Assembly: GCF_009938015.1 (NCBI RefSeq) | Contig: NZ_AP021884.1 | Location: 2,916,585 to 2,980,584, forward strand | DNA from: Sulfuriferula plumbiphila | GTDB taxonomy: Bacteria; Pseudomonadota; Gammaproteobacteria; Burkholderiales; Sulfuriferulaceae | Direction of reading: 5' to 3' | DNA length: 64,000 bases | Shown here: positions 1 to 64,000 of the stretch, one piece after another | Numbering within the stretch: position 1 is the first letter of the stretch | Layout of the letters: every line of letters begins with the position of its first letter | Program-made: the position numbers and the translations under genes | Notes under the pieces: model-generated | What the model was told of the DNA's origin: nothing | Seen by the model: only the letters and a program-made list of their open reading frames with translations | Databases searched by the model: none

Positions 1-2
1 TT

Positions 3-1649
3 ACCCTGGACCAGCTGCGCATCGCGCTCAAGGAACAGCAACACACCAACCTCCCGCTCGGACGCCTGCTGGTCAAACTCGGTTTCATCACCGAAGCCGT
101 GATCCGCGACCAGCTCGCCCACACCATCGGCCAGACCAGCCTGGATCTCGCCAACGTGGTGGCCGACCCGGAAGCGCTCAAGCTGATATCGGAAGATTTC
201 GCGCGCCGCCATCACCTGCTGCCCATAGCCTTTGATGCGCAGCGCCAGGTGCTGGTGGTCGCCATTACCGACATGTTCAACGTGGTGGCGCTGGATCACC
301 TGCGGGCGCTGCTGGGCGCGGGTGTCGAGGTGGACACGGTACTGTCGGGCGAAGCGCAGCTGCTGGAGGCGATCGATAACTTCTACGGTTTCGAGCTGTC
401 GGTGGACGGCATCCTGCGCGAAATCGAAACCGGCGAGGTGGACTACCAGAGTCTCGCCATGGACACCGAGGAATACACCCAGCCGGTGGTGCGGCTGGTC
501 GGCTCGCTGCTGGTGGACGCGGTCAAGCGCGGCGCATCGGACATCCACTTCGAGCCGGAGCATGCGTTCCTGCGCATCCGCTACCGCATCGACGGCGTGC
601 TGGAGCAGGTGCGCTCGCTGCACAAGAGCTACTGGCCGGGCATCGCGGTGCGTCTCAAGGTCATCTCCGGCATGAACATCGCCGAGAACCGCGCCCCGCA
701 GGACGGGCGCCTGTCGCTCACCCTGCATGGGCGGCCGATTGATTTCCGGGTTTCCAGCCAGCCCACCATCCACGGCGAGAACATTGTGCTGCGCGTGCTG
801 GACCGGGAAAAATCCATTATTCCGCTGGCCAACATGGACCTGCCAACGGACACCCACACCGCGCTACAGCGCATGATGGCGCGCCCGGAAGGCATCCTCA
901 TCATCACCGGCCCGACCGGCTCGGGCAAAACCACCACCCTGTATTCGCTGCTCACCCATCTCAATAACGAGACGGTGAATATCATGACCCTGGAAGACCC
1001 GGTGGAATACCCGGTCACCCTGATGCGCCAGAGTTCGGTCAATGAAACCCTCAAGCTGGATTTTGCCAACGGCATCCGTTCCATCATGCGGCAAGACCCG
1101 GACATCATCCTGGTGGGCGAGATCCGCGACCGCGACACCGCGGAGATGGCGTTCCGCGCCGCCATGACCGGCCACCAGGTGTTCACCACGCTGCATACCA
1201 ACTCCGCGCTGGGCGCATTTCCGCGCCTGCTGGACATCGGCATCGTGCCCGACATCATGGCCGGCAATATCATCGGCGTGGTGGCGCAGCGCCTGGTGCG
1301 CGTGCTGTGCCCGCACTGCCGCGCGGCTTACACTCCCGACGCCGACGAACAAAAGTTGCTGGACTGGCAGGCCACTGACCGCCGCCCCGTCTATCGGGCC
1401 GTGGGCTGCCCGGCATGCAATGGCAAAGGCTATCGCGGACGCATGGCATTAATGGAGCTGCTACGCATGGATAGCGAACTCGACGACCTGGTCGCGCGCC
1501 GCGCCACCCACCGCGAAATCCTCAACGCCGCCCTGATGCGCGGCTATCGCAGCCTGGCCGTAGACGGTATCAGCCGTGTGCTGGAAGGCAAGACCAGCCT
1601 GGCCGAAGTGTCGCGCGTGGTTGATTTGACGCAACGCATACTGTCTTAA
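3..1649 (+). CDS. GspE/PilB/MshE-type secretion and pilus assembly ATPase (5' end outside window)
   Basis: The reading frame is open from base 3, so the true start lies upstream; the first in-window start (GTG, 99) falls inside the conserved GspE N-terminal domain. Counted from base 99, Walker A GPTGSGKTTT is near residue 271, the Walker B segment DIILVGEIRD near 333 and the His box TGHQVFTTLHTNS near 355. A CPHC...CPAC zinc motif lies at about 403-439, as in GspE, PilB and MshE. This family hydrolyses ATP at the cytoplasmic face to drive pilin or pseudopilin polymerisation. The next gene begins 13 bp downstream and is the cognate platform protein. Which subfamily it belongs to (PilB, GspE, MshE) is inferred from neighbours; the MshI/J/K-like genes favour an MSHA-like pilus. 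Confidence 0.93.
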   Translation, partial: TLDQLRIALKEQQHTNLPLGRLLVKLGFITEAVIRDQLAHTIGQTSLDLANVVADPEALKLISEDFARRHHLLPIAFDAQRQVLVVAITDMFNVVALDHLRALLGAGVEVDTVLSGEAQLLEAIDNFYGFELSVDGILREIETGEVDYQSLAMDTEEYTQPVVRLVGSLLVDAVKRGASDIHFEPEHAFLRIRYRIDGVLEQVRSLHKSYWPGIAVRLKVISGMNIAENRAPQDGRLSLTLHGRPIDFRVSSQPTIHGENIVLRVLDREKSIIPLANMDLPTDTHTALQRMMARPEGILIITGPTGSGKTTTLYSLLTHLNNETVNIMTLEDPVEYPVTLMRQSSVNETLKLDFANGIRSIMRQDPDIILVGEIRDRDTAEMAFRAAMTGHQVFTTLHTNSALGAFPRLLDIGIVPDIMAGNIIGVVAQRLVRVLCPHCRAAYTPDADEQKLLDWQATDRRPVYRAVGCPACNGKGYRGRMALMELLRMDSELDDLVARRATHREILNAALMRGYRSLAVDGISRVLEGKTSLAEVSRVVDLTQRILS

Positions 1650-1662
1650 AAGCCATAACGCC

Positions 1663-2868
1663 ATGCCCTACTTCAGCTATCGCGCCGTTGACCAGATAGG
1701 CCGCACCAATCGCGGCAGCCTGTCTGCGGCCAACGAAGTCGATCTGGAATTGCGCCTGCGCCGCATGGGGCTCGATCTCATCACCCTGCGCCAGATGGAC
1801 AGCCGCGCCAGCGGCTTTGCCCGCGGTGCCGCCAGCCGCCGCGACCTGATCACCTTCTGCTTTCACCTCGAGCAAATCAGCCGCGCCGGCATTCCCATTC
1901 TGGACGGCGTACGCGACCTGCGCGACAGCATGGACAATCCGCGTTTCCGCGACATCCTCACCGCACTGCTGGAGGACATGGAAGGCGGCAGACTGATGTC
2001 GCAGGCGCTGGCCGCGCATCCGGCCGTGTTCGACACGGTCATCGTCAATCTGGTCAGGGCCGGCGAGCAGACCGGCCTGATGCGCGAAGTGTTTGAAAAC
2101 CTCGGCGCCAGCCTCAAGCGCCAGGACGAGCTCGCTGCGCAAACCAGGCGCCTGCTGATCTACCCAACCCTGGTGCTGAGCATGGTGGGCATCATCATCC
2201 TGCTGCTGTTGCTGTTCCTGGTGCCGCAGATTGCCGATCTGATCAAGAACATGGGCATCGCGCTGCCCATCCAGACCCGCGTCCTGCTGTGGCTATCCGA
2301 GACCCTGCGCACCTGGTGGCCGCTATTCCTGATCCTGCCCGTGGCCATCGGCAGCGCCCTGGTTGTCACCCTGCGTGCCAGCGAACGCGCGCGTTTCGTG
2401 GCCGACGACGTCAAGCTGCGCCTGCCGGTAATCGGCCCCATCCTGCAAAAAATCGCGCTGGCGCGCTTCAGCAATTTCTTCGCGCTGATGTACCGTTCCG
2501 GCATCACCATTCTCGATGCCTTGCGGGCAGGCGAGGATATCGCCGCCAACCGCGTCATCGCTGACGCCATCCGCCGCGCCGGGGGACGCATCGGCAATGG
2601 CGAGGGACTGACCGAAAGCTTCCAGAGCCTGTCCGTGTTTCCGCCGCTGGTGATCCGCATGCTGCGCGTCGGCGAAACCACCGGCGCACTGGATACCGCA
2701 CTGGAAAACGTGAGCTATTTTTATACCCGCGAAGTCTCCGAATCCATAGAGAAATCCCTGAAAATACTGGAACCGGCATTAACCGTGGTGCTCGGTCTGG
2801 TCATGGCGGTCATCGTCGGCTCGGTGCTGTTGCCGATGTACGATGTGATCGGCACCCTAAAACCATGA
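1663..2868 (+). CDS. GspF/PilC/MshG-type inner-membrane platform protein
   Basis: A 401-residue protein with the duplicated T2SSF domain (about residues 65-190 and 270-392). Each copy ends in a hydrophobic segment; one run near residues 165-185 is rich in I and L, one lies near 225 and one near 375. The N-terminus MPYFSYRAVD is typical of GspF and PilC. The family forms the inner-membrane platform that couples the assembly ATPase to the growing pilus. It follows the ATPase by 13 bp, and its stop overlaps the start of the next gene (ATGATG at 2865), so co-translation is likely. GspF and MshG cannot be separated by inspection. Confidence 0.93.
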   Translation: MPYFSYRAVDQIGRTNRGSLSAANEVDLELRLRRMGLDLITLRQMDSRASGFARGAASRRDLITFCFHLEQISRAGIPILDGVRDLRDSMDNPRFRDILTALLEDMEGGRLMSQALAAHPAVFDTVIVNLVRAGEQTGLMREVFENLGASLKRQDELAAQTRRLLIYPTLVLSMVGIIILLLLLFLVPQIADLIKNMGIALPIQTRVLLWLSETLRTWWPLFLILPVAIGSALVVTLRASERARFVADDVKLRLPVIGPILQKIALARFSNFFALMYRSGITILDALRAGEDIAANRVIADAIRRAGGRIGNGEGLTESFQSLSVFPPLVIRMLRVGETTGALDTALENVSYFYTREVSESIEKSLKILEPALTVVLGLVMAVIVGSVLLPMYDVIGTLKP

Positions 2869-4400
2869 TGTTCGCGCCGCAACTGCTGGTTTACGTGTGC
2901 GCCTGGAGCATCACGGTGGCGTGCCGCCGTGCGGGCAAGATACGCCTGGTTGGACAATTCAACGCAGACGAAGGCGGACGCCGCGCCTTTGCCGCTGTAC
3001 TGCAGGCATTTAAAAATAGCCCGGTGTCGGTGATGGTGGACGGGGTGGACGAAGACTACCGTCTGGAAACCCTGCCCCACGTGCTGGGTAATGCACGACG
3101 CGAGATGCTGGAGCGCCGCCTGCGCCAGATCAGCCGCAACGCGCTGTTCAGTGCAGCGTGGCCGCAGGGGCGCGAGGCCAGCGGACGCCGTGATGACCGT
3201 TACCTGTTCATCAGCCTGAGCAACCACGACGCCGTGCGCCCATGGCTGGACCTGCTGCACCAGCACGGCGTGCATCTGGCAGAGCTCACCGTGCTACCCG
3301 CCATCAGCCACGTTTTGTTACAGCGCATCCAGCCCACCGAGCCTCACGTGCTGCTGGTATCCGAGCACTGCGGCGGTCTGCGCCTGTCCTATTTCGAGCA
3401 CGGCAATCTGCGTTTCTCGCGCCTCACTGCACCGGAAAGCCTGGCCGAGGGCCATGCGCCCGACCTCGCCAGCGAGATTAACAAAACCGACCTCTATCTC
3501 AACAGCCAGCGTCTGATGCCGCGCGACGCCCAGCTTGCGGTATATGTGCTCGACCCGGAAAATGCCTACGCTGGCCTGTGCCGTGAAATCAGCGCCGAGA
3601 ACAAAAACCTCATCTGTCAGGCGGTTGGTTCAGTCGCATTGGCAAAGCTGGTGGGCGTGGATGAGCCGCTGCTGCACCGCACAGCAGACGTTGCCTATCT
3701 GGCCGTATTGGGGCGTAGCCGCGCTGCGGTCAATCTGGCCCCTGCCGCGTACACCCGTGGTTACGTGCAACTGATGTTGCGGCATAAACTCTACACGGGT
3801 GCATTCGCTGTGCTGGCTACCGCACTCGCCATCAGCGGCTATCTGTTCTCGCGCCAGCATGATCTCGAACAACAACGTCTTGTCACCCAGGACCGCATCC
3901 AGCAACAAGCCAGCCTGTATCGCGCAGTGCAGCTCGCGTTGCCGCGTGCACCCACCTCGCCGCAAAACCTCAAACGCGTCGTAGAGACCGCGCGTGCGTT
4001 GTACGCCGCGCCCCAACCCATGAGCGATTTCGCCCGTGTCAGCCAGGCATTGGAAACAGTTCCTGACATTGCCGTGTTGCGCCTGCGCTGGCTCGATCAC
4101 GACGCCGCCGACACCACCGCAACCCATTCTGCCGTCAGTGACAATCCGGGTGCCGCTGTGCGCGCCTTGTATTTTGACGGCGAAGTCAGCCCGTTTCAGG
4201 GCGACTACAAAACCGCACTGGCCAGCATCGAGCATTTCGCCGCCACTTTGCGCAACGACCCTGGTGTGGCCGAAGTGCGCGTGCTGGCGCTGCCGATCAA
4301 CACCGACCCGACTGCCACGCTGGATGAATCGCAACACACCGGCAACAGCGCCCCCCGCGCGCGTTTCAGGCTCAAACTGCTGATGAGGCCTGCGCGATGA
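2865..4400 (+). CDS. PilM/GspL/MshI-like pilus biogenesis protein
   Basis: A 511-residue protein. The N-terminal ~300 residues look like the actin-like PilM/GspL cytoplasmic fold, with segments such as HVLLVSEHCGGLRLSYFE near 165. A single membrane segment follows at about 306-327 (GAFAVLATALAISGYLF), then a periplasmic region with a short coiled-coil start. This is the fused PilM+PilN layout of GspL/MshI, which links the cytoplasmic ATPase to the periplasmic alignment proteins. It starts inside the stop of the platform gene and ends overlapping the PilO-like gene (ATGA). Sequence conservation in this family is weak, so the call rests on architecture and operon position. Confidence 0.72.
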   Translation: MMFAPQLLVYVCAWSITVACRRAGKIRLVGQFNADEGGRRAFAAVLQAFKNSPVSVMVDGVDEDYRLETLPHVLGNARREMLERRLRQISRNALFSAAWPQGREASGRRDDRYLFISLSNHDAVRPWLDLLHQHGVHLAELTVLPAISHVLLQRIQPTEPHVLLVSEHCGGLRLSYFEHGNLRFSRLTAPESLAEGHAPDLASEINKTDLYLNSQRLMPRDAQLAVYVLDPENAYAGLCREISAENKNLICQAVGSVALAKLVGVDEPLLHRTADVAYLAVLGRSRAAVNLAPAAYTRGYVQLMLRHKLYTGAFAVLATALAISGYLFSRQHDLEQQRLVTQDRIQQQASLYRAVQLALPRAPTSPQNLKRVVETARALYAAPQPMSDFARVSQALETVPDIAVLRLRWLDHDAADTTATHSAVSDNPGAAVRALYFDGEVSPFQGDYKTALASIEHFAATLRNDPGVAEVRVLALPINTDPTATLDESQHTGNSAPRARFRLKLLMRPAR

Positions 4401-5014
4401 AAGCGTCGCTGGAAAATCTCAAGGCCGCACGCCTGGCGCTGCTCGCGTTGATGATTGCCGCTGTGCTGGGCGTATGGCTGGTGCACTACGCGCTGCAAGC
4501 CAAACAGGCCGCCCAGCACCGCCTGGGACAATTGCAAGTGACGCTCAGTGAAGCCCAGCGCAAGCTGTCGCAATCGGGCAGCGAAAAAGACCTGGTACAG
4601 CAATATCTGGACGCCTACCACACCCTGCAACGACGCGGCTTTATCGGCCCGGATCAACGCCTGGCGTGGCGCGACGCACTGGCCGATGCCGGGCGCCGTC
4701 TTGCCATCCGCGACCTGAAATTCAGCATCGGCCCGCAGCAGACCTACACCGGCGTGGTGCCGGTCGATGTCGGCAAGATGGTATTGCATGAGGCGCCCGT
4801 CAATCTGACCGGCCAGCTATTCGACGAAAACGACCTGGACCGGCTGATCGACATCCTGGCCAGCCAACCCGGCGGCATTCTTGGCGTGCGCGACTGCACC
4901 CTGCAGCGCAGCAACACCCATCTACCCAGCCTGGTCGAACCGCTATTGCAAACGCAATGCAGCTTTGTCTGGTACACCTTGAGCCCCACCGTACCCAGCG
5001 GGAGTACGCCATGA
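4397..5014 (+). CDS. PilO/GspM/MshJ-like pilus alignment protein
   Basis: A 205-residue protein with one N-terminal transmembrane helix (about 12-33: LALLALMIAAVLGVWLVHYA), then an alpha-helical stretch (about 35-75) and a small alpha/beta periplasmic domain. This is the PilO/GspM/MshJ layout. These proteins dimerise with the PilN/GspL-like partner in the periplasm to align the machine. Both ends overlap neighbours by 4 bp (ATGA at 4397 and at 5011), which indicates a translationally coupled operon. I see no catalytic motif. Assignment is by architecture and context. Confidence 0.68.
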   Translation: MKASLENLKAARLALLALMIAAVLGVWLVHYALQAKQAAQHRLGQLQVTLSEAQRKLSQSGSEKDLVQQYLDAYHTLQRRGFIGPDQRLAWRDALADAGRRLAIRDLKFSIGPQQTYTGVVPVDVGKMVLHEAPVNLTGQLFDENDLDRLIDILASQPGGILGVRDCTLQRSNTHLPSLVEPLLQTQCSFVWYTLSPTVPSGSTP

Positions 5015-5502
5015 AGAAGTGCATATTCAGTCTGCTGCTGTTCGGCCTGGTGAGTACGGCATACGCCGCCAGCCTGTCGGGACGCCTGTTCTACACCCCG
5101 GCCCAGCGCGCCCAGATCGAAGCCGGGCGCAATCGCGGCACGCCGGCGCCCGCAGACACCCCCGGCGCGCAGGACACCACCTACAACGGCTATGTGCTGC
5201 GCAGCGACGGCCGTGTCACGCTATGGATCAACGGCCAGCCACGCCGGTTACAGCGTGCGCCCGCTACGCCCGGCACGCTCAGGCTCCCCGCCACCCCCGC
5301 GCTCAAACCCGGCCAGGAATTCAATACCCGGTATGGCCGCGTATTCGAGCCATACGAGCGCCCGGATCCGCCCGTGCCAGCCGCACCGGCACCCGCCACG
5401 CGTAAACCGCAGCGCAACCCGCTGCCGGATGGCGGCGACGTATCCAGCGACACACCCCGCGACAGCGACTCAGCCCTGCCGCCCGCCGCCAGCGAACGCT
5501 AG
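5011..5502 (+). CDS. MshK-like secreted periplasmic protein of the pilus operon
   Basis: A 163-residue protein. The start at ATG 5011 gives a clear Sec signal peptide, MKKCIFSLLLFGLVSTAYA, with cleavage after AYA. The mature part contains a compact segment, about residues 55-110 (YNGYVLRSDGRVTLWINGQP), and a proline-rich low-complexity tail after about residue 118. Small proteins at this position include MshK and the GspB/GspC-like periplasmic domains thought to touch the outer-membrane secretin. No secretin gene is visible in the window. Function is inferred from position only. It overlaps the previous stop by 4 bp and precedes the next start by 2 bp. Confidence 0.6.
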   Translation: MKKCIFSLLLFGLVSTAYAASLSGRLFYTPAQRAQIEAGRNRGTPAPADTPGAQDTTYNGYVLRSDGRVTLWINGQPRRLQRAPATPGTLRLPATPALKPGQEFNTRYGRVFEPYERPDPPVPAAPAPATRKPQRNPLPDGGDVSSDTPRDSDSALPPAASER

Positions 5503-5504
5503 CC

Positions 5505-6503
5505 ATGCGCCGCCCCCCGCCTTCCCTGCCCAGACAGCAACGCGGCGCGTTGCTGATCCTGCTGGTGATTGCGCTGGGCATCCTCGCCGTGACCGCGTTC
5601 GTCGGCATGCTGTCGAGTTCGGATATTCAGAACCAGCAGAATAAGACAACAGCAGCTGCGTTGGCAGAAGCGAAGGCGGCGATGATAGGGTTTGCCCTGG
5701 CAAATCAGGATACACCCGGCGGACTTCCCTATCCTGATCGTGCCAAGGATGGGAATTACGACGGTCATGGCGATTGCGTTACATACAATTTCAGCAACAG
5801 TCAACTTTTGGGGAAATTTCCAACTTTGGTTGAAGATGGCTGCACAAATCCCGGCATCCCGGCATTCGAAACAGATCCACGTGATGCCACAGGCGAGCGT
5901 GTTTGGTATGCCGTGTCACAGAATCTGGTGAAAAGGGCAGGTGGCAACTTTCTAACGATTAACACCCATACCTTGGCGACATCCCAATACTGGCTCACCG
6001 TACGCGATCAAAACGGAAATGTCTTATCGAATCAGGCGGCGTTCATCATCATGGCACCGGACGTTGCACTGGCAACTCAAAATCGTGCTGGCGCCACGCC
6101 CACAGCTCAAAACTTTCTGGATAACTACACGGTAAATGGCATCACATACAAAAACTGGGACATTGATTTCGGCTTCATTTCGGCGCCACCAATCAATAAC
6201 AGCACTAATCAATTTAATGACCGGCTGCTCTATGTCACGGCCTCCGAGCTTGCCAACAGGCTGGTTGATCGTGTTGCGGGTGAGATACGTCGGCGTTTAC
6301 CCCATCCATTTCCAACAACGTCGACATTTGACACATCGTCCTACCCTAGCTGGTATACAAACGACTGGAGTGGTATTACGCACTACACCCAAACAGATGG
6401 GGACCATGCCACGATCAGTTTTGATAACTGTGCAAGCATATTTATTTTCACTTGGACATCACCAGGTCCGATAGACATGACAAGGAGCCCAAAACAATGT
6501 TAG
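5505..6503 (+). CDS. PilX/MshP-like pilus-associated protein with prepilin-type hydrophobic N-terminus
   Basis: A 332-residue protein. After a basic leader (MRRPPPSLPRQQRG) comes a hydrophobic helix, ALLILLVIALGILAVTAF, as in minor pilins, although the residue after the G is A and the +5 glutamate is absent. The rest is a low-homology periplasmic domain with several cysteines (CVTYNF, GCTNP, NCASIF). From about 5640 the DNA is noticeably richer in A/T than the upstream genes, suggesting faster divergence or exchange. The stop (6501-6503) overlaps the start of the next prepilin gene. I read it as a minor pilin or tip-complex component. Confidence 0.6.
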   Translation: MRRPPPSLPRQQRGALLILLVIALGILAVTAFVGMLSSSDIQNQQNKTTAAALAEAKAAMIGFALANQDTPGGLPYPDRAKDGNYDGHGDCVTYNFSNSQLLGKFPTLVEDGCTNPGIPAFETDPRDATGERVWYAVSQNLVKRAGGNFLTINTHTLATSQYWLTVRDQNGNVLSNQAAFIIMAPDVALATQNRAGATPTAQNFLDNYTVNGITYKNWDIDFGFISAPPINNSTNQFNDRLLYVTASELANRLVDRVAGEIRRRLPHPFPTTSTFDTSSYPSWYTNDWSGITHYTQTDGDHATISFDNCASIFIFTWTSPGPIDMTRSPKQC

Positions 6504-7252
6504 CCACCTCCGGCTTAAACAATTTTGGTGACACTTTTCGGCCCTTATTAAAAAACCATCACAAGGGCTTCTCCCTCATCGAGATGGCCATCGTGCTGAT
6601 TATCATCACGCTGGTGGTGGGGGGCGCATTGGTGCCGCTCGGTGCGCAAATCGAACAGCGTAAACGTGCACAAACCCAGAAAACACTGGACGAAATCAAG
6701 GAGGCACTGATTGGCTATGCTTTGAGTCGGGGCGTACTACCCTGTCCATCCAATGTAACCGGGGGCATTCCGGACGGTAATGCAAACTGCACGGTTACCA
6801 CAGGCGTTGCAACTGGTTATATACCGTGGGTAAGCTTGGGCGTAAATAACCAGGATGCCTGGGGAAATCTGATCCGATATGCCGTCGATACTCAATTTAC
6901 AACTACATTTACACTGCAAACAACCGGCTCCATCACCATTGCAACGCACAACCCCGACGGGTCAACCCCCGCGATCAGTTCAAATATCCCGGCAGTAGTA
7001 TTGTCACTGGGCAAGAATAGCTATGGTGCAATGAGTGCTGGCGGGGTATTACAGTTCACGCCAACAGCCTTCAGCACCAACGATCCGGACGAATATCAAA
7101 ATCAAAAAAACAGCAGCAGTCTATTTTTCAGCCACACCCCTGCACCGCCCGGTACCGCCACAACCATCGGCGGCGAATTCGATGACATCGTCACCTGGAT
7201 CTCCCCCAACATCCTCTACAACCGCATGGTTGCTGCCGGCAAGTTGCCGTAG
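6497..7252 (+). CDS. Type IV prepilin-like protein
   Basis: A 251-residue protein. I chose ATG 6497, 10 bp after an AAGGAG ribosome site (6482-6487), over the upstream TTG in the same frame. An unusually long leader ends in the prepilin peptidase motif HHKG|FSLIEMAIVLIII: G-1, F+1 and E+5 are all present, followed by the hydrophobic alpha-1 helix. The C-terminal domain carries cysteines near residues 79 (LPCPSN) and 93 (NANC) and is Asn/Thr-rich. The gene is A/T-richer than the ATPase and platform genes. It is the last gene of the operon and ends 2 bp from the convergent histidine kinase gene. Confidence 0.85.
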   Translation: MLATSGLNNFGDTFRPLLKNHHKGFSLIEMAIVLIIITLVVGGALVPLGAQIEQRKRAQTQKTLDEIKEALIGYALSRGVLPCPSNVTGGIPDGNANCTVTTGVATGYIPWVSLGVNNQDAWGNLIRYAVDTQFTTTFTLQTTGSITIATHNPDGSTPAISSNIPAVVLSLGKNSYGAMSAGGVLQFTPTAFSTNDPDEYQNQKNSSSLFFSHTPAPPGTATTIGGEFDDIVTWISPNILYNRMVAAGKLP

Positions 7253-7254
7253 CT

Positions 7255-8952
7255 TCATCCAGGCTGGCTGCTCAGCGTGAAGCACACTTCGCCGTCCCGG
7301 TTGCTCGCCAGCCGCAGCGTATAGCCCAGTTGCGCCGCCTGCCTGGCCGCCTGATACAGGCCGATCCCCAGGCCATGTTCCGAGCCCACCGGCGCATCGA
7401 ACAGGTGTGCCGCCACCGCATCGGACGCCGCCTCGCCGCTATCGCACACGCTCAGCGTGACCTGCCCCGCGCATTCCAGGCGCACGCTGATGCTGACCGA
7501 TTGATCTTCCTGGCGCTTGCGCAGGGCATTGCCGACCAGGTTGTCGAGCACGCTGTCGAACAGGTCCTGCGGCAGCGCGCAACCGGGAGCGGCAGCCTGC
7601 ATGGCGAATTCGATGTTGTCGCGCGCATAGTGCTGTACCACGCGCTCCCACCACAGGGTGGCGGCGATCAGGCTGTCGCCGGTTTGCTGCGGGACCTTGA
7701 GCTTGTCCAGGGTACCTTGCAGGCGCTGGGTCATTTGCGGCAACTGGCGCTGCATCAGGGCCTGCAGCGCGTCGGCTTGTTCCGGGCCGCTGTTCTGCGC
7801 GGCGGCCACCAGAGCCTTCATGGATTGCAGCAGGTTTTTTACGTCGTGGGTCAGCCGCGCGCCGGTCTCATGGATGGCCTGGGTGTAGGCGTTGTGCTGC
7901 AATTGCTGCTCGCGCAGTTTGGCCTGGTAGAAATAGCCAAGCAACTGCGACAGCAGCCGCGCATGGATTTGCAGCGCGGGCGAAATCGGGCGCTGGGTGT
8001 ACCAGTTGAGTTCCAGCCCGTGGTAAGTGAAGCTGAGTACATGCGCGGTGTGCGTGCCGAAGCTGCTGCCGCTCTTGACTGTTGCCCAGCTTCCGCCTGC
8101 CAGCCAGGGCAGATCGTCGAGGCTGGCCACGGCGGCACGGATGAACGCCTCGGGGTCGCCCTGGTATTCGGCCTGGCGCGCGAGGTGTTGTATCCATTGT
8201 TCAAACGGCAGCCCCACCGATAACAGGTAACGCGACAGCAACTGACTCAGTCCGCCGAACCCGGCGCGCGGATTCCACAGCCAGCTCAGCACCACCAGCA
8301 GCAAGGCCATCGCAAACAGCGTCTGCGCCAGCGCCATCAGGTAATCGGCATGCGTCACCGCCACCACCGCGAAACTGCCCAGCACCAACACCAGCACCAT
8401 CAGAAACAGCATCAAGCCATAGAAAAAATCCACCACACTGATCTGTTGCAACTGACGCGCACCGGGGCGGATCAGCACGATCGCCAGCGGCAGCGGAATC
8501 AGACCGTAGCGCACGACCACCGTCATTGTCGCGTGTAACTGGTCGGCGCTGAACACGTGCGGCATCACCCAGGCCAGCAACAGGGCGAGCAGATAGGCCA
8601 GCGCCAGCAGATAAACCACGCGCTGGCGGCGCGACTCAACGCTGGCGGTATTGGTCCCCACCAGCCCGATCAGCACTGCCAGCCACAGCGCCAGCACCCA
8701 CCAGCTCCAGAACACCAGCAACACCGCTGCCGCGAAAATCAGCGCGGCCATGCGCGGATCAAGCTTTTCATTGCCGCCGACGAGGGGTTGCCAGAGCAGG
8801 AACAGGCCGTAATGCGCGAGCAAAAAGGGACGGGTCCAGTAAGCGTCGTTACCGAACACTGCAGAAAAGTGCAGCATCAGCAGCATCAGCCCGAGCCAGC
8901 GATTGGGATGGACGTCAGGCAGCTGCGCGGCGAGGCGGAAACGCCTCAACAT
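7255..8952 (-). CDS. Membrane-anchored sensor histidine kinase (orphan)
   Basis: About 565 residues from ATG 8952; a TTG at 8976 would add 8 residues, and neither start has a clear ribosome site. The N-terminal ~230 residues form seven or eight transmembrane helices, followed by a GAF-like linker. Then come an H-box, RLTHDVKNLLQ (about 372), an N-box, LDNLVGNALRKR (about 475), and G motifs DSGE and GLGIGLYQA (about 510-535). The layout resembles the PrsK-type multi-spanning kinases of betaproteobacteria. No response regulator is adjacent, so the partner is unknown. It runs convergent to the pilin operon, with stops 2 bp apart. Phosphate transfer from the H-box His is expected from the family. 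Confidence 0.85.
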   Translation of the reverse strand: MLRRFRLAAQLPDVHPNRWLGLMLLMLHFSAVFGNDAYWTRPFLLAHYGLFLLWQPLVGGNEKLDPRMAALIFAAAVLLVFWSWWVLALWLAVLIGLVGTNTASVESRRQRVVYLLALAYLLALLLAWVMPHVFSADQLHATMTVVVRYGLIPLPLAIVLIRPGARQLQQISVVDFFYGLMLFLMVLVLVLGSFAVVAVTHADYLMALAQTLFAMALLLVVLSWLWNPRAGFGGLSQLLSRYLLSVGLPFEQWIQHLARQAEYQGDPEAFIRAAVASLDDLPWLAGGSWATVKSGSSFGTHTAHVLSFTYHGLELNWYTQRPISPALQIHARLLSQLLGYFYQAKLREQQLQHNAYTQAIHETGARLTHDVKNLLQSMKALVAAAQNSGPEQADALQALMQRQLPQMTQRLQGTLDKLKVPQQTGDSLIAATLWWERVVQHYARDNIEFAMQAAAPGCALPQDLFDSVLDNLVGNALRKRQEDQSVSISVRLECAGQVTLSVCDSGEAASDAVAAHLFDAPVGSEHGLGIGLYQAARQAAQLGYTLRLASNRDGEVCFTLSSQPG

Positions 8953-9028
8953 CGGCTTTGCGGCTTGTTCATTCAATTAGGAACACCATAATCTTGAGAC
9001 CATTCATCCTGAAAACCGCAATTCAAGC

Positions 9029-9123
9029 CGCAGAGGGCTCAGAGAATATTTTTTGCGTGTTGGGCGACAAAAGGCCCCTTCCTGTGAACCCCATGTTCTC
9101 TGTGGCTAACTAATTTTTTCAGG
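9029..9123. repeat. Dispersed intergenic palindromic repeat, copy A
   Basis: The 8977-9211 stretch has no gene. It holds a copy of a repeat seen four times in this window: a right arm at 9089-9123 (GTTCTCTGTGGCTAACTAA followed by a T-run) and a weaker inverted left arm at 9029-9055 (GCAGAGGGCTCAGAGAA). The other copies are at 13111-13145, 29789-29880 and 49057-49220. Arms are imperfect, and function is unknown. Confidence 0.55.
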
Positions 9124-9152
9124 CTATGCCTGATTGTTCCGACCCCGTTCTC

Positions 9153-9223
9153 GCATGCCGGCAGTATCGCGGGGTGAGACATTCGGCACAATGCCCTTCG
9201 GTTATTGCGCCCTATCCGGGCTG
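9153..9223 (+). repeat. REP-like unit R1 (direct repeat of 9799-9868)
   Basis: About 70 bp matching 9799-9868 with scattered mismatches: GCATGCCGGCAGTATC at the left and GGTTATTGCGCCCTA at the right, ending CCGGGCTG. Inside it lies a palindromic core, GGCACAAT...ATTGCGCC. It sits just downstream, on the minus strand, of the DUF2442 gene and is one bracket of the small island 9153-9868. Confidence 0.7.
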
Positions 9224-9484
9224 GAATGATGGGTTGGGTTTGGAAATCAATGGGAACAAAGCCGGATCGCGGATAGACTCAAGCGCAAGGTCAACGTCAA
9301 GCATTGGCCAGTAAAGGTGATTGGGAGATGGACGCTCGATCGTGGCGATTTGCTCAACCGTGGCTTGCTTGAACCACGGAAACTCTGCATACGAGACAAA
9401 CAGCTCTTCATTGTCCAAGAGCAGCCAGAAACCCTTACTTGAGACCAAGGAAACCTCAATCTCCGAAGCGGATACGCCAAGCAT
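9212..9484 (-). CDS. DUF2442-family small protein
   Basis: About 90 residues from ATG 9484. The pattern LLDNEELFVSYAEFPWF followed by ATVEQIATIE and LYWPMLDVDLALESI matches DUF2442: a small beta-rich domain ending in a W-P-x-L-D-x-D-L segment. The start at 9484 overlaps the end of the DUF4160 gene by 29 bp; this pair is a common adjacent combination in bacteria. Biochemical function is not established. The last codons reach into the REP-like repeat at 9153-9223, so the C-terminal tail (PNPSFQPG) is repeat-derived. An upstream start (9529) is open but falls well inside DUF4160. Confidence 0.72.
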   Translation of the reverse strand: MLGVSASEIEVSLVSSKGFWLLLDNEELFVSYAEFPWFKQATVEQIATIERPSPNHLYWPMLDVDLALESIRDPALFPLISKPNPSFQPG

Positions 9485-9694
9485 GGGCAATCTCCTCGTG
9501 GTGTGCATGAACCAAAGCCAAGGCCTCATTGATCTGTTTCTGGGAAAGACCCTGGTTCAAGGCCAATTCAATTTTCGGCTCCAACCAAAACTTGGCCTCG
9601 CCGTCAGTGTGAGTGGCATGAACATGCATCCGCGTCTCTTCGCGTGAAAAAAGAAAAAACGAAATGCTCCTTGAGGAAAAATAGTAGGCGCCAT
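9456..9694 (-). pseudogene. DUF4160-family gene with a frameshift in a poly-T tract
   Basis: The canonical DUF4160 start is readable from ATG 9694 as MAPTIFPQGAFRFFFF. The rest of the domain (SREETRMHVHATHTDGEAK, then FWLEP, and the helix QINEALALVHAHHEEIAHAW) continues in a different frame. The break is at the T-runs 9647-9652 and 9654-9659: one extra T restores a continuous protein of about 79 residues. It is therefore either a real frameshift, a slippage-tolerant gene, or a homopolymer sequencing error. A downstream ATG (MHVHA) could still produce the second half. The family's function is unknown, and it commonly pairs with DUF2442, which overlaps its end. Confidence 0.7.
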
Positions 9695-9766
9695 GCGTCA
9701 AGTGTAGCAACCCTCCTATGCGGATGTGCGGATGCCCAATGTCTGAATTATGGGGCGTAGAGCGCG

Positions 9767-9860
9767 TAGGGCGCAATAACCAAAGGGCATGAAATCAGGC
9801 ATGCCGGCAGTATCACGGGGAGATGCATGCGGCGCAATGCCCGCTGGTTATTGCGCCCTA
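9767..9860. repeat. REP-like long hairpin (inverted pair)
   Basis: The left arm, 9767-9790 (TAGGGCGCAATAACCAAAGG...), is the near-exact reverse complement of 9837-9860 (...GGTTATTGCGCCCTA), making a 24-bp imperfect stem with a ~46-nt loop. Nested inside, GGCGCAAT/ATTGCGCC forms a second hairpin (9831-9857). The core matches the REP-type palindromes common in proteobacterial intergenic DNA. Confidence 0.72.
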
Positions 9861-9868
9861 CCGGGCTG
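9799..9868 (+). repeat. REP-like unit R2 (direct repeat of 9153-9223)
   Basis: Second ~70-bp copy of the direct repeat: GCATGCCGGCAGTATC, then GGTTATTGCGCCCTACC and GGGCTG. It overlaps the hairpin at 9767-9860. On the minus strand it supplies the stop codon and last residues of the XRE antitoxin gene at 9858-10079. Confidence 0.7.
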
Positions 9869-10079
9869 CGGGATGGCATTTGGGGGCGCGGGCAAGAACC
9901 TTTGCGCGCTCGACGCCGAGATTAACCCGGCCGTTCTCAATAGCGGAAATGGTGGCTTGAGGAATTCCCGTGAGTTCGGAGAGCTGACTTTGGCTCAGTT
10001 CCTGGAGTTCGCGCAGGATACGGACGGACTCACCGACAGAAACTTCCACTCGTTTCCTGGCAGGACGATAATTCTTCAT
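9858..10079 (-). CDS. XRE-family helix-turn-helix antitoxin, C-terminus clipped by a REP unit
   Basis: A 73-residue protein from ATG 10079, preceded by a GGAGG ribosome site. HTH_3 domain: SVGESVRILRELQELSQSQL, then TGIPQATISAIENGR as the recognition helix region. This resembles antitoxins of higBA-like pairs, whose usual C-terminus runs on after a ...CHPAVL segment. Here the tail is APKCHPAAR-stop, and the last residues fall in the REP-like sequence beginning near 9868, so the natural end seems replaced. No toxin gene lies next to it on the same strand. The upstream open frame to 10211 has no coding character. Confidence 0.72.
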   Translation of the reverse strand: MKNYRPARKRVEVSVGESVRILRELQELSQSQLSELTGIPQATISAIENGRVNLGVERAKVLARAPKCHPAAR

Positions 10080-10231
10080 ATCAGGGCCTCCGGTAATCAC
10101 CGGACCCAACGAGACTGTAGAAAAAGTATCATCCCCGCATCGACTCATCAACGCAGACAGACGCGGTGACTGGTAAAGAACGTTGTTAGGCCTATTGATG
10201 CCATAAGGCACACAGGTGTAAGATTCTCCGC

Positions 10232-10510
10232 ATGAAACCTGTGAACTGGAGCACCGATAAAAATATCCGCCTCAAGGCTGAGCGCGGCGTATCTTTTGAG
10301 GAAGTTGTGTCGGCCATGTCGAATGGCGGCCTGCTTGTCGTGCTGGATCATCCGAACACAGTTCAATATCCGAACCAACACATGTTTGTAGTTCGTATTC
10401 GTGGCTACGCCTATCTGGTGCCGTTTGTGGAGACGAAGCATGAGGTCTTCCTGAAAACGATCATCCCGAGCCGAAAAGCCACTCGTATCTATCTTGATGA
10501 GGAGCGTTGA
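10232..10510 (+). CDS. BrnT-like toxin of a type II toxin-antitoxin pair
   Basis: A 92-residue protein. The pattern N(I)RLKAERGVSFEEV, a central MFVVRIRGYAYLVPFV strand pair and the C-terminal FLKTIIPSRKATRIYL match the BrnT/RelE-like toxin group, whose members act as ribonucleases in the cytoplasm. The conserved SRKAT motif is intact. The antitoxin start (10512) is 1 bp after the toxin stop, the usual toxin-first BrnTA order. It is divergent from the XRE antitoxin gene, with 152 bp between starts. Activity is inferred from family only. Confidence 0.75.
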   Translation: MKPVNWSTDKNIRLKAERGVSFEEVVSAMSNGGLLVVLDHPNTVQYPNQHMFVVRIRGYAYLVPFVETKHEVFLKTIIPSRKATRIYLDEER

Positions 10511-10511
10511 A

Positions 10512-10838
10512 ATGGACAAAGAAAGTAAACTCGAGGAAGAAATTCTGGCCTCTTTTGAGAGAGGAGAATGGCAGCCTTCTCCAAAAGGCAAAAGTGAAAT
10601 TGCACGTTTTGCGGCAATGGCTTCTGCGTCTCTGGCAAAAGACAAGCGAGTCAACATTCGCATCTCCTCCCGAGACCTTGAGGATATTCAAGCAAAGGCC
10701 GCAGAAGAAGCGATTCCTTATCAAACACTGATGGCCAGCGTCCTTCACAAATACGTCACAGGGCGTCTTGTCGAACCGCAAACCGGCCCAACCCCGCGTT
10801 CAACAAGCGAAACGCGCCAAAAGCGGCGTGTCCCTTAA
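10512..10838 (+). CDS. Antitoxin partner (CopG/BrnA-like ribbon-helix-helix)
   Basis: A 108-residue protein from ATG 10512, with AGGAG 8 bp upstream inside the end of the toxin gene. The core DKRVNIRISSRDLEDIQAKA, followed by IPYQTLMASVLHKYVTGRL, is the ribbon-helix-helix pattern of CopG/BrnA antitoxins that bind the toxin and repress their own promoter. An acidic N-terminal helix (MDKESKLEEEILASFERGEW) precedes it. After GRL a 22-residue Pro/Thr/Arg-rich tail follows, longer than I expect for the family, possibly from run-on into neighbouring DNA. It ends about 125 bp before the IS5 element. Confidence 0.78.
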   Translation: MDKESKLEEEILASFERGEWQPSPKGKSEIARFAAMASASLAKDKRVNIRISSRDLEDIQAKAAEEAIPYQTLMASVLHKYVTGRLVEPQTGPTPRSTSETRQKRRVP

Positions 10839-10968
10839 GGATGCTCTGAACAACCCCGCCCGAAGTACAGCAGCAGGCCATCCTGTTTCAAATCGTAGAA
10901 TGGGTGCCGTGAAACGCACAAACAATACTGTTTCCGACGCTGTTTTGGACGTTTTTCGCCCCGTTTAG

Positions 10969-12020
10969 GGCTTTTGCCCGGTTTTCAGGCGCACTCATCC
11001 CTGAGTCTCGATCAACTTGCTTCGTACCATCCACAAGTTGGACAGCGCAAACAGCGTGACAAGCTGCGCTGTGTTCTTCTTGAGGCCGCGGTAGCGCACC
11101 TTCACGTAGCCAAACTGGCGCTTGATCACCCGGAACGGGTGCTCTACCTTGGCTCGAATGCCGGCCTTGAGTTTCTCGACCTGGTCAATCAGCGCGTCTG
11201 TGGGTTTGTCCTTGTCCAGCGCACGGCGCTTGCCCGGGCGCATGGCCACGTGCCAGGTGACGCGGGCTTGGGCATTCGGGCGTTTGTCTGCGCCCTGGTA
11301 GCCTGCGTCGGCAAAGACATCCGTCTCCAGGCCCTGCAACAGGTCGTTGCCTTCGGTCACGTCGTTCACATGCGCGGCAGTGCCGCGCACGGTGTGCACC
11401 AGCCCGGACTCGGCATCGGCGCCAATGTGGGCTTTCATGCCGAAGTACCACTGCCGGCCCTTCTGGGTGGAGTGCATTTCGGGGTCGCGTGCCTTGTCGG
11501 CGTTCTTGGTGGAGGTGGGCGCTGCAATCAGGGTGGCGTCTACCACAGTGCCCGCTTTGAGCAGCAGGCCACGCTGGATCAGCAGTTCGTTGATGGTGGA
11601 TAGAATGCGGTCTGCGAGCTGGTGCTTTTCCAGCCGATGGCGGAAACGCAGGATGGTGCTCTCGTCGGGCAGGCGGGCGTAGTCTTCAAGCCGGGCAAAT
11701 TCGCGGTATAGAGGGATGTCGAAGAAGGCTTCTTCCATGCCCGGGTCGGACAAGGTGAACCATTGCTGCATGAAGTGGATGCGCAACATGGTTTCCAGAG
11801 AAAACGGCGGGCGGCCATTGGTGCCTTTGGGATAGTACGGGGCAATCAGCCCGACCAGCGCTGCCCAGGGCACGACTTGTTCCATCTGCTCCAGAAACTC
11901 GCGCTTGCGGGTCTTCTTGAGGCTCAGGTTGATATCCAGTGTGGTTTGTTTCATAGGCTCAATATTGCCATACTTGCCTTGAACAATGCGCTCTGGGTGG
12001 GGGAGTTTTGCAGAGTTTCC
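10969..12020 (-). mobile_element. IS5-family insertion sequence (proposed boundaries)
   Basis: The transposase gene 10995-11954 sits between two copies of the tetranucleotide TTAG (10965-10968 and 12021-12024). TTAG fits the YTAR target duplication known for the IS5 group. The proposed ends, GGCTTTTGCCCGG at the left and, read inward on the minus strand, GGAAACTCTGCAAAAC at the right, share only a short T-x-TGC core. The terminal repeats are therefore weak and the boundaries tentative. Length would be 1052 bp, normal for the family. Confidence 0.55.
10995..11954 (-). CDS. IS5-family DDE transposase
   Basis: A 319-residue, full-length, uninterrupted transposase. The N-terminal DUF772 region has GRPPFSLETMLRIHFMQQWF near residue 48. 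DDE catalytic residues are visible: D in TVVDATLIAAP (about 139), D in VFADAGYQG (about 213) and E in KVEHPFRVIKRQFGYVKVRY (about 275). The DAGYQG and E-x6-K-x-FG signatures are typical of IS5. It catalyses cut-and-paste movement of its element. The intact frame suggests a recent insertion between the toxin-antitoxin pair and the pilin gene. Confidence 0.95.
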   Translation of the reverse strand: MKQTTLDINLSLKKTRKREFLEQMEQVVPWAALVGLIAPYYPKGTNGRPPFSLETMLRIHFMQQWFTLSDPGMEEAFFDIPLYREFARLEDYARLPDESTILRFRHRLEKHQLADRILSTINELLIQRGLLLKAGTVVDATLIAAPTSTKNADKARDPEMHSTQKGRQWYFGMKAHIGADAESGLVHTVRGTAAHVNDVTEGNDLLQGLETDVFADAGYQGADKRPNAQARVTWHVAMRPGKRRALDKDKPTDALIDQVEKLKAGIRAKVEHPFRVIKRQFGYVKVRYRGLKKNTAQLVTLFALSNLWMVRSKLIETQG

Positions 12021-12293
12021 TTAGATTCTGAGCTATACACGTTGTGCATGCACACTGCTTCCAGCAGTCGGTGGCACACGCATTCTATCACCGCAAACCT
12101 TATCGGCATGACTTCTGGATGACTGCGTACAGCAGGGGAATGGGCAGGACGGATGCGTTAAATTTTTGACAATTTTTCGCCATCCCTGTCGAGAACTCGG
12201 CAATCGCACTCATCCATACGGAGCCACTCTTAAAATTACAAATAAATACTATTTCAAAACAGCCTGTTAAAAACATCTTGTTAGTCAAAATAT

Positions 12294-12309
12294 GGCGTGA
12301 TTCTTGCGC
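12294..12309 (+). promoter_or_regulatory. Sigma-54 promoter of the solitary pilin gene
   Basis: TGGCGTGATTCTTGCG shows the -24 GG (12295-12296) and -12 GC (12307-12308) separated by exactly 10 bp, matching the TGGCACG-N4-TTGC consensus. It lies 40 bp upstream of the pilin start at 12349. An A/T-rich tract (12225-12290) precedes it, suitable for IHF bending or an activator such as PilR, though I see no defined operator. The rest of 12025-12293 holds no gene. Confidence 0.78.
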
Positions 12310-12348
12310 GAAAAATTATCACCCATCATATAGCCGGGATATATACCA

Positions 12349-13020
12349 ATGAAAAATCTGCAAAAACAGAACGGATTCACGCTGATCGAGATTGCCATCG
12401 TGCTGGTGATCATCGGCCTTCTGCTGGGCGGTGTGCTGAAGGGTCAGGAACTGATCAACAGCGCCAGGGTGAAGAACCTCGCCACCGACTTCAGGAACAT
12501 CCCGGTGTACATCTACGGCTATCAGGACAAGTTCAGGGCGCTGCCAGGGGATGATCAGAATGCGGCCAGCCATGTGGGTGGAACTGTTTCATCCTCCGGT
12601 AAGACAGGCAATGGTGTAATTGATGGTAAATGGGATTCCACAACCGCAACCGATGAAACCCAGTTGTTTTGGCAACATGTTCGCCTTGCTGGCTTAGCTG
12701 CGGGAGTAACGAATGCCGCTGATTATTTGCCAACCAATTCTGTGGGAGGGGTGATCGGCATTACTAACGGTGGTGTCGATAACCCTGATCCGGCGCCCCC
12801 AGCCACTAGAATATCTGGTACTTACATCATTTGCTCGGCTGGTATATTGGGAAAATATGCCAAGCAACTGGATATCCAGATGGACAACGGTGATCCTGTC
12901 TCTGGATCAATGCGGGCATATAATAATACTACCGTAAGGCCATCCACACTTAGCGCGCCAACTTTGGTGTCCGGTGCGCTGGATGATGCCACTTCATATA
13001 CCGTCTGCATGGGTGTCTAA
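12349..13020 (+). CDS. Type IV prepilin (solitary, sigma-54 promoter)
   Basis: A 223-residue protein with a short leader, MKNLQKQNG|FTLIEIAIVLVII: G-1, F+1 and E+5 of the prepilin peptidase site are intact, followed by the alpha-1 helix to about residue 40. Next is a conserved-looking segment, IYGYQDKFRALPGDDQNA (about 54-71), found in many betaproteobacterial pilin-like proteins. A cysteine pair (IICSAG at about 163 and VCMGV at the C-terminus) could form the pilin disulfide loop. It is monocistronic, with its own sigma-54 promoter upstream and a hairpin terminator 20 bp downstream. It may be the major subunit for the assembly operon at 1-7252, now separated from it by 5 kb of accessory DNA. 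Confidence 0.88.
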   Translation: MKNLQKQNGFTLIEIAIVLVIIGLLLGGVLKGQELINSARVKNLATDFRNIPVYIYGYQDKFRALPGDDQNAASHVGGTVSSSGKTGNGVIDGKWDSTTATDETQLFWQHVRLAGLAAGVTNAADYLPTNSVGGVIGITNGGVDNPDPAPPATRISGTYIICSAGILGKYAKQLDIQMDNGDPVSGSMRAYNNTTVRPSTLSAPTLVSGALDDATSYTVCMGV

Positions 13021-13039
13021 CAAAACTCCGGCGTGACCC

Positions 13040-13064
13040 AAGCCCGCTTCGGCGGCTTTTTATT
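13040..13064 (+). terminator. Rho-independent terminator of the pilin gene
   Basis: AAGCCCGC-TTCG-GCGGCTT followed by TTTATT forms a short GC stem (one bulged C) with a UUCG-type tetraloop and a T-run, 20 bp after the pilin stop. Confidence 0.75.
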
Positions 13065-13110
13065 GCAGTCTCTCGCAGAAGTGCGCATAAATTTTACCCC
13101 CACAACGCAT

Positions 13111-13145
13111 TCCTCCGTGTTCCCCGTGGCTAAATGCTTTTCCAG
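13111..13145 (+). repeat. Dispersed intergenic repeat, copy B (right arm)
   Basis: CCTCCGTGTTCCCCGTGGCT, then AAATGCTTTTCC, a single arm of the dispersed repeat described at 9029-9123. It lies between the pilin terminator and the convergent antiporter gene. Confidence 0.5.
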
Positions 13146-13155
13146 ACTTACTTAG

Positions 13156-15126
13156 TCACCCCTGCAACAAGCGTATTTCCGCCGCCGCCAGATTCTCGGG
13201 TATTCCGCGCAGCACCAGCACATCGCCCGCCAGCACTTGCGTTTCCGGCTGCGGATCGAGGCCGCGAATATTGCGGCGGCGCACGACGATGACTTCCACA
13301 CCCAGTTCCAGCACGCCGGTTTCGGCCAGGGTTTTGCCGGCCGCCGCTGCCTGCTCGGTAATCAGCACCGACAGCAGGCGCGGCTGGGCGGTTTCCGACA
13401 GCTCTGCTTCTTCGTCGGTCGCGCCGCGGAAGAATCCGCGCAACAGGCCATAGCGCTGTTCGCGTACGCCGCGCAGTTTTTTCAGCACGCGGGTAAGCGG
13501 CACGCCGAGCAGCAGCAAGGCGTGGGAAGCCAGCATCAGCGAGCCTTCCAGCACCTCCGGCACCACTTCTGCGGCGCCCGCCTGTTTCAGCGCATTCAGG
13601 TCGGTGTCGTCCACGGTGCGCACGATCACCGGCAGGTCGGGACGCAGCTCCTGCACCACGGCAAGGATTTTCATCGCTCCCGGCAGATTGGCGAAGGTGA
13701 CCACCAGCGCACGCGCACGATTCAGCCCGACGGCCTTGAGCACTTCGCGCCGCGCCGCATCGCCGAACACCACGTTCTCGCCCGCTGCGGCGGCCGCCTT
13801 GACGCGGGTGGTATCCACGTCCAGCGCAATGTAGGGGATATCTTCGGATTCCAGCAGGCGCGCCAGACTTTGCCCGCTGCGGCCATAGCCGCAAATGATC
13901 AGGTGCGCGTCGGCAGCAAAACTTTTCACTGCGATGTCGTGCAGTTCCCTGGCACGGCCTGCCCATTCGCCGCCGCACAAGCGCCGGGTAATCGCGTCGG
14001 TATACTGAATCACTACGGGTGCGATCATCATCGACAGCACCATCGCGGCCAGCACGATTTGCAGGGCGGTGCCCTGAATCAGGTTCAGGCTGCCCGCCTG
14101 CGCCAGCAGCACGAATCCGAATTCACCGCCCTGCGCCAGGCCCAGTGCGGTGCGCATGGCCACCGGCGCTTCGTTGCCGAGCATGCGCCCCAGCCCCCAT
14201 ACCAGCGCCGCCTTGAGCAACACCAGCGCGGCCAGCACCAGTACCACCCAGCCCAGATGCACCCACACTGCGTGCAGGTCGAGCAGCATGCCGATGGTGA
14301 CAAAAAACAGCCCCAGCAGCACGTCGCGGAACGGCTTGATGTCGTCCTCCACCTGATAGCGGAACTCGGTTTCGGAGATCAGCATGCCCGCCAGAAACGC
14401 CCCCAGCGCCAGCGACAATCCGGCCTGGTCGGTGAGATAGGCCAGCCCCAGGGTGATGAGCAGCACGTTGAGCATGAACAGCTCGGAGGATTTGTGGCCG
14501 GCCACCATGCTGAACCACGGGCGCATCAGCTTTTGCCCGACGACCAACAGCAGGAACAGCACTACGGCAGCCTTGGCACCAGCCCAGCCGAGGTCCACCC
14601 ACAGGTTTTCGCTGCCCGCCGCCAGGGTGGGAATCAGGATCAGCAGCGGCACCACCGCCAGATCCTGGAACAGCAGCACGGCTATCATCTGGCGGCCATG
14701 CTGGGATTGCAGCTCCAGCCGCTCCGCCAGCATCTTGCTGACAATGGCGGTGGACGACATCGCCAGCGCACCGCCCAGCGCAAACCCGGCTGCCCATGGC
14801 AGACCGGCGCCCCAGGCCACTGCCATCACCAGCAAAATAGACGCCACCACCTGCGCGCCGCCAAAACCGAATACCGTGGTGCGGATGGCCTTGAGCTTGG
14901 GCAGGCTGAACTCCAGGCCGATGCTGAACATCATGAATACCACGCCGAATTCGGCCAGGTGGCGCGTGTCCTGGCTATCGGGTATCCAGCCGAAGGCGTG
15001 CGGGCTCACCAGGATGCCTACCAGAAGATAGCCGAGCATGGACGGCAGGCGTAACGCGCGAAACAGCGCCGAAACAATCACGGCAGCAGCAAGGAGGATC
15101 AGGACAAAACCAAGTGTGGTGTGCAT
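13156..15126 (-). CDS. CPA2 (Kef/YbaL-type) monovalent cation:proton antiporter
   Basis: A 656-residue protein. Residues 1-380 hold about 12 transmembrane helices of the Na+/H+ exchanger fold, with LGYLLVGILVSPHAFGW near 31 and the VLLFQDLAVVPLL motif near 150. A TrkA-N (RCK) domain at about 408-525 has the nucleotide-binding IICGYGRSGQSLARLLE. A TrkA-C domain follows at about 570-655. This layout is that of KefB/KefC and YbaL, which export K+ or exchange it for H+ under control of NAD(H) or a thiol ligand. No KefF/KefG ancillary gene is adjacent. It is divergent from kdsD across 100 bp. Ion specificity cannot be read from sequence. Confidence 0.9.
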   Translation of the reverse strand: MHTTLGFVLILLAAAVIVSALFRALRLPSMLGYLLVGILVSPHAFGWIPDSQDTRHLAEFGVVFMMFSIGLEFSLPKLKAIRTTVFGFGGAQVVASILLVMAVAWGAGLPWAAGFALGGALAMSSTAIVSKMLAERLELQSQHGRQMIAVLLFQDLAVVPLLILIPTLAAGSENLWVDLGWAGAKAAVVLFLLLVVGQKLMRPWFSMVAGHKSSELFMLNVLLITLGLAYLTDQAGLSLALGAFLAGMLISETEFRYQVEDDIKPFRDVLLGLFFVTIGMLLDLHAVWVHLGWVVLVLAALVLLKAALVWGLGRMLGNEAPVAMRTALGLAQGGEFGFVLLAQAGSLNLIQGTALQIVLAAMVLSMMIAPVVIQYTDAITRRLCGGEWAGRARELHDIAVKSFAADAHLIICGYGRSGQSLARLLESEDIPYIALDVDTTRVKAAAAAGENVVFGDAARREVLKAVGLNRARALVVTFANLPGAMKILAVVQELRPDLPVIVRTVDDTDLNALKQAGAAEVVPEVLEGSLMLASHALLLLGVPLTRVLKKLRGVREQRYGLLRGFFRGATDEEAELSETAQPRLLSVLITEQAAAAGKTLAETGVLELGVEVIVVRRRNIRGLDPQPETQVLAGDVLVLRGIPENLAAAEIRLLQG

Positions 15127-15226
15127 GCTCCGAAGGGTAAGGGCTACGCGCAGCTACCGCAATAGCAGGGGCGTCTTGTATACTCCCCAAGTATCCGAAA
15201 CGCAGCCCAAAAACACGACGACCGCC

Positions 15227-16222
15227 ATGCCCGACACCTCCCCGCCCACATTCGACCAGGACGCCGCCCTGACGCTGGCACGCCGCGTACTCAGCATCGA
15301 GGCCAGCGCCGTGGAAGCCCTGCGCGATCGTCTGGACGCCAGCTTCACTGCAGCGATGACGCTGATTCTGGCATGCCGGGGCCGCGTGGTGGTGAGCGGC
15401 ATGGGCAAGTCCGGGCACGTCGGCAACAAGATTGCCGCCACCCTGGCCAGTACCGGCACCCCGGCGTTTTTCGTGCACCCCGGCGAAGCCAGCCATGGCG
15501 ATCTGGGCATGATTACCCATGACGACGTATGCATCGCGCTGTCCAATTCCGGCGAGAGCGCCGAACTCACCAGCATCGTGCCGCTCATCAAACGGCGCGG
15601 CGCCCGGCTCATTTCCATGACCGGCAACCCCAACTCCACCCTGGCGCGCGAAGCCGACGTGCACCTCGACGCCAGCGTGGCGCAGGAGGCCTGCCCACTC
15701 AACCTCGCCCCCACCGCCAGCACCACCGCGGCACTGGCGCTGGGCGACGCGCTGGCGGTCGCGCTGCTGCAGGCGCGCGGCTTCGGCGCTGACGACTTCG
15801 CGCGCACCCATCCCGGCGGTTCGCTGGGGCGCAAGCTGCTGGTGCATGTGCGCGACGTGATGCACGCGGGAGAAGCGCTGCCGCATGTGGCCGCCAGCGC
15901 ATTGCTACCCGAAGCGCTGCTGGAAATGACGCGCAAGGGGCTGGGCATGACCGCGGTGGAAGACGAGCACGGCCGGCTGATCGGCATCTTCACCGACGGC
16001 GACCTGCGCCGCGTGCTGGAAAAAGCCATCGACATCCGCATCACACCCATACACCAGGTGATGACCGCCAACCCGCGCAGCATCGGTGCCGACGCACTGG
16101 CAGTTGCCGCCGTGGAAAAAATGCAAAGCCACAACATCAACGGCATGCTGGTGGTGGATGCCGACAACCGGCTCATCGGCGCACTCAACATGCTCGACCT
16201 GCTGCGCGCCGGCGTGGTTTGA
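15227..16222 (+). CDS. kdsD: D-arabinose-5-phosphate isomerase
   Basis: A 331-residue protein from ATG 15227; the longer frame upstream lacks homology. The SIS domain (about 40-175) contains RVVVSGMGKSGHVGNKIAAT and the HPGEASHGDLGM active-site loop. Two CBS domains follow (about 208-265 and 275-330). It interconverts ribulose-5-phosphate and arabinose-5-phosphate, the first step of Kdo synthesis for LPS. It opens the kdsD-kdsC-lptCAB-rpoN cluster typical of proteobacteria. The next gene starts 16 bp later. Confidence 0.95.
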   Translation: MPDTSPPTFDQDAALTLARRVLSIEASAVEALRDRLDASFTAAMTLILACRGRVVVSGMGKSGHVGNKIAATLASTGTPAFFVHPGEASHGDLGMITHDDVCIALSNSGESAELTSIVPLIKRRGARLISMTGNPNSTLAREADVHLDASVAQEACPLNLAPTASTTAALALGDALAVALLQARGFGADDFARTHPGGSLGRKLLVHVRDVMHAGEALPHVAASALLPEALLEMTRKGLGMTAVEDEHGRLIGIFTDGDLRRVLEKAIDIRITPIHQVMTANPRSIGADALAVAAVEKMQSHNINGMLVVDADNRLIGALNMLDLLRAGVV

Positions 16223-16238
16223 GGTGGGGTCAAGCACG

Positions 16239-16763
16239 ATGGAAAACGCACACCAGCGCGCCCGGGCAATCAAGCTGGTCATCTTCGACGTGGACGGGGT
16301 GATGACCGATGGCAGCCTGTTTTTTGACGATGACGGGCGGGAATACAAAGCCTTCAACTCGCTCGACGGCCACGGCCTGAAAATGCTCAAAAGTACCGGC
16401 GTGGAGACGGCCATCATCACCGGGCGCAGTTCGCAAGTGGTGACACACCGTGCGCACAACCTGGGCATCGGCCATGTTTATCAAGGCGTGGACAACAAAC
16501 TGGAAGCCTACCTGCACCTGCTGGAAAAGCTCGGCCTGTCCGCTGCACAAACCGCCTATATGGGTGACGACGTGATTGACCTGCCGGTGCTGATCCGCTG
16601 CGGTCTTGCCATCTCGGTGCCGGCAGCACCTGCCGTGGTCAAGCAGCATGCACACTTCACCACCACCCTGGACGGCGGCAGCGGCGCGGTGCGCGAAGCC
16701 TGCGAATTCATCATGCAGGCACAGGATACTTACGCAAAAGTCATCGCCCATTATCTGCAATGA
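16239..16763 (+). CDS. kdsC: 3-deoxy-D-manno-octulosonate 8-phosphate phosphatase
   Basis: A 174-residue HAD-superfamily type C0 phosphatase from ATG 16239. Catalytic motif I is FDVDGVMTDG (about 16-25), motif II is IITGRSS (about 60), and motif III/IV is YMGDDVIDLPVL (about 107-118). It releases phosphate from Kdo-8-P in the cytoplasm to yield Kdo. The size and lack of a cap domain fit the tetrameric KdsC group. It overlaps lptC by 4 bp (16760-16763). Confidence 0.95.
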   Translation: MENAHQRARAIKLVIFDVDGVMTDGSLFFDDDGREYKAFNSLDGHGLKMLKSTGVETAIITGRSSQVVTHRAHNLGIGHVYQGVDNKLEAYLHLLEKLGLSAAQTAYMGDDVIDLPVLIRCGLAISVPAAPAVVKQHAHFTTTLDGGSGAVREACEFIMQAQDTYAKVIAHYLQ

Positions 16764-17332
16764 ATTACCGCGCTGCTTTCTGGTTCCCCATCGGCCTGCT
16801 TGCGGCGCTCGCGGGTCTCTCGCTGTGGCTGCAATACGCGGTGCAGGCACCCAGTACCGGCGGGCCAGGCGGCAGCAAACACATCGCCGATTACATCGTG
16901 GAGAATTTCCATGCCACGCGTACCGATATCACCGGGAAAACGGAAAATACCCTGAGCGCGCACAAGACCCAGCATTTTCTCGACGACGACACCACCGAGC
17001 TGGAAGCGCCCGACTTTACCGCATTCGACAAGCAGGGCGGCAGCGTGAATATCCGCTCCGCGCGTGGCTACGTATCCAGCAAGGGCGACGTCATCATCTT
17101 TACCGGGAAAGTGGTGCTGGTGCGCGACCTGCACGATGCGCAAGGCCCGCTCACCCTGACGACGGACTACCTCAAAGTCATCCCGAAACAGCACCTGATG
17201 CTCACCAATCGTCCCGCCCTGATACAGGGCAAAAACATCGTAATCCATGCCGGCGCCCTGCAAATGAATAGCCAAACCCGCGAACTGCTGCTCACCCATC
17301 ACGTCAAAACCCACTATGAACCCAACCATTAA
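16760..17332 (+). CDS. lptC: LPS export protein LptC
   Basis: A 190-residue bitopic protein with one N-terminal transmembrane segment (about 7-27: WFPIGLLAALAGLSLWLQYA) and a periplasmic beta-jellyroll (FHATRTDITGKTENTLSAHK at about 50-69, KVVLVRDLHDAQGPLTLTTD at about 118). LptC joins LptBFG to the LptA bridge in LPS transport. The start overlaps the kdsC stop, and its end overlaps lptA by 17 bp, so the three are coupled. Confidence 0.9.
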   Translation: MNYRAAFWFPIGLLAALAGLSLWLQYAVQAPSTGGPGGSKHIADYIVENFHATRTDITGKTENTLSAHKTQHFLDDDTTELEAPDFTAFDKQGGSVNIRSARGYVSSKGDVIIFTGKVVLVRDLHDAQGPLTLTTDYLKVIPKQHLMLTNRPALIQGKNIVIHAGALQMNSQTRELLLTHHVKTHYEPNH

Positions 17333-17921
17333 ACCCCGGCTGGCAGCCCTGTTGCTGCTGTTTCCGCTGCTCCTGGCGGGCGCACCCGTGCTGGCTGAAA
17401 AGGCCGACCGCAGCAAGCCAGTCAATATAGAGGCAGACAGCGTCACCGTGGACGACCTGCACAAGGTCAGCATTTATCTCGGCAATGTGGTGCTGGTGCA
17501 GGGCACCATGACCTTGCATGCCGACAAGATCGAGGTGCATCAGGACGCGGCGGGCTTCAACAGTGCCACCGCCTATGGCAACCCGGTCAGCTTTCGCCAG
17601 AAGCGCGACGGCGTGGATGAATACATCGAAGGCTTTGCCAAGCGCATGCAATACGACGGCAAACCGGGGACGCTGCAGCTGTTTGACGACGCCCGTCTCA
17701 AGCGCGGCGCGGACGAATTGCGCGGCAGCTATATCTCCTATAATGCCAACACGGAATTTTTTGAGGTCAAAGGCGGCAACAATACGGCCACCTCTCCGGC
17801 TGGCCGCAAAGGCAGGGTAAGCGCGGTGATCCAGCCGAAACCGGCCAAACCGGGCCAGGCAGCGCCCACTGCACCGCCCCTGCCACCCAAACCGATCAAC
17901 GGCGTACCGAAGACCCCATGA
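17316..17921 (+). CDS. lptA: LPS transport periplasmic bridge protein LptA
   Basis: A 201-residue protein with a signal peptide (about 1-27, cleavage after VLA). The OstA-like jellyroll includes [20 protein letters not shown] (about 36-55) and [12 protein letters not shown]. The C-terminus (about 165-201) is a Pro/Ala/Lys-rich tail beyond the folded domain. LptA oligomers carry LPS across the periplasm to LptDE. It is overlapped at the start by lptC and at the stop by lptB (ATGA at 17918). Confidence 0.92.
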
Positions 17922-18640
17922 GCGAACTCAAGGCAGAACACCTCAGAAAGAGTTACCAGTCGCGCCTGGTAGTCAAGGATGTATCACTGGAAGTGCGTAG
18001 CGGCGAAGTCGTCGGCCTGCTCGGTCCCAACGGCGCAGGCAAGACCACCTGTTTTTACATGATCGTCGGCCTGGTGCGGCTGGATGCCGGGCACATCAGT
18101 CTGGATAGCAATAATCTGGGAACCATGCCCATCCACCGCCGTGCAGCACTGGGCCTGAGCTATCTGCCGCAGGAGGCTTCCATTTTCCGCAAGCTTACGG
18201 TAGCGGAAAACATCCGCGCCATCCTCGAGCTCAAGGACTATGGCGAAGCGGACATCAACACCCATCTCGACAATCTGCTCGAAGACCTGCACGTCACCCA
18301 TCTGCGCGACGCCTCCGCCATCAGCCTGTCCGGGGGGGAACGGCGGCGCGTGGAAATCGCTCGCGCGCTGGCGATGAATCCACGCTTCATCCTGCTCGAC
18401 GAGCCGTTCGCGGGGATTGATCCGATTGCCGTGCTGGACATCCAGAAGCTGATCCGGTTTCTGACCGAACGTGACATCGGCGTACTGATCACCGACCACA
18501 ACGTACGCGAGACCCTGGGCATCTGCGACCGCGCCTACATTATTAACGAAGGCACGGTGATGGCCGCTGGCAAGCCGGAGGAAATCATTTACAATGAAAA
18601 CGTAAGGAAGGTTTATCTGGGCGAACATTTCCGCCTGTAA
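17918..18640 (+). CDS. lptB: LPS export ABC transporter ATP-binding protein LptB
   Basis: A 240-residue ABC ATPase. Walker A is [17 protein letters not shown] (about 32-48), the Q-loop is YLPQEASIF (about 84), the signature is [16 protein letters not shown] (about 135-150), and Walker B is [14 protein letters not shown], followed by the switch His in [10 protein letters not shown] (about 191). It powers LptFG to lift LPS out of the inner membrane; lptFG are not in the window. It is coupled to lptA and followed by rpoN after 83 bp. Confidence 0.96.
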
Positions 18641-18723
18641 TTTTTACGTCCTCAAGTAAACAGCAACTGTTCCGTAGATAATCTCATCGCGCGCATAGCA
18701 AGCTTGGGACCTGGCACCCAAAC

Positions 18724-20163
18724 ATGAAACACAGTTTACAACTCAAGCTCTCACAGCATCTCACGTTGACGCCGCAACTGCAGCAGTCCATCCGGCTGTT
18801 GCAGTTGTCCACGCTTGAGTTGAACCAGGAACTGGAGCAGATACTCCAGGACAACCCGTTGCTGGAACGCGTGGACAATCTGGATGACGGCGAGACTCAC
18901 ATCAATGGCAGCGACCCCGAGCTGCGCAGCGAAGCGCCCACCGAAACCAGCAGCGTGGCCGATAGCTCCCCGGAGCCAGAGGCACGCGAACTGGCCGACA
19001 TCGACTGGGAAAGCGAAGGCAGCTACGGCTCGCCCGACGATGACGACGAAGACCGCGAGTATCAGCAACCCTCCACCGAGACCACTTCGCTGCGCGATCA
19101 TCTGGTCTGGCAGCTTAATCTCACCCCGCTGTCGGAGCGCGACAAGCGTCTGGTTCTGCTGTTGATCGATGCGCTGGACGAAGGCGGCTACCTGTCGCAA
19201 AGCCTGCAGGACATCGTGGAAATGTTGCCGCCGGAGCTGGAAATCGAGCTCGACGACTTGCAGATCGCGCTCAAACATTTGCAAAATCTGGAACCCACCG
19301 GCGTCGGCGCGCGCAATCTGTCCGAATGCCTCACCCTCCAGCTGCTGGCGCTGCCAGCGGATACCCCCCATCGCGATTGTGCACTGACCATAGCGGGCAC
19401 CCATTTGAGTGAGTTGGCGACGCGCGATTACATTGGGCTCAAACGCAAACTGCACTGCGATGATGACGAACTGCGCAATGCACGTGACCTGATTACCCAC
19501 CTCAACCCCAAGCCGGGTGCCGGTTTTGGCGAATCCGATACGCGCTACATCGTGCCGGATGTCATCGTGAAAAAAGTCAAGGGCCTGTGGGTGGCAAGCC
19601 TCAACCCTGACGCCATGCCCAAGCTGCGCATCAACCGCATGTACGCCGACATCCTGTCGCGCAACCGCGACAGCGGCCACCAGCACCTGGCCAGCCAGAT
19701 GCAGGAAGCCAAATGGCTGATCAAGAACGTCATGCAGCGTTTTGAAACCATTCTCAAGGTGTCGCAAAGCATTATTGACCGCCAGCGCCATTTCTTCGAG
19801 CACGGCGAGGTGGCCATGCGCCCGCTGGTGCTGCGCGAGATTGCCGAGACCGTGGAACTGCACGAATCCACCATTTCGCGCGTCACCACGCAAAAATTCA
19901 TGATGACGCCGCGCGGCATTTATGAACTTAAATACTTTTTCGGCAGTCACGTCAGTACGGAGACGGGTGGCGCCTGTTCGGCAACTGCCATCCGCGCACT
20001 CATCAAACAACTGGTAGCCGCAGAAAACAGCAAGAAACCCCTATCTGACGGGCAGATTGCAGACCTGCTTGGCCAGCAAGGCATCGTGGTGGCACGCCGC
20101 ACCATCGCCAAATACCGGGAATCCCTGCAAATATCGCCCGCCAGTCAGCGCAAGTCGCTCTAA
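18724..20163 (+). CDS. rpoN: RNA polymerase sigma-54 factor
   Basis: A 479-residue protein. The Gln-rich region I is at the N-terminus (LSQHLTLTPQLQQSIRLLQL, about 9-28), followed by an acidic region II (about 55-115). The core-binding domain follows, with a DNA-binding HTH near 375 (ESTISRVTTQKF) and the RpoN box ARRTIAKYRE near 458. Sigma-54 directs RNA polymerase to -24/-12 promoters and needs AAA+ activators. The pilin gene at 12349 in this window has such a promoter. Its neighbours (lptB before, hpf-ptsN after) are the conserved arrangement. Confidence 0.97.
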   Translation: MKHSLQLKLSQHLTLTPQLQQSIRLLQLSTLELNQELEQILQDNPLLERVDNLDDGETHINGSDPELRSEAPTETSSVADSSPEPEARELADIDWESEGSYGSPDDDDEDREYQQPSTETTSLRDHLVWQLNLTPLSERDKRLVLLLIDALDEGGYLSQSLQDIVEMLPPELEIELDDLQIALKHLQNLEPTGVGARNLSECLTLQLLALPADTPHRDCALTIAGTHLSELATRDYIGLKRKLHCDDDELRNARDLITHLNPKPGAGFGESDTRYIVPDVIVKKVKGLWVASLNPDAMPKLRINRMYADILSRNRDSGHQHLASQMQEAKWLIKNVMQRFETILKVSQSIIDRQRHFFEHGEVAMRPLVLREIAETVELHESTISRVTTQKFMMTPRGIYELKYFFGSHVSTETGGACSATAIRALIKQLVAAENSKKPLSDGQIADLLGQQGIVVARRTIAKYRESLQISPASQRKSL

Positions 20164-20181
20164 CCGCAAGAAAGGAACAAC

Positions 20182-20517
20182 ATGAACCTCACCATCACCG
20201 GCCACCATCTGGAAATCACCCCCGCCATTCGCAGCTATATCGTATCCAAAATGGATCGGGTCAAACGCCATTTCGACCACGTCATCGACATCAACGTCAT
20301 CATGACCGTGGAAAAACTCAAACACATCGTGGAAGCCAACGTACACCTGCGCGGCAAGGATATTTTCGTGCAGGCTGAAGATGCCGACATGTACGCCGCG
20401 ATTGACGGCCTCACCGACAAACTCGACCGTCAGGTGGTCAAACACAAGGAAAAACACGGCAATGTGCACCAGGCACAAGGTGCCGTCAAACATCAGGCTG
20501 CGGACACGTCCGAATAA
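20182..20517 (+). CDS. hpf: Ribosome hibernation promoting factor (short form)
   Basis: A 111-residue protein with the HPF/YfiA fold: MNLTITGHHLEITPAIRSYI at the start and EANVHLRGKDIFVQAEDADM at about 52-71, followed by a basic Lys/His-rich end. Without the long C-terminal dimerisation domain, it is the short HPF that forms 100S ribosomes together with RMF in gammaproteobacteria. A ribosome site, AAAGGA, lies 8 bp before the ATG. Its place after rpoN is conserved. Confidence 0.93.
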   Translation: MNLTITGHHLEITPAIRSYIVSKMDRVKRHFDHVIDINVIMTVEKLKHIVEANVHLRGKDIFVQAEDADMYAAIDGLTDKLDRQVVKHKEKHGNVHQAQGAVKHQAADTSE

Positions 20518-20527
20518 ACGCGACAAC

Positions 20528-20983
20528 ATGAACCTGATTGTCCCGCTGCTGCCACCGGCCCATATCCTGCTGGATGTGGAAGTCAGCAGCAAAAAACGCC
20601 TGTTCGAATATGTGGCGGAACTGTTTGAAACACGCATTGCGCTGTCGCATGACACGGTTTTCGACAGCCTGCTGGCCCGCGAAAAACTCGGCTCAACTGC
20701 ACTCGGCCATGGCATCGCCATCCCGCATGGCCGTATCAAGGGTCTCAAACAGGCCAATGGCGCGCTGCTGCGCCTGCGCACAGCGATTGCGTTTGACGCC
20801 CCCGACAACGCTCCGGTCGCGCTGCTGTTCATCCTGCTGGTACCCGTGCAAGCCACCGACCAGCATTTGCAAATCCTCGGCGAACTGGCACAGATGTTCA
20901 GTGATAAACGCCTGCGCGAAGCCTTGATCAGCGCACCGGATGCAGCGGCTGTGCACGCCCTGATCGCTGCCTGGAGCGCCTGA
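20528..20983 (+). CDS. ptsN: Nitrogen-regulatory PTS EIIA component
   Basis: A 151-residue protein from ATG 20528. The PTS EIIA-2 domain has the phosphorylatable His in GHGIAIPHGRIKG (about 59-71), with upstream LLAREKLGSTAL. EIIA-Ntr accepts phosphate from NPr and regulates K+ transport and other targets. It begins 10 bp after hpf and overlaps hprK by 1 bp. The HPr and EI partners are not in this window. Confidence 0.95.
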   Translation: MNLIVPLLPPAHILLDVEVSSKKRLFEYVAELFETRIALSHDTVFDSLLAREKLGSTALGHGIAIPHGRIKGLKQANGALLRLRTAIAFDAPDNAPVALLFILLVPVQATDQHLQILGELAQMFSDKRLREALISAPDAAAVHALIAAWSA

Positions 20984-21927
20984 TGACCACCTCGATTCCG
21001 GTCAGCCGGATGTATGAGGCAATGCGCCAGACGCTGGAACTCAACTGGGTATCCGGCAAACAGGGGGGCAGCAAGCAACTGGCTGGCGACACCGTGCAGA
21101 AACCATCGCTGGCACTGGTGGGCCATCTCAATTTCGTCCACCCCAACCGCGTGCAGGTACTGGGTTGCGCGGAGATGGACTACCTGCGCAGTCTCGGCAA
21201 TGAGGCCATGGCCCAGGCCATCCGCAGCCTGTTTTCCACCGAGCTGGCCGCGGTAATCGTGGCCAATGGCGAGCCGGTGCCGGCGGATCTGCTGGCGGCT
21301 TCCGAAGCCAGCCAGACGCCGCTGTTCACCTCACCGCAGGCCAGCCCGCAGTTAATGTCGGTGCTGTCACACTACCTCACCCAGGTATTGGCTGAATCCG
21401 TCAGCGTGCACGGTGTAATGCTCGAAGTCATTGGCCTCGGCGTGATGATTACCGGCGACGCTGCGGTCGGCAAGAGCGAGCTGGCACTGGAGTTGATCAC
21501 GCGCGGCCACCGCCTGATAGCGGACGACATGGTGGATATGTACAAGGTCGCACCCGAAACCCTGGAGACCCATTGCCCACCGCTGTTGCAGGATTTTCTG
21601 GAAGTGCGCGGCCTGGGTATCCTCAACATCCGCACCCTGTTCGGCGAAACCGCCGTCAAGCTGCAAAAGAACCTCAAGCTCATCGTGCACCTGAAGGCCC
21701 CGGAAGACGAGCCGCGTGAAGGCATTTCGCGGCTGGACATGCACGCATCGAGCGAAGTCATCCTCGGCGTGACCGTGCCCAAGGTGCGCATTCCGGTTGC
21801 CGCCGGACGCAACCTGGCAGTGCTGGTGGAAGTCGCTGCGCGCAATCACATTCTGCGCATGCGCGGCATCAACAGTGCCGAGCAGTTCATCGCCCGCCAG
21901 CAACAGTTCCTGGACGGAAACACCTGA
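20983..21927 (+). CDS. hprK: HPr kinase/phosphorylase
   Basis: A 314-residue protein with the HprK N-terminal domain (about 1-135). The kinase domain has the Walker [19 protein letters not shown] (about 157-174), the catalytic [10 protein letters not shown] near 177, and the HprK signature [17 protein letters not shown] (about 205-221). In betaproteobacteria it phosphorylates or dephosphorylates HPr at serine. It is tightly linked to ptsN and rapZ (1-bp overlaps at both ends). Confidence 0.96.
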
Positions 21928-22760
21928 TGCGCCTTGTCCTGATCAGCGGCCTGTCCGGCTCCGGCAAAAGCATTGCGCTCAACGTGCTGGAGGACGCGGG
22001 TTATTATTGCATCGACAACCTGCCTGCCAACCTGTTGCCGGAAACCATACGCTTTCTGTCCGGGCATGGTTACGACAGGGCGGGTATCAGCGTGGATGCC
22101 CGTAGCGGCGAGTCGTTCCGCGAATTGCCCGGCCTGGTAACGGAATTACGCAAGCAGGTGGACTTGCGCCTGATTTTTCTGGAATCCAAAATCGAAACCC
22201 TGGTGCGGCGTTTTTCCGAAACGCGCCGCCGCCACCCGCTGAGCAGCGACGCGCGCTCGCTGCGCGAGGCCATCGTGCATGAGCGCGACCTGCTCGGCGA
22301 CATTGCCGAACTCGGCCAGCGCATTGACACCAGCGACCTTTCCGCCAACAGCCTGCGCGCCTGGATCAAGGACATTATTGCGCTGGAAAACGCCGGGTTC
22401 ACCCTGCTGTTCACTTCGTTCGGCTTCAAGCATGGCATCCCGCTCGACGCCGACCTGGTGTTCGACGTGCGCTGCCTGCCCAATCCGCACTACGATCTCA
22501 AACTGCGCCCGCAAACCGGGCGCGATGCCGATGTCATCGCCTTTCTCGATAGCGTTCCCGAAGTCGCCGACATGCTCGCCGACATTCGCGCCTACGTGGC
22601 CAAATGGCTGCCCTGCTACATCCGCGACAACCGCGCCTATCTCACCGTGGCCATTGGCTGCACCGGCGGCCAGCATCGTTCGGTGTATTTTGCCGAGCGC
22701 CTCGCCGCGCATTTTGTCGCCACCCGGCAAACCCTGGTACGCCATCGGGAGCTGGCGTGA
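21927..22760 (+). CDS. rapZ: RNase adapter protein RapZ
   Basis: A 277-residue protein. The N-terminal P-loop ATPase has [20 protein letters not shown] (about 4-23). The C-terminal RNA-binding domain has [20 protein letters not shown] (about 237-256), a strongly conserved segment. RapZ binds small RNAs or nucleotides and modulates glucosamine-6-phosphate synthesis in enterobacteria; the role in betaproteobacteria is less known. It overlaps hprK by 1 bp and the next gene by 4 bp. Confidence 0.95.
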
Positions 22761-23131
22761 AATATCATCACCTGTTGCGCCCCGGCGACTGGCTGGTGCT
22801 GGCAGCGGGCGGCATCACCGTAGCCGGCCTGGCGCTCACCTTCTGGTCTGGCGCGCCGGGGCAGCGCCTGGTCATCAAGCGCGGCGGGCAGCTGTTTCTG
22901 GAAACCTCCCTCAACTACCCGCGCACCGTCGATGTGCCCGGCCCGCTGGGCACCACGCGCGTCGAGATCGCCGACCACCGCGCGCGCGTATTGTCTGACC
23001 CCGGCCCGCGCCAGCTGTGCGTGCACCAGGGCTGGCTGAGCCGCGCAGGCCAGGCCGCCATCTGCCTGCCCAATCAGGTCAGTGTGGAAATCGCGGGGCG
23101 CGTAAAACGCTATGACAGTCTCAACTATTAG
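22757..23131 (+). CDS. NusG domain II-containing membrane-anchored protein
   Basis: A 124-residue protein from GTG 22757 (GTGA overlap with rapZ). It has one N-terminal transmembrane helix (about 10-32: [20 protein letters not shown]), then a small beta-barrel domain with [37 protein letters not shown] and VSVEI. The cysteines in QLCVHQGW and AAICLPN match NusG_II domain proteins. These often sit beside ApbE/FMN-linked or Gx-transporter genes and are thought to act at the periplasmic face. Function is unproven. It overlaps the next gene by 20 bp. Confidence 0.75.
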
Positions 23132-23654
23132 CCTCAAGGCCAGCCCGGAGGATCACCGCATCGCGCGCATGGCGGCGCTGGCGATCGGGCTGACCCTGAT
23201 GGAAGCGGCGCTGCCCTCCCCGCTGCCCGGCGTCAAACCCGGACTGGCGAATATCGTCACGCTGCTGGTGCTCAAACAGCATGGCATGCGCACTGCTGCG
23301 TGGGTCTCTGCGTTGCGTGTGGTGGCTGGCAGCCTGCTGCTGGGCAGCTTCCTGACACCCGGATTTTTCCTCAGCGCGGGCGGTGCGATTGCCAGCCTGG
23401 CTCTGCTGTGGCTGGCACGACACCTGCCTGAACAACTGTTCGGTACGGTCAGCCTGAGCGTGCTCGCCGCCTTCGCGCACATCGCCGGGCAGCTGGGGAT
23501 TGTTTATTTCTGGCTGATCCCCACGCCTGGCGTGCTCTACCTCACCCCGCTGTTTGGCACCGCCGCACTGGTGTTCGGCCTGGTCAACGGGCTGGCTGCG
23601 GCACACCTGCTGGCTGCTCCTCTCACTGCCACCGTCACTCAGGATTCCGCATGA
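23112..23654 (+). CDS. Gx transporter family / heptaprenyl diphosphate synthase component I-like membrane protein
   Basis: A 180-residue protein with five or six hydrophobic helices. The signature PLPGVKPGLANIVTLLVLKQ (about 37-56) defines the Hpre_diP_synt_I/Gx family. Despite that name, most members are membrane proteins likely to act as small S-component-like transporters. It is paired with the NusG_II protein, which it overlaps, and followed by ubiX (4-bp overlap). Prenyl synthase activity should not be assumed. Confidence 0.75.
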   Translation: MTVSTISLKASPEDHRIARMAALAIGLTLMEAALPSPLPGVKPGLANIVTLLVLKQHGMRTAAWVSALRVVAGSLLLGSFLTPGFFLSAGGAIASLALLWLARHLPEQLFGTVSLSVLAAFAHIAGQLGIVYFWLIPTPGVLYLTPLFGTAALVFGLVNGLAAAHLLAAPLTATVTQDSA

Positions 23655-24277
23655 ACCCACCGCGCACCGTCACTCTTGCCTTGACCGGCGCCTCGGGCAT
23701 GGCTTACGGCCTGCGTCTGCTGGAGTGCCTGCTGCAGGCGGATGTACAGGTATACCTGCTAGCTTCCAGCGCCGCGCATATCGTCGCCAAACAGGAGCTG
23801 GGCCTCACACTGCCCGCGCGCACTGCCGAACTGGAGGCGTTTCTCAGCCAGCGCTATCAGGCCAGACCCGGCCAGTTGCGCGCATTTGGCCGCGAGGAAT
23901 GGTTTGCGCCGGTCGCCTCCGGCTCGAATCCGGCGCATGCCATGGTGGTGTGCCCGTGCACCATGGGCACGCTGGCGGCGATTGCACAGGGGCTGGCCGA
24001 CAACCTCATCGGGCGCGCTGCCGACGTGGCCATCAAGGAGCAGCGCAAACTCATCCTGGTACCGCGCGAAACCCCTTACTCCGCGCTGCATCTGGAAAAC
24101 ATGCTGAAGCTGGCCCGGCTGGGCGCGGTCATCCTGCCGCCCAATCCCGGCTTCTACCACCATCCACGCCGTATCGAAGACCTGGTGGATTTCGTGGTGG
24201 CGCGTATCCTCGACCATCTCCATATCGCGCACGAACTGATGGCACGATGGGGAGACAGGAACGGTGATCCAGTGTGA
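23651..24277 (+). CDS. ubiX: Flavin prenyltransferase UbiX
   Basis: A 208-residue flavoprotein. The Rossmann-like start is VTLALTGASGMAYGLRLLEC (about 7-26). VVCPCTMGTLAAIAQGLADN (about 98-117) and RKLILVPRETPYS (about 132-144) are the FMN and dimethylallyl phosphate binding segments. It makes prenylated FMN for the UbiD decarboxylase in ubiquinone synthesis. The start overlaps the preceding gene by 4 bp, and the stop overlaps the LON-domain gene. Confidence 0.93.
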   Translation: MNPPRTVTLALTGASGMAYGLRLLECLLQADVQVYLLASSAAHIVAKQELGLTLPARTAELEAFLSQRYQARPGQLRAFGREEWFAPVASGSNPAHAMVVCPCTMGTLAAIAQGLADNLIGRAADVAIKEQRKLILVPRETPYSALHLENMLKLARLGAVILPPNPGFYHHPRRIEDLVDFVVARILDHLHIAHELMARWGDRNGDPV

Positions 24278-24915
24278 ATTGGCTCAAGAAAAGTCTGCCG
24301 CTGATATTTGATCGGATACACAACGTGCAAACACTGGAAATCCCCATCTTCACCCTGAATAGGGTGCTCTATCCTGACAGCCTGTTGCCGCTGAAAATCT
24401 TCGAACAGCGCTATATGGACATGGCCAAGGCCTGCATGAAAGACCAGTTGCCGTTTGGTGTGTGCCTGATCCGGAGCGGCGCGGAAGTCGGCTCGCCGGC
24501 TGCGCCCCATGCCGTCGGCACGCTTGCCCGGATCATCGACTGGGATATGCCGCAACTGGGGATATTGCATATTACCGCACGCGGCGGACAACGCTTCTTG
24601 ATCGAGGATAGTGAGGCCGGTGCCAATGGCCTGGTGCATGCCCAGGCGCGCCTGATCACGCCGGAAACAGCGCAACCCGTGCCCTCCGAATATGCCCCCT
24701 GCCAGGACGTGCTACGCCACATTATCGAAGAACTGGGCGAATCACACTTTGCCCCATTGCAAATGGAGGATGCCGCCTGGGTCGGCTACCGGCTGGCCGA
24801 AGTCCTGCCGATCAGGCCCTCCGCCAGGCAGGATTTGCTGGAAATGAACGACAGCACGACGCGCCTGCAAATCCTGCTGGGGTTTCTCAAACGTCAGGGA
24901 CTGGCAGAGAAATAA
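24274..24915 (+). CDS. LON substrate-binding domain protein
   Basis: A 213-residue protein. The Lon N-terminal fold has LEIPIFTLNRVLYPDSLLPL (about 20-39), then KIFEQRYMDM and FGVCLIRSGAEVG. No AAA+ or protease domain follows, so it is a stand-alone LON-domain (YcbN/Lon_substr_bdg) protein of unknown role. The GTG start at 24274 overlaps the ubiX stop; a second GTG at 24325 would remove 17 residues and give the usual family start, so the start is uncertain. Confidence 0.8.
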   Translation: MNWLKKSLPLIFDRIHNVQTLEIPIFTLNRVLYPDSLLPLKIFEQRYMDMAKACMKDQLPFGVCLIRSGAEVGSPAAPHAVGTLARIIDWDMPQLGILHITARGGQRFLIEDSEAGANGLVHAQARLITPETAQPVPSEYAPCQDVLRHIIEELGESHFAPLQMEDAAWVGYRLAEVLPIRPSARQDLLEMNDSTTRLQILLGFLKRQGLAEK

Positions 24916-25045
24916 ATGGGCGGATAGCAGGACCGGGCGTCGCGCAGCTGTCGCCATCCTATGAAATAACCCACGGCAGCCGGCCAGACCTCCGGAGCGC
25001 GCCATGCTTTCGACCTGGCTGCCATGACGCAGACAGTACACTCAT

Positions 25046-26038
25046 TTACTGCGAGCTTTCTGCCTTGCGGTCGCGGTTCAGCAAATCCTCCACCACGGTG
25101 CGCGGCTGTACACCTTCGTAGAGTACCCGGCACACTGCGTGGGTAATGGGCATGTCGACGCCCAGCGTGGTGGCCAGCCTGTCCACTTCGCGTGCAGTAG
25201 TGACGCCTTCCGCTATGTGACCAAGGGCGCCCAGGATGGCTTCCAGGCTCTCGCCTGCGGCCAGGCGCAAGCCAAGCTGGCGGTTGCGTGACAGGTCGCC
25301 GGTACAGGTCAGGATCAGATCGCCCATGCCGGTGAGCCCCATGAAGGTTTCCATCCTGCCGCCCAGCGCCACACCGAGGCGGGTGATTTCGGCCACGCTG
25401 CGGGTAATCAGCGCAGCGCGGGCGTTATGGCCGAAATGCAGTCCATCGGAAATGCCGGCGGCGATGGCGATGACGTTTTTCAATGCGCCGCCCAGCTCCA
25501 CGCCAATCACATCGTTGCTGGTATACACGCGCAAACGGCCGCCGTGCAGCGCGGCACCCGCTTCACGTAACGCAGCCGTGTCGCTTGCCGCCAGGGTGAG
25601 CGCAGCCGGCAGCCCGGCGGCGACTTCCTGAGCAAAGCTGGGACCGGATAACACGCCGCGCGCCACATAGTCGGGCAGCTCTTCCTGCGCCACCTGATGC
25701 GGCAGCTTCATGGTTCCCGCTTCAAAACCTTTACATACCCAGATCACCGGCACGCGATTATTGAGTGCAGCCAGTTGCTTCAGCACGCTGCGAAATGCAC
25801 CGCTGGGCGTTGCAACCAGAATGAGTTCGGCGTGTGCCACAATGCCAGGCAGGTCGGCACTCAGGGCGAGATGGTCAGGCAGCGTCACGCCGGGCAGGTA
25901 GCGCGGATTGCTGCGTGCTGCATTCATGCTGGCGATCTGATCGGCACCGCGTGCCCATAGCGTCACTGCATGGCGCGAGGCAAGCGTCACCGCCAGCGCG
26001 GTACCCCAGGCACCCGCGCCGAGGATGACGATATTCAT
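25046..26038 (-). CDS. gpsA: NAD(P)-dependent glycerol-3-phosphate dehydrogenase
   Basis: A 330-residue protein from ATG 26038. The N-terminal Rossmann domain is [20 protein letters not shown]. Substrate segments include [16 protein letters not shown] (about 137), [20 protein letters not shown] (about 188, catalytic Lys) and [21 protein letters not shown] (split at about 236-256). It reduces dihydroxyacetone phosphate to sn-glycerol-3-phosphate for phospholipids. It is the third gene after secB and the SH3 gene, overlapping the latter by 4 bp. It converges on the LON-domain gene across 130 bp. Confidence 0.96.
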
Positions 26039-26475
26039 GCGCCCCACACCTGACTGAGCCTGATGTAGCCGCTGCTGTTGTCGGGCAGGCGCACCCGCGC
26101 CCAGCCGCCCGGCAGGGTTTCCTGCCATTCCAGCAGCACGCCTTTTTCGACACGTGCGCTAATTGCGGCGCTGCCCTGTGCGGCGGCACGGATCTCACCC
26201 TGCGCGGCAGTCACCACCAGCATACGTTTGTCAGCCAGCCTGGCAGCCTCCACCCAGGCCAGCGCGCCGCTGCTGTCGCGCACTTTCAGCCAGTTGTCCA
26301 CGCTCACCACCACTTCCACCGGATAGCCGCGCCCGATGACAAACAGCCGCTTGGCCAGGGTGGAGGGCGCGTCGTACAGGATCGCTGCCGGTGCGGCAAC
26401 CGAGCGATAGTCGAGCGCCTGCGCGGGCAGCGCAATCAGCGCAGACAGGGCCAGTAGCAGGCGCAGTGCTGTCAT
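26035..26475 (-). CDS. Secreted bacterial SH3-domain protein
   Basis: A 146-residue protein with a signal peptide ([20 protein letters not shown], cleaved after AQA). Two SH3-like repeats follow, about residues 22-82 ([20 protein letters not shown]) and 83-144 ([20 protein letters not shown]). Such proteins bind peptidoglycan or other periplasmic ligands. It lies between secB (2 bp upstream) and gpsA (4-bp overlap), a frequent betaproteobacterial order. Exact function is unknown. Confidence 0.82.
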
Positions 26476-26477
26476 GT

Positions 26478-26933
26478 TCAGTTAAGCGGCGTGCCCGGAG
26501 CGGGTGCCTGCTGCTGTTGCATGTACATGGCTTCAAAGTTGACCGGATTGAGGATCACCGGCGGGAAGCCGGCGCGGCTCACCACGTCGGAGATGGTCTC
26601 GCGCAAATACGGGAACACGATATTCGGGCAGCCGATACCCAGCACTGTATCCATCTGGTCAGCGGGCACGTTTTCGATACGAAAAATCCCCGCCTGCGCG
26701 GCTTCCACCAGGAACATGGTCTTCTCGCCAAGCTTGGCGGTTATGGTGGTGGTGAGGATGACTTCGAATACACCCTCTCCCACGTTGCTGTGCTGCGTGG
26801 CAAGCTGCACGTCGATCTGCGGCGCTTCGCGCTCGAGGAAAATCTGCGGCGCATTGGGCACTTCGACCGACATGTCTTTGACGTAGAGTTTTTCGATCGC
26901 GAAAACGGCTTGTTGCTGGTCTTGCTCGCTCAT
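26478..26933 (-). CDS. secB: Protein-export chaperone SecB
   Basis: A 151-residue protein. Conserved SecB segments are FAIEKLYVKDMSVEVPNAP (about 11-29), FEVILTTTITAKLGEKTMFL, IENVPADQMDTVLGIGCPN and VSRAGFPPVILNPVNFEAMY. It forms a tetramer that holds preproteins unfolded for SecA. The C-terminus is Gln/Pro-rich. It is the first gene of the secB-SH3-gpsA run. No grxC gene is next to it. Confidence 0.96.
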   Translation of the reverse strand: MSEQDQQQAVFAIEKLYVKDMSVEVPNAPQIFLEREAPQIDVQLATQHSNVGEGVFEVILTTTITAKLGEKTMFLVEAAQAGIFRIENVPADQMDTVLGIGCPNIVFPYLRETISDVVSRAGFPPVILNPVNFEAMYMQQQQAPAPGTPLN

Positions 26934-27146
26934 TGTGATTCCCTGAAAGGTGGTAAAAGAAGCATTTTAACCCGGCTGGGCTGCATTTGTATGACGGCGT
27001 TGTGCGTGGCTTAAACTTGAAAAGTTAGGCCACGGTGAAGAACAAGGCAAAAGACAAAATCAAGAACCGTGGAATGCGCGGTTTGCTTTTTCCTTCCTAC
27101 ACCTTCCTGGCTTGCTTACTGATGTATATTTTCATCACATACAAAA

Positions 27147-27308
27147 ATGCCTCAGGGTGAGTTCCGCTTTCACGCATTAGGCAAGACAGACGAAAGGCCA
27201 ACGTTACATGTCACTTTCACTCTGCGTAATGATGGTGAGAAGATTCGCGTGATCTCGGCCAGAGACATGTACCGAGAGGAGCGTCCGATTTATGGGCAAA
27301 CAGCTTAA
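27147..27308 (+). pseudogene. BrnT toxin remnant (N-terminally truncated)
   Basis: Fifty-three codons from ATG 27147 encode the C-terminal part of a BrnT toxin: FRFHALGKTDERPTLHVTFT, then LRNDGEKIRVISARDMYREE, ending at TAA 27306. The FHALGRT...LHVTFTLR...IRVISARDM pattern is diagnostic for BrnT. The ~35-40 N-terminal residues that carry the DPxK and HGVxF motifs of the family are missing, and upstream sequence (26934-27146) shows no match in any frame. The antitoxin relic overlaps its end by 17 bp, as in intact modules. Confidence 0.75.
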
Positions 27309-27557
27309 AGTGGTTCCGCAGTTCATCTACGAAGCGGAAGAACAGGCCTTCTGGGAAAAACACGATTCCACAGATCATCTCGACTGAACGAAAGCCCAGC
27401 GCATTGTGCTGCCCAACCTGAGGCCCACGACAAAAACCATTTCCCTGCGACTTTCCCAGCATCGTCTGGGCTCGATCAAGGCCGCTGCCAACTCCCGTGA
27501 TGTGCCCCCCAGTCGCTAATCAAAGCGTGCTTGCAGGAGAAGTTGCATAACCACTGA
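27292..27557 (+). pseudogene. BrnA/CopG-type antitoxin relic with nonsense and frameshift mutations
   Basis: From ATG 27292 the frame reads MGKQLKVVPQFIYEAEEQAF, then WEKHDSTDHLD and an in-frame TGA (27385-27387) where the family has Trp (DSTDYLDW). Reading through, TKAQRIVLPNLRPTTKTISL and LRLSQHRLGSIKAAANSRDV continue the ribbon-helix-helix. At the C-run 27505-27510 the frame slips, and the conserved end QSLIKACLQEKLH is read from 27510 in another frame. Two independent lesions mean the gene is dead. It sits immediately downstream of the uvrD stop side (convergent). Confidence 0.78.
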
Positions 27558-27578
27558 TACTGGCGGTGCCCGTTAAAT

Positions 27579-29747
27579 TCAGGCCGGTTCCAGCCTGGCA
27601 TACTCCAGCGCCAGCCACTTCATTCCGTTCGCGCCGCCGAAGTTGATCTGCACCCGTGTGTCGTCGCCCTGCCCTTCCACGCTGACCACCACACCCACGC
27701 CGAACTTGGCGTGGCGCACGTTCATGCCGATGCGCCACGGCGAGGTGTTGCGCTGGCGCGTGGCTGAAGCCGGCGCTGCATCACCGTGGTAAGCGCTGGA
27801 GGCTGTGGCCATGCGCCTGGCGTTGACCAGTTTGAGCAAGGCGCTGGGCAGTTCGTCGAGGAAGCGCGACGGGATGCCGTAGCGTACCTGGCCGTGCAGC
27901 ATGCGGCTTTGCGCATGGCTTAAATACAGCCGCCGGCGCGCGCGGGTGATGGCGACGTACATCAGGCGGCGTTCTTCCTCGATGCCGTCCTGCTCGTTCA
28001 TGGATTGTTCGTGCGGGAACAGGCCCTCTTCCAGTCCGCCCAGGAACACGGCGTGGAATTCCAGCCCCTTGGCGGCGTGCACGGTCATCAGTTGCAGCGC
28101 GTCGCTGCCCGCGCCGGCCTGATGGTCGCCCGCTTCCAGCGCGGCGTGGGCGAGGAAGCTGGCCAGCGGCCCGCCCGCTTCGTCGAGCTCGGCCATGGCT
28201 TCCGGGTCGTTGGCGAAGACGGTGGCGGCGTTGATCAGTTCGTTCAGGTTTTCCAGCCGGTCGGCGCCCTCTTTTTCGGCCTGGTAATGCGCGGCCAGGC
28301 CGCTCATATGCAATACATGTTCGATGGCTTCGGGCAGCGGCAAGCCCTGCGTGGCGTCCTGCATGGCCTGCATCAAGGCGACGAAACCGGGCAAGCCTTT
28401 GGCGCTGTCCTTGCTGGCGGGGGCCTTGGCGCGGGCGGCCTGCCACAGGCTCGTCCCGCCGGCCTGGGCGGCGTCGGCCAACTGTTCCAGCGTGCGCGCG
28501 CCGATGCCGCGGGTGGGGAAATTGACCACACGGCTAAACGCGCCGTCGTCATCCGGATTGGCCAGCAGGCGCAAATAGGCCAGCGCGTGCTTGATCTCCT
28601 GGCGCTCGAAAAAGCGCAGCCCGCCGTACACGCGATACGCCACCCCGGCGCTGAACAGGGCGTGCTCCAGCACGCGCGATTGCGCGTTGGAACGGTACAG
28701 CAGCGCCATGTCCATCAGCGCCGTGCCTTCGCGCTGCAGCGCTTTCACTTCCTCGACGATGAAGCCGGCTTCTTCCTGGTCATTGTATGCCTCGTACACG
28801 CGGATCGGTTCGCCCTTGCCTTCTGCCGTCCACAGATTCTTGCCCAGGCGCGACTGGTTCTGTGTGATGAGCGCGTTGGCGGCATCGAGGATGTTGCCGT
28901 GACTGCGGTAGTTCTGCTCCAGCTTGATGACGTTGTCACCTGCGTAGTCGCGCTGGAATTCATTCATGTTACCGGTATGCGCGCCACGGAAGGCGTAGAT
29001 CGACTGGTCGTCGTCACCCACCGCCATCAGCACCGATTGTGCCCCGGCGAACTGTTTCAGCCAGCGGTACTGCAGACGGTTGGTGTCCTGGAACTCGTCC
29101 ACCAGGATATGGCGAAAGCGCTCCTGATAATGCGCGCGCAACGCGTCGTTGCGCGCCAGCAACTCGTAGGAACGCAGCAGCAGTTCCGGGAAATCGGCCA
29201 CGCCCTCGCGGTTGCACTGCTCGTCGTAGGCGGCGTAAAACTCCACCAGGCGCCGCGTGTAGGGGTCGAACACCTCGACCTGCTGTGGACGCAGGCCGGC
29301 CTCCTTGTTGCCGCTGATAAAGTACTGCACCTTCTTCGGCTCGAATTTCTCGGTGTCCACGTTGAGCGCCTTGAGCAGGCGTTTGACGGCGGAGAGCTGA
29401 TCGGCGCTATCCAGAATCTGGAACAACTGCGGCAGCCCGGCCTCGCGGTGATGGGTGCGCAGCAGGCGGTTGGACAGGCCGTGAAAGGTACCCACCCACA
29501 TGCCGCGCGTGTTGATCGGCAACATCCCGGTCAACCGGGTCAGCATCTCCTTCGCCGCCTTGTTGGTGAAGGTCACCGCGAGGATGCCCAGCGGCGAGAC
29601 TTGTCCGGTTTGAATCAGCCAGGCGATGCGCGTGGTGAGCACGCGCGTCTTGCCGCTGCCGGCCCCGGCCAGGATCAGCGCCGACTGGCCCGGCAGGGTG
29701 ACGGCGGCAAGTTGCTCGGGGTTGAGCCCGTCGAGTAGGGAGGTCAT
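27579..29747 (-). CDS. uvrD: DNA helicase II (UvrD/Rep superfamily 1A)
   Basis: A 722-residue protein. The Q-motif LNPEQLAAV at residue 8 is followed by Walker A ILAGAGSGKTRVLTTRI (about 26-42), motif Ia FTNKAAKEM, motif II ILVDEFQDTN (about 219), motif III VGDDDQSIYAFRGA, motif IV LEQNYRS, and motifs V/VI TVHAAKGLEFHAVF and YVAITRARRRLYLSHAQSRM. A C-terminal Tudor-like segment, VRHAKFGVGVVVSVEGQGDD, is characteristic of UvrD/PcrA. It unwinds DNA 3'-5' in excision and mismatch repair. Transcribed away from the rhodanese gene. Confidence 0.95.
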   Translation of the reverse strand: MTSLLDGLNPEQLAAVTLPGQSALILAGAGSGKTRVLTTRIAWLIQTGQVSPLGILAVTFTNKAAKEMLTRLTGMLPINTRGMWVGTFHGLSNRLLRTHHREAGLPQLFQILDSADQLSAVKRLLKALNVDTEKFEPKKVQYFISGNKEAGLRPQQVEVFDPYTRRLVEFYAAYDEQCNREGVADFPELLLRSYELLARNDALRAHYQERFRHILVDEFQDTNRLQYRWLKQFAGAQSVLMAVGDDDQSIYAFRGAHTGNMNEFQRDYAGDNVIKLEQNYRSHGNILDAANALITQNQSRLGKNLWTAEGKGEPIRVYEAYNDQEEAGFIVEEVKALQREGTALMDMALLYRSNAQSRVLEHALFSAGVAYRVYGGLRFFERQEIKHALAYLRLLANPDDDGAFSRVVNFPTRGIGARTLEQLADAAQAGGTSLWQAARAKAPASKDSAKGLPGFVALMQAMQDATQGLPLPEAIEHVLHMSGLAAHYQAEKEGADRLENLNELINAATVFANDPEAMAELDEAGGPLASFLAHAALEAGDHQAGAGSDALQLMTVHAAKGLEFHAVFLGGLEEGLFPHEQSMNEQDGIEEERRLMYVAITRARRRLYLSHAQSRMLHGQVRYGIPSRFLDELPSALLKLVNARRMATASSAYHGDAAPASATRQRNTSPWRIGMNVRHAKFGVGVVVSVEGQGDDTRVQINFGGANGMKWLALEYARLEPA

Positions 29748-29788
29748 GTTAAACTTTCAGATGGCAATTATTCTGGAAAATTCGCCAC

Positions 29789-29880
29789 GCAGGGCAGAGA
29801 ACACGGAGCGGACACCGGTTCGGGGAAGAATGTTTTCTCCGCGTTCTCTGTGCTCTCCGTGGCCAAAGCCGTTTCAGCTT
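29789..29880. repeat. Dispersed intergenic palindromic repeat, copy C
   Basis: Between uvrD and the rhodanese gene. The left arm (29789-29811: CACGCAGGGCAGAGAACACG...) is an imperfect inverted match to the right arm (29837-29863: CTCCGCGTTCTCTGTGCTCT...). It is the most symmetric copy of the repeat at 9029, 13111 and 49057. Confidence 0.6.
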
Positions 29881-29903
29881 CATTCAGTAACGAAGGATTA
29901 TAT

Positions 29904-30287
29904 ATGCCCAGGCAACTCGGCTGTTTTATAAAAGAAGCGCGCAGTCATATCGAAGAGTGGGATGCAGAATCCGCCCATGAAAACCTGCAAGCCGGCGACG
30001 TGCTGGTGGTGGACGTGCGCGAAGCCGACGAATTCAAGCAAGGCCACGTGCAGGGCGCCATCAATATCCCGCGCGGCATTCTCGAAGGCGCTGCCGACCC
30101 CGGCTACAAGCACCGCGACCCGCGCCTGTGCAACGCCCGCGACAAAACCATCCTGCTCTACTGCCAGTCCGGCGGACGCTCGGCGATGGCGGCGTGGGTA
30201 TTGAAGCAGATGGGCTATGCCCACGTCTATAATCTGGCGGGCGGACTGGAATGCTGGGAGGCCGAAGGCCTGGAACTGGAGACATAA
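29904..30287 (+). CDS. Single-domain rhodanese sulfurtransferase
   Basis: A 127-residue protein from ATG 29904 (AAGGA ribosome site 9 bp upstream). Rhodanese fold: VLVVDVREADEFKQGHVQGA (about 34-53), INIPRG, and active-site loop LYCQSGGRSAMAAWVLKQMG, whose Cys (about 93) would carry the persulfide. It has no signal peptide, so it is cytoplasmic. The MoaD-like gene starts 1 bp after its stop, suggesting sulfur hand-over between the two products (inference). Confidence 0.9.
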   Translation: MPRQLGCFIKEARSHIEEWDAESAHENLQAGDVLVVDVREADEFKQGHVQGAINIPRGILEGAADPGYKHRDPRLCNARDKTILLYCQSGGRSAMAAWVLKQMGYAHVYNLAGGLECWEAEGLELET

Positions 30288-30288
30288 C

Positions 30289-30540
30289 ATGCTGCACATT
30301 CTTTATTTCGGTCATCTGGTCGATGCGCTGGGCACCGCCTCTGAAGATTTCGAACTGCCGCAAACCCAAACCACCGTGGCGGGCTTGTGCGCCATCCTGG
30401 CCGAGCGTGGCGCCGTCTGGCATGAAGCACTGATCGGCAACAAATCGCTCAAAATCACCGTCAACAAACAGTTCGTCGATACGGACAACCTGCTCAAGGA
30501 CGGTGACGAAGTCGCCTTTGTCGCTTTTATGGTAGGTTGA
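30289..30540 (+). CDS. MoaD/ThiS-like small protein lacking the C-terminal GG
   Basis: An 83-residue protein. The beta-grasp pattern begins MLHILYFGHLVDALG (molybdopterin synthase small-subunit style), then LCAILAERGAVWHEAL and ITVNKQFVDTDNLLKDGDEV, ending VAFVAFMVG. Functional MoaD and ThiS proteins end in Gly-Gly for thiocarboxylate formation; this one ends in Val-Gly and lacks the usual PPVAGG. It may be trimmed, degenerate, or serve another role. It is linked to the rhodanese (1 bp) and the CtaA-like gene (2 bp). Confidence 0.72.
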   Translation: MLHILYFGHLVDALGTASEDFELPQTQTTVAGLCAILAERGAVWHEALIGNKSLKITVNKQFVDTDNLLKDGDEVAFVAFMVG

Positions 30541-30542
30541 AC

Positions 30543-31643
30543 ATGGGCTCAGGCATGGGCATGGCATCGGATCTGCAATGGCTGCAACTGGCACTCACCG
30601 GACTCATGATTGCTGCGCTGCCGCTGAGTTACGCCTGGGTCAAGGGCCGCCGCAACCGCTACCGCCAGCTGGTGTGGCTGACCCTGTTCCTCACCTTCGA
30701 TCTGATCCTGTTCGGCGGCTTCACCCGGCTCACCGACTCGGGCCTGGGTTGCCCCGACTGGCCGGGCTGCTACGGCACCGCCAATCCCTCCCTTGCCCAT
30801 GCCAGCATCCACGCCGCCGAGGCGCTGATGCCGAGCGGGCCGGTCACCTGGGCCAAGGCCTGGATCGAGATGATTCATCGCTACCTGGCGATGATGGTGG
30901 GTGTGCTGATCATCGCGCTGATGGGGCTGGCCTGGTTCAAGCGGCGCGAGCTGCGCCAATCGCCGTGGCCGGCCACTGCGCTGTTGGTACTGGTGTGCGT
31001 GCAGGGCGCGTTCGGCGCGTGGACGGTCACGCTCAAACTGCAGCCGGTAATCGTTACCCTGCACCTGCTGCTGGGGCTGACCCTGCTGGGCGCGCTGGCC
31101 TGGCTGGCCGCGCGCAGCCAGCCGGCAGCTTCGCACGATGCCGCAGCCAGCCGGCTGAGGCCGTGGATCATGCTCGGCATCGTGTTGCTCGCAGTACAGA
31201 TCGCGCTGGGCGGCTGGGTGAGCACCAACTATGCGGTACTCGCCTGCACCGACTTCCCGTTATGTAACGGCCAGCTGATCCCGACCATGGACTTCCGGCA
31301 CGGCTTCACCCTGTGGCGCGCCCTCGGCAAAACCGCCAGCGGCGCACTGCTCAGTCACGACGCACTGGTTGCCATCCACTGGACGCACCGCGTGTTCGCC
31401 TTCGTCGTCATCGCCTACCTGGGCTGGCTCGGCCTGCGCGCCCGCCACAATCTGACGCTGTCCCGGCCCGCCCTCGTGCTGCTGGCGCTGATCGCCCTGC
31501 AATTCGCCAGCGGGCTATCCAACATCCTGCTGCAATGGCCGCTCCCCATCGCCGTCGTCCACAACGGCGGCGCAGCGGCGCTGCTGGTGACGCTGGTGTT
31601 CATGCTGGCGCGGAGCGGGTCGGATGCAAGCCGGCGGGCATAA
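30543..31643 (+). CDS. Haem A synthase (CtaA/Cox15 family)
   Basis: About 366 residues from ATG 30543 with eight transmembrane helices. Conserved motifs are FGGFTRLTDSGLGCPDWPGC (about 56-75), MIHRYLAMMVG (His ligand, about 109), TLHLLLG, LGGWVSTNYAVLACTDFPLC (about 221-240), and AIHWTHRVFA with a later VVHNGGAA His. It converts haem O to haem A for aa3-type oxidases. Cysteine pairs are in GCPDWPGC and ACTDFPLC. No ctaB or cytochrome oxidase genes are adjacent. The next 260 bp (31644-31905) hold no feature I can identify. Confidence 0.9.
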   Translation: MGSGMGMASDLQWLQLALTGLMIAALPLSYAWVKGRRNRYRQLVWLTLFLTFDLILFGGFTRLTDSGLGCPDWPGCYGTANPSLAHASIHAAEALMPSGPVTWAKAWIEMIHRYLAMMVGVLIIALMGLAWFKRRELRQSPWPATALLVLVCVQGAFGAWTVTLKLQPVIVTLHLLLGLTLLGALAWLAARSQPAASHDAAASRLRPWIMLGIVLLAVQIALGGWVSTNYAVLACTDFPLCNGQLIPTMDFRHGFTLWRALGKTASGALLSHDALVAIHWTHRVFAFVVIAYLGWLGLRARHNLTLSRPALVLLALIALQFASGLSNILLQWPLPIAVVHNGGAAALLVTLVFMLARSGSDASRRA

Positions 31644-31905
31644 GAGAACATCCAGGACGGCGCACGCCAGAAGAAGGCGGTCGGGTATTTCTCCCATGGC
31701 AGTCACTCGATCATCAATCCGTATTAATATTGCATATGCGGACAGACAACCTCAGAGCACCCACAACGAATCAAGCAGTTATTGCGCACTGGCATGTTCT
31801 GAGAATTTTGACAGACCTGACCGGCCAGTCTGGTGAATATCCACTATGCGACATTAAGCAAAAACCTTAACACCGGTACTCAACGCTACCATAAGGAGAT
31901 CAAGC

Positions 31906-32907
31906 ATGATACAAGCCTTTGCTGCATTTGAACCCGGGGGGGAGCTTAAACCGTTCGAGTATGATCCGGGCCCGCTCAGGCCCCATGAGGTAGAAATTGA
32001 TGTTCAGTACTGCGGTATCTGCCATAGTGATCTGAGCGTGCTCGACAATGAATGGGGAATGACCCAGTATCCCGTCGTTCCCGGGCATGAAGTGGTAGGA
32101 ACGATTGCCAAGGCGGGAGATAACGTCAAGCATCTGACGGTCGGTCAAATAGTCGGGCTGGGCTGGCATTCCGGCTACTGCAACGCATGTACCCCTTGTC
32201 ACACAGGCGACCACAACCTGTGTGCCAATGCGCAGGCGACCATCATCGGCCATCATGGCGGCTTTGCCGACAAGGTGCGTGCGGCTGCCAACAGTGTGGT
32301 TCCCATTCCCGATGGGATTGACCTGGAGTCCGCCGGCCCCCTGTTTTGCGGCGGGATTACCGTTTTCAATCCGCTGGTCCAGTTTGATACCAAACCCACC
32401 GACAAAGTGGCGGTGATTGGCATCGGCGGTCTGGGCCATATGGCGTTGCAGTTCCTCAATGCATGGGGCTGCGAAGTGACGGCATTTACCAGCAGCGAAG
32501 ATAAAAGGAAAGAAGCGCTGAGCCTGGGCGCCCACCATACGCTGAACTCCCGCGATCAGAAAGGAATCGAGGCGGCGGCAGGACGTTTTGACCTGATCAT
32601 TTCCACGGTCAACGTCAAGCTGGACTGGAATCTCTATCTCGGCACACTGAAGCCGCGCGGCCGTTTGCACTTTGTCGGGGCGACACTGGATCCGCTCGAT
32701 ATCAATGTGTTTTCACTCATCATGGGTCAACATGCGGTATCCGGCTCTCCGGTCGGCAGCCCATTAACGATTGCCAGGATGCTGGAATTCGCCAAGCGCC
32801 ACAACGTCAGGCCGGTCATCGAGAAATTCAGCTTTGATGACATCAATGAGGCTATCAAAAGATTGAGGAGTGGCCAGGCACACTATCGCATTGTGCTGCA
32901 GCGCTAA
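31906..32907 (+). CDS. Zinc-dependent alcohol dehydrogenase (Ahr/YahK-like)
   Basis: A 333-residue protein with AAGGAG 9 bp before the ATG. Catalytic zinc ligands: Cys in YCGICHSDLS (about 36), His in PVVPGHEVVG (about 58), and a later Cys in GPLFCGGIT (about 145). Structural zinc ligands: CNACTPCHTGDHNLC (about 90-104). The Rossmann motif is VAVIGIGGLGHMALQFL (about 166). The cinnamyl-alcohol-dehydrogenase-like class reduces aldehydes with NADPH. It has its own ribosome site, no coupled neighbours, and slightly lower GC. Substrate is not predictable. Confidence 0.93.
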   Translation: MIQAFAAFEPGGELKPFEYDPGPLRPHEVEIDVQYCGICHSDLSVLDNEWGMTQYPVVPGHEVVGTIAKAGDNVKHLTVGQIVGLGWHSGYCNACTPCHTGDHNLCANAQATIIGHHGGFADKVRAAANSVVPIPDGIDLESAGPLFCGGITVFNPLVQFDTKPTDKVAVIGIGGLGHMALQFLNAWGCEVTAFTSSEDKRKEALSLGAHHTLNSRDQKGIEAAAGRFDLIISTVNVKLDWNLYLGTLKPRGRLHFVGATLDPLDINVFSLIMGQHAVSGSPVGSPLTIARMLEFAKRHNVRPVIEKFSFDDINEAIKRLRSGQAHYRIVLQR

Positions 32908-33095
32908 TTCATGCCTGACCACACATAACAATGGCATGCGGCGGACATGGGCCAGCCACGCCGCTGATGCGCAATGTCGAGTGTCCGCTATCGGGGAATG
33001 CGACCGTCCGTTACGGATCCGCCAGGCTCACCCGCTTCAACCTGGACACACCCGCGGCCAACCCAGCGGGCGTTGTTAGGCACCTTCACCATCCC

Positions 33096-33130
33096 AATAA
33101 AAAAGCCGGGCTCACCCGGCTTTTTTATTA
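33096..33130. terminator. Bidirectional Rho-independent terminator
   Basis: A perfect 15-bp inverted repeat: AATAAAAAAGCCGGG (33096-33110), loop CTCA, then CCCGGCTTTTTTATT (33115-33129). T-runs on both strands let it serve the alcohol dehydrogenase (+) and prk (-), which converge here. The 188 bp between the dehydrogenase stop and this site show no gene. Confidence 0.92.
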
Positions 33131-33149
33131 TTGCGATTAATCAAGCCAA

Positions 33150-34040
33150 TCAGGCTTTTTTCTTGGCAGCAATCATGTCTTCGATCATCGGCCCCAGGAT
33201 CAGCTCCATCGAATAACCCATCTTGCCGCCGGGCACCACCAGGGTGTTGGCACGCGACATGAAGGAGTTGGGAATCATGTTGATCAGGTACGGGAAATCC
33301 ACGCCTCTGGGCTCGCTGAAGCGGATGATGACCAGGCTCTCGTCCGGGGTCGGGATGTCGCGCGCGATGAACGGGTTGGAGGTATCCACCGTGGGCACAC
33401 GCTGGAAATTGACATGGGTGCGGGAAAACTGCGGCGTGATGTAGTTCACGTAGTCCGGCATGCGGCGCATGATGGTGTCCACAATGACTTCGGCGGAATA
33501 GCCTCGCTCGGCGGCATCGCGGTGGATTTTCTGGATCCATTCCAGGTTGACCACGGGCACCACGCCTACGCCCAGATCCACGTATTTGGCCACGTCTATC
33601 TTGCCGTGCGAAACCAGGCCATGCAGTCCTTCGTAAAACAGCAGATCGGTACCTGCAGGCACTTCTTCCCATGGGGTGAACTCACCGGCAGACAGCTGGG
33701 TCCCCAGGCGCCTGTTGTGGAAATCCGCTTCTTCGTCGCTGTGAATGTAGAAGCGTTTTTTGCCCTTGCCGTTCTTGCCGTAGCTCTTGAACAGTTCTTC
33801 GATCTTGTCGAAATGGTTGGCTTCCGGGCCGAAATGGCTGAAATGGTTATTGCCGACGGCTTCGGCCTTTTTCACTGCCTCCTTGAATTCCACACGGTTC
33901 AGGCCGTGAAAGCTGTCACCTTCAACCACGGCGGCGCTGATGTTCTCGCGGCGGAAAATGTGCTCAAACGCACGCTTGACAGTGGTGGTGCCGGCGCCGG
34001 AAGAACCGGTCACGGCGATAACGGGGTGTTTCTTGGACAT
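33150..34040 (-). CDS. prk: Phosphoribulokinase
   Basis: A 296-residue proteobacterial (class I) phosphoribulokinase. P-loop: VIAVTGSSGAGTTTVKRAFE (about 7-26). Other conserved parts: VVEGDSFHGLNR (about 38), HFGPEANHFD (about 69), TDLLFYEGLHGLV (about 130) and IQKIHRDAAERGYS (about 169). It phosphorylates ribulose-5-phosphate to ribulose-1,5-bisphosphate in the Calvin cycle, normally NADH-activated in this class. RuBisCO genes are not in the window, so prk is away from any cbb operon. A sigma-70 promoter is visible at 34088-34117. Confidence 0.96.
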   Translation of the reverse strand: MSKKHPVIAVTGSSGAGTTTVKRAFEHIFRRENISAAVVEGDSFHGLNRVEFKEAVKKAEAVGNNHFSHFGPEANHFDKIEELFKSYGKNGKGKKRFYIHSDEEADFHNRRLGTQLSAGEFTPWEEVPAGTDLLFYEGLHGLVSHGKIDVAKYVDLGVGVVPVVNLEWIQKIHRDAAERGYSAEVIVDTIMRRMPDYVNYITPQFSRTHVNFQRVPTVDTSNPFIARDIPTPDESLVIIRFSEPRGVDFPYLINMIPNSFMSRANTLVVPGGKMGYSMELILGPMIEDMIAAKKKA

Positions 34041-34087
34041 GATGCGCTCCAGTTAAGAACCATAAAAAGCCGAAATACAATCGCGGC

Positions 34088-34117
34088 AGTATAACTTTTA
34101 AGCAGTCCGGCTGTCCA
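34088..34117 (-). promoter_or_regulatory. Putative sigma-70 promoter of prk
   Basis: On the minus strand, TGGACA (34117-34112) and TATACT (34093-34088) are separated by 18 bp, close to the -35/-10 consensus. The -10 lies 48 bp before the prk ATG, and GGAG precedes the start codon. A TATAAT at 34139-34144 on the plus strand may be the -10 of leuS, but no good -35 accompanies it. Confidence 0.55.
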
Positions 34118-34143
34118 CGCACCGCCTGTGCAGCAGAGTATAA

Positions 34144-36807
<2,664 letters not shown>

Positions 36808-36823
36808 ACACAACGGAGACAAC

Positions 36824-37315
36824 ATGAAAAACATCCTCACCCACTGGCTATGGCTGGCACTCATTGGCGTCACACTCACCGCAGGCTGCGGCTTTCACCT
36901 GCGCGGGCAGGTCGAACTGCCGTATCGATCCGTTTATGTGGAAGGCGGTCAGGGTGGATTGACGACTGCGCTGCAAGCCGCCTTGCGTCTCGGACATGCC
37001 GGGCGCCTGGCTCCCAGTGCCGCGAAAGCCGAGAGCGTGATTCAGATTTTGTCGGAGCAGAACAGCAAGGTGATCCTGTCCCTGTCCGGCATCGGCAGGG
37101 TGCGTGAATACCAGCTGCAATACCGGGTGCAATACCAGCTCATCACGCCCAAGGGCAAAGTCATCCTCGCCCCGGCCAACCTGCTGCTGGCGCGCGACAT
37201 GACCTACAACGATGCCCAGGTATTGGCCAAAGGGGAAGAAGAACAGCTGCTTTACCGCGACATGCAGAAAGACGCCGCGCAACAGATTTTGCGGCGCATC
37301 GCCAGCGCCCATTAA
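36824..37315 (+). CDS. lptE: LPS-assembly lipoprotein LptE
   Basis: A 163-residue protein with a lipoprotein signal peptide and lipobox LTAGC (Cys about 22), then the RplB/LptE-like GFHLRGQVELPYRSVYVEGG. LptE plugs the LptD barrel and helps insert LPS at the outer leaflet. Its place between leuS and holA is conserved in proteobacteria. A ribosome site lies in the 16-bp gap after leuS. Confidence 0.9.
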   Translation: MKNILTHWLWLALIGVTLTAGCGFHLRGQVELPYRSVYVEGGQGGLTTALQAALRLGHAGRLAPSAAKAESVIQILSEQNSKVILSLSGIGRVREYQLQYRVQYQLITPKGKVILAPANLLLARDMTYNDAQVLAKGEEEQLLYRDMQKDAAQQILRRIASAH

Positions 37316-37318
37316 CCC

Positions 37319-38353
37319 ATGCGCATCAAGCCGGAGCAACTCGCCCAGCACCTGGCACGCGGTATCCAGCCGCTCTATACCGTGTACGGCGACGAGCCGC
37401 TGCTGGCTCTGGAAGCCGCTGATCTGGTGCGCGCCAGCGCCCGCTGCGCGGGCTACAGCGAGCGTGAAGTCCACACCGTGGAAGCACGCTTCAACTGGAA
37501 CGAGCTGCTTGCTGCCGGCGACAACCTCTCCCTGTTCGGCAACCGCCGCCTGGCCGATATCCGCATTCCCTCCGGCAAACCCGGGCTGGAAGGCGGCAAG
37601 GCACTGCAGGCCTATTGCGCCAGGCTGCCCGCAGACACCGTCACGCTCATCACCCTGCCCAAGCTCGACCGCCAGGCCACCAACGCCAAATGGTTTACCG
37701 CGCTGCAAGCCAGCGGTATCGTGATTGGCGTTAACCCGGTTGCCATCGACCAGTTGCCACGCTGGATCGGCGCGCGGCTGGCCGCACACAACCTGCAAGC
37801 CGACAGCCAGACCCTGCGCTTTCTGACCGAACGCGTGGAAGGCAACCTGCTCGCCGCCCAGCAGGAAATCCGCAAGCTCGCGCTGCTGTTCCCGCCTGGC
37901 AGAATCACCTTCGACAACGTGCGCGAAGCGGTACTCGACGTCGCCCGCTACGATGTTTTCAAGCTTGCCGACGCACTGCTGACCGGCGATGTGCCGCGCC
38001 TCATGCGCATGCTCGACGGCCTGCGCAATGAAGGCGAAACCCCGGTACTGATCCTGTGGACACTCACCCGCGAACTGCGCATCCTGACCCGCATCAAAGC
38101 CGGCCAGGCCAGCGGCCAGCCCGCCGCCCAACTGATGCGCGAAGCCGGGGTGTGGGAGTCGCGCCAGACGCTGGTGGAAAAAGCGCTCGCCCGCGTCAGC
38201 CTGAGCGCGCTCACCCAGGCGCTGCGCGATGCGGCCGGGATAGACCGCACCATCAAGGGTTTGCAAACCGGCGACGTATGGGATGCACTCAGTCAACTGG
38301 CGTTGAAAATCGCGCTGCCGGGCAGCACGGCGCACCCCTCCTCTGTCCGTTAA
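37319..38353 (+). CDS. holA: DNA polymerase III delta subunit
   Basis: A 344-residue clamp-loader delta subunit. N-terminal [20 protein letters not shown] (about 19-38), then [20 protein letters not shown] (about 111-130), [16 protein letters not shown] (about 178) and the collar-like domain with [15 protein letters not shown] (about 244). It opens the beta clamp within the gamma complex. It begins 3 bp after lptE. In the same frame after the stop an odd 36-codon open stretch follows (38354-38464); see findings. Confidence 0.93.
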
Positions 38354-38464
38354 TTCTGGAAAAAGCAGGTTGGCCCCGAGCAACTCCGTGGTTATGCACG
38401 GCTCACACCCGCGGAACTCGCACAGATGCCCGCCGATCAGGAACCCGTATTTTTGCTTGAGTAA
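38354..38464 (+). other. In-frame open stretch after holA, possible gene relic
   Basis: Directly after the holA TAA the same frame stays open to TAA 38462-38464 and would encode [20 protein letters not shown], then [16 protein letters not shown]. The composition looks protein-like, but there is no start codon apart from an internal ATG. It may be the tail of a lost gene. The rest of the 38354-38585 gap shows nothing further. Confidence 0.25.
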
Positions 38465-38585
38465 CCCGGCACGATCCGGCGCAGCGTGCACGTCCTCAGG
38501 CTCTGCCCATGTCCAAGCCACGCAAGCATCCTGCCGTCGTTCCGGGTTAGAATCCGACTTTAACAATTTCACCACTGGATTTGAT

Positions 38586-39839
38586 ATGGACATCAAAACC
38601 TACATGCAGGACAGGGGACGCGCTGCCCGCGCCGCTTCGCGCGCCGTGGCACGCGCCGATACCAACGCCAAGAACAGGGCGCTCAACGTCATGGCTGCGG
38701 CTATCCAGCGCGATGCCGACAAGCTGCTGGCTGCCAACGCTGAGGACATGGCCGCCGCGCGCGCCGCCGGACTGGACGCAGCGCTGCTCGACCGGCTGGC
38801 GCTGAATGCCAAATCCATCGCCGGCATGGCAGAAGGGCTGTTGCAAATCGCCGCGCTGCCCGACCCGGTGGGCGAAATCACCGATCTAAAATACCGCCCG
38901 TCCGGCATCCAGGTGGGCAAGATGCGCGTGCCGCTGGGCGTGATCGGGATCATTTATGAAGCGCGTCCCAACGTGACCGCCGACGCCGCCGGGCTGTGCC
39001 TGAAATCCGGCAACGCCGCCATCCTGCGCGGTGGTTCCGAGGCGATCCGCTCCAACCAGGCGATTGCCGCCTGCGTGCGCGAAGGGCTGGCCGCGGCCGG
39101 CCTGCCGGAAACCGCGCTACAGGTGATAGCAACCACCGACCGCGCGGCGGTGGGCGAACTCATTACCATGCAGGGCTATGTGGACGTGATCGTACCGCGC
39201 GGCGGCAAGGGGCTGATCGAGCGCGTGATGAACGATGCGCGCATTCCGGTGATCAAGCATCTGCATGGCGTATGTCATGTGTATATCGATGACCGCGCCG
39301 ACGTGGACAAGGCGGTGCGCATCGCCGACAACGCCAAAACCAGCCGCTACGGCACCTGCAACACCATGGAAACCCTGCTGCTGGCAAACAACATCGCGCC
39401 GGCAGTATTACCCAGGATCGCCGATATCTACGCCGCCAAGGGCGTAGAAATGCGCGGCTGCGACGCAGCGCGCCAGATTGTGGCAATGAATGCGGCGACG
39501 GATGTGGACTGGGTCACCGAATACCTCGCGCCCATCATTTCCATCCGCGTGGTGGACGGCATGGATGCGGCGATTGAGCACATCAATACCTATGGCTCGC
39601 AGCATACCGACGCGATTGTCACCGAGGACTATGCGCGCGCGCGCCGCTTCCTGCGCGAGGTGGATTCCAGCAGCGTGATGGTGAACGCCTCCACCCGCTT
39701 CGCCGACGGCTTCGAATACGGCCTGGGTGCTGAAATAGGCATTTCCACCGACAAGATCCACGCACGTGGCCCGGTCGGACTGGAAGGGCTCACGTCGCAA
39801 AAGTGGGTCGTGTTAGGCGATGGTCATGTGCGCGGATAA
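38586..39839 (+). CDS. proA: Gamma-glutamyl phosphate reductase
   Basis: A 417-residue protein from ATG 38586. Aldehyde-dehydrogenase fold: [20 protein letters not shown] (about 115-134), [16 protein letters not shown], catalytic Cys in [13 protein letters not shown] (about 257), and [18 protein letters not shown] near 360. It reduces gamma-glutamyl phosphate in proline synthesis. proC lies at 46451-47257 in this window; proB does not. Standard family length. Confidence 0.97.
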
Positions 39840-39866
39840 TTCCGGGAATAAGCCTCTGGCAACGCA

Positions 39867-40523
39867 TTGAAACCTATCGGCATTTTCGGCGGCACCTTCG
39901 ACCCGATCCACTTCGGCCATTTACGACTGGCGGAGGAAATGGCCGAGGCGCTTGAGCTCACCACGGTGCGCCTCATCCCGGCAGGCACGCCGCCGCATCG
40001 CACGCGCCCGCGCACCGACGCGCACCACCGGTTGCAGATGGTGCGGCTGGCAATCGCCGGTAATCCGCGCTTTGTGCTGGATGACCGCGAAGTGGGTTTG
40101 CCGCGTCTGTCTTACACAGTGGAAACGCTCGCCTCACTGCGTGACGAACTGGGTGCGAGGCAGCCCTTGTGCCTGCTGCTGGGTGCCGATGCGTTTCTGG
40201 GCTTGACCACCTGGCACCGCTGGCAGGACTTGTTCACGCTGGCGCATATCGCGGTGGCGCACCGTCCCGGTTTTCCGCAAAGCGCCTGGAAGGACGCCAT
40301 GCCCGAAGCATTACGCGCCGAACTGGAAGCACGCATGGCACATCCGCACGACCTCACCAGCGCTGCGGCGGGGCTGCTTGCAACCCGCCCGATCACCGCG
40401 CTGGACATCTCCGCCACGCACATCCGCGACACCTTGCGTGCCGCACGTAGCCCACGTTATTTGCTGCCTAACGCGGTTCTCGACTATATTCAGGCCAACC
40501 AACTGTATTTACCGGAAAATTAA
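39867..40523 (+). CDS. nadD: Nicotinate-nucleotide adenylyltransferase
   Basis: A 218-residue nucleotidyltransferase. It starts at TTG 39867, needed to include the full [20 protein letters not shown] motif (HxGH). The C-terminal [20 protein letters not shown] carries the ISSTxxR-like motif. It makes deamido-NAD from nicotinate mononucleotide and ATP. The nadD-rsfS-rlmH order is conserved; rsfS overlaps by 1 bp. Confidence 0.95.
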
Positions 40524-40879
40524 TGGATATCAACGAAATCACCGCCGCTGTCGTGGACGCGCTGGAAGACATCAAAGGCCAGGACATCGTGGTCCTGGAC
40601 ACCAGTCCGCTCACGTCCATGTTTGACCGCATGGTCATCGCCAGCGCCGACTCCACGCGCCAGACCAAGGCACTGGCCCACAACGTGCAGGAAAAACTCA
40701 AGGAAAAAGGCGTGCCCGACCAGGGCATTGAAGGCCTGGCCTCGGGCGAATGGGTGCTGCTTGATCTGGGCAGCGTGGTAGTGCATGTGATGCAGCCTGC
40801 AGTGCGCCAGTATTATAACCTGGAAGAACTATGGAGCGCGGCGCAGGATCAGCGCAATAAACGCAACGCAACCGGCTGA
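40523..40879 (+). CDS. rsfS: Ribosome silencing factor RsfS
   Basis: A 118-residue protein of the RsfS/Iojap family: [20 protein letters not shown] (about 12-31), [20 protein letters not shown] (about 36-55) and [20 protein letters not shown] (about 76-95). It binds ribosomal protein uL14 and blocks subunit joining in starvation. Coupled to nadD; rlmH follows after 9 bp. Confidence 0.95.
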
Positions 40880-40888
40880 ATCTCCCCC

Positions 40889-41359
40889 ATGAAGCTGCGC
40901 ATCATCGCGGTAGGGAAAAAAATGCCGGCGTGGATCGAGGCCGGGTTTAGCGAATATGCCAGGCGCATGCCACGCGAGAACAGTATCGAGCTGGTCGAGC
41001 TCAAGCCGGAGAAACGCGGCGGCGGCAAAACCAGCGGGCAGATCCAGGAAGCCGAGCGCGACCGCATCCTCGCCGCGCTACCGCGACACGCCACAGTGTG
41101 GGCACTGGATGAGCACGGCAGCCAGCTCACCACCCTGGAACTGGCCGGCGCGCTGCGTGAATGGCAGGGGACAGGGCGCGACACGGCTTTTGTCATCGGC
41201 GGTGCCGATGGCTTGCATCAAGATGTCAAACAGCGTGCCGATAAACTGCTTGCACTGTCACGCTTTACCTTGCCGCACGGCCTGGTGCGGGTGATGCTGG
41301 TCGAACAGCTATATCGCGTCTGGAGCGTGACACACAACCACCCCTACCACCGGGAATAA
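40889..41359 (+). CDS. rlmH: 23S rRNA pseudouridine1915 N3-methyltransferase RlmH
   Basis: A 156-residue SPOUT methyltransferase. Start [20 protein letters not shown], then [20 protein letters not shown] (about 103-122; SAM-binding knot) and the C-terminal [20 protein letters not shown]. It methylates pseudouridine 1915 of 23S rRNA on 70S ribosomes. Full length and tightly placed between rsfS and maf. Confidence 0.97.
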
Positions 41360-41365
41360 ACCAAC

Positions 41366-41986
41366 ATGGCGCATACCGATCCACGCATTTATCTGGCCTC
41401 ACGCTCGCCGCGTCGCCGCGAGTTGCTGCGCCAGATTGGCGTGCGCCACGAGGTGCTACTGTTACGTGAATCCGGCGATCGCCTGGACGTAGATGAAACG
41501 CCGCAGCCCGGCGAACCACCGCAGGAATATGCACTGCGCATTGCGCGTGGCAAGGCCACCGCCGGCTGGCAATGTGTAATGGAACGCCATATCCCGCGCT
41601 ACCCGGTGCTCGGCGCCGATACCACGGTGACCGTGGATGGCGAAATCCTCGGCAAGCCGTTGGGTCTGGACGCTGCCATTGCCATGCTCGCCAAGCTGGC
41701 GGGGCGCAGCCATCAGGTGATGACGGCAGTGGCACTGGCATGCGAAACACGCTGCGAGGTACTGCTGAGCACGTCGACGGTCAGGTTCAAACCCCTCAGT
41801 GAACGCGCAATCCACACCTACGCAAGCAGCGGCGAGCCCTTCGACAAGGCTGGCGGTTATGCCATCCAGGGACGCGCAGCGACTTTCATCGAGCATCTGG
41901 AGGGCAGCTATTCCGGCGTGATGGGCCTGCCGCTGTATGAAACTGCGCAGCTGCTGGAACGCTACAACATGAAATTATTCGAATAA
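41366..41986 (+). CDS. Maf/YhdE-family nucleotide pyrophosphatase
   Basis: A 206-residue protein. The Maf motif IYLASRSPRRRELLRQIGVR (about 8-27), the VLGADTTVTVDGEILGKP active-site segment (about 77-94) and DKAGGYAIQG (about 155) are intact. The family hydrolyses dTTP, UTP or modified nucleotides; the YhdE subgroup is usual beside rng. An insertion around residues 62-76 (GWQCVMERHIPRYP) is longer than I expect. It lies 6 bp after rlmH and 23 bp before rng. Confidence 0.92.
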   Translation: MAHTDPRIYLASRSPRRRELLRQIGVRHEVLLLRESGDRLDVDETPQPGEPPQEYALRIARGKATAGWQCVMERHIPRYPVLGADTTVTVDGEILGKPLGLDAAIAMLAKLAGRSHQVMTAVALACETRCEVLLSTSTVRFKPLSERAIHTYASSGEPFDKAGGYAIQGRAATFIEHLEGSYSGVMGLPLYETAQLLERYNMKLFE

Positions 41987-42009
41987 GCCCTACTGGTAAA
42001 CCGCACACC

Positions 42010-43464
42010 ATGAGCGAAGAAATTCTCATCAACGTCACTCCCCAGGAGACCCGCGTCGCGGTGATGCATCTGGGCGTGGTGCAGGAACTCCACATCGAAC
42101 GCATCAGCCAGCTTGGCCTGGTGGGCAATATCTACTTCGGCAAGGTGTGCCGGGTATTGCCGGGGATGCAGTCGGCGTTTATTGACATCGGCCTGGAGCG
42201 CGCGGCGTTTCTGCATATCGCCGACATCTGGGAAGAACGCCATGCCGGGGGCGAGGAACGTCCGATTGAACGCATCCTGTTTGAGGGACAGGGTGTACTG
42301 GTGCAGGTCATCAAGGATCCAATCGGCACCAAGGGCGCGCGGCTGTCTACCCAGGTGAGTTTTGCCGGGCGTTTTCTGGTGTATCTCCCGCAGGAAACGC
42401 ATATCGGCATCTCGCAAAAAATCGAGGATGAAGCCGAACGCGAGTCGCTGCGCCAGAAACTGCAACAGCTGTTGCCCGAGGATGAACACGGCGGCTTCAT
42501 CATCCGCACCATGGCGGAACAGGCTGAAGAGCGCGAATTGCAGGCGGATATCGGGTACTTGCGCAAACTGTGGGCGGATATTCAGCAACAGGCCAGAACC
42601 GCGCCGCTGAAATCGCTGCTGTATCAGGAACTGAACCTGTCGCTGCGCGTGCTGCGCGATTTCGCCAACGAGGAAACCGACCGCATTCTGGTGGATTCGC
42701 GTGAAACCTACCAGAAAATGCTGAGCTTTGCCGAGAGCTACAGCGGAGCTGTGGTCAACAAGCTCAGCCACTACGCTGCCGAGCGTCCGCTGTTTGACCT
42801 GTATGCCATCGAGGATGAAATCGAGAAGGCGCTGGCGCGGCGCGTGGATCTGAAATCCGGCGGCTACCTGATTATCGACCAGACCGAAGCACTGACCACG
42901 GTGGACGTGAACACCGGCGGTTTCGTCGGCGTCCGCAATTTCGACGACACCATTTTCAAGACCAACCTGGAGGCCGCGCAGGCTATTGCGCGTCAGTTGC
43001 GGCTGCGCAACCTGGGCGGCATCATCATCGTGGACTTTATCGACATGGACAATCGCGGTCATCGCGACGAAGTGTTTTCCGAGTTTAAAAAGGCGCTGGC
43101 GCGTGACCATACGCGCATGACGGTGAATGATTTTTCCCCGCTGGGGCTGGTGGAGATGACGCGCAAGCGTACCCGCGAAAGCCTGGCCCACGTTTTGTGC
43201 CAGCCCTGTCCGACCTGTCAGGGACGGGGCGAAGTCAAAACCGCGCAAACCGTGTGTTATGAAATCCTGCGCGAAATCGTGCGCGAAGCGCGCCAGTTCA
43301 ATGCGCGCGAATTCAGGATACTGGCGTCACAGCAAGTGATTGATCTGTTTCTGGATGAAGAGTCGCAGAGCCTCGCCCAGCTCGGCGATTTCATCGGCAA
43401 ACCGGTATCGCTACAGGTGGAAAGCCTGTATACCCAGGAGCAATACGACGTGATTCTGATTTAG
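42010..43464 (+). CDS. rng: Ribonuclease G
   Basis: A 484-residue RNase E/G family protein. The S1 domain is at about 37-120, with GNIYFGKVCRVLPGMQSAFI. The catalytic region has VDVNTGGFVGVRNFDDTIFK (about 298-317) and GGIIIVDFIDMDNRGHR (about 337, with D residues for Mg2+). The zinc link is CQPCPTCQGRG (about 398). No long C-terminal scaffold, so RNase G rather than RNase E. It trims 16S rRNA 5' ends and degrades some mRNAs. It converges on the dynamin-like gene across 66 bp. Confidence 0.95.
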   Translation: MSEEILINVTPQETRVAVMHLGVVQELHIERISQLGLVGNIYFGKVCRVLPGMQSAFIDIGLERAAFLHIADIWEERHAGGEERPIERILFEGQGVLVQVIKDPIGTKGARLSTQVSFAGRFLVYLPQETHIGISQKIEDEAERESLRQKLQQLLPEDEHGGFIIRTMAEQAEERELQADIGYLRKLWADIQQQARTAPLKSLLYQELNLSLRVLRDFANEETDRILVDSRETYQKMLSFAESYSGAVVNKLSHYAAERPLFDLYAIEDEIEKALARRVDLKSGGYLIIDQTEALTTVDVNTGGFVGVRNFDDTIFKTNLEAAQAIARQLRLRNLGGIIIVDFIDMDNRGHRDEVFSEFKKALARDHTRMTVNDFSPLGLVEMTRKRTRESLAHVLCQPCPTCQGRGEVKTAQTVCYEILREIVREARQFNAREFRILASQQVIDLFLDEESQSLAQLGDFIGKPVSLQVESLYTQEQYDVILI

Positions 43465-43530
43465 AGCCTGGCAGTGGTTAACAGCCATTGCGAGGATGAT
43501 TGGGATTTCATCTCCAGCTTTCGATCAGGA

Positions 43531-45501
43531 TCAGGCCACAGCCTGAACCACGCGCAACGCAGGCGGTGACGTTTTATCCGCGCTTGCGCCGGCTGTATCG
43601 GGTGCGAGCGCGCGCAGGATTGCGTTGATTTCCTGATGCTGTTTCCCCAGGTCATCAAACTGTTGTTTTAATTCTGCCACTTTGGCCTGCAGGCTATCCA
43701 GGTTGTCGTGCACCTTGCGGATGTTTTCGACGCGCAGCTCCAGCTGGGTTTTATGGTCGCGGATGCGTATGACCAGCGGATCCAGTGTCATGCGCAGCCA
43801 GGCATCGGCCTCCATGCGCGCCATCTCGAATACTGTGCGCGCCTCGGCCACCAGGCTTTGATAAAACCTGCTCACCATAAAGCGCTTTTCCAGCATCAGA
43901 TTAAGCGGATCACGACAAAACATCCCGGTACTCCGGGCCAGACCCGCCAGGCGTTCACGATGGCGCTCCAGATCCAGCCGGGGCGGGTTCAATTGCGGGA
44001 ATCCATGCTGCTCCTGAAAACGCCGATAAGCCGAGTCGAGCAGCGCCAGGATATTAGCGGCAGCCGTGTCTACCCTCGCGAATTGGGCATTGATGCGCCC
44101 GAACAGGTGATTCATGCCACGTGTAAGGCTGGCCGTGGTCCAGCTCTCATCCAGGTGTGCGCGGCTTTTTTCCAACAAGGCGTCAAGCACGTCGCCCGAT
44201 AGCTCGGACAATAGGGAACGTCCCTGCTGCTGTACCAGGTTACGGGTAATCTTGAAATTCAGCGCAACCGCATCATAACCCCGCTTTTCGGTCACCAGCC
44301 TGTCGCGCAGCTTGGTGACGACTTCGCGGTTTTTGCCGGTGAAAGCGCCGAGCTGTTCGGCATCGCCCCTGATGGCTTCGAGTCTGGACACCACCCCGTG
44401 ACGCGAGGTCTCCAGCATGGCCAATACCTCGCGATGCACCGACTGGTGCAGCAGCGCCTGGCGCGAGGGAATGATTTTATCGGCGAGCAAGGTCTCCAGC
44501 GCAGCAATCCCGGAACGTTCGAGTAGCGCCGGGTCTTCCCGGATTTTGCCAACCAGCGCTTTCTGTGCCGAGACGGCAAACACCTGGTGACGCGGAATTC
44601 TGAGCTGCTGCGCGGTTTGCTCGATCTGGCGCTGGATGATGGCGTCGATCTCTGCTTCGGATTTGAGTTCGTCCCACAGCATGTCAATCTTGTTGAGTAC
44701 CGCAATGTGATGGTGCACACGGCGGTACACCGTGTTCTCCCAGATATCCAGATCGGAACGTGTAACGCCGGTATCGGTCGCCAGTAAGAAAAACACGCCG
44801 TGGGCATTGGGAATGGCGTTGAGAGTCAACTCGGGTTCGTTGCCAAGCGCGTTAAGCCCGGGCGTGTCGAGAATTGCCAGTCCCCCGTTCAACAGCGGAT
44901 GCGGGAAATTGATCAGGGCATAACGCCAGGCCGGCACCTCCACCCTGCCGTCAGCCGCACCCTGCCGCGCGAGCCCGGCATCATCTTCATCGCACAAGCC
45001 CATGGCGCGCGCCTCGGCCGCCGACACACGCTTGACCTCTGCCAGCGAGCGCAAGGCAGCGCTCATCTGCATGGCATTGGAGGGATCGAGGCTAATCGTG
45101 CTCCACTCGATGGGCATGCGTTTCAGAGTGGCGATACTTGCGTCGCGCAAGCGCGTCTCGATGGGCAACAGGCGGACGTAGGGCTTGCTGTCGACATCGT
45201 GGAAAATTTCCGTCGGGCACATGGTCGTGCGGCCTGCGTCAGAGGGCAGCAGGCGCTGTTTGAGGTCAGCAAAAAACAGTGCGTTGATGAGTTCCGACTT
45301 GCCACGCGAAAATTCGGCCACAAACGCCAGCACCAGCCGATCCTGTTTCAGGCTCTCGGCCAGGTCGTAGAGACGCAGGGTCTGCTGTGCCTCAATACTG
45401 GCATAGCGATCCAGCCAGCCGCGATAGGCTTCCAGCGCGCCAAGCACCACATCGCGGCGCTGCTGATAATTCACGATTTCCTGCTCAAGCCGATTCGCCA
45501 T
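43531..45501 (-). CDS. Bacterial dynamin-like GTPase
   Basis: A 656-residue protein from ATG 45501; the longer frame upstream is the yggU gene's antisense frame shift and not homologous. GTPase motifs: G1 VAEFSRGKSELINALFF (about 56-72), G2 Thr in DAGRTTMCPTEIF (about 85), G3 AILDTPGLNALG (about 202), G4 VLNKIDMLWDEL (about 252). Long helical stalk regions follow, with coiled coil near 600-640. Family members remodel or protect membranes. It is the last gene of the yggS-proC-yggT-yggU run, with a 17-bp overlap with yggU. Membrane target unknown. Confidence 0.88.
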   Translation of the reverse strand: MANRLEQEIVNYQQRRDVVLGALEAYRGWLDRYASIEAQQTLRLYDLAESLKQDRLVLAFVAEFSRGKSELINALFFADLKQRLLPSDAGRTTMCPTEIFHDVDSKPYVRLLPIETRLRDASIATLKRMPIEWSTISLDPSNAMQMSAALRSLAEVKRVSAAEARAMGLCDEDDAGLARQGAADGRVEVPAWRYALINFPHPLLNGGLAILDTPGLNALGNEPELTLNAIPNAHGVFFLLATDTGVTRSDLDIWENTVYRRVHHHIAVLNKIDMLWDELKSEAEIDAIIQRQIEQTAQQLRIPRHQVFAVSAQKALVGKIREDPALLERSGIAALETLLADKIIPSRQALLHQSVHREVLAMLETSRHGVVSRLEAIRGDAEQLGAFTGKNREVVTKLRDRLVTEKRGYDAVALNFKITRNLVQQQGRSLLSELSGDVLDALLEKSRAHLDESWTTASLTRGMNHLFGRINAQFARVDTAAANILALLDSAYRRFQEQHGFPQLNPPRLDLERHRERLAGLARSTGMFCRDPLNLMLEKRFMVSRFYQSLVAEARTVFEMARMEADAWLRMTLDPLVIRIRDHKTQLELRVENIRKVHDNLDSLQAKVAELKQQFDDLGKQHQEINAILRALAPDTAGASADKTSPPALRVVQAVA

Positions 45502-45802
45502 GTCCACTTCCCATTTGCTCGAGTTTTTGAATGGCCGCGTCATCCAGCGATGCGATTTCCAGTATTTTACGGCGCCCTTTTTCACCGCTCCGAATCTGCA
45601 CGCACCTGACGGATACACCGAGTGTTCTGGCAATAAAAGTGCGCAATACCGCATTCGCCTTCCCTTCAGTAGCGGCGGCGGCAATGCGAATCTTGAGCGC
45701 GTCGCCATGCACACCCGCTATTTCAGTGGTTTTTGCGCCGGGTTGAATATGCAGAAAAAGCTGTACCGAGTCGCCACTCGTTTTGAACCAGGTCAAAGCC
45801 AT
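45485..45802 (-). CDS. DUF167 (YggU-like) protein
   Basis: A 105-residue protein. The DUF167 pattern is present: VQLFLHIQPGAKTTEIAGVH (about 13-32), LKIRIAAAATEGKANAVLRT (about 37-56) and VQIRSGEKGRRKILEI. The family has an alpha/beta fold and no firmly assigned function. It follows yggT by 12 bp in the conserved yggT-yggU order. Confidence 0.92.
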   Translation of the reverse strand: MALTWFKTSGDSVQLFLHIQPGAKTTEIAGVHGDALKIRIAAAATEGKANAVLRTFIARTLGVSVRCVQIRSGEKGRRKILEIASLDDAAIQKLEQMGSGHGESA

Positions 45803-45814
45803 GTGGTTGCGCCG

Positions 45815-46390
45815 TTACATCATGCTGCGCGCCACGCGCTCCAGCCACGCCAGCGGCAGCATGATGACAAGCTGACACACCAGCAGAAAAACCAGGGGGG
45901 AGAGGTCGAAATTGGCAACCGGTGCAATCAGGCGCCGGAACGGCCGCAACAGCGGTGCCGCCAGCGCCGCGAACACCGGCATCAGCGGCGATAACGGATT
46001 CACCATGGACAATACCGCCATCACCACCACCAGCCCGATCAAGGTGTATACCGCCAGGCTGGACAAGCGCACCGCTGCCAACAGCACAAACCCCGGCAGC
46101 ACCTTGCTCCCTGCCGCTGCGAACGGATAGCCATCCAGGCCGAACAGCGCCAGCAGCAATACGAATTCCAGCGCCAGTGCCAGCAACAGCGTACCCATAT
46201 CCACGCCGAACAGGCCCGGTATGACACGACGCAACGGACGCACGGCAAAATCGGTAAGTTTGACCACAAACTGGGCAAACGGATTGCGGAATGGAACGCG
46301 CGCCCATTGCATGTAAAAGCGCAGCAACAGGGCGATCAAAAACAGATTGACGAGGTTTTGCAGGACAAACTGCAAGGCTTGGTTCAACAT
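45815..46390 (-). CDS. YggT-family membrane protein
   Basis: A 191-residue protein with two YGGT repeats, each a pair of transmembrane helices: LVNLFLIALLLRFYMQWARV (about 13-32) with NPFAQFVVKLTDFAVRPLRR, and a second copy near 105-190 with PLLRPFRRLIAPVANFDLSP. The role is unclear; links to osmotic tolerance and cell division factors have been proposed. It lies between proC (60 bp) and yggU (12 bp). Confidence 0.92.
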   Translation of the reverse strand: MLNQALQFVLQNLVNLFLIALLLRFYMQWARVPFRNPFAQFVVKLTDFAVRPLRRVIPGLFGVDMGTLLLALALEFVLLLALFGLDGYPFAAAGSKVLPGFVLLAAVRLSSLAVYTLIGLVVVMAVLSMVNPLSPLMPVFAALAAPLLRPFRRLIAPVANFDLSPLVFLLVCQLVIMLPLAWLERVARSMM

Positions 46391-46450
46391 GATGATTTAC
46401 CGTAAAAACACCTTGTTATTGTTGCATTTTTTGGACGCGAGAGGCGGATA

Positions 46451-47257
46451 TTATTGCAGCGCTTCGCCCAGCTCTTTGGAGCGTGCCGCCGCTGCATGAA
46501 TGGCGCTGACAATGGCGGCTTTTACGCCGGCCTCATCCATGCGCTGCAGGGCGCGTTCGGTGGTACCGGCTTTGGAGGTGACGCGCGCACGCAGGGTGGC
46601 GACGTCCTCACTGCTACTGGCAGCCAGTTGCGCGGAACCCAGCATGGTTTCCAGTGCCAGCTGGCGCGCGGCGTCTGCATTCAACCCCAGTTCCAGTGCT
46701 GCCTGCTGCAGAGCCTCGATAAAATAAAATACATAGGCCGGACCGCTGCCGGACACTGCCGTGACCGCATCCATCAGCGCCTCGTCTTCCACCCACAGCA
46801 CGCTGCCCGCCGATTCAAGAATGGTCTGCGCCATCTGCCGCCGGGACGGCTGCACTGCAGGCAATGCATACAGCGCCGTGACACCCGCTCCGATCATGGC
46901 CGGAGTATTGGGCATCGCGCGCACCACATTGGCATAACCCATCAACCACGCCGACAAAGTGCGCGCGCGCACCCCGGCAGCAATAGATACCACCAGCTGC
47001 ATGGCAAGCAGCGGCGACAGTACCTGTGCCACTTCCTTGAGCTGTTGCGGCTTGACCGCCAGTACCACGGCATCCGCGATCACTGCATCAGGACCCAGTT
47101 CAGCATAGGTGTTCACCCGATAATCTGCCTCCAGCCGCGCGCGCGCGTCTGCATTATGCTCGACCACCGATATCTGTTCAGCTGCCTGCCCCTGGCGCAG
47201 CAGGCCCGCAATCAGGGCGGTCGCCATGTTGCCGCCACCGATGAATGTAATACGCAT
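46451..47257 (-). CDS. proC: Pyrroline-5-carboxylate reductase
   Basis: A 268-residue protein from ATG 47257. NAD(P)-binding ITFIGGGNMATALIAGLLRQ (about 3-22), VVRAMPNTPAMIGAGVTALY (about 114-133) and the signature SGSGPAYVFYFIEALQQAAL (about 172-191). Catalyses the last step of proline synthesis. It is 16 bp downstream of yggS, the classic yggS-proC pair. Confidence 0.97.
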   Translation of the reverse strand: MRITFIGGGNMATALIAGLLRQGQAAEQISVVEHNADARARLEADYRVNTYAELGPDAVIADAVVLAVKPQQLKEVAQVLSPLLAMQLVVSIAAGVRARTLSAWLMGYANVVRAMPNTPAMIGAGVTALYALPAVQPSRRQMAQTILESAGSVLWVEDEALMDAVTAVSGSGPAYVFYFIEALQQAALELGLNADAARQLALETMLGSAQLAASSSEDVATLRARVTSKAGTTERALQRMDEAGVKAAIVSAIHAAAARSKELGEALQ

Positions 47258-47273
47258 TTGTACTCCCAAGAAG

Positions 47274-47957
47274 TTAGGTTTTGGCCTGGCGCCACCCAAA
47301 AATGGCTGACCCCACACGCACCAGGGTTGCCCCCTCGGCAATGGCGGCTTCCAGATCATCCGACATGCCCATGGACAGCGTATCGAGCGGGATATCCAGA
47401 CCATCCCGCAACCGTCGCAGCAACCGGAACTGGCTGCGTTGCCGGTCAGGGTTTGCGCCGGGCGCTGGAATCGCCATCAGGCCGCGCAAACGTAGCCGGG
47501 GCATTTGCGCCACCGCCTGCACCAGTGCCGGCAAATCTGCCGGCGCCACACCGCTCTTGCTGGCTTCACCACTGACATTCACTTGCACACACACATTCAG
47601 CGGAGGCCGCGTAGCCGGCCGGGCATCGTTCAGACGTTGCGCAATGATGGCACGATCCACACCATGCACCCAATCGAAATGCTCAGCCACAGCGCGTGTT
47701 TTGTTGCGCTGCAGCGGCCCGATGAAATGCCAGATTAAAGATAAGTCAGCCAGCGCCGCTATTTTGAGTAGCGCTTCCTGGACGTAGCTCTCCCCGAATG
47801 CACGCTGCCCCGCGGCTGCCGCTGCGCGTATCGCGTCGACGCCAAAGGTTTTGCTGACTGCCAGCAATTCGACCGCATCCGGCGTCCGCCCGGCAGCGCA
47901 GGCCGCCGCGGCAATGCGTGTCCGCACGGCTTGCAAAGCGTTTTTTAGTGTGTCCAT
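47274..47957 (-). CDS. PLP homeostasis protein (YggS/PLPBP family)
   Basis: A 227-residue alanine-racemase-like single-domain PLP protein. The PLP lysine lies in ELLAVSKTFGVDAIRAAAAA (about 30-49), then FGESYVQEALLKI, WHFIGPLQRNK and a conserved end SMGMSDDLEAAIAEGATLVR plus VGSAIFG. It helps balance vitamin B6 and amino-acid pools. It starts the operon and is divergent from pilT, with only 33 bp between the genes. Confidence 0.95.
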   Translation of the reverse strand: MDTLKNALQAVRTRIAAAACAAGRTPDAVELLAVSKTFGVDAIRAAAAAGQRAFGESYVQEALLKIAALADLSLIWHFIGPLQRNKTRAVAEHFDWVHGVDRAIIAQRLNDARPATRPPLNVCVQVNVSGEASKSGVAPADLPALVQAVAQMPRLRLRGLMAIPAPGANPDRQRSQFRLLRRLRDGLDIPLDTLSMGMSDDLEAAIAEGATLVRVGSAIFGWRQAKT

Positions 47958-47990
47958 AATGGCCTGAAATTCATCGCGGAATTATAACAA

Positions 47991-49034
47991 ATGGAAATCT
48001 CCGAACTGTTGGCCTTTGCCGTCAAGAACAAAGCATCCGATCTGCATCTGTCAGCCGGCCTGCCGCCGATGATCCGGGTGCACGGCGACATCCGCCGCAT
48101 CAACCTGCCGCCGCTGGATCACAACATGGTGCACGACATGGTGTACGACATCATGAACGATGGCCAGCGCAAAATTTACGAAGAATCGCTGGAGGTGGAC
48201 TTTTCCTTCGAAGTCCCTACGCTGGCGCGCTTTCGCGTCAACGCCTTCAACCAGAACCGGGGCTCGGGCGCCGTGTTCCGTACCATTCCCAGCAAGGTGC
48301 TGACGCTGGAAGAACTCAACGCACCGAAAATTTTCAAGGAAATCTCCGACCAGCCGCGCGGCATCGTGCTGGTCACCGGCCCCACCGGCTCGGGCAAATC
48401 CACCACGCTGGCGGCGATGGTGGACTACGTCAACGAAACCCAGTTCGGCCACATACTGACCGTGGAAGACCCGATTGAATTCCTCCACCAGAGCAAAAAA
48501 TGCGTGATCAACCAGCGCGAAGTGGGGACACACACGCAAAGCTTCTCCAACGCGCTGCGCTCGGCACTGCGCGAAGATCCGGATGTGATCCTGGTGGGCG
48601 AGATGCGCGACCTGGAAACCATCCGCCTGGCACTCACCGCCGCCGAAACCGGTCACCTGGTGTTCGGCACGCTGCATACCAGTTCCGCAGCCAAAACCAT
48701 CGACCGTATTGTGGACGTGTTCCCGGCGGCAGAAAAAGAGATGGTGCGTTCCATGCTGTCCGAATCGATTCGCGCGGTGATCGCGCAAACCCTGCTCAAA
48801 ACCAAGGACGGCAATGGCCGCGTGGCGGCGCACGAGATCATGATCGGCACCCCGGCCATCCGCAACCTGATCCGCGAGAACAAAATCGCACAGATGTATT
48901 CCTCCATCCAGACCGGACAGAACGTCGGCATGCAAACCCTCGACCAGTGCCTGCAGGACCTGGTACGGCGCAACACGGTATCAGTGGGTGAAGCGCGTGC
49001 CCGCGCCGCGAATAAAGACATGTTTGCCGGATAA
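47991..49034 (+). CDS. pilT: Twitching motility retraction ATPase PilT
   Basis: A 347-residue hexameric ATPase. Residues 1-100 form the PAS-like N-domain (ISELLAFAVKNKASDLHLSA). Walker A is VLVTGPTGSGKSTTLAAMVD (about 126-145), Walker B region DPDVILVGEMRDLETIRLAL (about 196-215), and the AIRNLIRENK motif near 285 is the PilT signature (AIRNLIRE). It depolymerises pili for retraction. Together with pilU it is separate from the assembly operon. Confidence 0.97.
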   Translation: MEISELLAFAVKNKASDLHLSAGLPPMIRVHGDIRRINLPPLDHNMVHDMVYDIMNDGQRKIYEESLEVDFSFEVPTLARFRVNAFNQNRGSGAVFRTIPSKVLTLEELNAPKIFKEISDQPRGIVLVTGPTGSGKSTTLAAMVDYVNETQFGHILTVEDPIEFLHQSKKCVINQREVGTHTQSFSNALRSALREDPDVILVGEMRDLETIRLALTAAETGHLVFGTLHTSSAAKTIDRIVDVFPAAEKEMVRSMLSESIRAVIAQTLLKTKDGNGRVAAHEIMIGTPAIRNLIRENKIAQMYSSIQTGQNVGMQTLDQCLQDLVRRNTVSVGEARARAANKDMFAG

Positions 49035-49056
49035 GCCCCAAAACGGCACTCACCAC

Positions 49057-49220
49057 GGAGCACGGGGAAATGGGGTTCGCAGGGATGGGTGACGCGTCGC
49101 CCAACTCGCAAAACCGATGAATTGAATCAGTACCGCACCCGACTGGGGATATGAGCAAACCTGGCAACACCCAGATTTGATACGCATTCCCCGTGCTCTC
49201 CGTGGCTAACTGCTTTTTCT
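49057..49220. repeat. Dispersed intergenic palindromic repeat, copy D (pilT-pilU gap)
   Basis: The 207-bp pilT-pilU gap contains inverted arms: CACCACGGAGCACGGGG (49057-49073) and CCCCGTGCTCTCCGTGGCTA (49189-49208), separated by about 115 bp. The arms belong to the repeat family at 9029, 13111 and 29789. A transcript through this gap could fold the arms together. Confidence 0.6.
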
Positions 49221-49241
49221 CGATAACGCAGGATAAATATT

Positions 49242-50369
49242 ATGGACGCCCTCAAAGCCTTGCACGATCTGCTGCGCCTGATGCTCAGCAAAAAAGCCTC
49301 GGATTTATTCATCACGGCGGGCTTTCCTCCCGCCATCAAGGTGGACGGCAGGATCGCGCCGGTATCCAACCAGACCCTCACCCCGGCACACACGCGCGAG
49401 TTTGCCCGCGCGCTGATGAATGATCGTCAGTGGGCAGATTTTGAAGCGACCCATGAGAGCAACTTCGCCATTTCACCGCCGGAAATCGGCCGCTTTCGCG
49501 TCAATGCCTTTGTCCAGCAGGCTCGGGTTGGGCTGGTGTTGCGAACCATCACCACCCGGATTCCCAAGTTCGAGGAACTCAACCTGCCGCCGGTGCTCAA
49601 GGATGTGGCCATGGTCAAGCGCGGCCTGGTGATTTTTGTCGGCGGCACCGGCTCGGGCAAATCCACTTCGCTCGCGGCGATGGTCGGCTTCCGCAACGAG
49701 AACGCCCAGGATCACATCATTACCATCGAAGACCCGGTGGAATACGTCCATGAACACAGGAAATCCATCATCACCCAGCGCGAAGTCGGCGTGGATACCG
49801 ATAACTGGTTTACCGCATTGAAAAACACCCTGCGCCAGGCACCCGACGTAATCCTGATCGGCGAGGTGCGCGACCGGGAAACCATGGAATACGCCATCGC
49901 CTTCGCCGAAACCGGCCACCTGTGCCTGACCACGCTGCACGCCAACAGCGCCAACCAGGCGCTGGACCGCATCATCAACTTCTTCCCGGAAGATCGCCGC
50001 CAGCAGTTGCTGATGGACCTGTCGCTCAACCTCAAGTCGTTTATCTCGCAGCGCCTGATCGCCCGAAAAGGCACGCCGGGACGCGTCGCCGCAGTCGAGA
50101 TTCTGCTCAACTCCCCGCTGATTTCGGAACTGATTTTCAAAGGCGAGGTTCACGAGATCAAGGAGATCATGTCAAAGTCGCGCGAACTGGGCATGCAGAC
50201 TTTCGACCAATCTCTGTTCGACCTCTACGAGGCGGGCATGATCAGCTACGAGGATGCCCTGCGCAACGCCGATTCCCTCAACGACCTCAGGCTGAAGATC
50301 AAGCTGCAAGGCCAGGAATCCAGAGAGCGCGACATTATGTCGGGACTGGATCACCTGGACATCGTATAG
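49242..50369 (+). CDS. pilU: Twitching motility ATPase PilU
   Basis: A 375-residue PilT paralogue. N-domain LHDLLRLMLSKKASDLFITA; Walker A LVIFVGGTGSGKSTSLAAMV (about 126-145) with GGTGSGKS rather than the PilT GPTGSGKS; Walker B APDVILIGEVRDRETMEYAI (about 199-218); longer C-terminus ending SGLDHLDIV. PilU supports PilT during forceful retraction. It follows pilT after a repeat-bearing 207-bp gap. The following 50370-50594 contains no gene or site I can recognise. Confidence 0.95.
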   Translation: MDALKALHDLLRLMLSKKASDLFITAGFPPAIKVDGRIAPVSNQTLTPAHTREFARALMNDRQWADFEATHESNFAISPPEIGRFRVNAFVQQARVGLVLRTITTRIPKFEELNLPPVLKDVAMVKRGLVIFVGGTGSGKSTSLAAMVGFRNENAQDHIITIEDPVEYVHEHRKSIITQREVGVDTDNWFTALKNTLRQAPDVILIGEVRDRETMEYAIAFAETGHLCLTTLHANSANQALDRIINFFPEDRRQQLLMDLSLNLKSFISQRLIARKGTPGRVAAVEILLNSPLISELIFKGEVHEIKEIMSKSRELGMQTFDQSLFDLYEAGMISYEDALRNADSLNDLRLKIKLQGQESRERDIMSGLDHLDIV

Positions 50370-50594
50370 CCAGCCGCTATTGCAAATCCTGTGTTGGAAA
50401 TTTTGTGGCGATGCTCCCGCGCCATCCTCGGGTGTCGCCTGGCGAACACTGGTGTTCGATAGACTGCTATAACGGATGTTTGTCTCGAGCCGTGAGGCAG
50501 CGCCAGTCATCACATGGCAGGATAAAAATGTTGCAATACAAGACTTGGCACACAGGCATCAGTGAAAAGCAGTGGATAGCATAGCTGCTGATTT

Positions 50595-50832
50595 AACCTA
50601 GAAACCGCAGTTGGACGCGCCCGATGGTGCGTCTGGGCGTGTGGCTGCCGCGAAGCAACGAGGCGGCAGGCCGGGGCCTGCAACGAGGCGCGACAAAGGC
50701 AGGCGCGCGACCGGACGTACCGGCGGGCGCGTAGCGATGTCACCCAGAAGGTGAATGCGAACGAAGGCGGAACACTCAGTATTCATGCGGCTCTCATGAG
50801 GGAAATGAGCGGTCAACTACGGTTTTTAGGTT
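50595..50832. mobile_element. MITE-like element with 21-bp terminal inverted repeats
   Basis: The left end AACCTAGAAACCGCAGTTGG (50595-50614) and the reverse complement of the right end (50812-50832) AACCTAAAAACCGTAGTTGA differ at only 2 of the first 19 positions. The 238-bp interior is GC-rich with nested hairpins, e.g. TGCCGC...GCGGCA at 50645-50668 and GGGCCTGC...GCAGGCGC at 50674-50706. It has no transposase; a 72-codon frame on the minus strand inside it is not convincingly coding. A target duplication is not clear (TTTAA-like bases on both sides). It ends 33 bp before the GGDEF/EAL start. Confidence 0.72.
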
Positions 50833-50865
50833 TAAGCCTCTGCACGATTAACAAGGAATATCACA

Positions 50866-53646
50866 TTGGGAAAATTTACGTTTTCCGGAGTTCGGGCACG
50901 GGTACTGCTCCTGGTGGCACTCGCGGTTGCGCCATGGCTGGCGATCACCATTTACCATGCTGTTGAAGAACGCCGCCTTGCGGTCGATGCCGCGCAGGAA
51001 AACGCACTGCAGCTGGCGCGTCTCATTTCCTTCGACCAGCGGGAAACCATTAGCCGTTCGCGCGGCCTTCTGCAGGCATTATCCACTTTTCCGGAAATCA
51101 GGGATGGCGCACCGGCTGAGTGTCGGCTGCGGCTGGCACACATGCTCGACAGCACGCAAAGCTACGCCAATATCGGCGTAGCAGACGCGCACGGCGACCT
51201 GTTGTGTGACGCCATAGCGACCCGGAAACCGATCAATTATAGCGACCGCGGCTGGTTCCGTGAGGCACTCAAAACCCGGCGCTTTGTCATCGGCACTCTC
51301 ACCATCAGCAGGACCACCGGCAAACCCGTCATCGTAACCGCCCTGCCGATATTCGATACGCAAGGGGCGGCGCACCGGATCATTTTCACCTCTATCGATA
51401 TCGGATGGCTCGAGCACCTCCTGCAACAGGTCAGGCTACCCGCAGGCACGGCAGTCAGCGTGATGGATGCCAATGGCGTCATCCTGGCGCGGCACCCGGA
51501 TGGACAGAAATTCGCGGGCAAGCTCAATCCGCTAGGCGCGCTGGTTCTGGCTATCCTGGCAAGGAAAGAAGAGGGCATCGGCCAGGGAAAGGGGATAGAC
51601 GGCATCACCCGGCTGTTTGCCTATCATCGTTTGTTCGAAAACCCCGCGACAGCTTCCGCTTACGTCAGTGTCACCACCCCGACCGATATCCTGTTTGCCC
51701 GAAGCAATCGCCTGTTTGCCAGAGATATAGTCATTTTGGGGCTGGCAACCGCATTGATATTCATCCTGGTATGGTTTGGCACCAACATTCTGGTACTGGG
51801 CAAAATGAAGGCGCTGATTCACGCCACCAAACGGATTGCACACGGCGATTTCAGCACGCGCACCCAAATCCAGGGATCAGGCGAATTAAGCGAACTGGCG
51901 CGGACTTTTGACAGCATGGCGCAGTCACTGGAGCTGTTGTTCCAGCAAAGCCAGCACGTCATGGAGGTGATGCCGGAAGCCGTCATTGTTTCCGCCAGCA
52001 GCGGCAAGATCGTGACGGTCAACGCCCAGGCCGAAAAATTATTCGGTTATACCCGCAGTGAAATGATCGGACTATCGATCGAAGCCCTGGTGCCGGAACG
52101 CTTCCGCGCCGCACACACCGCTCATCGCAGCGCATATATAACGCTGGCAACGCCCGCAGTGAGAATCATGGGAGAAGGGCGGGAACTGTTCGCCCGCAGA
52201 AAGGACGGCACCGAATTTGCCACTGAAATCAGTCTGGGCCCCTTAAAGACGGAAGATGGCTATTTCGTGATTAGCGCGGTACGCGACGTCAGCGAGCGCA
52301 AACAATTCGAGACCCGCATACTACACCAGGCGACCCATGATCCGCTGACCAGCCTGCCCAACCGTATCCTGTTCCACGACATTCTTGCTCACGCCATGAC
52401 CCGCGCCCTGCGCACGGAAAAACTGCTGGCGATCCTGTTTCTTGATCTGGACGAATTCAAAAACATTAACGACACGCTCGGTCACGAATACGGCGACATC
52501 CTGCTGAAGGAAATGGCGCAACGGCTGACTGCGACATTGCGCAGGGATGATTTGATCGCGCGCGACGATGCCCTTGTCGCCCGCCAGGGCGGCGACGAAT
52601 TCACCATCCTGCTGCAAGGCATTTCGGTCGTGGATAACATTATCCAGATCGCGGGGAAAATACTTGCTGCGGTTTCCCGGCCTTTCATCGCAGACAACCA
52701 TGAAATGCATATGACGGCGAGCATCGGCATCACCATATTTCCGTTTGATGACACCGATATCCAGAATCTGTTACGCAACGCCGACACCGCCATGTATCGC
52801 GCCAAGGAAAACGGAAAAAACAATTTTCAGTTTTACACGGCGGGAATGAATCTGCGCATTCGTGAGCGCATGGAAATTGAAAACGGGCTGCGCCATGCGC
52901 TGGAAAGAGACGAGCTGGTGTTGCACTACCAGCCACAAGTGAATATCGGGAGCGGGAAAATGGTCGCCGTGGAGGCACTGCTGCGCTGGGCGCATCCTGA
53001 AAAAGGCCTGATCCCGCCCGACAAATTCATTCCGGTGGCGGAAGAAAGCGGCCTGATCGTGCCCATCGGGGAATGGGTATTGCGCACCGCCTGCCGGCAA
53101 AACAAAGTCTGGCAGGATATGGGTTTGCCGCATATCCGCATGGCGGTAAACCTGTCCGCACGCCAATTCCGGCAGCCCCATCTGCGGGTAGTGGTGGCCA
53201 AGGCCATGGAGGATGCGGGCCTTGACCCCTATTCAGACAGTCTGGAGCTGGAAGTGACCGAAAGCGTCATCATGAAGGACATGGAGGGAACCATTAACAC
53301 ACTCAACAAACTGCATGAAATGGGGGTGCGTCTTTCCATTGACGATTTCGGCATGGGCTACTCCAGCCTGAGCTATTTAAAGCGTTTTCCGATCAATACG
53401 CTCAAAATCGACCAGTCCTTTGTCCACGACATCACGACCGATGCCGACGATGCCGCCATTGCCGCCACCATCGTCACATTGGGGCACAGCCTGAAATTGA
53501 ACGTGATTGCCGAGGGGGTGGAAACTGCAGAACAACTGGCGTTATTGCGCGAGATGCAATGTGACGAAATCCAGGGCTACCATTTCAGCAGACCGCTGCC
53601 AGCCGAAGAGATGGAAAGACTCCTGCAACAAGAACGACGCCTGTAA
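50866..53646 (+). CDS. Membrane-bound Cache-HAMP-PAS-GGDEF-EAL cyclic-di-GMP protein
   Basis: A 926-residue protein from TTG 50866 (AAGGA 10 bp upstream). Transmembrane helix about 12-30, periplasmic Cache-like sensor about 31-280, second helix about 288-310, HAMP about 312-365, PAS about 370-480. GGDEF domain about 490-650 with intact [11 protein letters not shown]; the usual RxxD inhibitory site is not in register because of an extra RDDALV-type stretch before GGDEF. EAL domain about 670-920 with [37 protein letters not shown] and EGVET all intact. It probably both makes and degrades c-di-GMP, tuning pilus or attachment behaviour; placement after pilT/pilU supports this (inference). Confidence 0.93.
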
Positions 53647-53693
53647 GGTGATCGCACTAAAATGCCAAAAGCGTCAGGTCAAGCCAATCTCGT

Positions 53694-54845
53694 CTATTTA
53701 CGCGCCGACCCCGCCACGATTTTATATTCAAACAGGCGGCATTCCAGCGCACCATTGAACAGCGGCGTGCGCCTGCTCGCGGCGAGCCGGATCAGCCTGG
53801 GAAGCTGCATGTCGGCAGACAGAATGTAGGCGTTCCAGCCGGCGCATTTGCGCTTGAGCCAGTCGCCCAGCCGGGGATAAAACTCGGCCAGTTCGGCCTG
53901 TTCGCCGATACGGATGCCGTACGGCGGATTGGTAACGATGGTGCCGGATTCAGCCGGGGCCGGGACTTCCAGCACGTTGCCCTGTTTCAGTTGCACCACA
54001 CCGGAGAGCCCGGCTGCTTCGAGGTTTACCTGGGCATCGCGTAGCGAATCACCGAACAGGTCGCGACCGTAAATCGCTTGCGGCTGTGCCGGATGCTGGG
54101 CCGCAAGGGCGGCGTCGCGCAGCCGGTTCCAGGCCGCAGCGTCGAAGTTGCTGAGCTTCATGAAGCCGAAGCTGCGCCGGCTGCCTGGCGCAATATTCAG
54201 CGCCATCAGCGCGGCTTCCATCAGGATGGTGCCGCTGCCGCACATCGGGTCGAACAGGGGCGTACCGGGCTGCCAGCCGGACAGCATGAGCATGCCCGCC
54301 GCCAGATTTTCGTTCAGCGGTGCAGCGCCGGCCTGCTTGCGCAGGCCGCGTTTGAACAGGGAATCGCCCGACGTGTCGAGATAGAGGGTGCAAGTGTCAC
54401 TGGTCAAAAAAGCGTAGATGCGCACGTCGGGTTCACGGATATCGACGTTGGGGCGCTCGCCGGTGGCCGCGCGGAAGCTGTCGCACACCGCATCCTTGAT
54501 GCGCAGGGTAGTGAACTCCAGGCTTTTCAGCGGCGATTTCTGCGCCGTCATTTTCACCACGATGCTGCGGTCGACACTGAAAAAATCCGGCCAGTTGAAG
54601 GACAGCGCGCCCTGGTAGACATCTTCCTCGTCGCGATACGCGCCGCCGCCTACCCGCCACAGCACCCGGCTGGCCATGCGCGAATGCAGGTTGACGCGAT
54701 AGCACAGGGTGAAATCACCGGCGAAGGCGACACCCCCGAATCCGCTGGCAATATCCTGCGCGCCCAGCCCGGTTAATTCCTGGGCCAGCAAAGCCTCCAG
54801 ACCGCGCGGGCAAGGTGCAAAAAATCGTTGTTTTTTCTTGTCCAT
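53694..54845 (-). CDS. THUMP-domain 23S rRNA methyltransferase (RlmL N-terminal-half type)
   Basis: A 383-residue protein from ATG 54845. N-terminal FAPCPRGLEALLAQELTGLG, THUMP domain about 60-160, then a Rossmann methyltransferase with FDPMCGSGTILMEAALMALN (about 195-214) and catalytic TIVTNPPYGIRIGEQAEL (about 302). This matches the m2G2445 half of the fused E. coli RlmL/RlmKL, here a stand-alone protein as in many bacteria. It overlaps nothing and lies 5 bp after hemJ. Confidence 0.9.
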   Translation of the reverse strand: MDKKKQRFFAPCPRGLEALLAQELTGLGAQDIASGFGGVAFAGDFTLCYRVNLHSRMASRVLWRVGGGAYRDEEDVYQGALSFNWPDFFSVDRSIVVKMTAQKSPLKSLEFTTLRIKDAVCDSFRAATGERPNVDIREPDVRIYAFLTSDTCTLYLDTSGDSLFKRGLRKQAGAAPLNENLAAGMLMLSGWQPGTPLFDPMCGSGTILMEAALMALNIAPGSRRSFGFMKLSNFDAAAWNRLRDAALAAQHPAQPQAIYGRDLFGDSLRDAQVNLEAAGLSGVVQLKQGNVLEVPAPAESGTIVTNPPYGIRIGEQAELAEFYPRLGDWLKRKCAGWNAYILSADMQLPRLIRLAASRRTPLFNGALECRLFEYKIVAGSARK

Positions 54846-54850
54846 AACAC

Positions 54851-55258
54851 TCAAGGCTTCAGTACCACCAAAAACACCACAACAAACAATACCAGCACCG
54901 GCACTTCATTGAACCAGCGGTAGAATACGTGGCCCAACCGGTTGCGGTCTTCGGCAAACACCTTGACCAGATGGCCGCAATAGAGGTGGTAGGCCACCAG
55001 CACGCCCACCAGGGCAAGCTTGATTTCCAGCCAGCTGCCCGCGTAGCCGTAGCCCAGCCAGAGCCAAGTGCCGAATAGCAGCGCCAATACGCCGAGCGGC
55101 GTCATGAAACGATACAGCTTGCGCTCCATCAGCTTGAACCGCTCCGAAGTGGCGGCATCACTGATCATGGCGTGATTGACGAATAATCGCGGCAGGTAGA
55201 ACAACCCCGCAAACCAGCTGGTAACAAAAATAATGTGTAATGCCTTAATCCACAGCAT
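54851..55258 (-). CDS. hemJ: Protoporphyrinogen oxidase HemJ
   Basis: A 135-residue protein from ATG 55258 with four transmembrane helices. LWIKALHIIFVTSWFAGLFY (about 2-21) carries the conserved His and W; PRLFVNHAMI, KLYRFMTPLGVLALLFG and IKLALVGVLVAYHLYCG follow, and the C-terminus has RWFNEVPVLVL. This is the HemJ/UPF0093 pattern, the haem-pathway oxidase used where HemG and HemY are absent. Divergent from the TlpA-like gene by 12 bp. Confidence 0.9.
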   Translation of the reverse strand: MLWIKALHIIFVTSWFAGLFYLPRLFVNHAMISDAATSERFKLMERKLYRFMTPLGVLALLFGTWLWLGYGYAGSWLEIKLALVGVLVAYHLYCGHLVKVFAEDRNRLGHVFYRWFNEVPVLVLFVVVFLVVLKP

Positions 55259-55270
55259 GTATCTATCCGA

Positions 55271-55813
55271 ATGAAAATCAACCTGAGTCCCGCCGCCCGA
55301 GTCTGGCTGAAAAAACTGACGCCGAGTCCGATTACACTGTTGTTGCTGGGACTGATTGTTTACGTGTGGTTCCGTCCGCCAGCCTGGGTATCTGATGAAA
55401 ACCGCGCCGTCCAGGATGTTCAGGTGACGCTCACCGATGGTCGCACGCTGCAACTTTCGCAATTGCGCGGCAAGGTGGTATTGGTCAATTTCTGGGCAAC
55501 CTGGTGCCCCTATTGCCGCCACGAAATGCCGGAAATGCAGTCATTCTACCGCGACTGGCATGAGCGCGGCTTTGAAATCCTGGCATTGTCGATCGAGGAC
55601 AACCCCGCACTGATCGCAGCATTCATGAAAAAAGAGGGTTATACCTTTGCCGCCGGCATTGCCTCAGCAGAAACCCGGCAGGCGTTCGGTGGCGTCAGCA
55701 CCGTGCCCAAGTCATTCATCGTCGACAAGCACGGCGTGATCCGCCAGGAAATCAGCGGACAGGTTTATTACGCCAGGCTGGAGGGGCTGGTGGCGCCGCT
55801 GCTTAAGGACTGA
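55271..55813 (+). CDS. TlpA/ResA-like membrane-anchored thiol-disulfide protein
   Basis: A 180-residue protein with an N-terminal anchor (about 20-36: ITLLLLGLIVYVWF) and a periplasmic thioredoxin-like domain. The active site is NFWATWCPYCRHEMPEMQSF (CPYC), cis-Pro in VSTVPKSFIVDKHGVI. Such proteins keep periplasmic thiols reduced, often for cytochrome c maturation. It is divergent from hemJ, and its end overlaps the convergent DinB-like gene by 46 bp. Confidence 0.92.
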   Translation: MKINLSPAARVWLKKLTPSPITLLLLGLIVYVWFRPPAWVSDENRAVQDVQVTLTDGRTLQLSQLRGKVVLVNFWATWCPYCRHEMPEMQSFYRDWHERGFEILALSIEDNPALIAAFMKKEGYTFAAGIASAETRQAFGGVSTVPKSFIVDKHGVIRQEISGQVYYARLEGLVAPLLKD

Positions 55814-56346
55814 TCGTCACGGATGGTTTCCATGTAACCCTCCATCTCGCGCTTGTAATAGACATAATCCATTTCTGGCGCCGCACCGCCCAGGCGGGTG
55901 ATGACGGCAGAAATCTGGCCGCGATGATGGGTTTGATGGTTCATCATGTGGGTGAGCACATCGCGCATCCACATCGAGCGTGCTTCGCCTTTGGAAGACA
56001 CATAATCCAGACGGCCATCAAACCAGTCTTCCGTGCATGCTTCCAGCCACAGCGTGAGTTCCTCGGCCTGACGCTGGGTAGCCTCGATCAACTGGTTCCA
56101 GTCGGGATAAGTGACCGCCTGGAAATCAACCTCCGGAATGTCGCCACGCAGCCGCCCCAGCCACAAGCGGTTAACCAGCATGATGTGATCCACCGTGTGG
56201 TGGATAGTGCCGAAAAACAGGCCCTGCGGGCTTTGCAGCAAAGCGTGGTCAATCCCGCCCAAAGCTGCGAACAGCCGGTCGTTCGCCCACTGCTGGTAAT
56301 CCGACAGCACCACGAAATAGCTTTTCCACGAATAGCGGTTTTGCAT
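55768..56346 (-). CDS. DinB-family protein
   Basis: About 192 residues from ATG 56346. The four-helix DinB fold is suggested by LSDYQQWANDRLFAAL (about 15), FGTIHHTVDHIMLVNRLWLG (about 46-65, metal-ligand His) and LTHMMNHQTHHRGQISAVIT (about 131-150, HxxxH). The three histidines that bind the metal are present. The family includes damage-inducible proteins and thiol-dependent transferases; the substrate is unknown. It overlaps the converging TlpA-like gene and follows the second TlpA-like gene by 2 bp. Confidence 0.88.
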   Translation of the reverse strand: MQNRYSWKSYFVVLSDYQQWANDRLFAALGGIDHALLQSPQGLFFGTIHHTVDHIMLVNRLWLGRLRGDIPEVDFQAVTYPDWNQLIEATQRQAEELTLWLEACTEDWFDGRLDYVSSKGEARSMWMRDVLTHMMNHQTHHRGQISAVITRLGGAAPEMDYVYYKREMEGYMETIRDDQSLSSGATSPSSLA

Positions 56347-56348
56347 GA

Positions 56349-56861
56349 TCAACCTTTTTGAATGAGCGCCTTATCCAGACGGCTGCGCAGCTTGACGAAA
56401 TCCAGCGAGCCTATGGTCTGTTCCACCACGTTGCCATCCTTGTCGATCAGAAATGAGGTGGGGGTGAGTTTTACATCATCGAACTGGTGCGCCAGATCAC
56501 CCTGCACATCCAGCGCCACCGGAAACGGCAAAGCGCGCTGCCGGTTAAACTGGAGCACATAACTGGGCGGATCGTAACTCATGGCAACCGCAATCACTTC
56601 GAAACCCTTGTCATGATACTGCTTGTAGGTTTCAACAATATGCGGCATTTCTTCCACGCAGCCCGGGCAGGTTGTCGCCCAGAAATTCACCAGCACCATT
56701 TTCCCGCGCAGGCTCTGCATGGATATTTTCTTGCCGGTGAGGTCGGTGAAGGTCACTTGCGGGGCCGGGGATTTTTGCGTCAAACCCAGGAACAATGCGC
56801 CTGCCAGCGCGATCAGCACTACACCAACCAGAACATACTTGTGATATTGTTTGTTGCCCAT
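56349..56861 (-). CDS. TlpA/ResA-family thioredoxin-like protein
   Basis: A 170-residue protein with one N-terminal transmembrane helix (about 9-28) and an AhpC/TSA-like thioredoxin domain. Active site VNFWATTCPGCVEEMPHIVE (CPGC); cis-Pro in LTPTSFLIDKDGNVVEQTIG. It is expected in the periplasm as a reductase. CPGC differs from the CPYC of the neighbouring TlpA-like protein, so the two are likely not redundant. It forms an operon with the DinB gene and is divergent from the DUF4197 fragment. Confidence 0.92.
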   Translation of the reverse strand: MGNKQYHKYVLVGVVLIALAGALFLGLTQKSPAPQVTFTDLTGKKISMQSLRGKMVLVNFWATTCPGCVEEMPHIVETYKQYHDKGFEVIAVAMSYDPPSYVLQFNRQRALPFPVALDVQGDLAHQFDDVKLTPTSFLIDKDGNVVEQTIGSLDFVKLRSRLDKALIQKG

Positions 56862-56887
56862 TTTCCTCTTTCCATCCGGGAACCGCC

Positions 56888-57124
56888 ATGCACGGGATTG
56901 TCATGTTTTTCGCTGCCCTTGTCATTAGCGCCGCTGCCCACGCAGATGCGCTGGACGGCTTTACCGATCATCAGGCCAGCTGCGGTTTGAAAAAAACGCT
57001 GGAACAAGGTTCCCTGAATGCCCTGGCCAGGCCGGGTAAAGCCAACCGCTTTCTCGATAATCCGCACCTCGGGAGTGCGCTGCCGAAATCGGTATTCGGC
57101 GCCTTGGGCGAACAGGCCTACTGA
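56888..57124 (+). pseudogene. Truncated DUF4197-family gene
   Basis: A 78-residue protein with a signal peptide, MHGIVMFFAALVISAAAHA. The start of a DUF4197 domain follows: ALDGFTDHQASCGLKKTLEQ, GSLNALARPGKANRFLDNPH and ALPKSVF. Full DUF4197 proteins run to roughly 220-240 residues; here the frame ends after LGEQAY, and the next gene starts in the stop (TGATG). The remaining two thirds of the domain are absent, so I read it as a fragment rather than a complete gene. Confidence 0.65.
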
Positions 57125-57870
57125 TGGCCAAAGTCCTGTTCATCCTCACTGCCGCCAGCGAGCTCCCGCTCAAGGACGGCACCCGGATTCCGACCGGCTT
57201 CTGGGCACAGGAGCTGGTTCCGCCACACCATATCTTTCTCGAACACGGGCACACGATCGACATCGCCACACCCAAAGGCAAGCCCGCCGTGCTGGACGAA
57301 AACTGCTTTTCCCCGGCGTTTCATAACCAAGACGCCGGCCGCATCGCCAACCTGCGCGAGCAGTTGTCCGGGATCGAAGCCTGGCACACACCGCTGTCAC
57401 TGGAGCGGCTGGCGCTGACCGGGACCCGATACGACGCGCTATTTTTTCCTGGCGGACACGGCCCCATGGTCGATTTGATCACCTCCGCGGCGGCAGGCAA
57501 TCTGGTCAAGCGCACCCTGGCAGGCGGCGGTTTGATCGGTGCGGTATGCCATGGCCCGGCGGGTCTGGTAACGGCGCAGCAGGACGGACACTGGCTGTTT
57601 GCAGGGTATCAGCTGACCTGCTTCAGCCCGCAGGAAGAACAGCACGCCGGACTCGCCGACGCGCTGCCCTTCCTGCTGGCAGAGCGCCTCGCCAGCCTGG
57701 GCGGGGAATTGCGTTTTGGCGCGCCGGGCGGCGAGCATGTCGTCATCGACCGCCAGCTCCATACCGGCCAGAATCCGGCCTCAGTCGAAAAACTGGCTTT
57801 TGCCATGGCGCGCCGGCTCAAAAAAATGGGCAGCCTGGACAAGGATGTCTGCGGCACCCCCTGCGCCTGA
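57124..57870 (+). CDS. DJ-1/PfpI (Hsp31-like) family protein
   Basis: A 248-residue protein. Class I glutamine-amidotransferase-like fold; nucleophilic elbow GGLIGAVCHGPAGLV (Cys about 141), with YDALFFPGGHGPMVDL (about 103) before it and a His in the CHGP motif. N-terminal VLFILTAASELPLKDGTRIP resembles the Hsp31/glyoxalase III branch. Likely roles are methylglyoxal detoxification or protein repair. Its start overlaps the DUF4197 fragment stop. The C-terminal end GTPCA is cysteine-containing and unusual. Confidence 0.88.
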   Translation: MAKVLFILTAASELPLKDGTRIPTGFWAQELVPPHHIFLEHGHTIDIATPKGKPAVLDENCFSPAFHNQDAGRIANLREQLSGIEAWHTPLSLERLALTGTRYDALFFPGGHGPMVDLITSAAAGNLVKRTLAGGGLIGAVCHGPAGLVTAQQDGHWLFAGYQLTCFSPQEEQHAGLADALPFLLAERLASLGGELRFGAPGGEHVVIDRQLHTGQNPASVEKLAFAMARRLKKMGSLDKDVCGTPCA

Positions 57871-58012
57871 TTCAAATCCAAATGTACCAGCCGGGTATCA
57901 GTCTTCTCCTTGGCGTCGTATTTTCCCTGCTTCATCAATCCCGAAAAAGTAAAGGCTTATTTCCCGGGGTAGTTACTGATAAAATGGCGCTTTGGTAATC
58001 GCCGTGCCGCTC

Positions 58013-61000
58013 ATGGACACCCCCCGCCTACGCGAAATTCCCTACAATTACACTTCGTTTTCCGACCGCGAAATCGTCATCCGCCTGCTGGGTGGGGAAG
58101 CATGGGAAATCCTCAACCAGCTGCGCGCCGAACGCCGCACCGGCCGCTCGGCACGCATGTTGTTCGAGGTGCTGGGCGATATCTGGGTGGTATCGCGCAA
58201 CCCCTATCTGCAGGATGACCTGCTCGCCAACCCCAGGCGCCAGACGGCGTTGATCGAGGCGCTGAATCATCGGCTGAATGAAATCGACGCGCGCCGGCAG
58301 GACAATCCGCTGGTTGCGCCGCTGCTGGAAACCGCGCGCCGGGCAGTGGCAAATTTCGAATCGGATTTTGCCCATACGCGCCGGTTGCGCCGCGATACGC
58401 TAAAAAAACTGGGCCGCCACACACGCAAGGACAACATCCAGTTCGACGGCCTGGCGCGCGTTTCCCACGTCACCGACGCCACCGACTGGCGCGTGGAATA
58501 CCCCTTCGTCGTGCTCAACCCGGACACCGAAGCGGAAATCGCCCACCTGGTCAAAGGCTGCATCGAACTGGGGCTGACCATCATTCCGCGCGGCGGCGGC
58601 ACCGGCTACACCGGCGGTGCGATTCCGCTCACACCGCATTCCGCCGTCATCAACACGGAAAAACTGGAGGCGCTGTCCGCGCCCGAGATGACGCGCCTGC
58701 CCGGCGTGGATCGCGACTACGCCACTATCCACTGCGGCGCCGGGGTGGTGACGCGGCGGGTGATGGACGCGGCGGATGAAGCGGGCTTTGTGTTCGCAGT
58801 CGATCCCACCTCGGCCGACGCCTCGTGCATCGGCGGCAACGTGGCGATGAACGCCGGCGGCAAAAAGGCCGTGCTGTGGGGCACGGCGCTCGACAATCTG
58901 GTGTCGTGGCGCATGGTGACACCGGACGCGGAATGGCTGGAAGTCACCCGCCTCGACCATAATCTGGGCAAGATTCACGATGCCGCAATGGCACGGTTCG
59001 AGGTTCGGCGCTACGCCATTGACGGCACAGCCGAAATCGCCAGGCCGGAGGTTCTGGAAATCCCCGGCCAGCATTTCCGCAAGGTGGGGCTGGGCAAGGA
59101 CGTCACCGACAAGTTCCTGGCCGGCCTGCCCGGCATCCAGAAGGAAGGCTGCGACGGCATCATCACCTCCGCCCGCTTCATTCTGCACCAGCTGCCCGCA
59201 TTCACGCGCACCGTGTGCCTGGAATTCTTCGGCCAGGTGCGCGACGCAGTGCCTGCCATCGTCGAAGTGAAGGATTATCTGGATGCCCACCCCCACGCCA
59301 TCCTCGCCGGACTGGAACATCTGGACGCGCGCTACATCAAGGCGGTGGGCTACGCCACCAAGGCCCACCGCAACGAACGCCCGAAAATGATCCTGCTGGC
59401 CGACGTGGTGTCGGATGACGAGGCCGCCTGCGGCGAAGCGGCCTCGCACATCGTGCAGCTCGCCAATGCCCGCGGCGGCGAGGGTTTCATCGCCGTGACT
59501 GCCGAAGCGCGCAAGAAATTCTGGCTGGATCGCGCCCGCACCGCCGCCATCGCCGCCCACACCAACGCTTTCAAGATCAACGAGGACGTGGTGATCCCCC
59601 TGGACCGGCTGGCGGATTATTCCGACGGCGTGGAACGCATCAACATCGAACTATCCATCGCCAACAAGCTGAAATTGCTGGATGCACTGGAGCCGTTTTT
59701 CCGCGCCGCACTGCCGCTGTTCCAGGATGAAGATACGGTGGCCGATCCGCAGATGACCGAGGAACGCCGTAGCCGGGCGCTGGCCTTGCTGCAAAAAACC
59801 CGTGCGCGCTGGCGCTGGCTGCTGGACAATCTCGACGCCGCGCCGGCCCGCGCCGAACTCGCCATCGCCAACACCGGTCTGGTCGCGTCCAACGGCCACA
59901 CCACGGTGTTCCAGGCCTTGCAGGATCACACCCTGCGCGTGTCGTGGAAGCGTGAACTGCGCAGGGAGCTGCAGCGCATTTTCGTCGGCCGCGAATACCA
60001 GCCGGTACTGGACGCGTGCGACCGCCTGCACAAACAAACCCTGAAAAGCCGCGTTTTCGTGGCGCTGCACATGCACGCCGGCGACGGCAACGTGCACACC
60101 AACCTGCCGGTCAACTCCGACGACTACACCATGCTGCAGGAAGCCAACGCCGCCGTGGCGCGCATCATGCAGCTGGCGCGGGATCTGGGCGGGGTGATTT
60201 CGGGCGAACACGGCATCGGCCTCACCAAGCTGGAATACCTGGAAGATGAAGCGATCCAGAGCTTCGTGCGCTATAAAACCAAAGTTGACCCGGAAGGCCG
60301 CTTCAACAAGGGCAAGCTGATGCCCGGCGCGGATCTGCGCAACGCCTATACCCCCAGCTTCTCGCTGCTGGAAACCGAGTCGCTGATCATGGAACAGTCC
60401 GAGATCGGCGAGATCGCCGACTCGATCAAGGATTGCCTGCGCTGCGGCAAGTGCAAGCCGGTGTGCAACACGCATATTCCGCGCGCCAATCTGCTGTACA
60501 GCCCGCGCAACAAGATCCTCGCCACCTCGCTGTTGATCGAGGCTTTTCTGTACGAGGAGCAGACCCGGCGCGGGGTTTCCATCCGGCACTTCGACGAGTT
60601 CGGCGATGTGGCCGACCACTGCACCGTGTGCCACAAGTGCCTCAACCCGTGCCCGGTCAACATCGACTTCGGCGACGTTTCCATCGCCATGCGCAACTTC
60701 CTGCGCAAGCAGGGCAAGAAAAAGTTCAACCCCGGCACGACAGCGTCGATGTTCTTCCTCAATGCCACCGACCCGGCCACCATCAAGCTCACCCGCAAAG
60801 TGATGATAGACTGGGGCTACAGTGCGCAGCGCTGGGCTTACCAGGGCGCGAAGAAACTCGGTCTGGTCAAAGCGCAGACCGCTCACCCCCCTGCCACTCT
60901 CGGCACCGCCCCGATGCGTGCGCAGATCATCCACTTCATCAACAAGCCCATGCCCGGCGGACTGCCCAAGAAAACCTCGCGCGCGCTGCTGGGGCTGGAA

Positions 61001-61843
61001 GATGCCAGCATTGTGCCGGTGATCCGCAACCCGGCCAAACTCAGCGAGGATTCCGACGCGGTATTCTACTTCCCCGGCTGCGGTTCGGAGCGGCTGTTCT
61101 CGCAAGTGGGGCTGGCGACGCAGGCCATGCTGTTCGAACTCGGCACGCAAACCGTGCTGCCGCCCGGCTATCTGTGCTGCGGCTATCCGCAGACCTCGAG
61201 CGGGCAGGCGGATAAAGGCGAGGCCATCACCACCGAAAACCGGGTGCTGTTCCACCGCGTGGCCAACACCCTCAACTACCTCGACATCAAGACCGTGATC
61301 GTGTCCTGCGGCACCTGCATGGATCAACTGTTGAAGTACCAGTTCGAGAAAATCTTCCCCGGCTGCCGCCTGCTCGACATCCACGAATACCTGCTGGAGA
61401 AAGGTGTAAAACTGGAAGGAGTGAACGGCACGCGCTATATGTACCACGACCCGTGCCACACGCCGATGAAGACCTACCAGCCGCTGAAGGTAGTGAACCA
61501 GTTGATGGGCGATGAGGTAAAACTGTCCGAACGCTGCTGCGGCGAATCCGGCACGCTGGCGGTGTCGCGCCCGGACATCTCCACTCAGATCCGCTTCCGC
61601 AAGGAAGAAGAAATCCGCAAGGTGGCCGGACAACTGCGCGCCGGATCGGGCGAAGCTGCCCCGGTGAAAATCCTCACCTCATGCCCGTCGTGCCTGCAGG
61701 GCTTATCCCGCTACGATGACGACGCTGCAACCTCTGCGGACTACATCGTGGTGGAAATGGCCAGGCACCTGCTGGGGCCGGACTGGATGGCGAATTACAT
61801 CGACAAGGCCAGCAACGGCGGCATCGAGCGTGTATTGTTATGA
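58013..61843 (+). CDS. Large FAD/Fe-S oxidoreductase (DUF3683, D-lactate dehydrogenase-like, CCG fusion)
   Basis: About 1276 residues from ATG 58013 (an in-frame TTG lies 21 bp upstream). Domains in order: DUF3683 about 1-140; FAD_binding_4 about 165-330 with [21 protein letters not shown]-oxidase C-terminal about 410-790 with [15 protein letters not shown] near 685; two 4Fe-4S motifs [11 protein letters not shown] (about 809) and [12 protein letters not shown] (about 870); CCG domains with YFPGCGSE...LCCGYP (about 1020-1060) and DPCHTP...CCGESG (about 1145-1180). It joins the parts of a glycolate or D-lactate oxidase into one chain that could pass electrons to quinone. Substrate is not determinable. 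Confidence 0.9.
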
Positions 61844-61925
61844 CCGCGCCATGGCCTGGACAGGATTTTCCCCGGCCGGCCGATGAACAGACTTTCCGAT
61901 TCTTGAATTTCCATGGAAGGTAAGC

Positions 61926-63020
61926 ATGAAAAACCTGACTTTTCTTTTAGCGTTTGCTCTTGCAAATTCCGGCCATGCCGTGGAAATGGTCGAGATTGAC
62001 CCGCCGCCGCTCGAGGGCGTGGGCCCACAATTGTTTGGCACCCAGCCCGGCAAGAAATATCTGCCTGAAAAGGCAGTCGACAGTCCTCGCCCACCCCATC
62101 TGACGATATCCCGGCATGCCGGGGACAACGAACCGCTGCCCTATTACGCCATCGGCCCGGATACCTATTTCCTGTTTGCCAACATCGCCGAGGTGGATGG
62201 CAATAACCGTGGTTTCAACGGCAATGCGGGCTTTGTGGTGACCGATGACGGGGTGGTGGCGATCGACGCGCTGGGCACGCCGACGCTGGGCCGGCGCATG
62301 ATCGCAACCATCCGCAAAGTCACCAGGCAGCCCGTCCGTTATCTCATCCTGACGCATACCCACCCCGATCATTATTACGGCGCCCAGGCTTTTGTGGAAG
62401 CCTTCCCGGATATCAAGGTGATCAGCCACAAGGGCTCGGTGGATTATGCCTATTCCTCCACGATCCAGCGCTCCGTAGCCTACCGCAAGGTGTTTCTTCC
62501 CACGGACATGAAGGGATTCAAGGCAGTGGTGCCGAACGTGCTGATCGATGCGCCCCGTTTCGGCAAGACGACATTCAAGCTCGGCGCAAAAACCTTCGAT
62601 CTTTACAATGTGGACTACCAGCATTCCCATGGCGACCTGGTGCTGCATCAGGCAGAGGACAACATCGTGTGGATTTCCGACCTGGCATTCAACGGCCGCA
62701 TCACCTTCATGGGCGATGGCCATTACAAGAGCGCGCTTGAGGGGCAAAAATGGCTGCTGCAAACGTTTCCCGATGCACGTCTGATGGTGCCGGGGCATGG
62801 CGCCCCGCAGACGCCGCCTTTCCCGATGGTCGCGCGCACCATGCATTACATCCAGGCGCTGGAAGCCAAAATAAAATCCGCCAGGGAGCGGAATCTGGGC
62901 TTGCAGGATGCGGTGAACCAGTCGGAACTGCCCGAATTCAAGAATGATCCGCTGTATGGGCTGAATCACAGGCCCAACTCAAACTTTATTTTCAGGGAGA
63001 TGGAAGAGGAGGATTTCTGA
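61926..63020 (+). CDS. Periplasmic metallo-beta-lactamase-fold hydrolase (SoxH/quinoprotein-relay-like)
   Basis: A 364-residue protein with a signal peptide, MKNLTFLLAFALANSGHA, and GGAAGG-like site GGAAGGTAAGC at the start. Metal-binding motif LILTHTHPDHYYGAQAFVEA (HxHxDH, about 138-157), a third ligand region YQHSHGDLVLH (about 236), VWISDLAFNGR and LMVPGHGAPQTPP (about 289). The fold and the Gly-rich N-terminal domain resemble periplasmic MBL proteins linked to sulfur oxidation (SoxH) or quinoprotein systems. No sox or xox genes are near, so the substrate stays open. The 82-bp gap before it has no other feature. Confidence 0.82.
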   Translation: MKNLTFLLAFALANSGHAVEMVEIDPPPLEGVGPQLFGTQPGKKYLPEKAVDSPRPPHLTISRHAGDNEPLPYYAIGPDTYFLFANIAEVDGNNRGFNGNAGFVVTDDGVVAIDALGTPTLGRRMIATIRKVTRQPVRYLILTHTHPDHYYGAQAFVEAFPDIKVISHKGSVDYAYSSTIQRSVAYRKVFLPTDMKGFKAVVPNVLIDAPRFGKTTFKLGAKTFDLYNVDYQHSHGDLVLHQAEDNIVWISDLAFNGRITFMGDGHYKSALEGQKWLLQTFPDARLMVPGHGAPQTPPFPMVARTMHYIQALEAKIKSARERNLGLQDAVNQSELPEFKNDPLYGLNHRPNSNFIFREMEEEDF

Positions 63021-63092
63021 CATGGCGACACCGCACAGCATGCATGCGCGCAGCCGCCTGATTGCATCCGTCCGGCAATCCCGATACCCGGC

Positions 63093-63503
63093 ATGAACCC
63101 TTGCGAATTATGCGACACCCCCGGCGGCGAGGTGCTCTGGCGCAATGACCTATGCCGCGTGGTGCTGATAGACGACGTGGACTACCCCGGCTTTTGCCGG
63201 GTGATTCTGAATGCGCATGTCAAGGAGATGAGTGATCTGAGCGAGGCGCGCCAGACGCAGCTGATGCGCGCGGTGTTTGCCACCGAAACGGTGCTGCGTG
63301 AGGTACTCAGGCCGGACAAGATCAATCTCGCCAGTCTCGGCAACATGACGCCGCACCTGCACTGGCATGTCATCCCGCGTTTTGCCGGCGACCGCCATTT
63401 TCCCAACCCGATTTGGGGCGCGCCGCAGCGCGAATCGCGCCCGCAAGGCCAGCTCAACCTGATCGCCGGAATTCTGAAATCTGCGCTGGCGCAGCGGCTG
63501 TAA
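63093..63503 (+). CDS. HIT-family nucleotide-binding protein
   Basis: A 136-residue protein. The histidine triad MTPHLHWHVIPRFAGD (about 86-101; HxHxH) is intact, with N-terminal CELCDTPGGEVLWRNDLCRV and ILNAHVKEMSDLSEA. The CxxC near the start (CELC) is a possible metal site. HIT proteins hydrolyse nucleotide phosphoramidates or AMP conjugates; the actual substrate is unknown. It stands 72 bp after the MBL gene and converges on the phoR-like gene. Confidence 0.92.
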   Translation: MNPCELCDTPGGEVLWRNDLCRVVLIDDVDYPGFCRVILNAHVKEMSDLSEARQTQLMRAVFATETVLREVLRPDKINLASLGNMTPHLHWHVIPRFAGDRHFPNPIWGAPQRESRPQGQLNLIAGILKSALAQRL

Positions 63504-63547
63504 CCCCGGGAAAATCGCTTACCCATGGGGAGCCCGGGGGGAAACAA

Positions 63548-64000
63548 TCAAGCTGCCGGCGGCGCAATCACCCGGCTGGCCGGAAAACACGCAGCAAAAC
63601 AGCTGCCCTTGCCGACCTGGCTCTCTATCAGCAGCCGCGCCTGGTGGCGGGTAAGCACGTGCTTGACAATGGCGAGGCCGAGGCCGGTGCCGCCGGTTTC
63701 GCGCGAGCGGCCACGGTCGACCCGGTAGAAGCGTTCGGTGAGGCGCGGGATATGGTGCGGCTCAATGCCTTCGCCGGTGTCGCTCACGCTGAAACACACT
63801 TCACCCGCGCGCGCAGCCCAGCGCAGGCTGATGTTGCCGCCCTTGGGAGTGTAACGCACGGCATTGCTGACCAGATTGCCGAAGGCGCTACGCAGTTCAT
63901 CAGGGTTGCCTTTAACCCAGCGGTCAGAATCGATGAACAGTTCGATACGGTGGCGCTCGCCGCTCAGGCTCTGCGCATCCTGAAATAACAGCCGCGCCAG
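63548..64000 (-). CDS. PhoR-like sensor histidine kinase, C-terminal part (5' end outside window)
   Basis: 151 codons are open to the window edge. HATPase_c domain: N-box DELRSAFGNLVSNAVRYTPK, G1 SVSDTGEGIEPHHIPRLTER, F-box RFYRVD, and G2 GGTGLGLAIVKHVLTRHQAR. The DTGEGI...RFYRVD...GGTGLGLAIVKH series is typical of PhoR phosphate-sensing kinases. The H-box and sensor regions lie beyond base 64000. PhoR identity is likely but not provable from the fragment. Confidence 0.85.
   Translation of the reverse strand: MARLLFQDAQSLSGERHRIELFIDSDRWVKGNPDELRSAFGNLVSNAVRYTPKGGNISLRWAARAGEVCFSVSDTGEGIEPHHIPRLTERFYRVDRGRSRETGGTGLGLAIVKHVLTRHQARLLIESQVGKGSCFAACFPASRVIAPPAA

What the first reader, a model, noticed from the sequence alone, without database searches (positions are those of the whole stretch)
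50595..50832. 238-bp MITE-like element upstream of a c-di-GMP enzyme gene
Terminal inverted repeats of about 21 bp (17 of the first 19 positions match), a GC-rich hairpin interior and no transposase. It ends 33 bp before a TTG-started GGDEF/EAL gene and could supply its promoter or leader structure. I cannot name the family.
Basis: partly seen in the sequence, partly recalled or inferred. Interest (0 to 1): 0.65.

Follow-up and report, generated by a model that had tools for sequence, protein, structure and literature searches.

The report
Mobile element sharing a conserved hairpin
This is one copy of a small transposon without its own transposase, and its interior folds into a hairpin that also turns up in several otherwise unrelated small transposons, which suggests that they share a hidden folded part with a common job, probably as RNA.

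Summary
The element is 234 bp (window 50597-50830) between TTTAA target duplications. Its site is empty in a relative, and the home genome holds 14 places with copies or fragments. Its ends and 5-bp NTNAN target match IS1380-family insertion sequences; on a Polaromonas plasmid such an IS, one end matching at 16 of 17 positions, lies 358 bp from a copy. It is thus a MITE most likely moved by IS1380-family transposases. The surprise is inside. Copies from many proteobacteria keep about 234 bp and one long hairpin with compensatory changes at 33 of 33 pairs of its main helix; G-T pairs on one strand far outnumber A-C. A covariance model built only from this family also finds the hairpin's inner part (about 50 nt; nearly fixed loop AAGGC/AACGCN) in MITEs with other ends, including two further MITE types in the same genome. 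It was found in no IS1380 element searched and matches no Rfam family. Most likely it is a structured RNA module carried by MITEs; folded single-stranded DNA is not excluded. In the window it lies in sense in the leader region of a GGDEF/EAL gene, whose presumed ribosome-binding site is outside the element. No promoter was found inside it.

The parts
50592..50596 (.). left target-site duplication TTTAA
   Evidence: identical 5-bp flanks in 39 of 58 paired copies elsewhere
50597..50613 (+). left terminal inverted repeat CCTAGAAACCGCAGTTG
50614..50649 (+). 5' arm of the long hairpin (stem A)
50647..50700 (+). inner hairpin module (core) with the internal-loop variant GCGAA/GACAAA of the general AAGGC/AACGCN
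   Evidence: (found at E=1.3e-5 in the window by a model built without own-genome copies)
50698..50732 (+). 3' arm of stem A
50731..50736 (+). conserved GTAGCG at the end of stem A
50740..50754 (+). short hairpin B, TCACC-loop-GGTGA
50755..50808 (+). variable region between hairpin B and the right end
   Evidence: alignment
50814..50830 (-). right terminal inverted repeat (CCTAAAAACCGTAGTTG on the - strand), preceded by the conserved GCGGT at 50809-50813
50831..50835 (.). right target-site duplication TTTAA
50853..50858 (+). AAGGAA, presumed ribosome-binding site of the downstream gene, outside the element and conserved in G007
50866..53646 (+). downstream gene (926 aa; dCache, HAMP, PAS, GGDEF, EAL); host gene, not part of the element

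Best explanation
Shown: the feature is a 234-bp element without a transposase, of a multicopy family found in many proteobacteria, with the ends and 5-bp NTNAN target of IS1380-type insertion sequences. Shown: its interior keeps one secondary structure while the sequence changes, and the fold holds far more G-T than A-C on one strand, which points to a single folding strand. Shown: the inner hairpin, with a nearly invariant internal loop (C-AAGGC / AACGCN-G), recurs in MITEs that have quite different ends. Inferred: IS1380-family transposase moves the element in trans, and the inner hairpin is a module that helps MITEs in the host independently of the transposase. Inferred, and the most likely reading: it acts as RNA in read-through transcripts, presenting a loop that a host RNA-binding or RNA-processing factor recognises. 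The many MITEs with two modules in opposite orientation would then present a correctly oriented one whichever strand is transcribed. In the window the element lies in sense in the leader region of a c-di-GMP gene, where it would form a stable leader hairpin.
For: Copies: 14 places in the own genome; the terminal repeat, one mismatch allowed, in 18 of 61 genomes (own included), 104 matches against 10 for the reversed control. Length: 40 of 58 paired copies are 232-238 bp. Target duplications: 39 of 58 identical. Orthologous site without the element in G007. IS1380 link: PF13701 above its cut-off in the own genome with an end matching 15 of 17; an exact 17-bp end on an IS1380-type remnant in G051; ten 1639-bp relatives in G085, 8 of 10 with identical 5-bp duplications; a Polaromonas IS with one end matching 16 of 17, a TTAAA duplication and a MITE copy 358 bp away. 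Fold: 33 of 33 pairs of the main helix change on both sides, covariation 0.608 against 0.196 shuffled and at most 0.145 slid. Wobble: G-T 249 against A-C 26 in stem A; 188 against 41 on pairs predicted from both strands. Module elsewhere: R1, built only from this family, hits MITEs with other ends; core covariation 0.832 against 0.220 shuffled; wobble 144 against 17, 129 against 17 when every core with anything like a CCTA end nearby is left out, and 59 against 16 with a pairing criterion blind to strand. Orientation: 49 of 50 neighbouring core pairs are opposed.
Against: No expression data. No promoter or terminator found inside the element. Crude ORF calling on 72 copies shows no leaning towards read-through: the upstream ORF runs with the element in 23 and against it in 34, the downstream ORF in 36 and 34, the rest unassigned. 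G-T is also tolerated in DNA, and the + strand folds better with DNA parameters too, in 52 of 52. The sequences share ancestry, so counts are not independent. No transposase was linked to the AGGGCC-type ends. The Polaromonas and own-genome transposases score below the NCBIfam IS1380 cut-off (155.6 and 108.7 against 180). Hairpin B shows no wobble asymmetry (8 against 7). Of the 80 loci, 29 gave no core match at E<=0.001, both Thiobacillus denitrificans loci among them, so not every copy keeps the module.
Confidence: 0.6

Rival explanations
1. The module works as single-stranded or extruded DNA: a hairpin on one strand is bound by a host protein and helps a very short element to transpose or bring its ends together.
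For: The + strand also folds better with DNA parameters in 52 of 52 copies. Two-module MITEs carry the hairpins in opposite orientation in 49 of 50 cases, so both strands seem to matter. No promoter inside the element and no leaning towards read-through direction.
Against: A cruciform exposes both strands, so G-T on one side is A-C on the other and strong asymmetry is not expected unless one arm alone is recognised. Own-genome copies that lack the apical part (208-209 bp, three) or most of stem A (134-145 bp, three) still have identical 5-bp flanks in 5 of 6 cases, although the deletions may be later than the insertions.
Confidence: 0.25
2. The pairing is kept by a mutational process (template switching that mends quasi-palindromes), not by selection.
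For: Long imperfect palindromes can be corrected arm to arm (recalled, no call). The terminal repeats also co-vary.
Against: The internal loop is among the best conserved parts and is shared across MITEs with unrelated arms. Arm-to-arm correction does not predict strand-specific wobble or the tandem G-A steps seen by eye.
Confidence: 0.08
3. An ordinary MITE whose interior has no function; the similarity of interiors between MITE types is recombination or chance.
For: Deleted copies persist, and 29 of 80 loci gave no core match (some are cut off by the end of the stored locus). Recombination between MITEs in one genome is easy.
Against: A length near 234 bp and one fold are kept across many genera. 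The same module sits between at least five kinds of ends. R1 hits 67 of 369 genomes at E<=1e-4, own included.
Confidence: 0.05

Closest known systems
IS1380-family insertion sequences and MITEs derived from ISs
   Same: Ends beginning CCTA with CAGTT, 5-bp target duplication of NTNAN type, no transposase in the small element.
   Different: Not a simple internal deletion of the IS: by eye, similarity to the IS1380 ends stops about where the terminal repeat stops, and R2 found the module in none of the IS1380 elements searched.
Correia/NEMIS elements (Neisseria), ERIC, and QMITE1/2 of Coxiella burnetii
   Same: Small multicopy elements, largely between genes, whose transcripts fold; QMITEs give rise to small RNAs (PMC5896051, abstract and passages seen). 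Correia/NEMIS and ERIC are recalled.
   Different: Those are defined by their own ends (QMITE1 was found in one species only, per the passages seen). Here the same inner hairpin is shared by MITEs with different ends across many genera.
REP / RAYT palindromes
   Same: Enterobacterial REPs listed in PMC2817692 (passages seen) contain GATAAGGCG..CGCCGCATC, which resembles part of the loop strands.
   Different: The REPs in that table are about 20-35 nt with a GTAG-like head 5' of the palindrome. Here there are terminal repeats and target duplications, and GTAG follows the stem.
MITEPye1 of Paracoccus yeei (IS1182-type ends)
   Same: A MITE with a predicted RNA fold and a proposed effect on co-transcribed genes (PMC11578231, passages seen).
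   Different: Other IS family; in the passages seen the fold is a prediction for one element, without covariation.

Membership tests
MITE | under 500 bp, terminal inverted repeats, no transposase | tested here: met
   234 bp, which can hold at most 78 codons; ends match 15/19 and 19/24
MITE | target-site duplication and empty site | tested here: met
   TTTAA on both sides; orthologous site in G007 without the element, though the flanking DNA there has diverged and the exact old target is not readable
MITE | many dispersed copies | tested here: met
   14 places in the own genome
IS1380-driven element | ends shared with an IS that encodes an IS1380-family transposase | tested here: met
   G051 17 of 17 (other end 14 of 17); Polaromonas 16 of 17 (other end 12 of 17); own genome 15 of 17 at one end. 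PF13701 over its cut-off for the own-genome gene; NCBIfam IS1380 is the best NCBIfam model but below its cut-off in both proteins tested
IS1380-driven element | same target type | tested here: met
   5-bp NTNAN for MITE copies and for 8 of 10 G085 IS copies
IS1380-driven element | mobilisation in trans by that transposase | not testable with these tools
   needs a transposition assay
REP/RAYT | GTAG/GGAG head 5' of a short palindrome, no terminal repeats or target duplication | tested here: not met
   terminal repeats and duplications present; GTAG lies 3' of stem A
any Rfam 15 family | match to a curated RNA family | tested here: not met
   0 matches at E<=5 for window 50300-51100; for 20 loci two matches at E<=1, both far below their gathering scores
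functional structured RNA | compensatory base changes above controls | tested here: met
   shared ancestry is not corrected for
functional structured RNA | transcribed and active as RNA | not testable with these tools
   no expression data

The most novel reading that the evidence does not exclude
A compact folded RNA module of about 50 nt with a nearly fixed internal loop is shared by MITEs of several unrelated transposon types across a phylum. It would be a part used in common by parasitic elements with different transposases, acting on a host RNA-binding or RNA-processing factor, and often installed in opposite orientations so that one copy is always readable.
Probability: 0.45. Interest if true: 0.87.

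Novelty: new variant of a known kind. Interest (0 to 1): 0.74.

Why it matters
MITEs are usually classed by their ends, and their interiors get little attention. Here the interior is shared between MITEs with different ends and, as far as could be read, different targets, so a host interaction independent of the transposase may explain their success. That is directly testable: the module is short, defined by a model, and present in named cultured strains (Ottowia beijingensis, Denitromonas halophila, Methylocaldum sp. 14B, Ramlibacter sp.; Azotobacter chroococcum). Each insertion is a natural experiment on the gene beside it, including the c-di-GMP gene here.

Tried and rejected
A full IS in G013 (L045, 1776 bp between matching ends) first looked like the autonomous partner. 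Its transposase is weakly IS4-like, below the Pfam and NCBIfam cut-offs, and the sequence reads as that IS nested inside a MITE copy; R2 finds the MITE core in it.

A promoter supplied by the element: rejected for lack of any site inside it (by eye also no TATAAT-like box at the right distance from the inward TTGACC of the right end).

Read-through direction as the source of selection: crude ORF calls gave no support. A first version mis-assigned orientation because the ends are palindromic and was dropped.

Partner transposase of the AGGGCC-type MITEs: seven PF13358 loci were found in three of eight genomes. Four of the seven were inspected and showed no matching ends. 23 of 36 such MITEs have T before and A after the repeat, which fits a TA target, but this is not settled. 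A listing that required TA beforehand is not used as evidence.

Helix 3 (hairpin B) was entered in the wrong register; its five pairs are inside the whole-structure scores quoted, and of the helices only 1 and 2 are used. A weak R1 match at 28669-28760 (E 0.024) was set aside as chance; the stretch was looked at but not tested further.

Rows dropped before counts: 23 of 81 right ends without a left end, 11 of them within 240 bp of the end of the stored locus; 9 of 61 full-length copies as 90% identical or more to another; 2 of 74 copies without a clear orientation; 44 of 126 core matches as 85% identical or more to another. In one search, 42 of the 144 G-T cells lie in one column near the tip. 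In one search, 15 of the 26 A-C cells lie in one column near the tip. The class label uses a loose end pattern and marks several AGGGCC-type MITEs as near a CCTA end by chance; leaving all of these out gives 73 cores, 129 to 17.

A likeness of one loop strand to the BOX-A1R primer was recalled and not tested. Integron attC sites were considered from memory only.

Literature: text strings of the ends and of the core were searched and topic terms. No title or abstract start shown described this family, but most subscription papers are not in that library and three lists were cut (15 of 125, 30 of 222, 12 of 50). Passages were seen in PMC4853749, PMC10969869, PMC11578231, PMC2817692 and PMC5896051. 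Other papers were seen only in search listings, among them PMC2674063 on conserved RNA folds between genes of Borrelia plasmids.

Full report
What is there. The element proper is 50597-50830, 234 bp, with TTTAA on both sides. It sits between a gene with a T2SSE domain (pilU-like, my naming) and a gene for a protein with dCache, HAMP, PAS, GGDEF and EAL domains. In G007, a genome of the same genus, the two genes are adjacent in the same order without the element, and the AAGGAA and TTG start are the same. The intergenic DNA around the site has diverged, so the exact old target is not readable there. The insertion is therefore in the intergenic leader region, in sense, and the presumed ribosome-binding site is the host's own.

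Copies. The own genome has 18 matches at 14 places. By length of the pairs found, four are full (234 bp), three are 208-209 bp and three are 134-145 bp; the other four are partial. The 208-209-bp copies lack 25-26 bp between direct repeats at the hairpin tip, and the shortest copies lack most of stem A. The terminal repeat, one mismatch allowed, occurs in 18 of 61 genomes (own included): 104 matches against 10 for the reversed control pattern, so genomes with a single match are uncertain. Of 81 right ends there, 58 had a left end, and 40 of these 58 pairs span 232-238 bp; 39 of 58 have identical 5-bp flanks. The flanks mostly fit a palindromic NTNAN target (TTNAA, ATNAT, GTNAC, CTNAG). R2 (below) finds the core in 51 of the 80 loci, among them Ottowia, Denitromonas, Ramlibacter, Methylocaldum, Thiohalocapsa and a MAG labelled Desulfobulbus, which could be mis-binned; it finds none in the two Thiobacillus denitrificans loci. 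Some of the 51 helped to build R2.

What moves it. The only IS1380-type gene found in the own genome (PF13701 over its cut-off; NCBIfam IS1380 108.7 bits against a cut-off of 180) has an end TTCAA-CCTAAAAATCTCAGTTGAC 66 bp upstream of the reading frame; the gene is broken by a change of frame (by eye). In G051 an IS1380-type remnant starts with exactly the 17-bp MITE repeat. In G085 ten 1639-bp copies, about 50% identical in protein to the own-genome one over the query, end in CCTATTTCCGGCAGTTGAC and CCTAAATCCGGCAGTTAC, and 8 of 10 have identical 5-bp flanks of the same type. On a Polaromonas sp. P1-6 plasmid a 1630-bp IS with an annotated transposase (IS1380 model E=1.5e-45, 155.6 bits, cut-off 180) has one end CCTAGAAACGGCAGTTAGCC (16 of 17) and a weaker other end (12 of 17), is flanked by TTAAA, and lies 358 bp from a 234-bp MITE copy. 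Mobilisation by an IS1380-family transposase is thus well supported, though not shown in action.

The fold. Fifty-two copies under 90% identity were aligned. Stem A changes sequence but not pairing: 33 of 33 pairs of helix 1 have changes on both sides, 93.4% of cells pair, and covariation of the whole structure is 0.608 against 0.196 after shuffling and at most 0.145 when slid (this includes five misentered hairpin-B pairs, which can only lower it). On the element's + strand, G-T pairs outnumber A-C 249 to 26 in stem A, and 34 to 7 over the 17 terminal-repeat pairs (summed). On pairs predicted from both strands the ratio is 188 to 41, with 39 columns leaning to G-T and 8 to A-C. The + strand is the more stable RNA in 51 of 52 copies and the more stable DNA in 52 of 52. 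Wobble pairs therefore point to one folding strand but do not by themselves tell RNA from DNA.

The shared module. A covariance model from these copies alone (R1) found matches at E<=1e-4 in 67 of 369 genomes of the class, own included. Many matches covered only the inner hairpin and lay in MITEs with other ends: AGGGCCTGTTAACACT, TATACCCGTC, TATACCCAAAGCG and AGTGTCCTTTAACGC. A second model of the inner hairpin (R2), built from both kinds, found it in 105 of 398 genomes of the phylum, own included (matches per genome are capped). Further ends include AGAACCTATTTCAG and AGGGTCTGTTGACGTT on plasmids of Azotobacter chroococcum and Pseudomonas aeruginosa, with AGGGCCTGTTGACGTT on one of Halomonas. 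In the own genome two further MITE types carry it: one with ends AGG(A/G)CTCGTT(C/A)ATGAATAA at two places read in full, and one with ends near CTAGTGGTCTGCTTTCGAAAT. The stretch from CAAGGC to AACGC is 51 nt in 29 of 38 rows. In 82 core matches under 85% identity, from loci mostly with AGGG-type ends and some with ends not determined, the loop strands CAAGGC and AACGCNG are nearly invariant while arms and tip covary (controls for the seed alignment). G-T against A-C is 144 to 17, or 102 to 16 without one tip column; it is 59 to 16 over 58 cores when pairs were chosen by a criterion blind to strand, with 29 cores leaning to G-T, 6 to A-C and 23 tied. Among 50 neighbouring pairs of cores 49 are in opposite orientation (at least one place, L276/L302, was fetched twice). 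In the window's copy and its close kin the loop bases are exchanged between the strands (GCGAA/GACAAA), yet R2, built without such copies, still finds the window core (E=1.3e-5). Two steps of tandem G-A pairs lie beside the loop in many copies and are replaced by Watson-Crick pairs in others (by eye, alignments).

Where it is not. R2 was run on 21 sources: 20 holding an IS1380-type gene (19 places) and the G013 nested IS. Its two matches were the MITE copy on the Polaromonas plasmid and the MITE around the nested IS. Rfam has no matching family at its own thresholds. One exact core pattern hit a single viral contig.

Reading. The element as such is a MITE of a known kind. What is unusual is a folded module, kept by selection as far as covariation tells, and shared by MITEs that probably depend on different transposases (NTNAN target for IS1380-type ends; flanks that fit TA for AGGGCC-type ends, 23 of 36, transposase unknown). 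A role in the host that does not depend on the transposase is the simplest account. I favour RNA because one strand folds, because non-Watson-Crick steps and a nearly fixed loop are kept, and because opposed modules would serve either direction of transcription. Against this stand the lack of expression data, of an internal promoter and of any leaning towards read-through direction.

Limits. Gene calls around copies were crude. Sequences share ancestry. The search for earlier description covered only the open library.

Noticed in passing
G000:C1:476258-477471 (L044): The only IS1380-type transposase gene found in the own genome appears broken by a change of frame, so the MITEs may at present have no active partner there.
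   Followed up: partly
L288, L289 (G000:C1:3174744-3175011 and 250835-251101): A second MITE type in the same genome with ends AGG(A/G)CTCGTT(C/A)ATGAATAA and two opposed core hairpins.
   Followed up: partly
L290 (G000:C1:1329123-1330202): A third core-bearing MITE type, ends near CTAGTGGTCTGCTTTCGAAAT, about 171 bp.
   Followed up: no
L045 (G013:C1:1497808-1499583): A weakly IS4-like insertion sequence nested inside a copy of the MITE.
   Followed up: partly
   Followed up: no
L250 512-595: The only neighbouring core pair in the same orientation, possibly an inverted hairpin.
   Followed up: no
own genome, copies at G000:C1:1558675, 622003, 3101897: Three copies share a deletion of 25-26 bp between direct repeats at the hairpin tip, as if a deleted form had itself spread.
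   Followed up: partly
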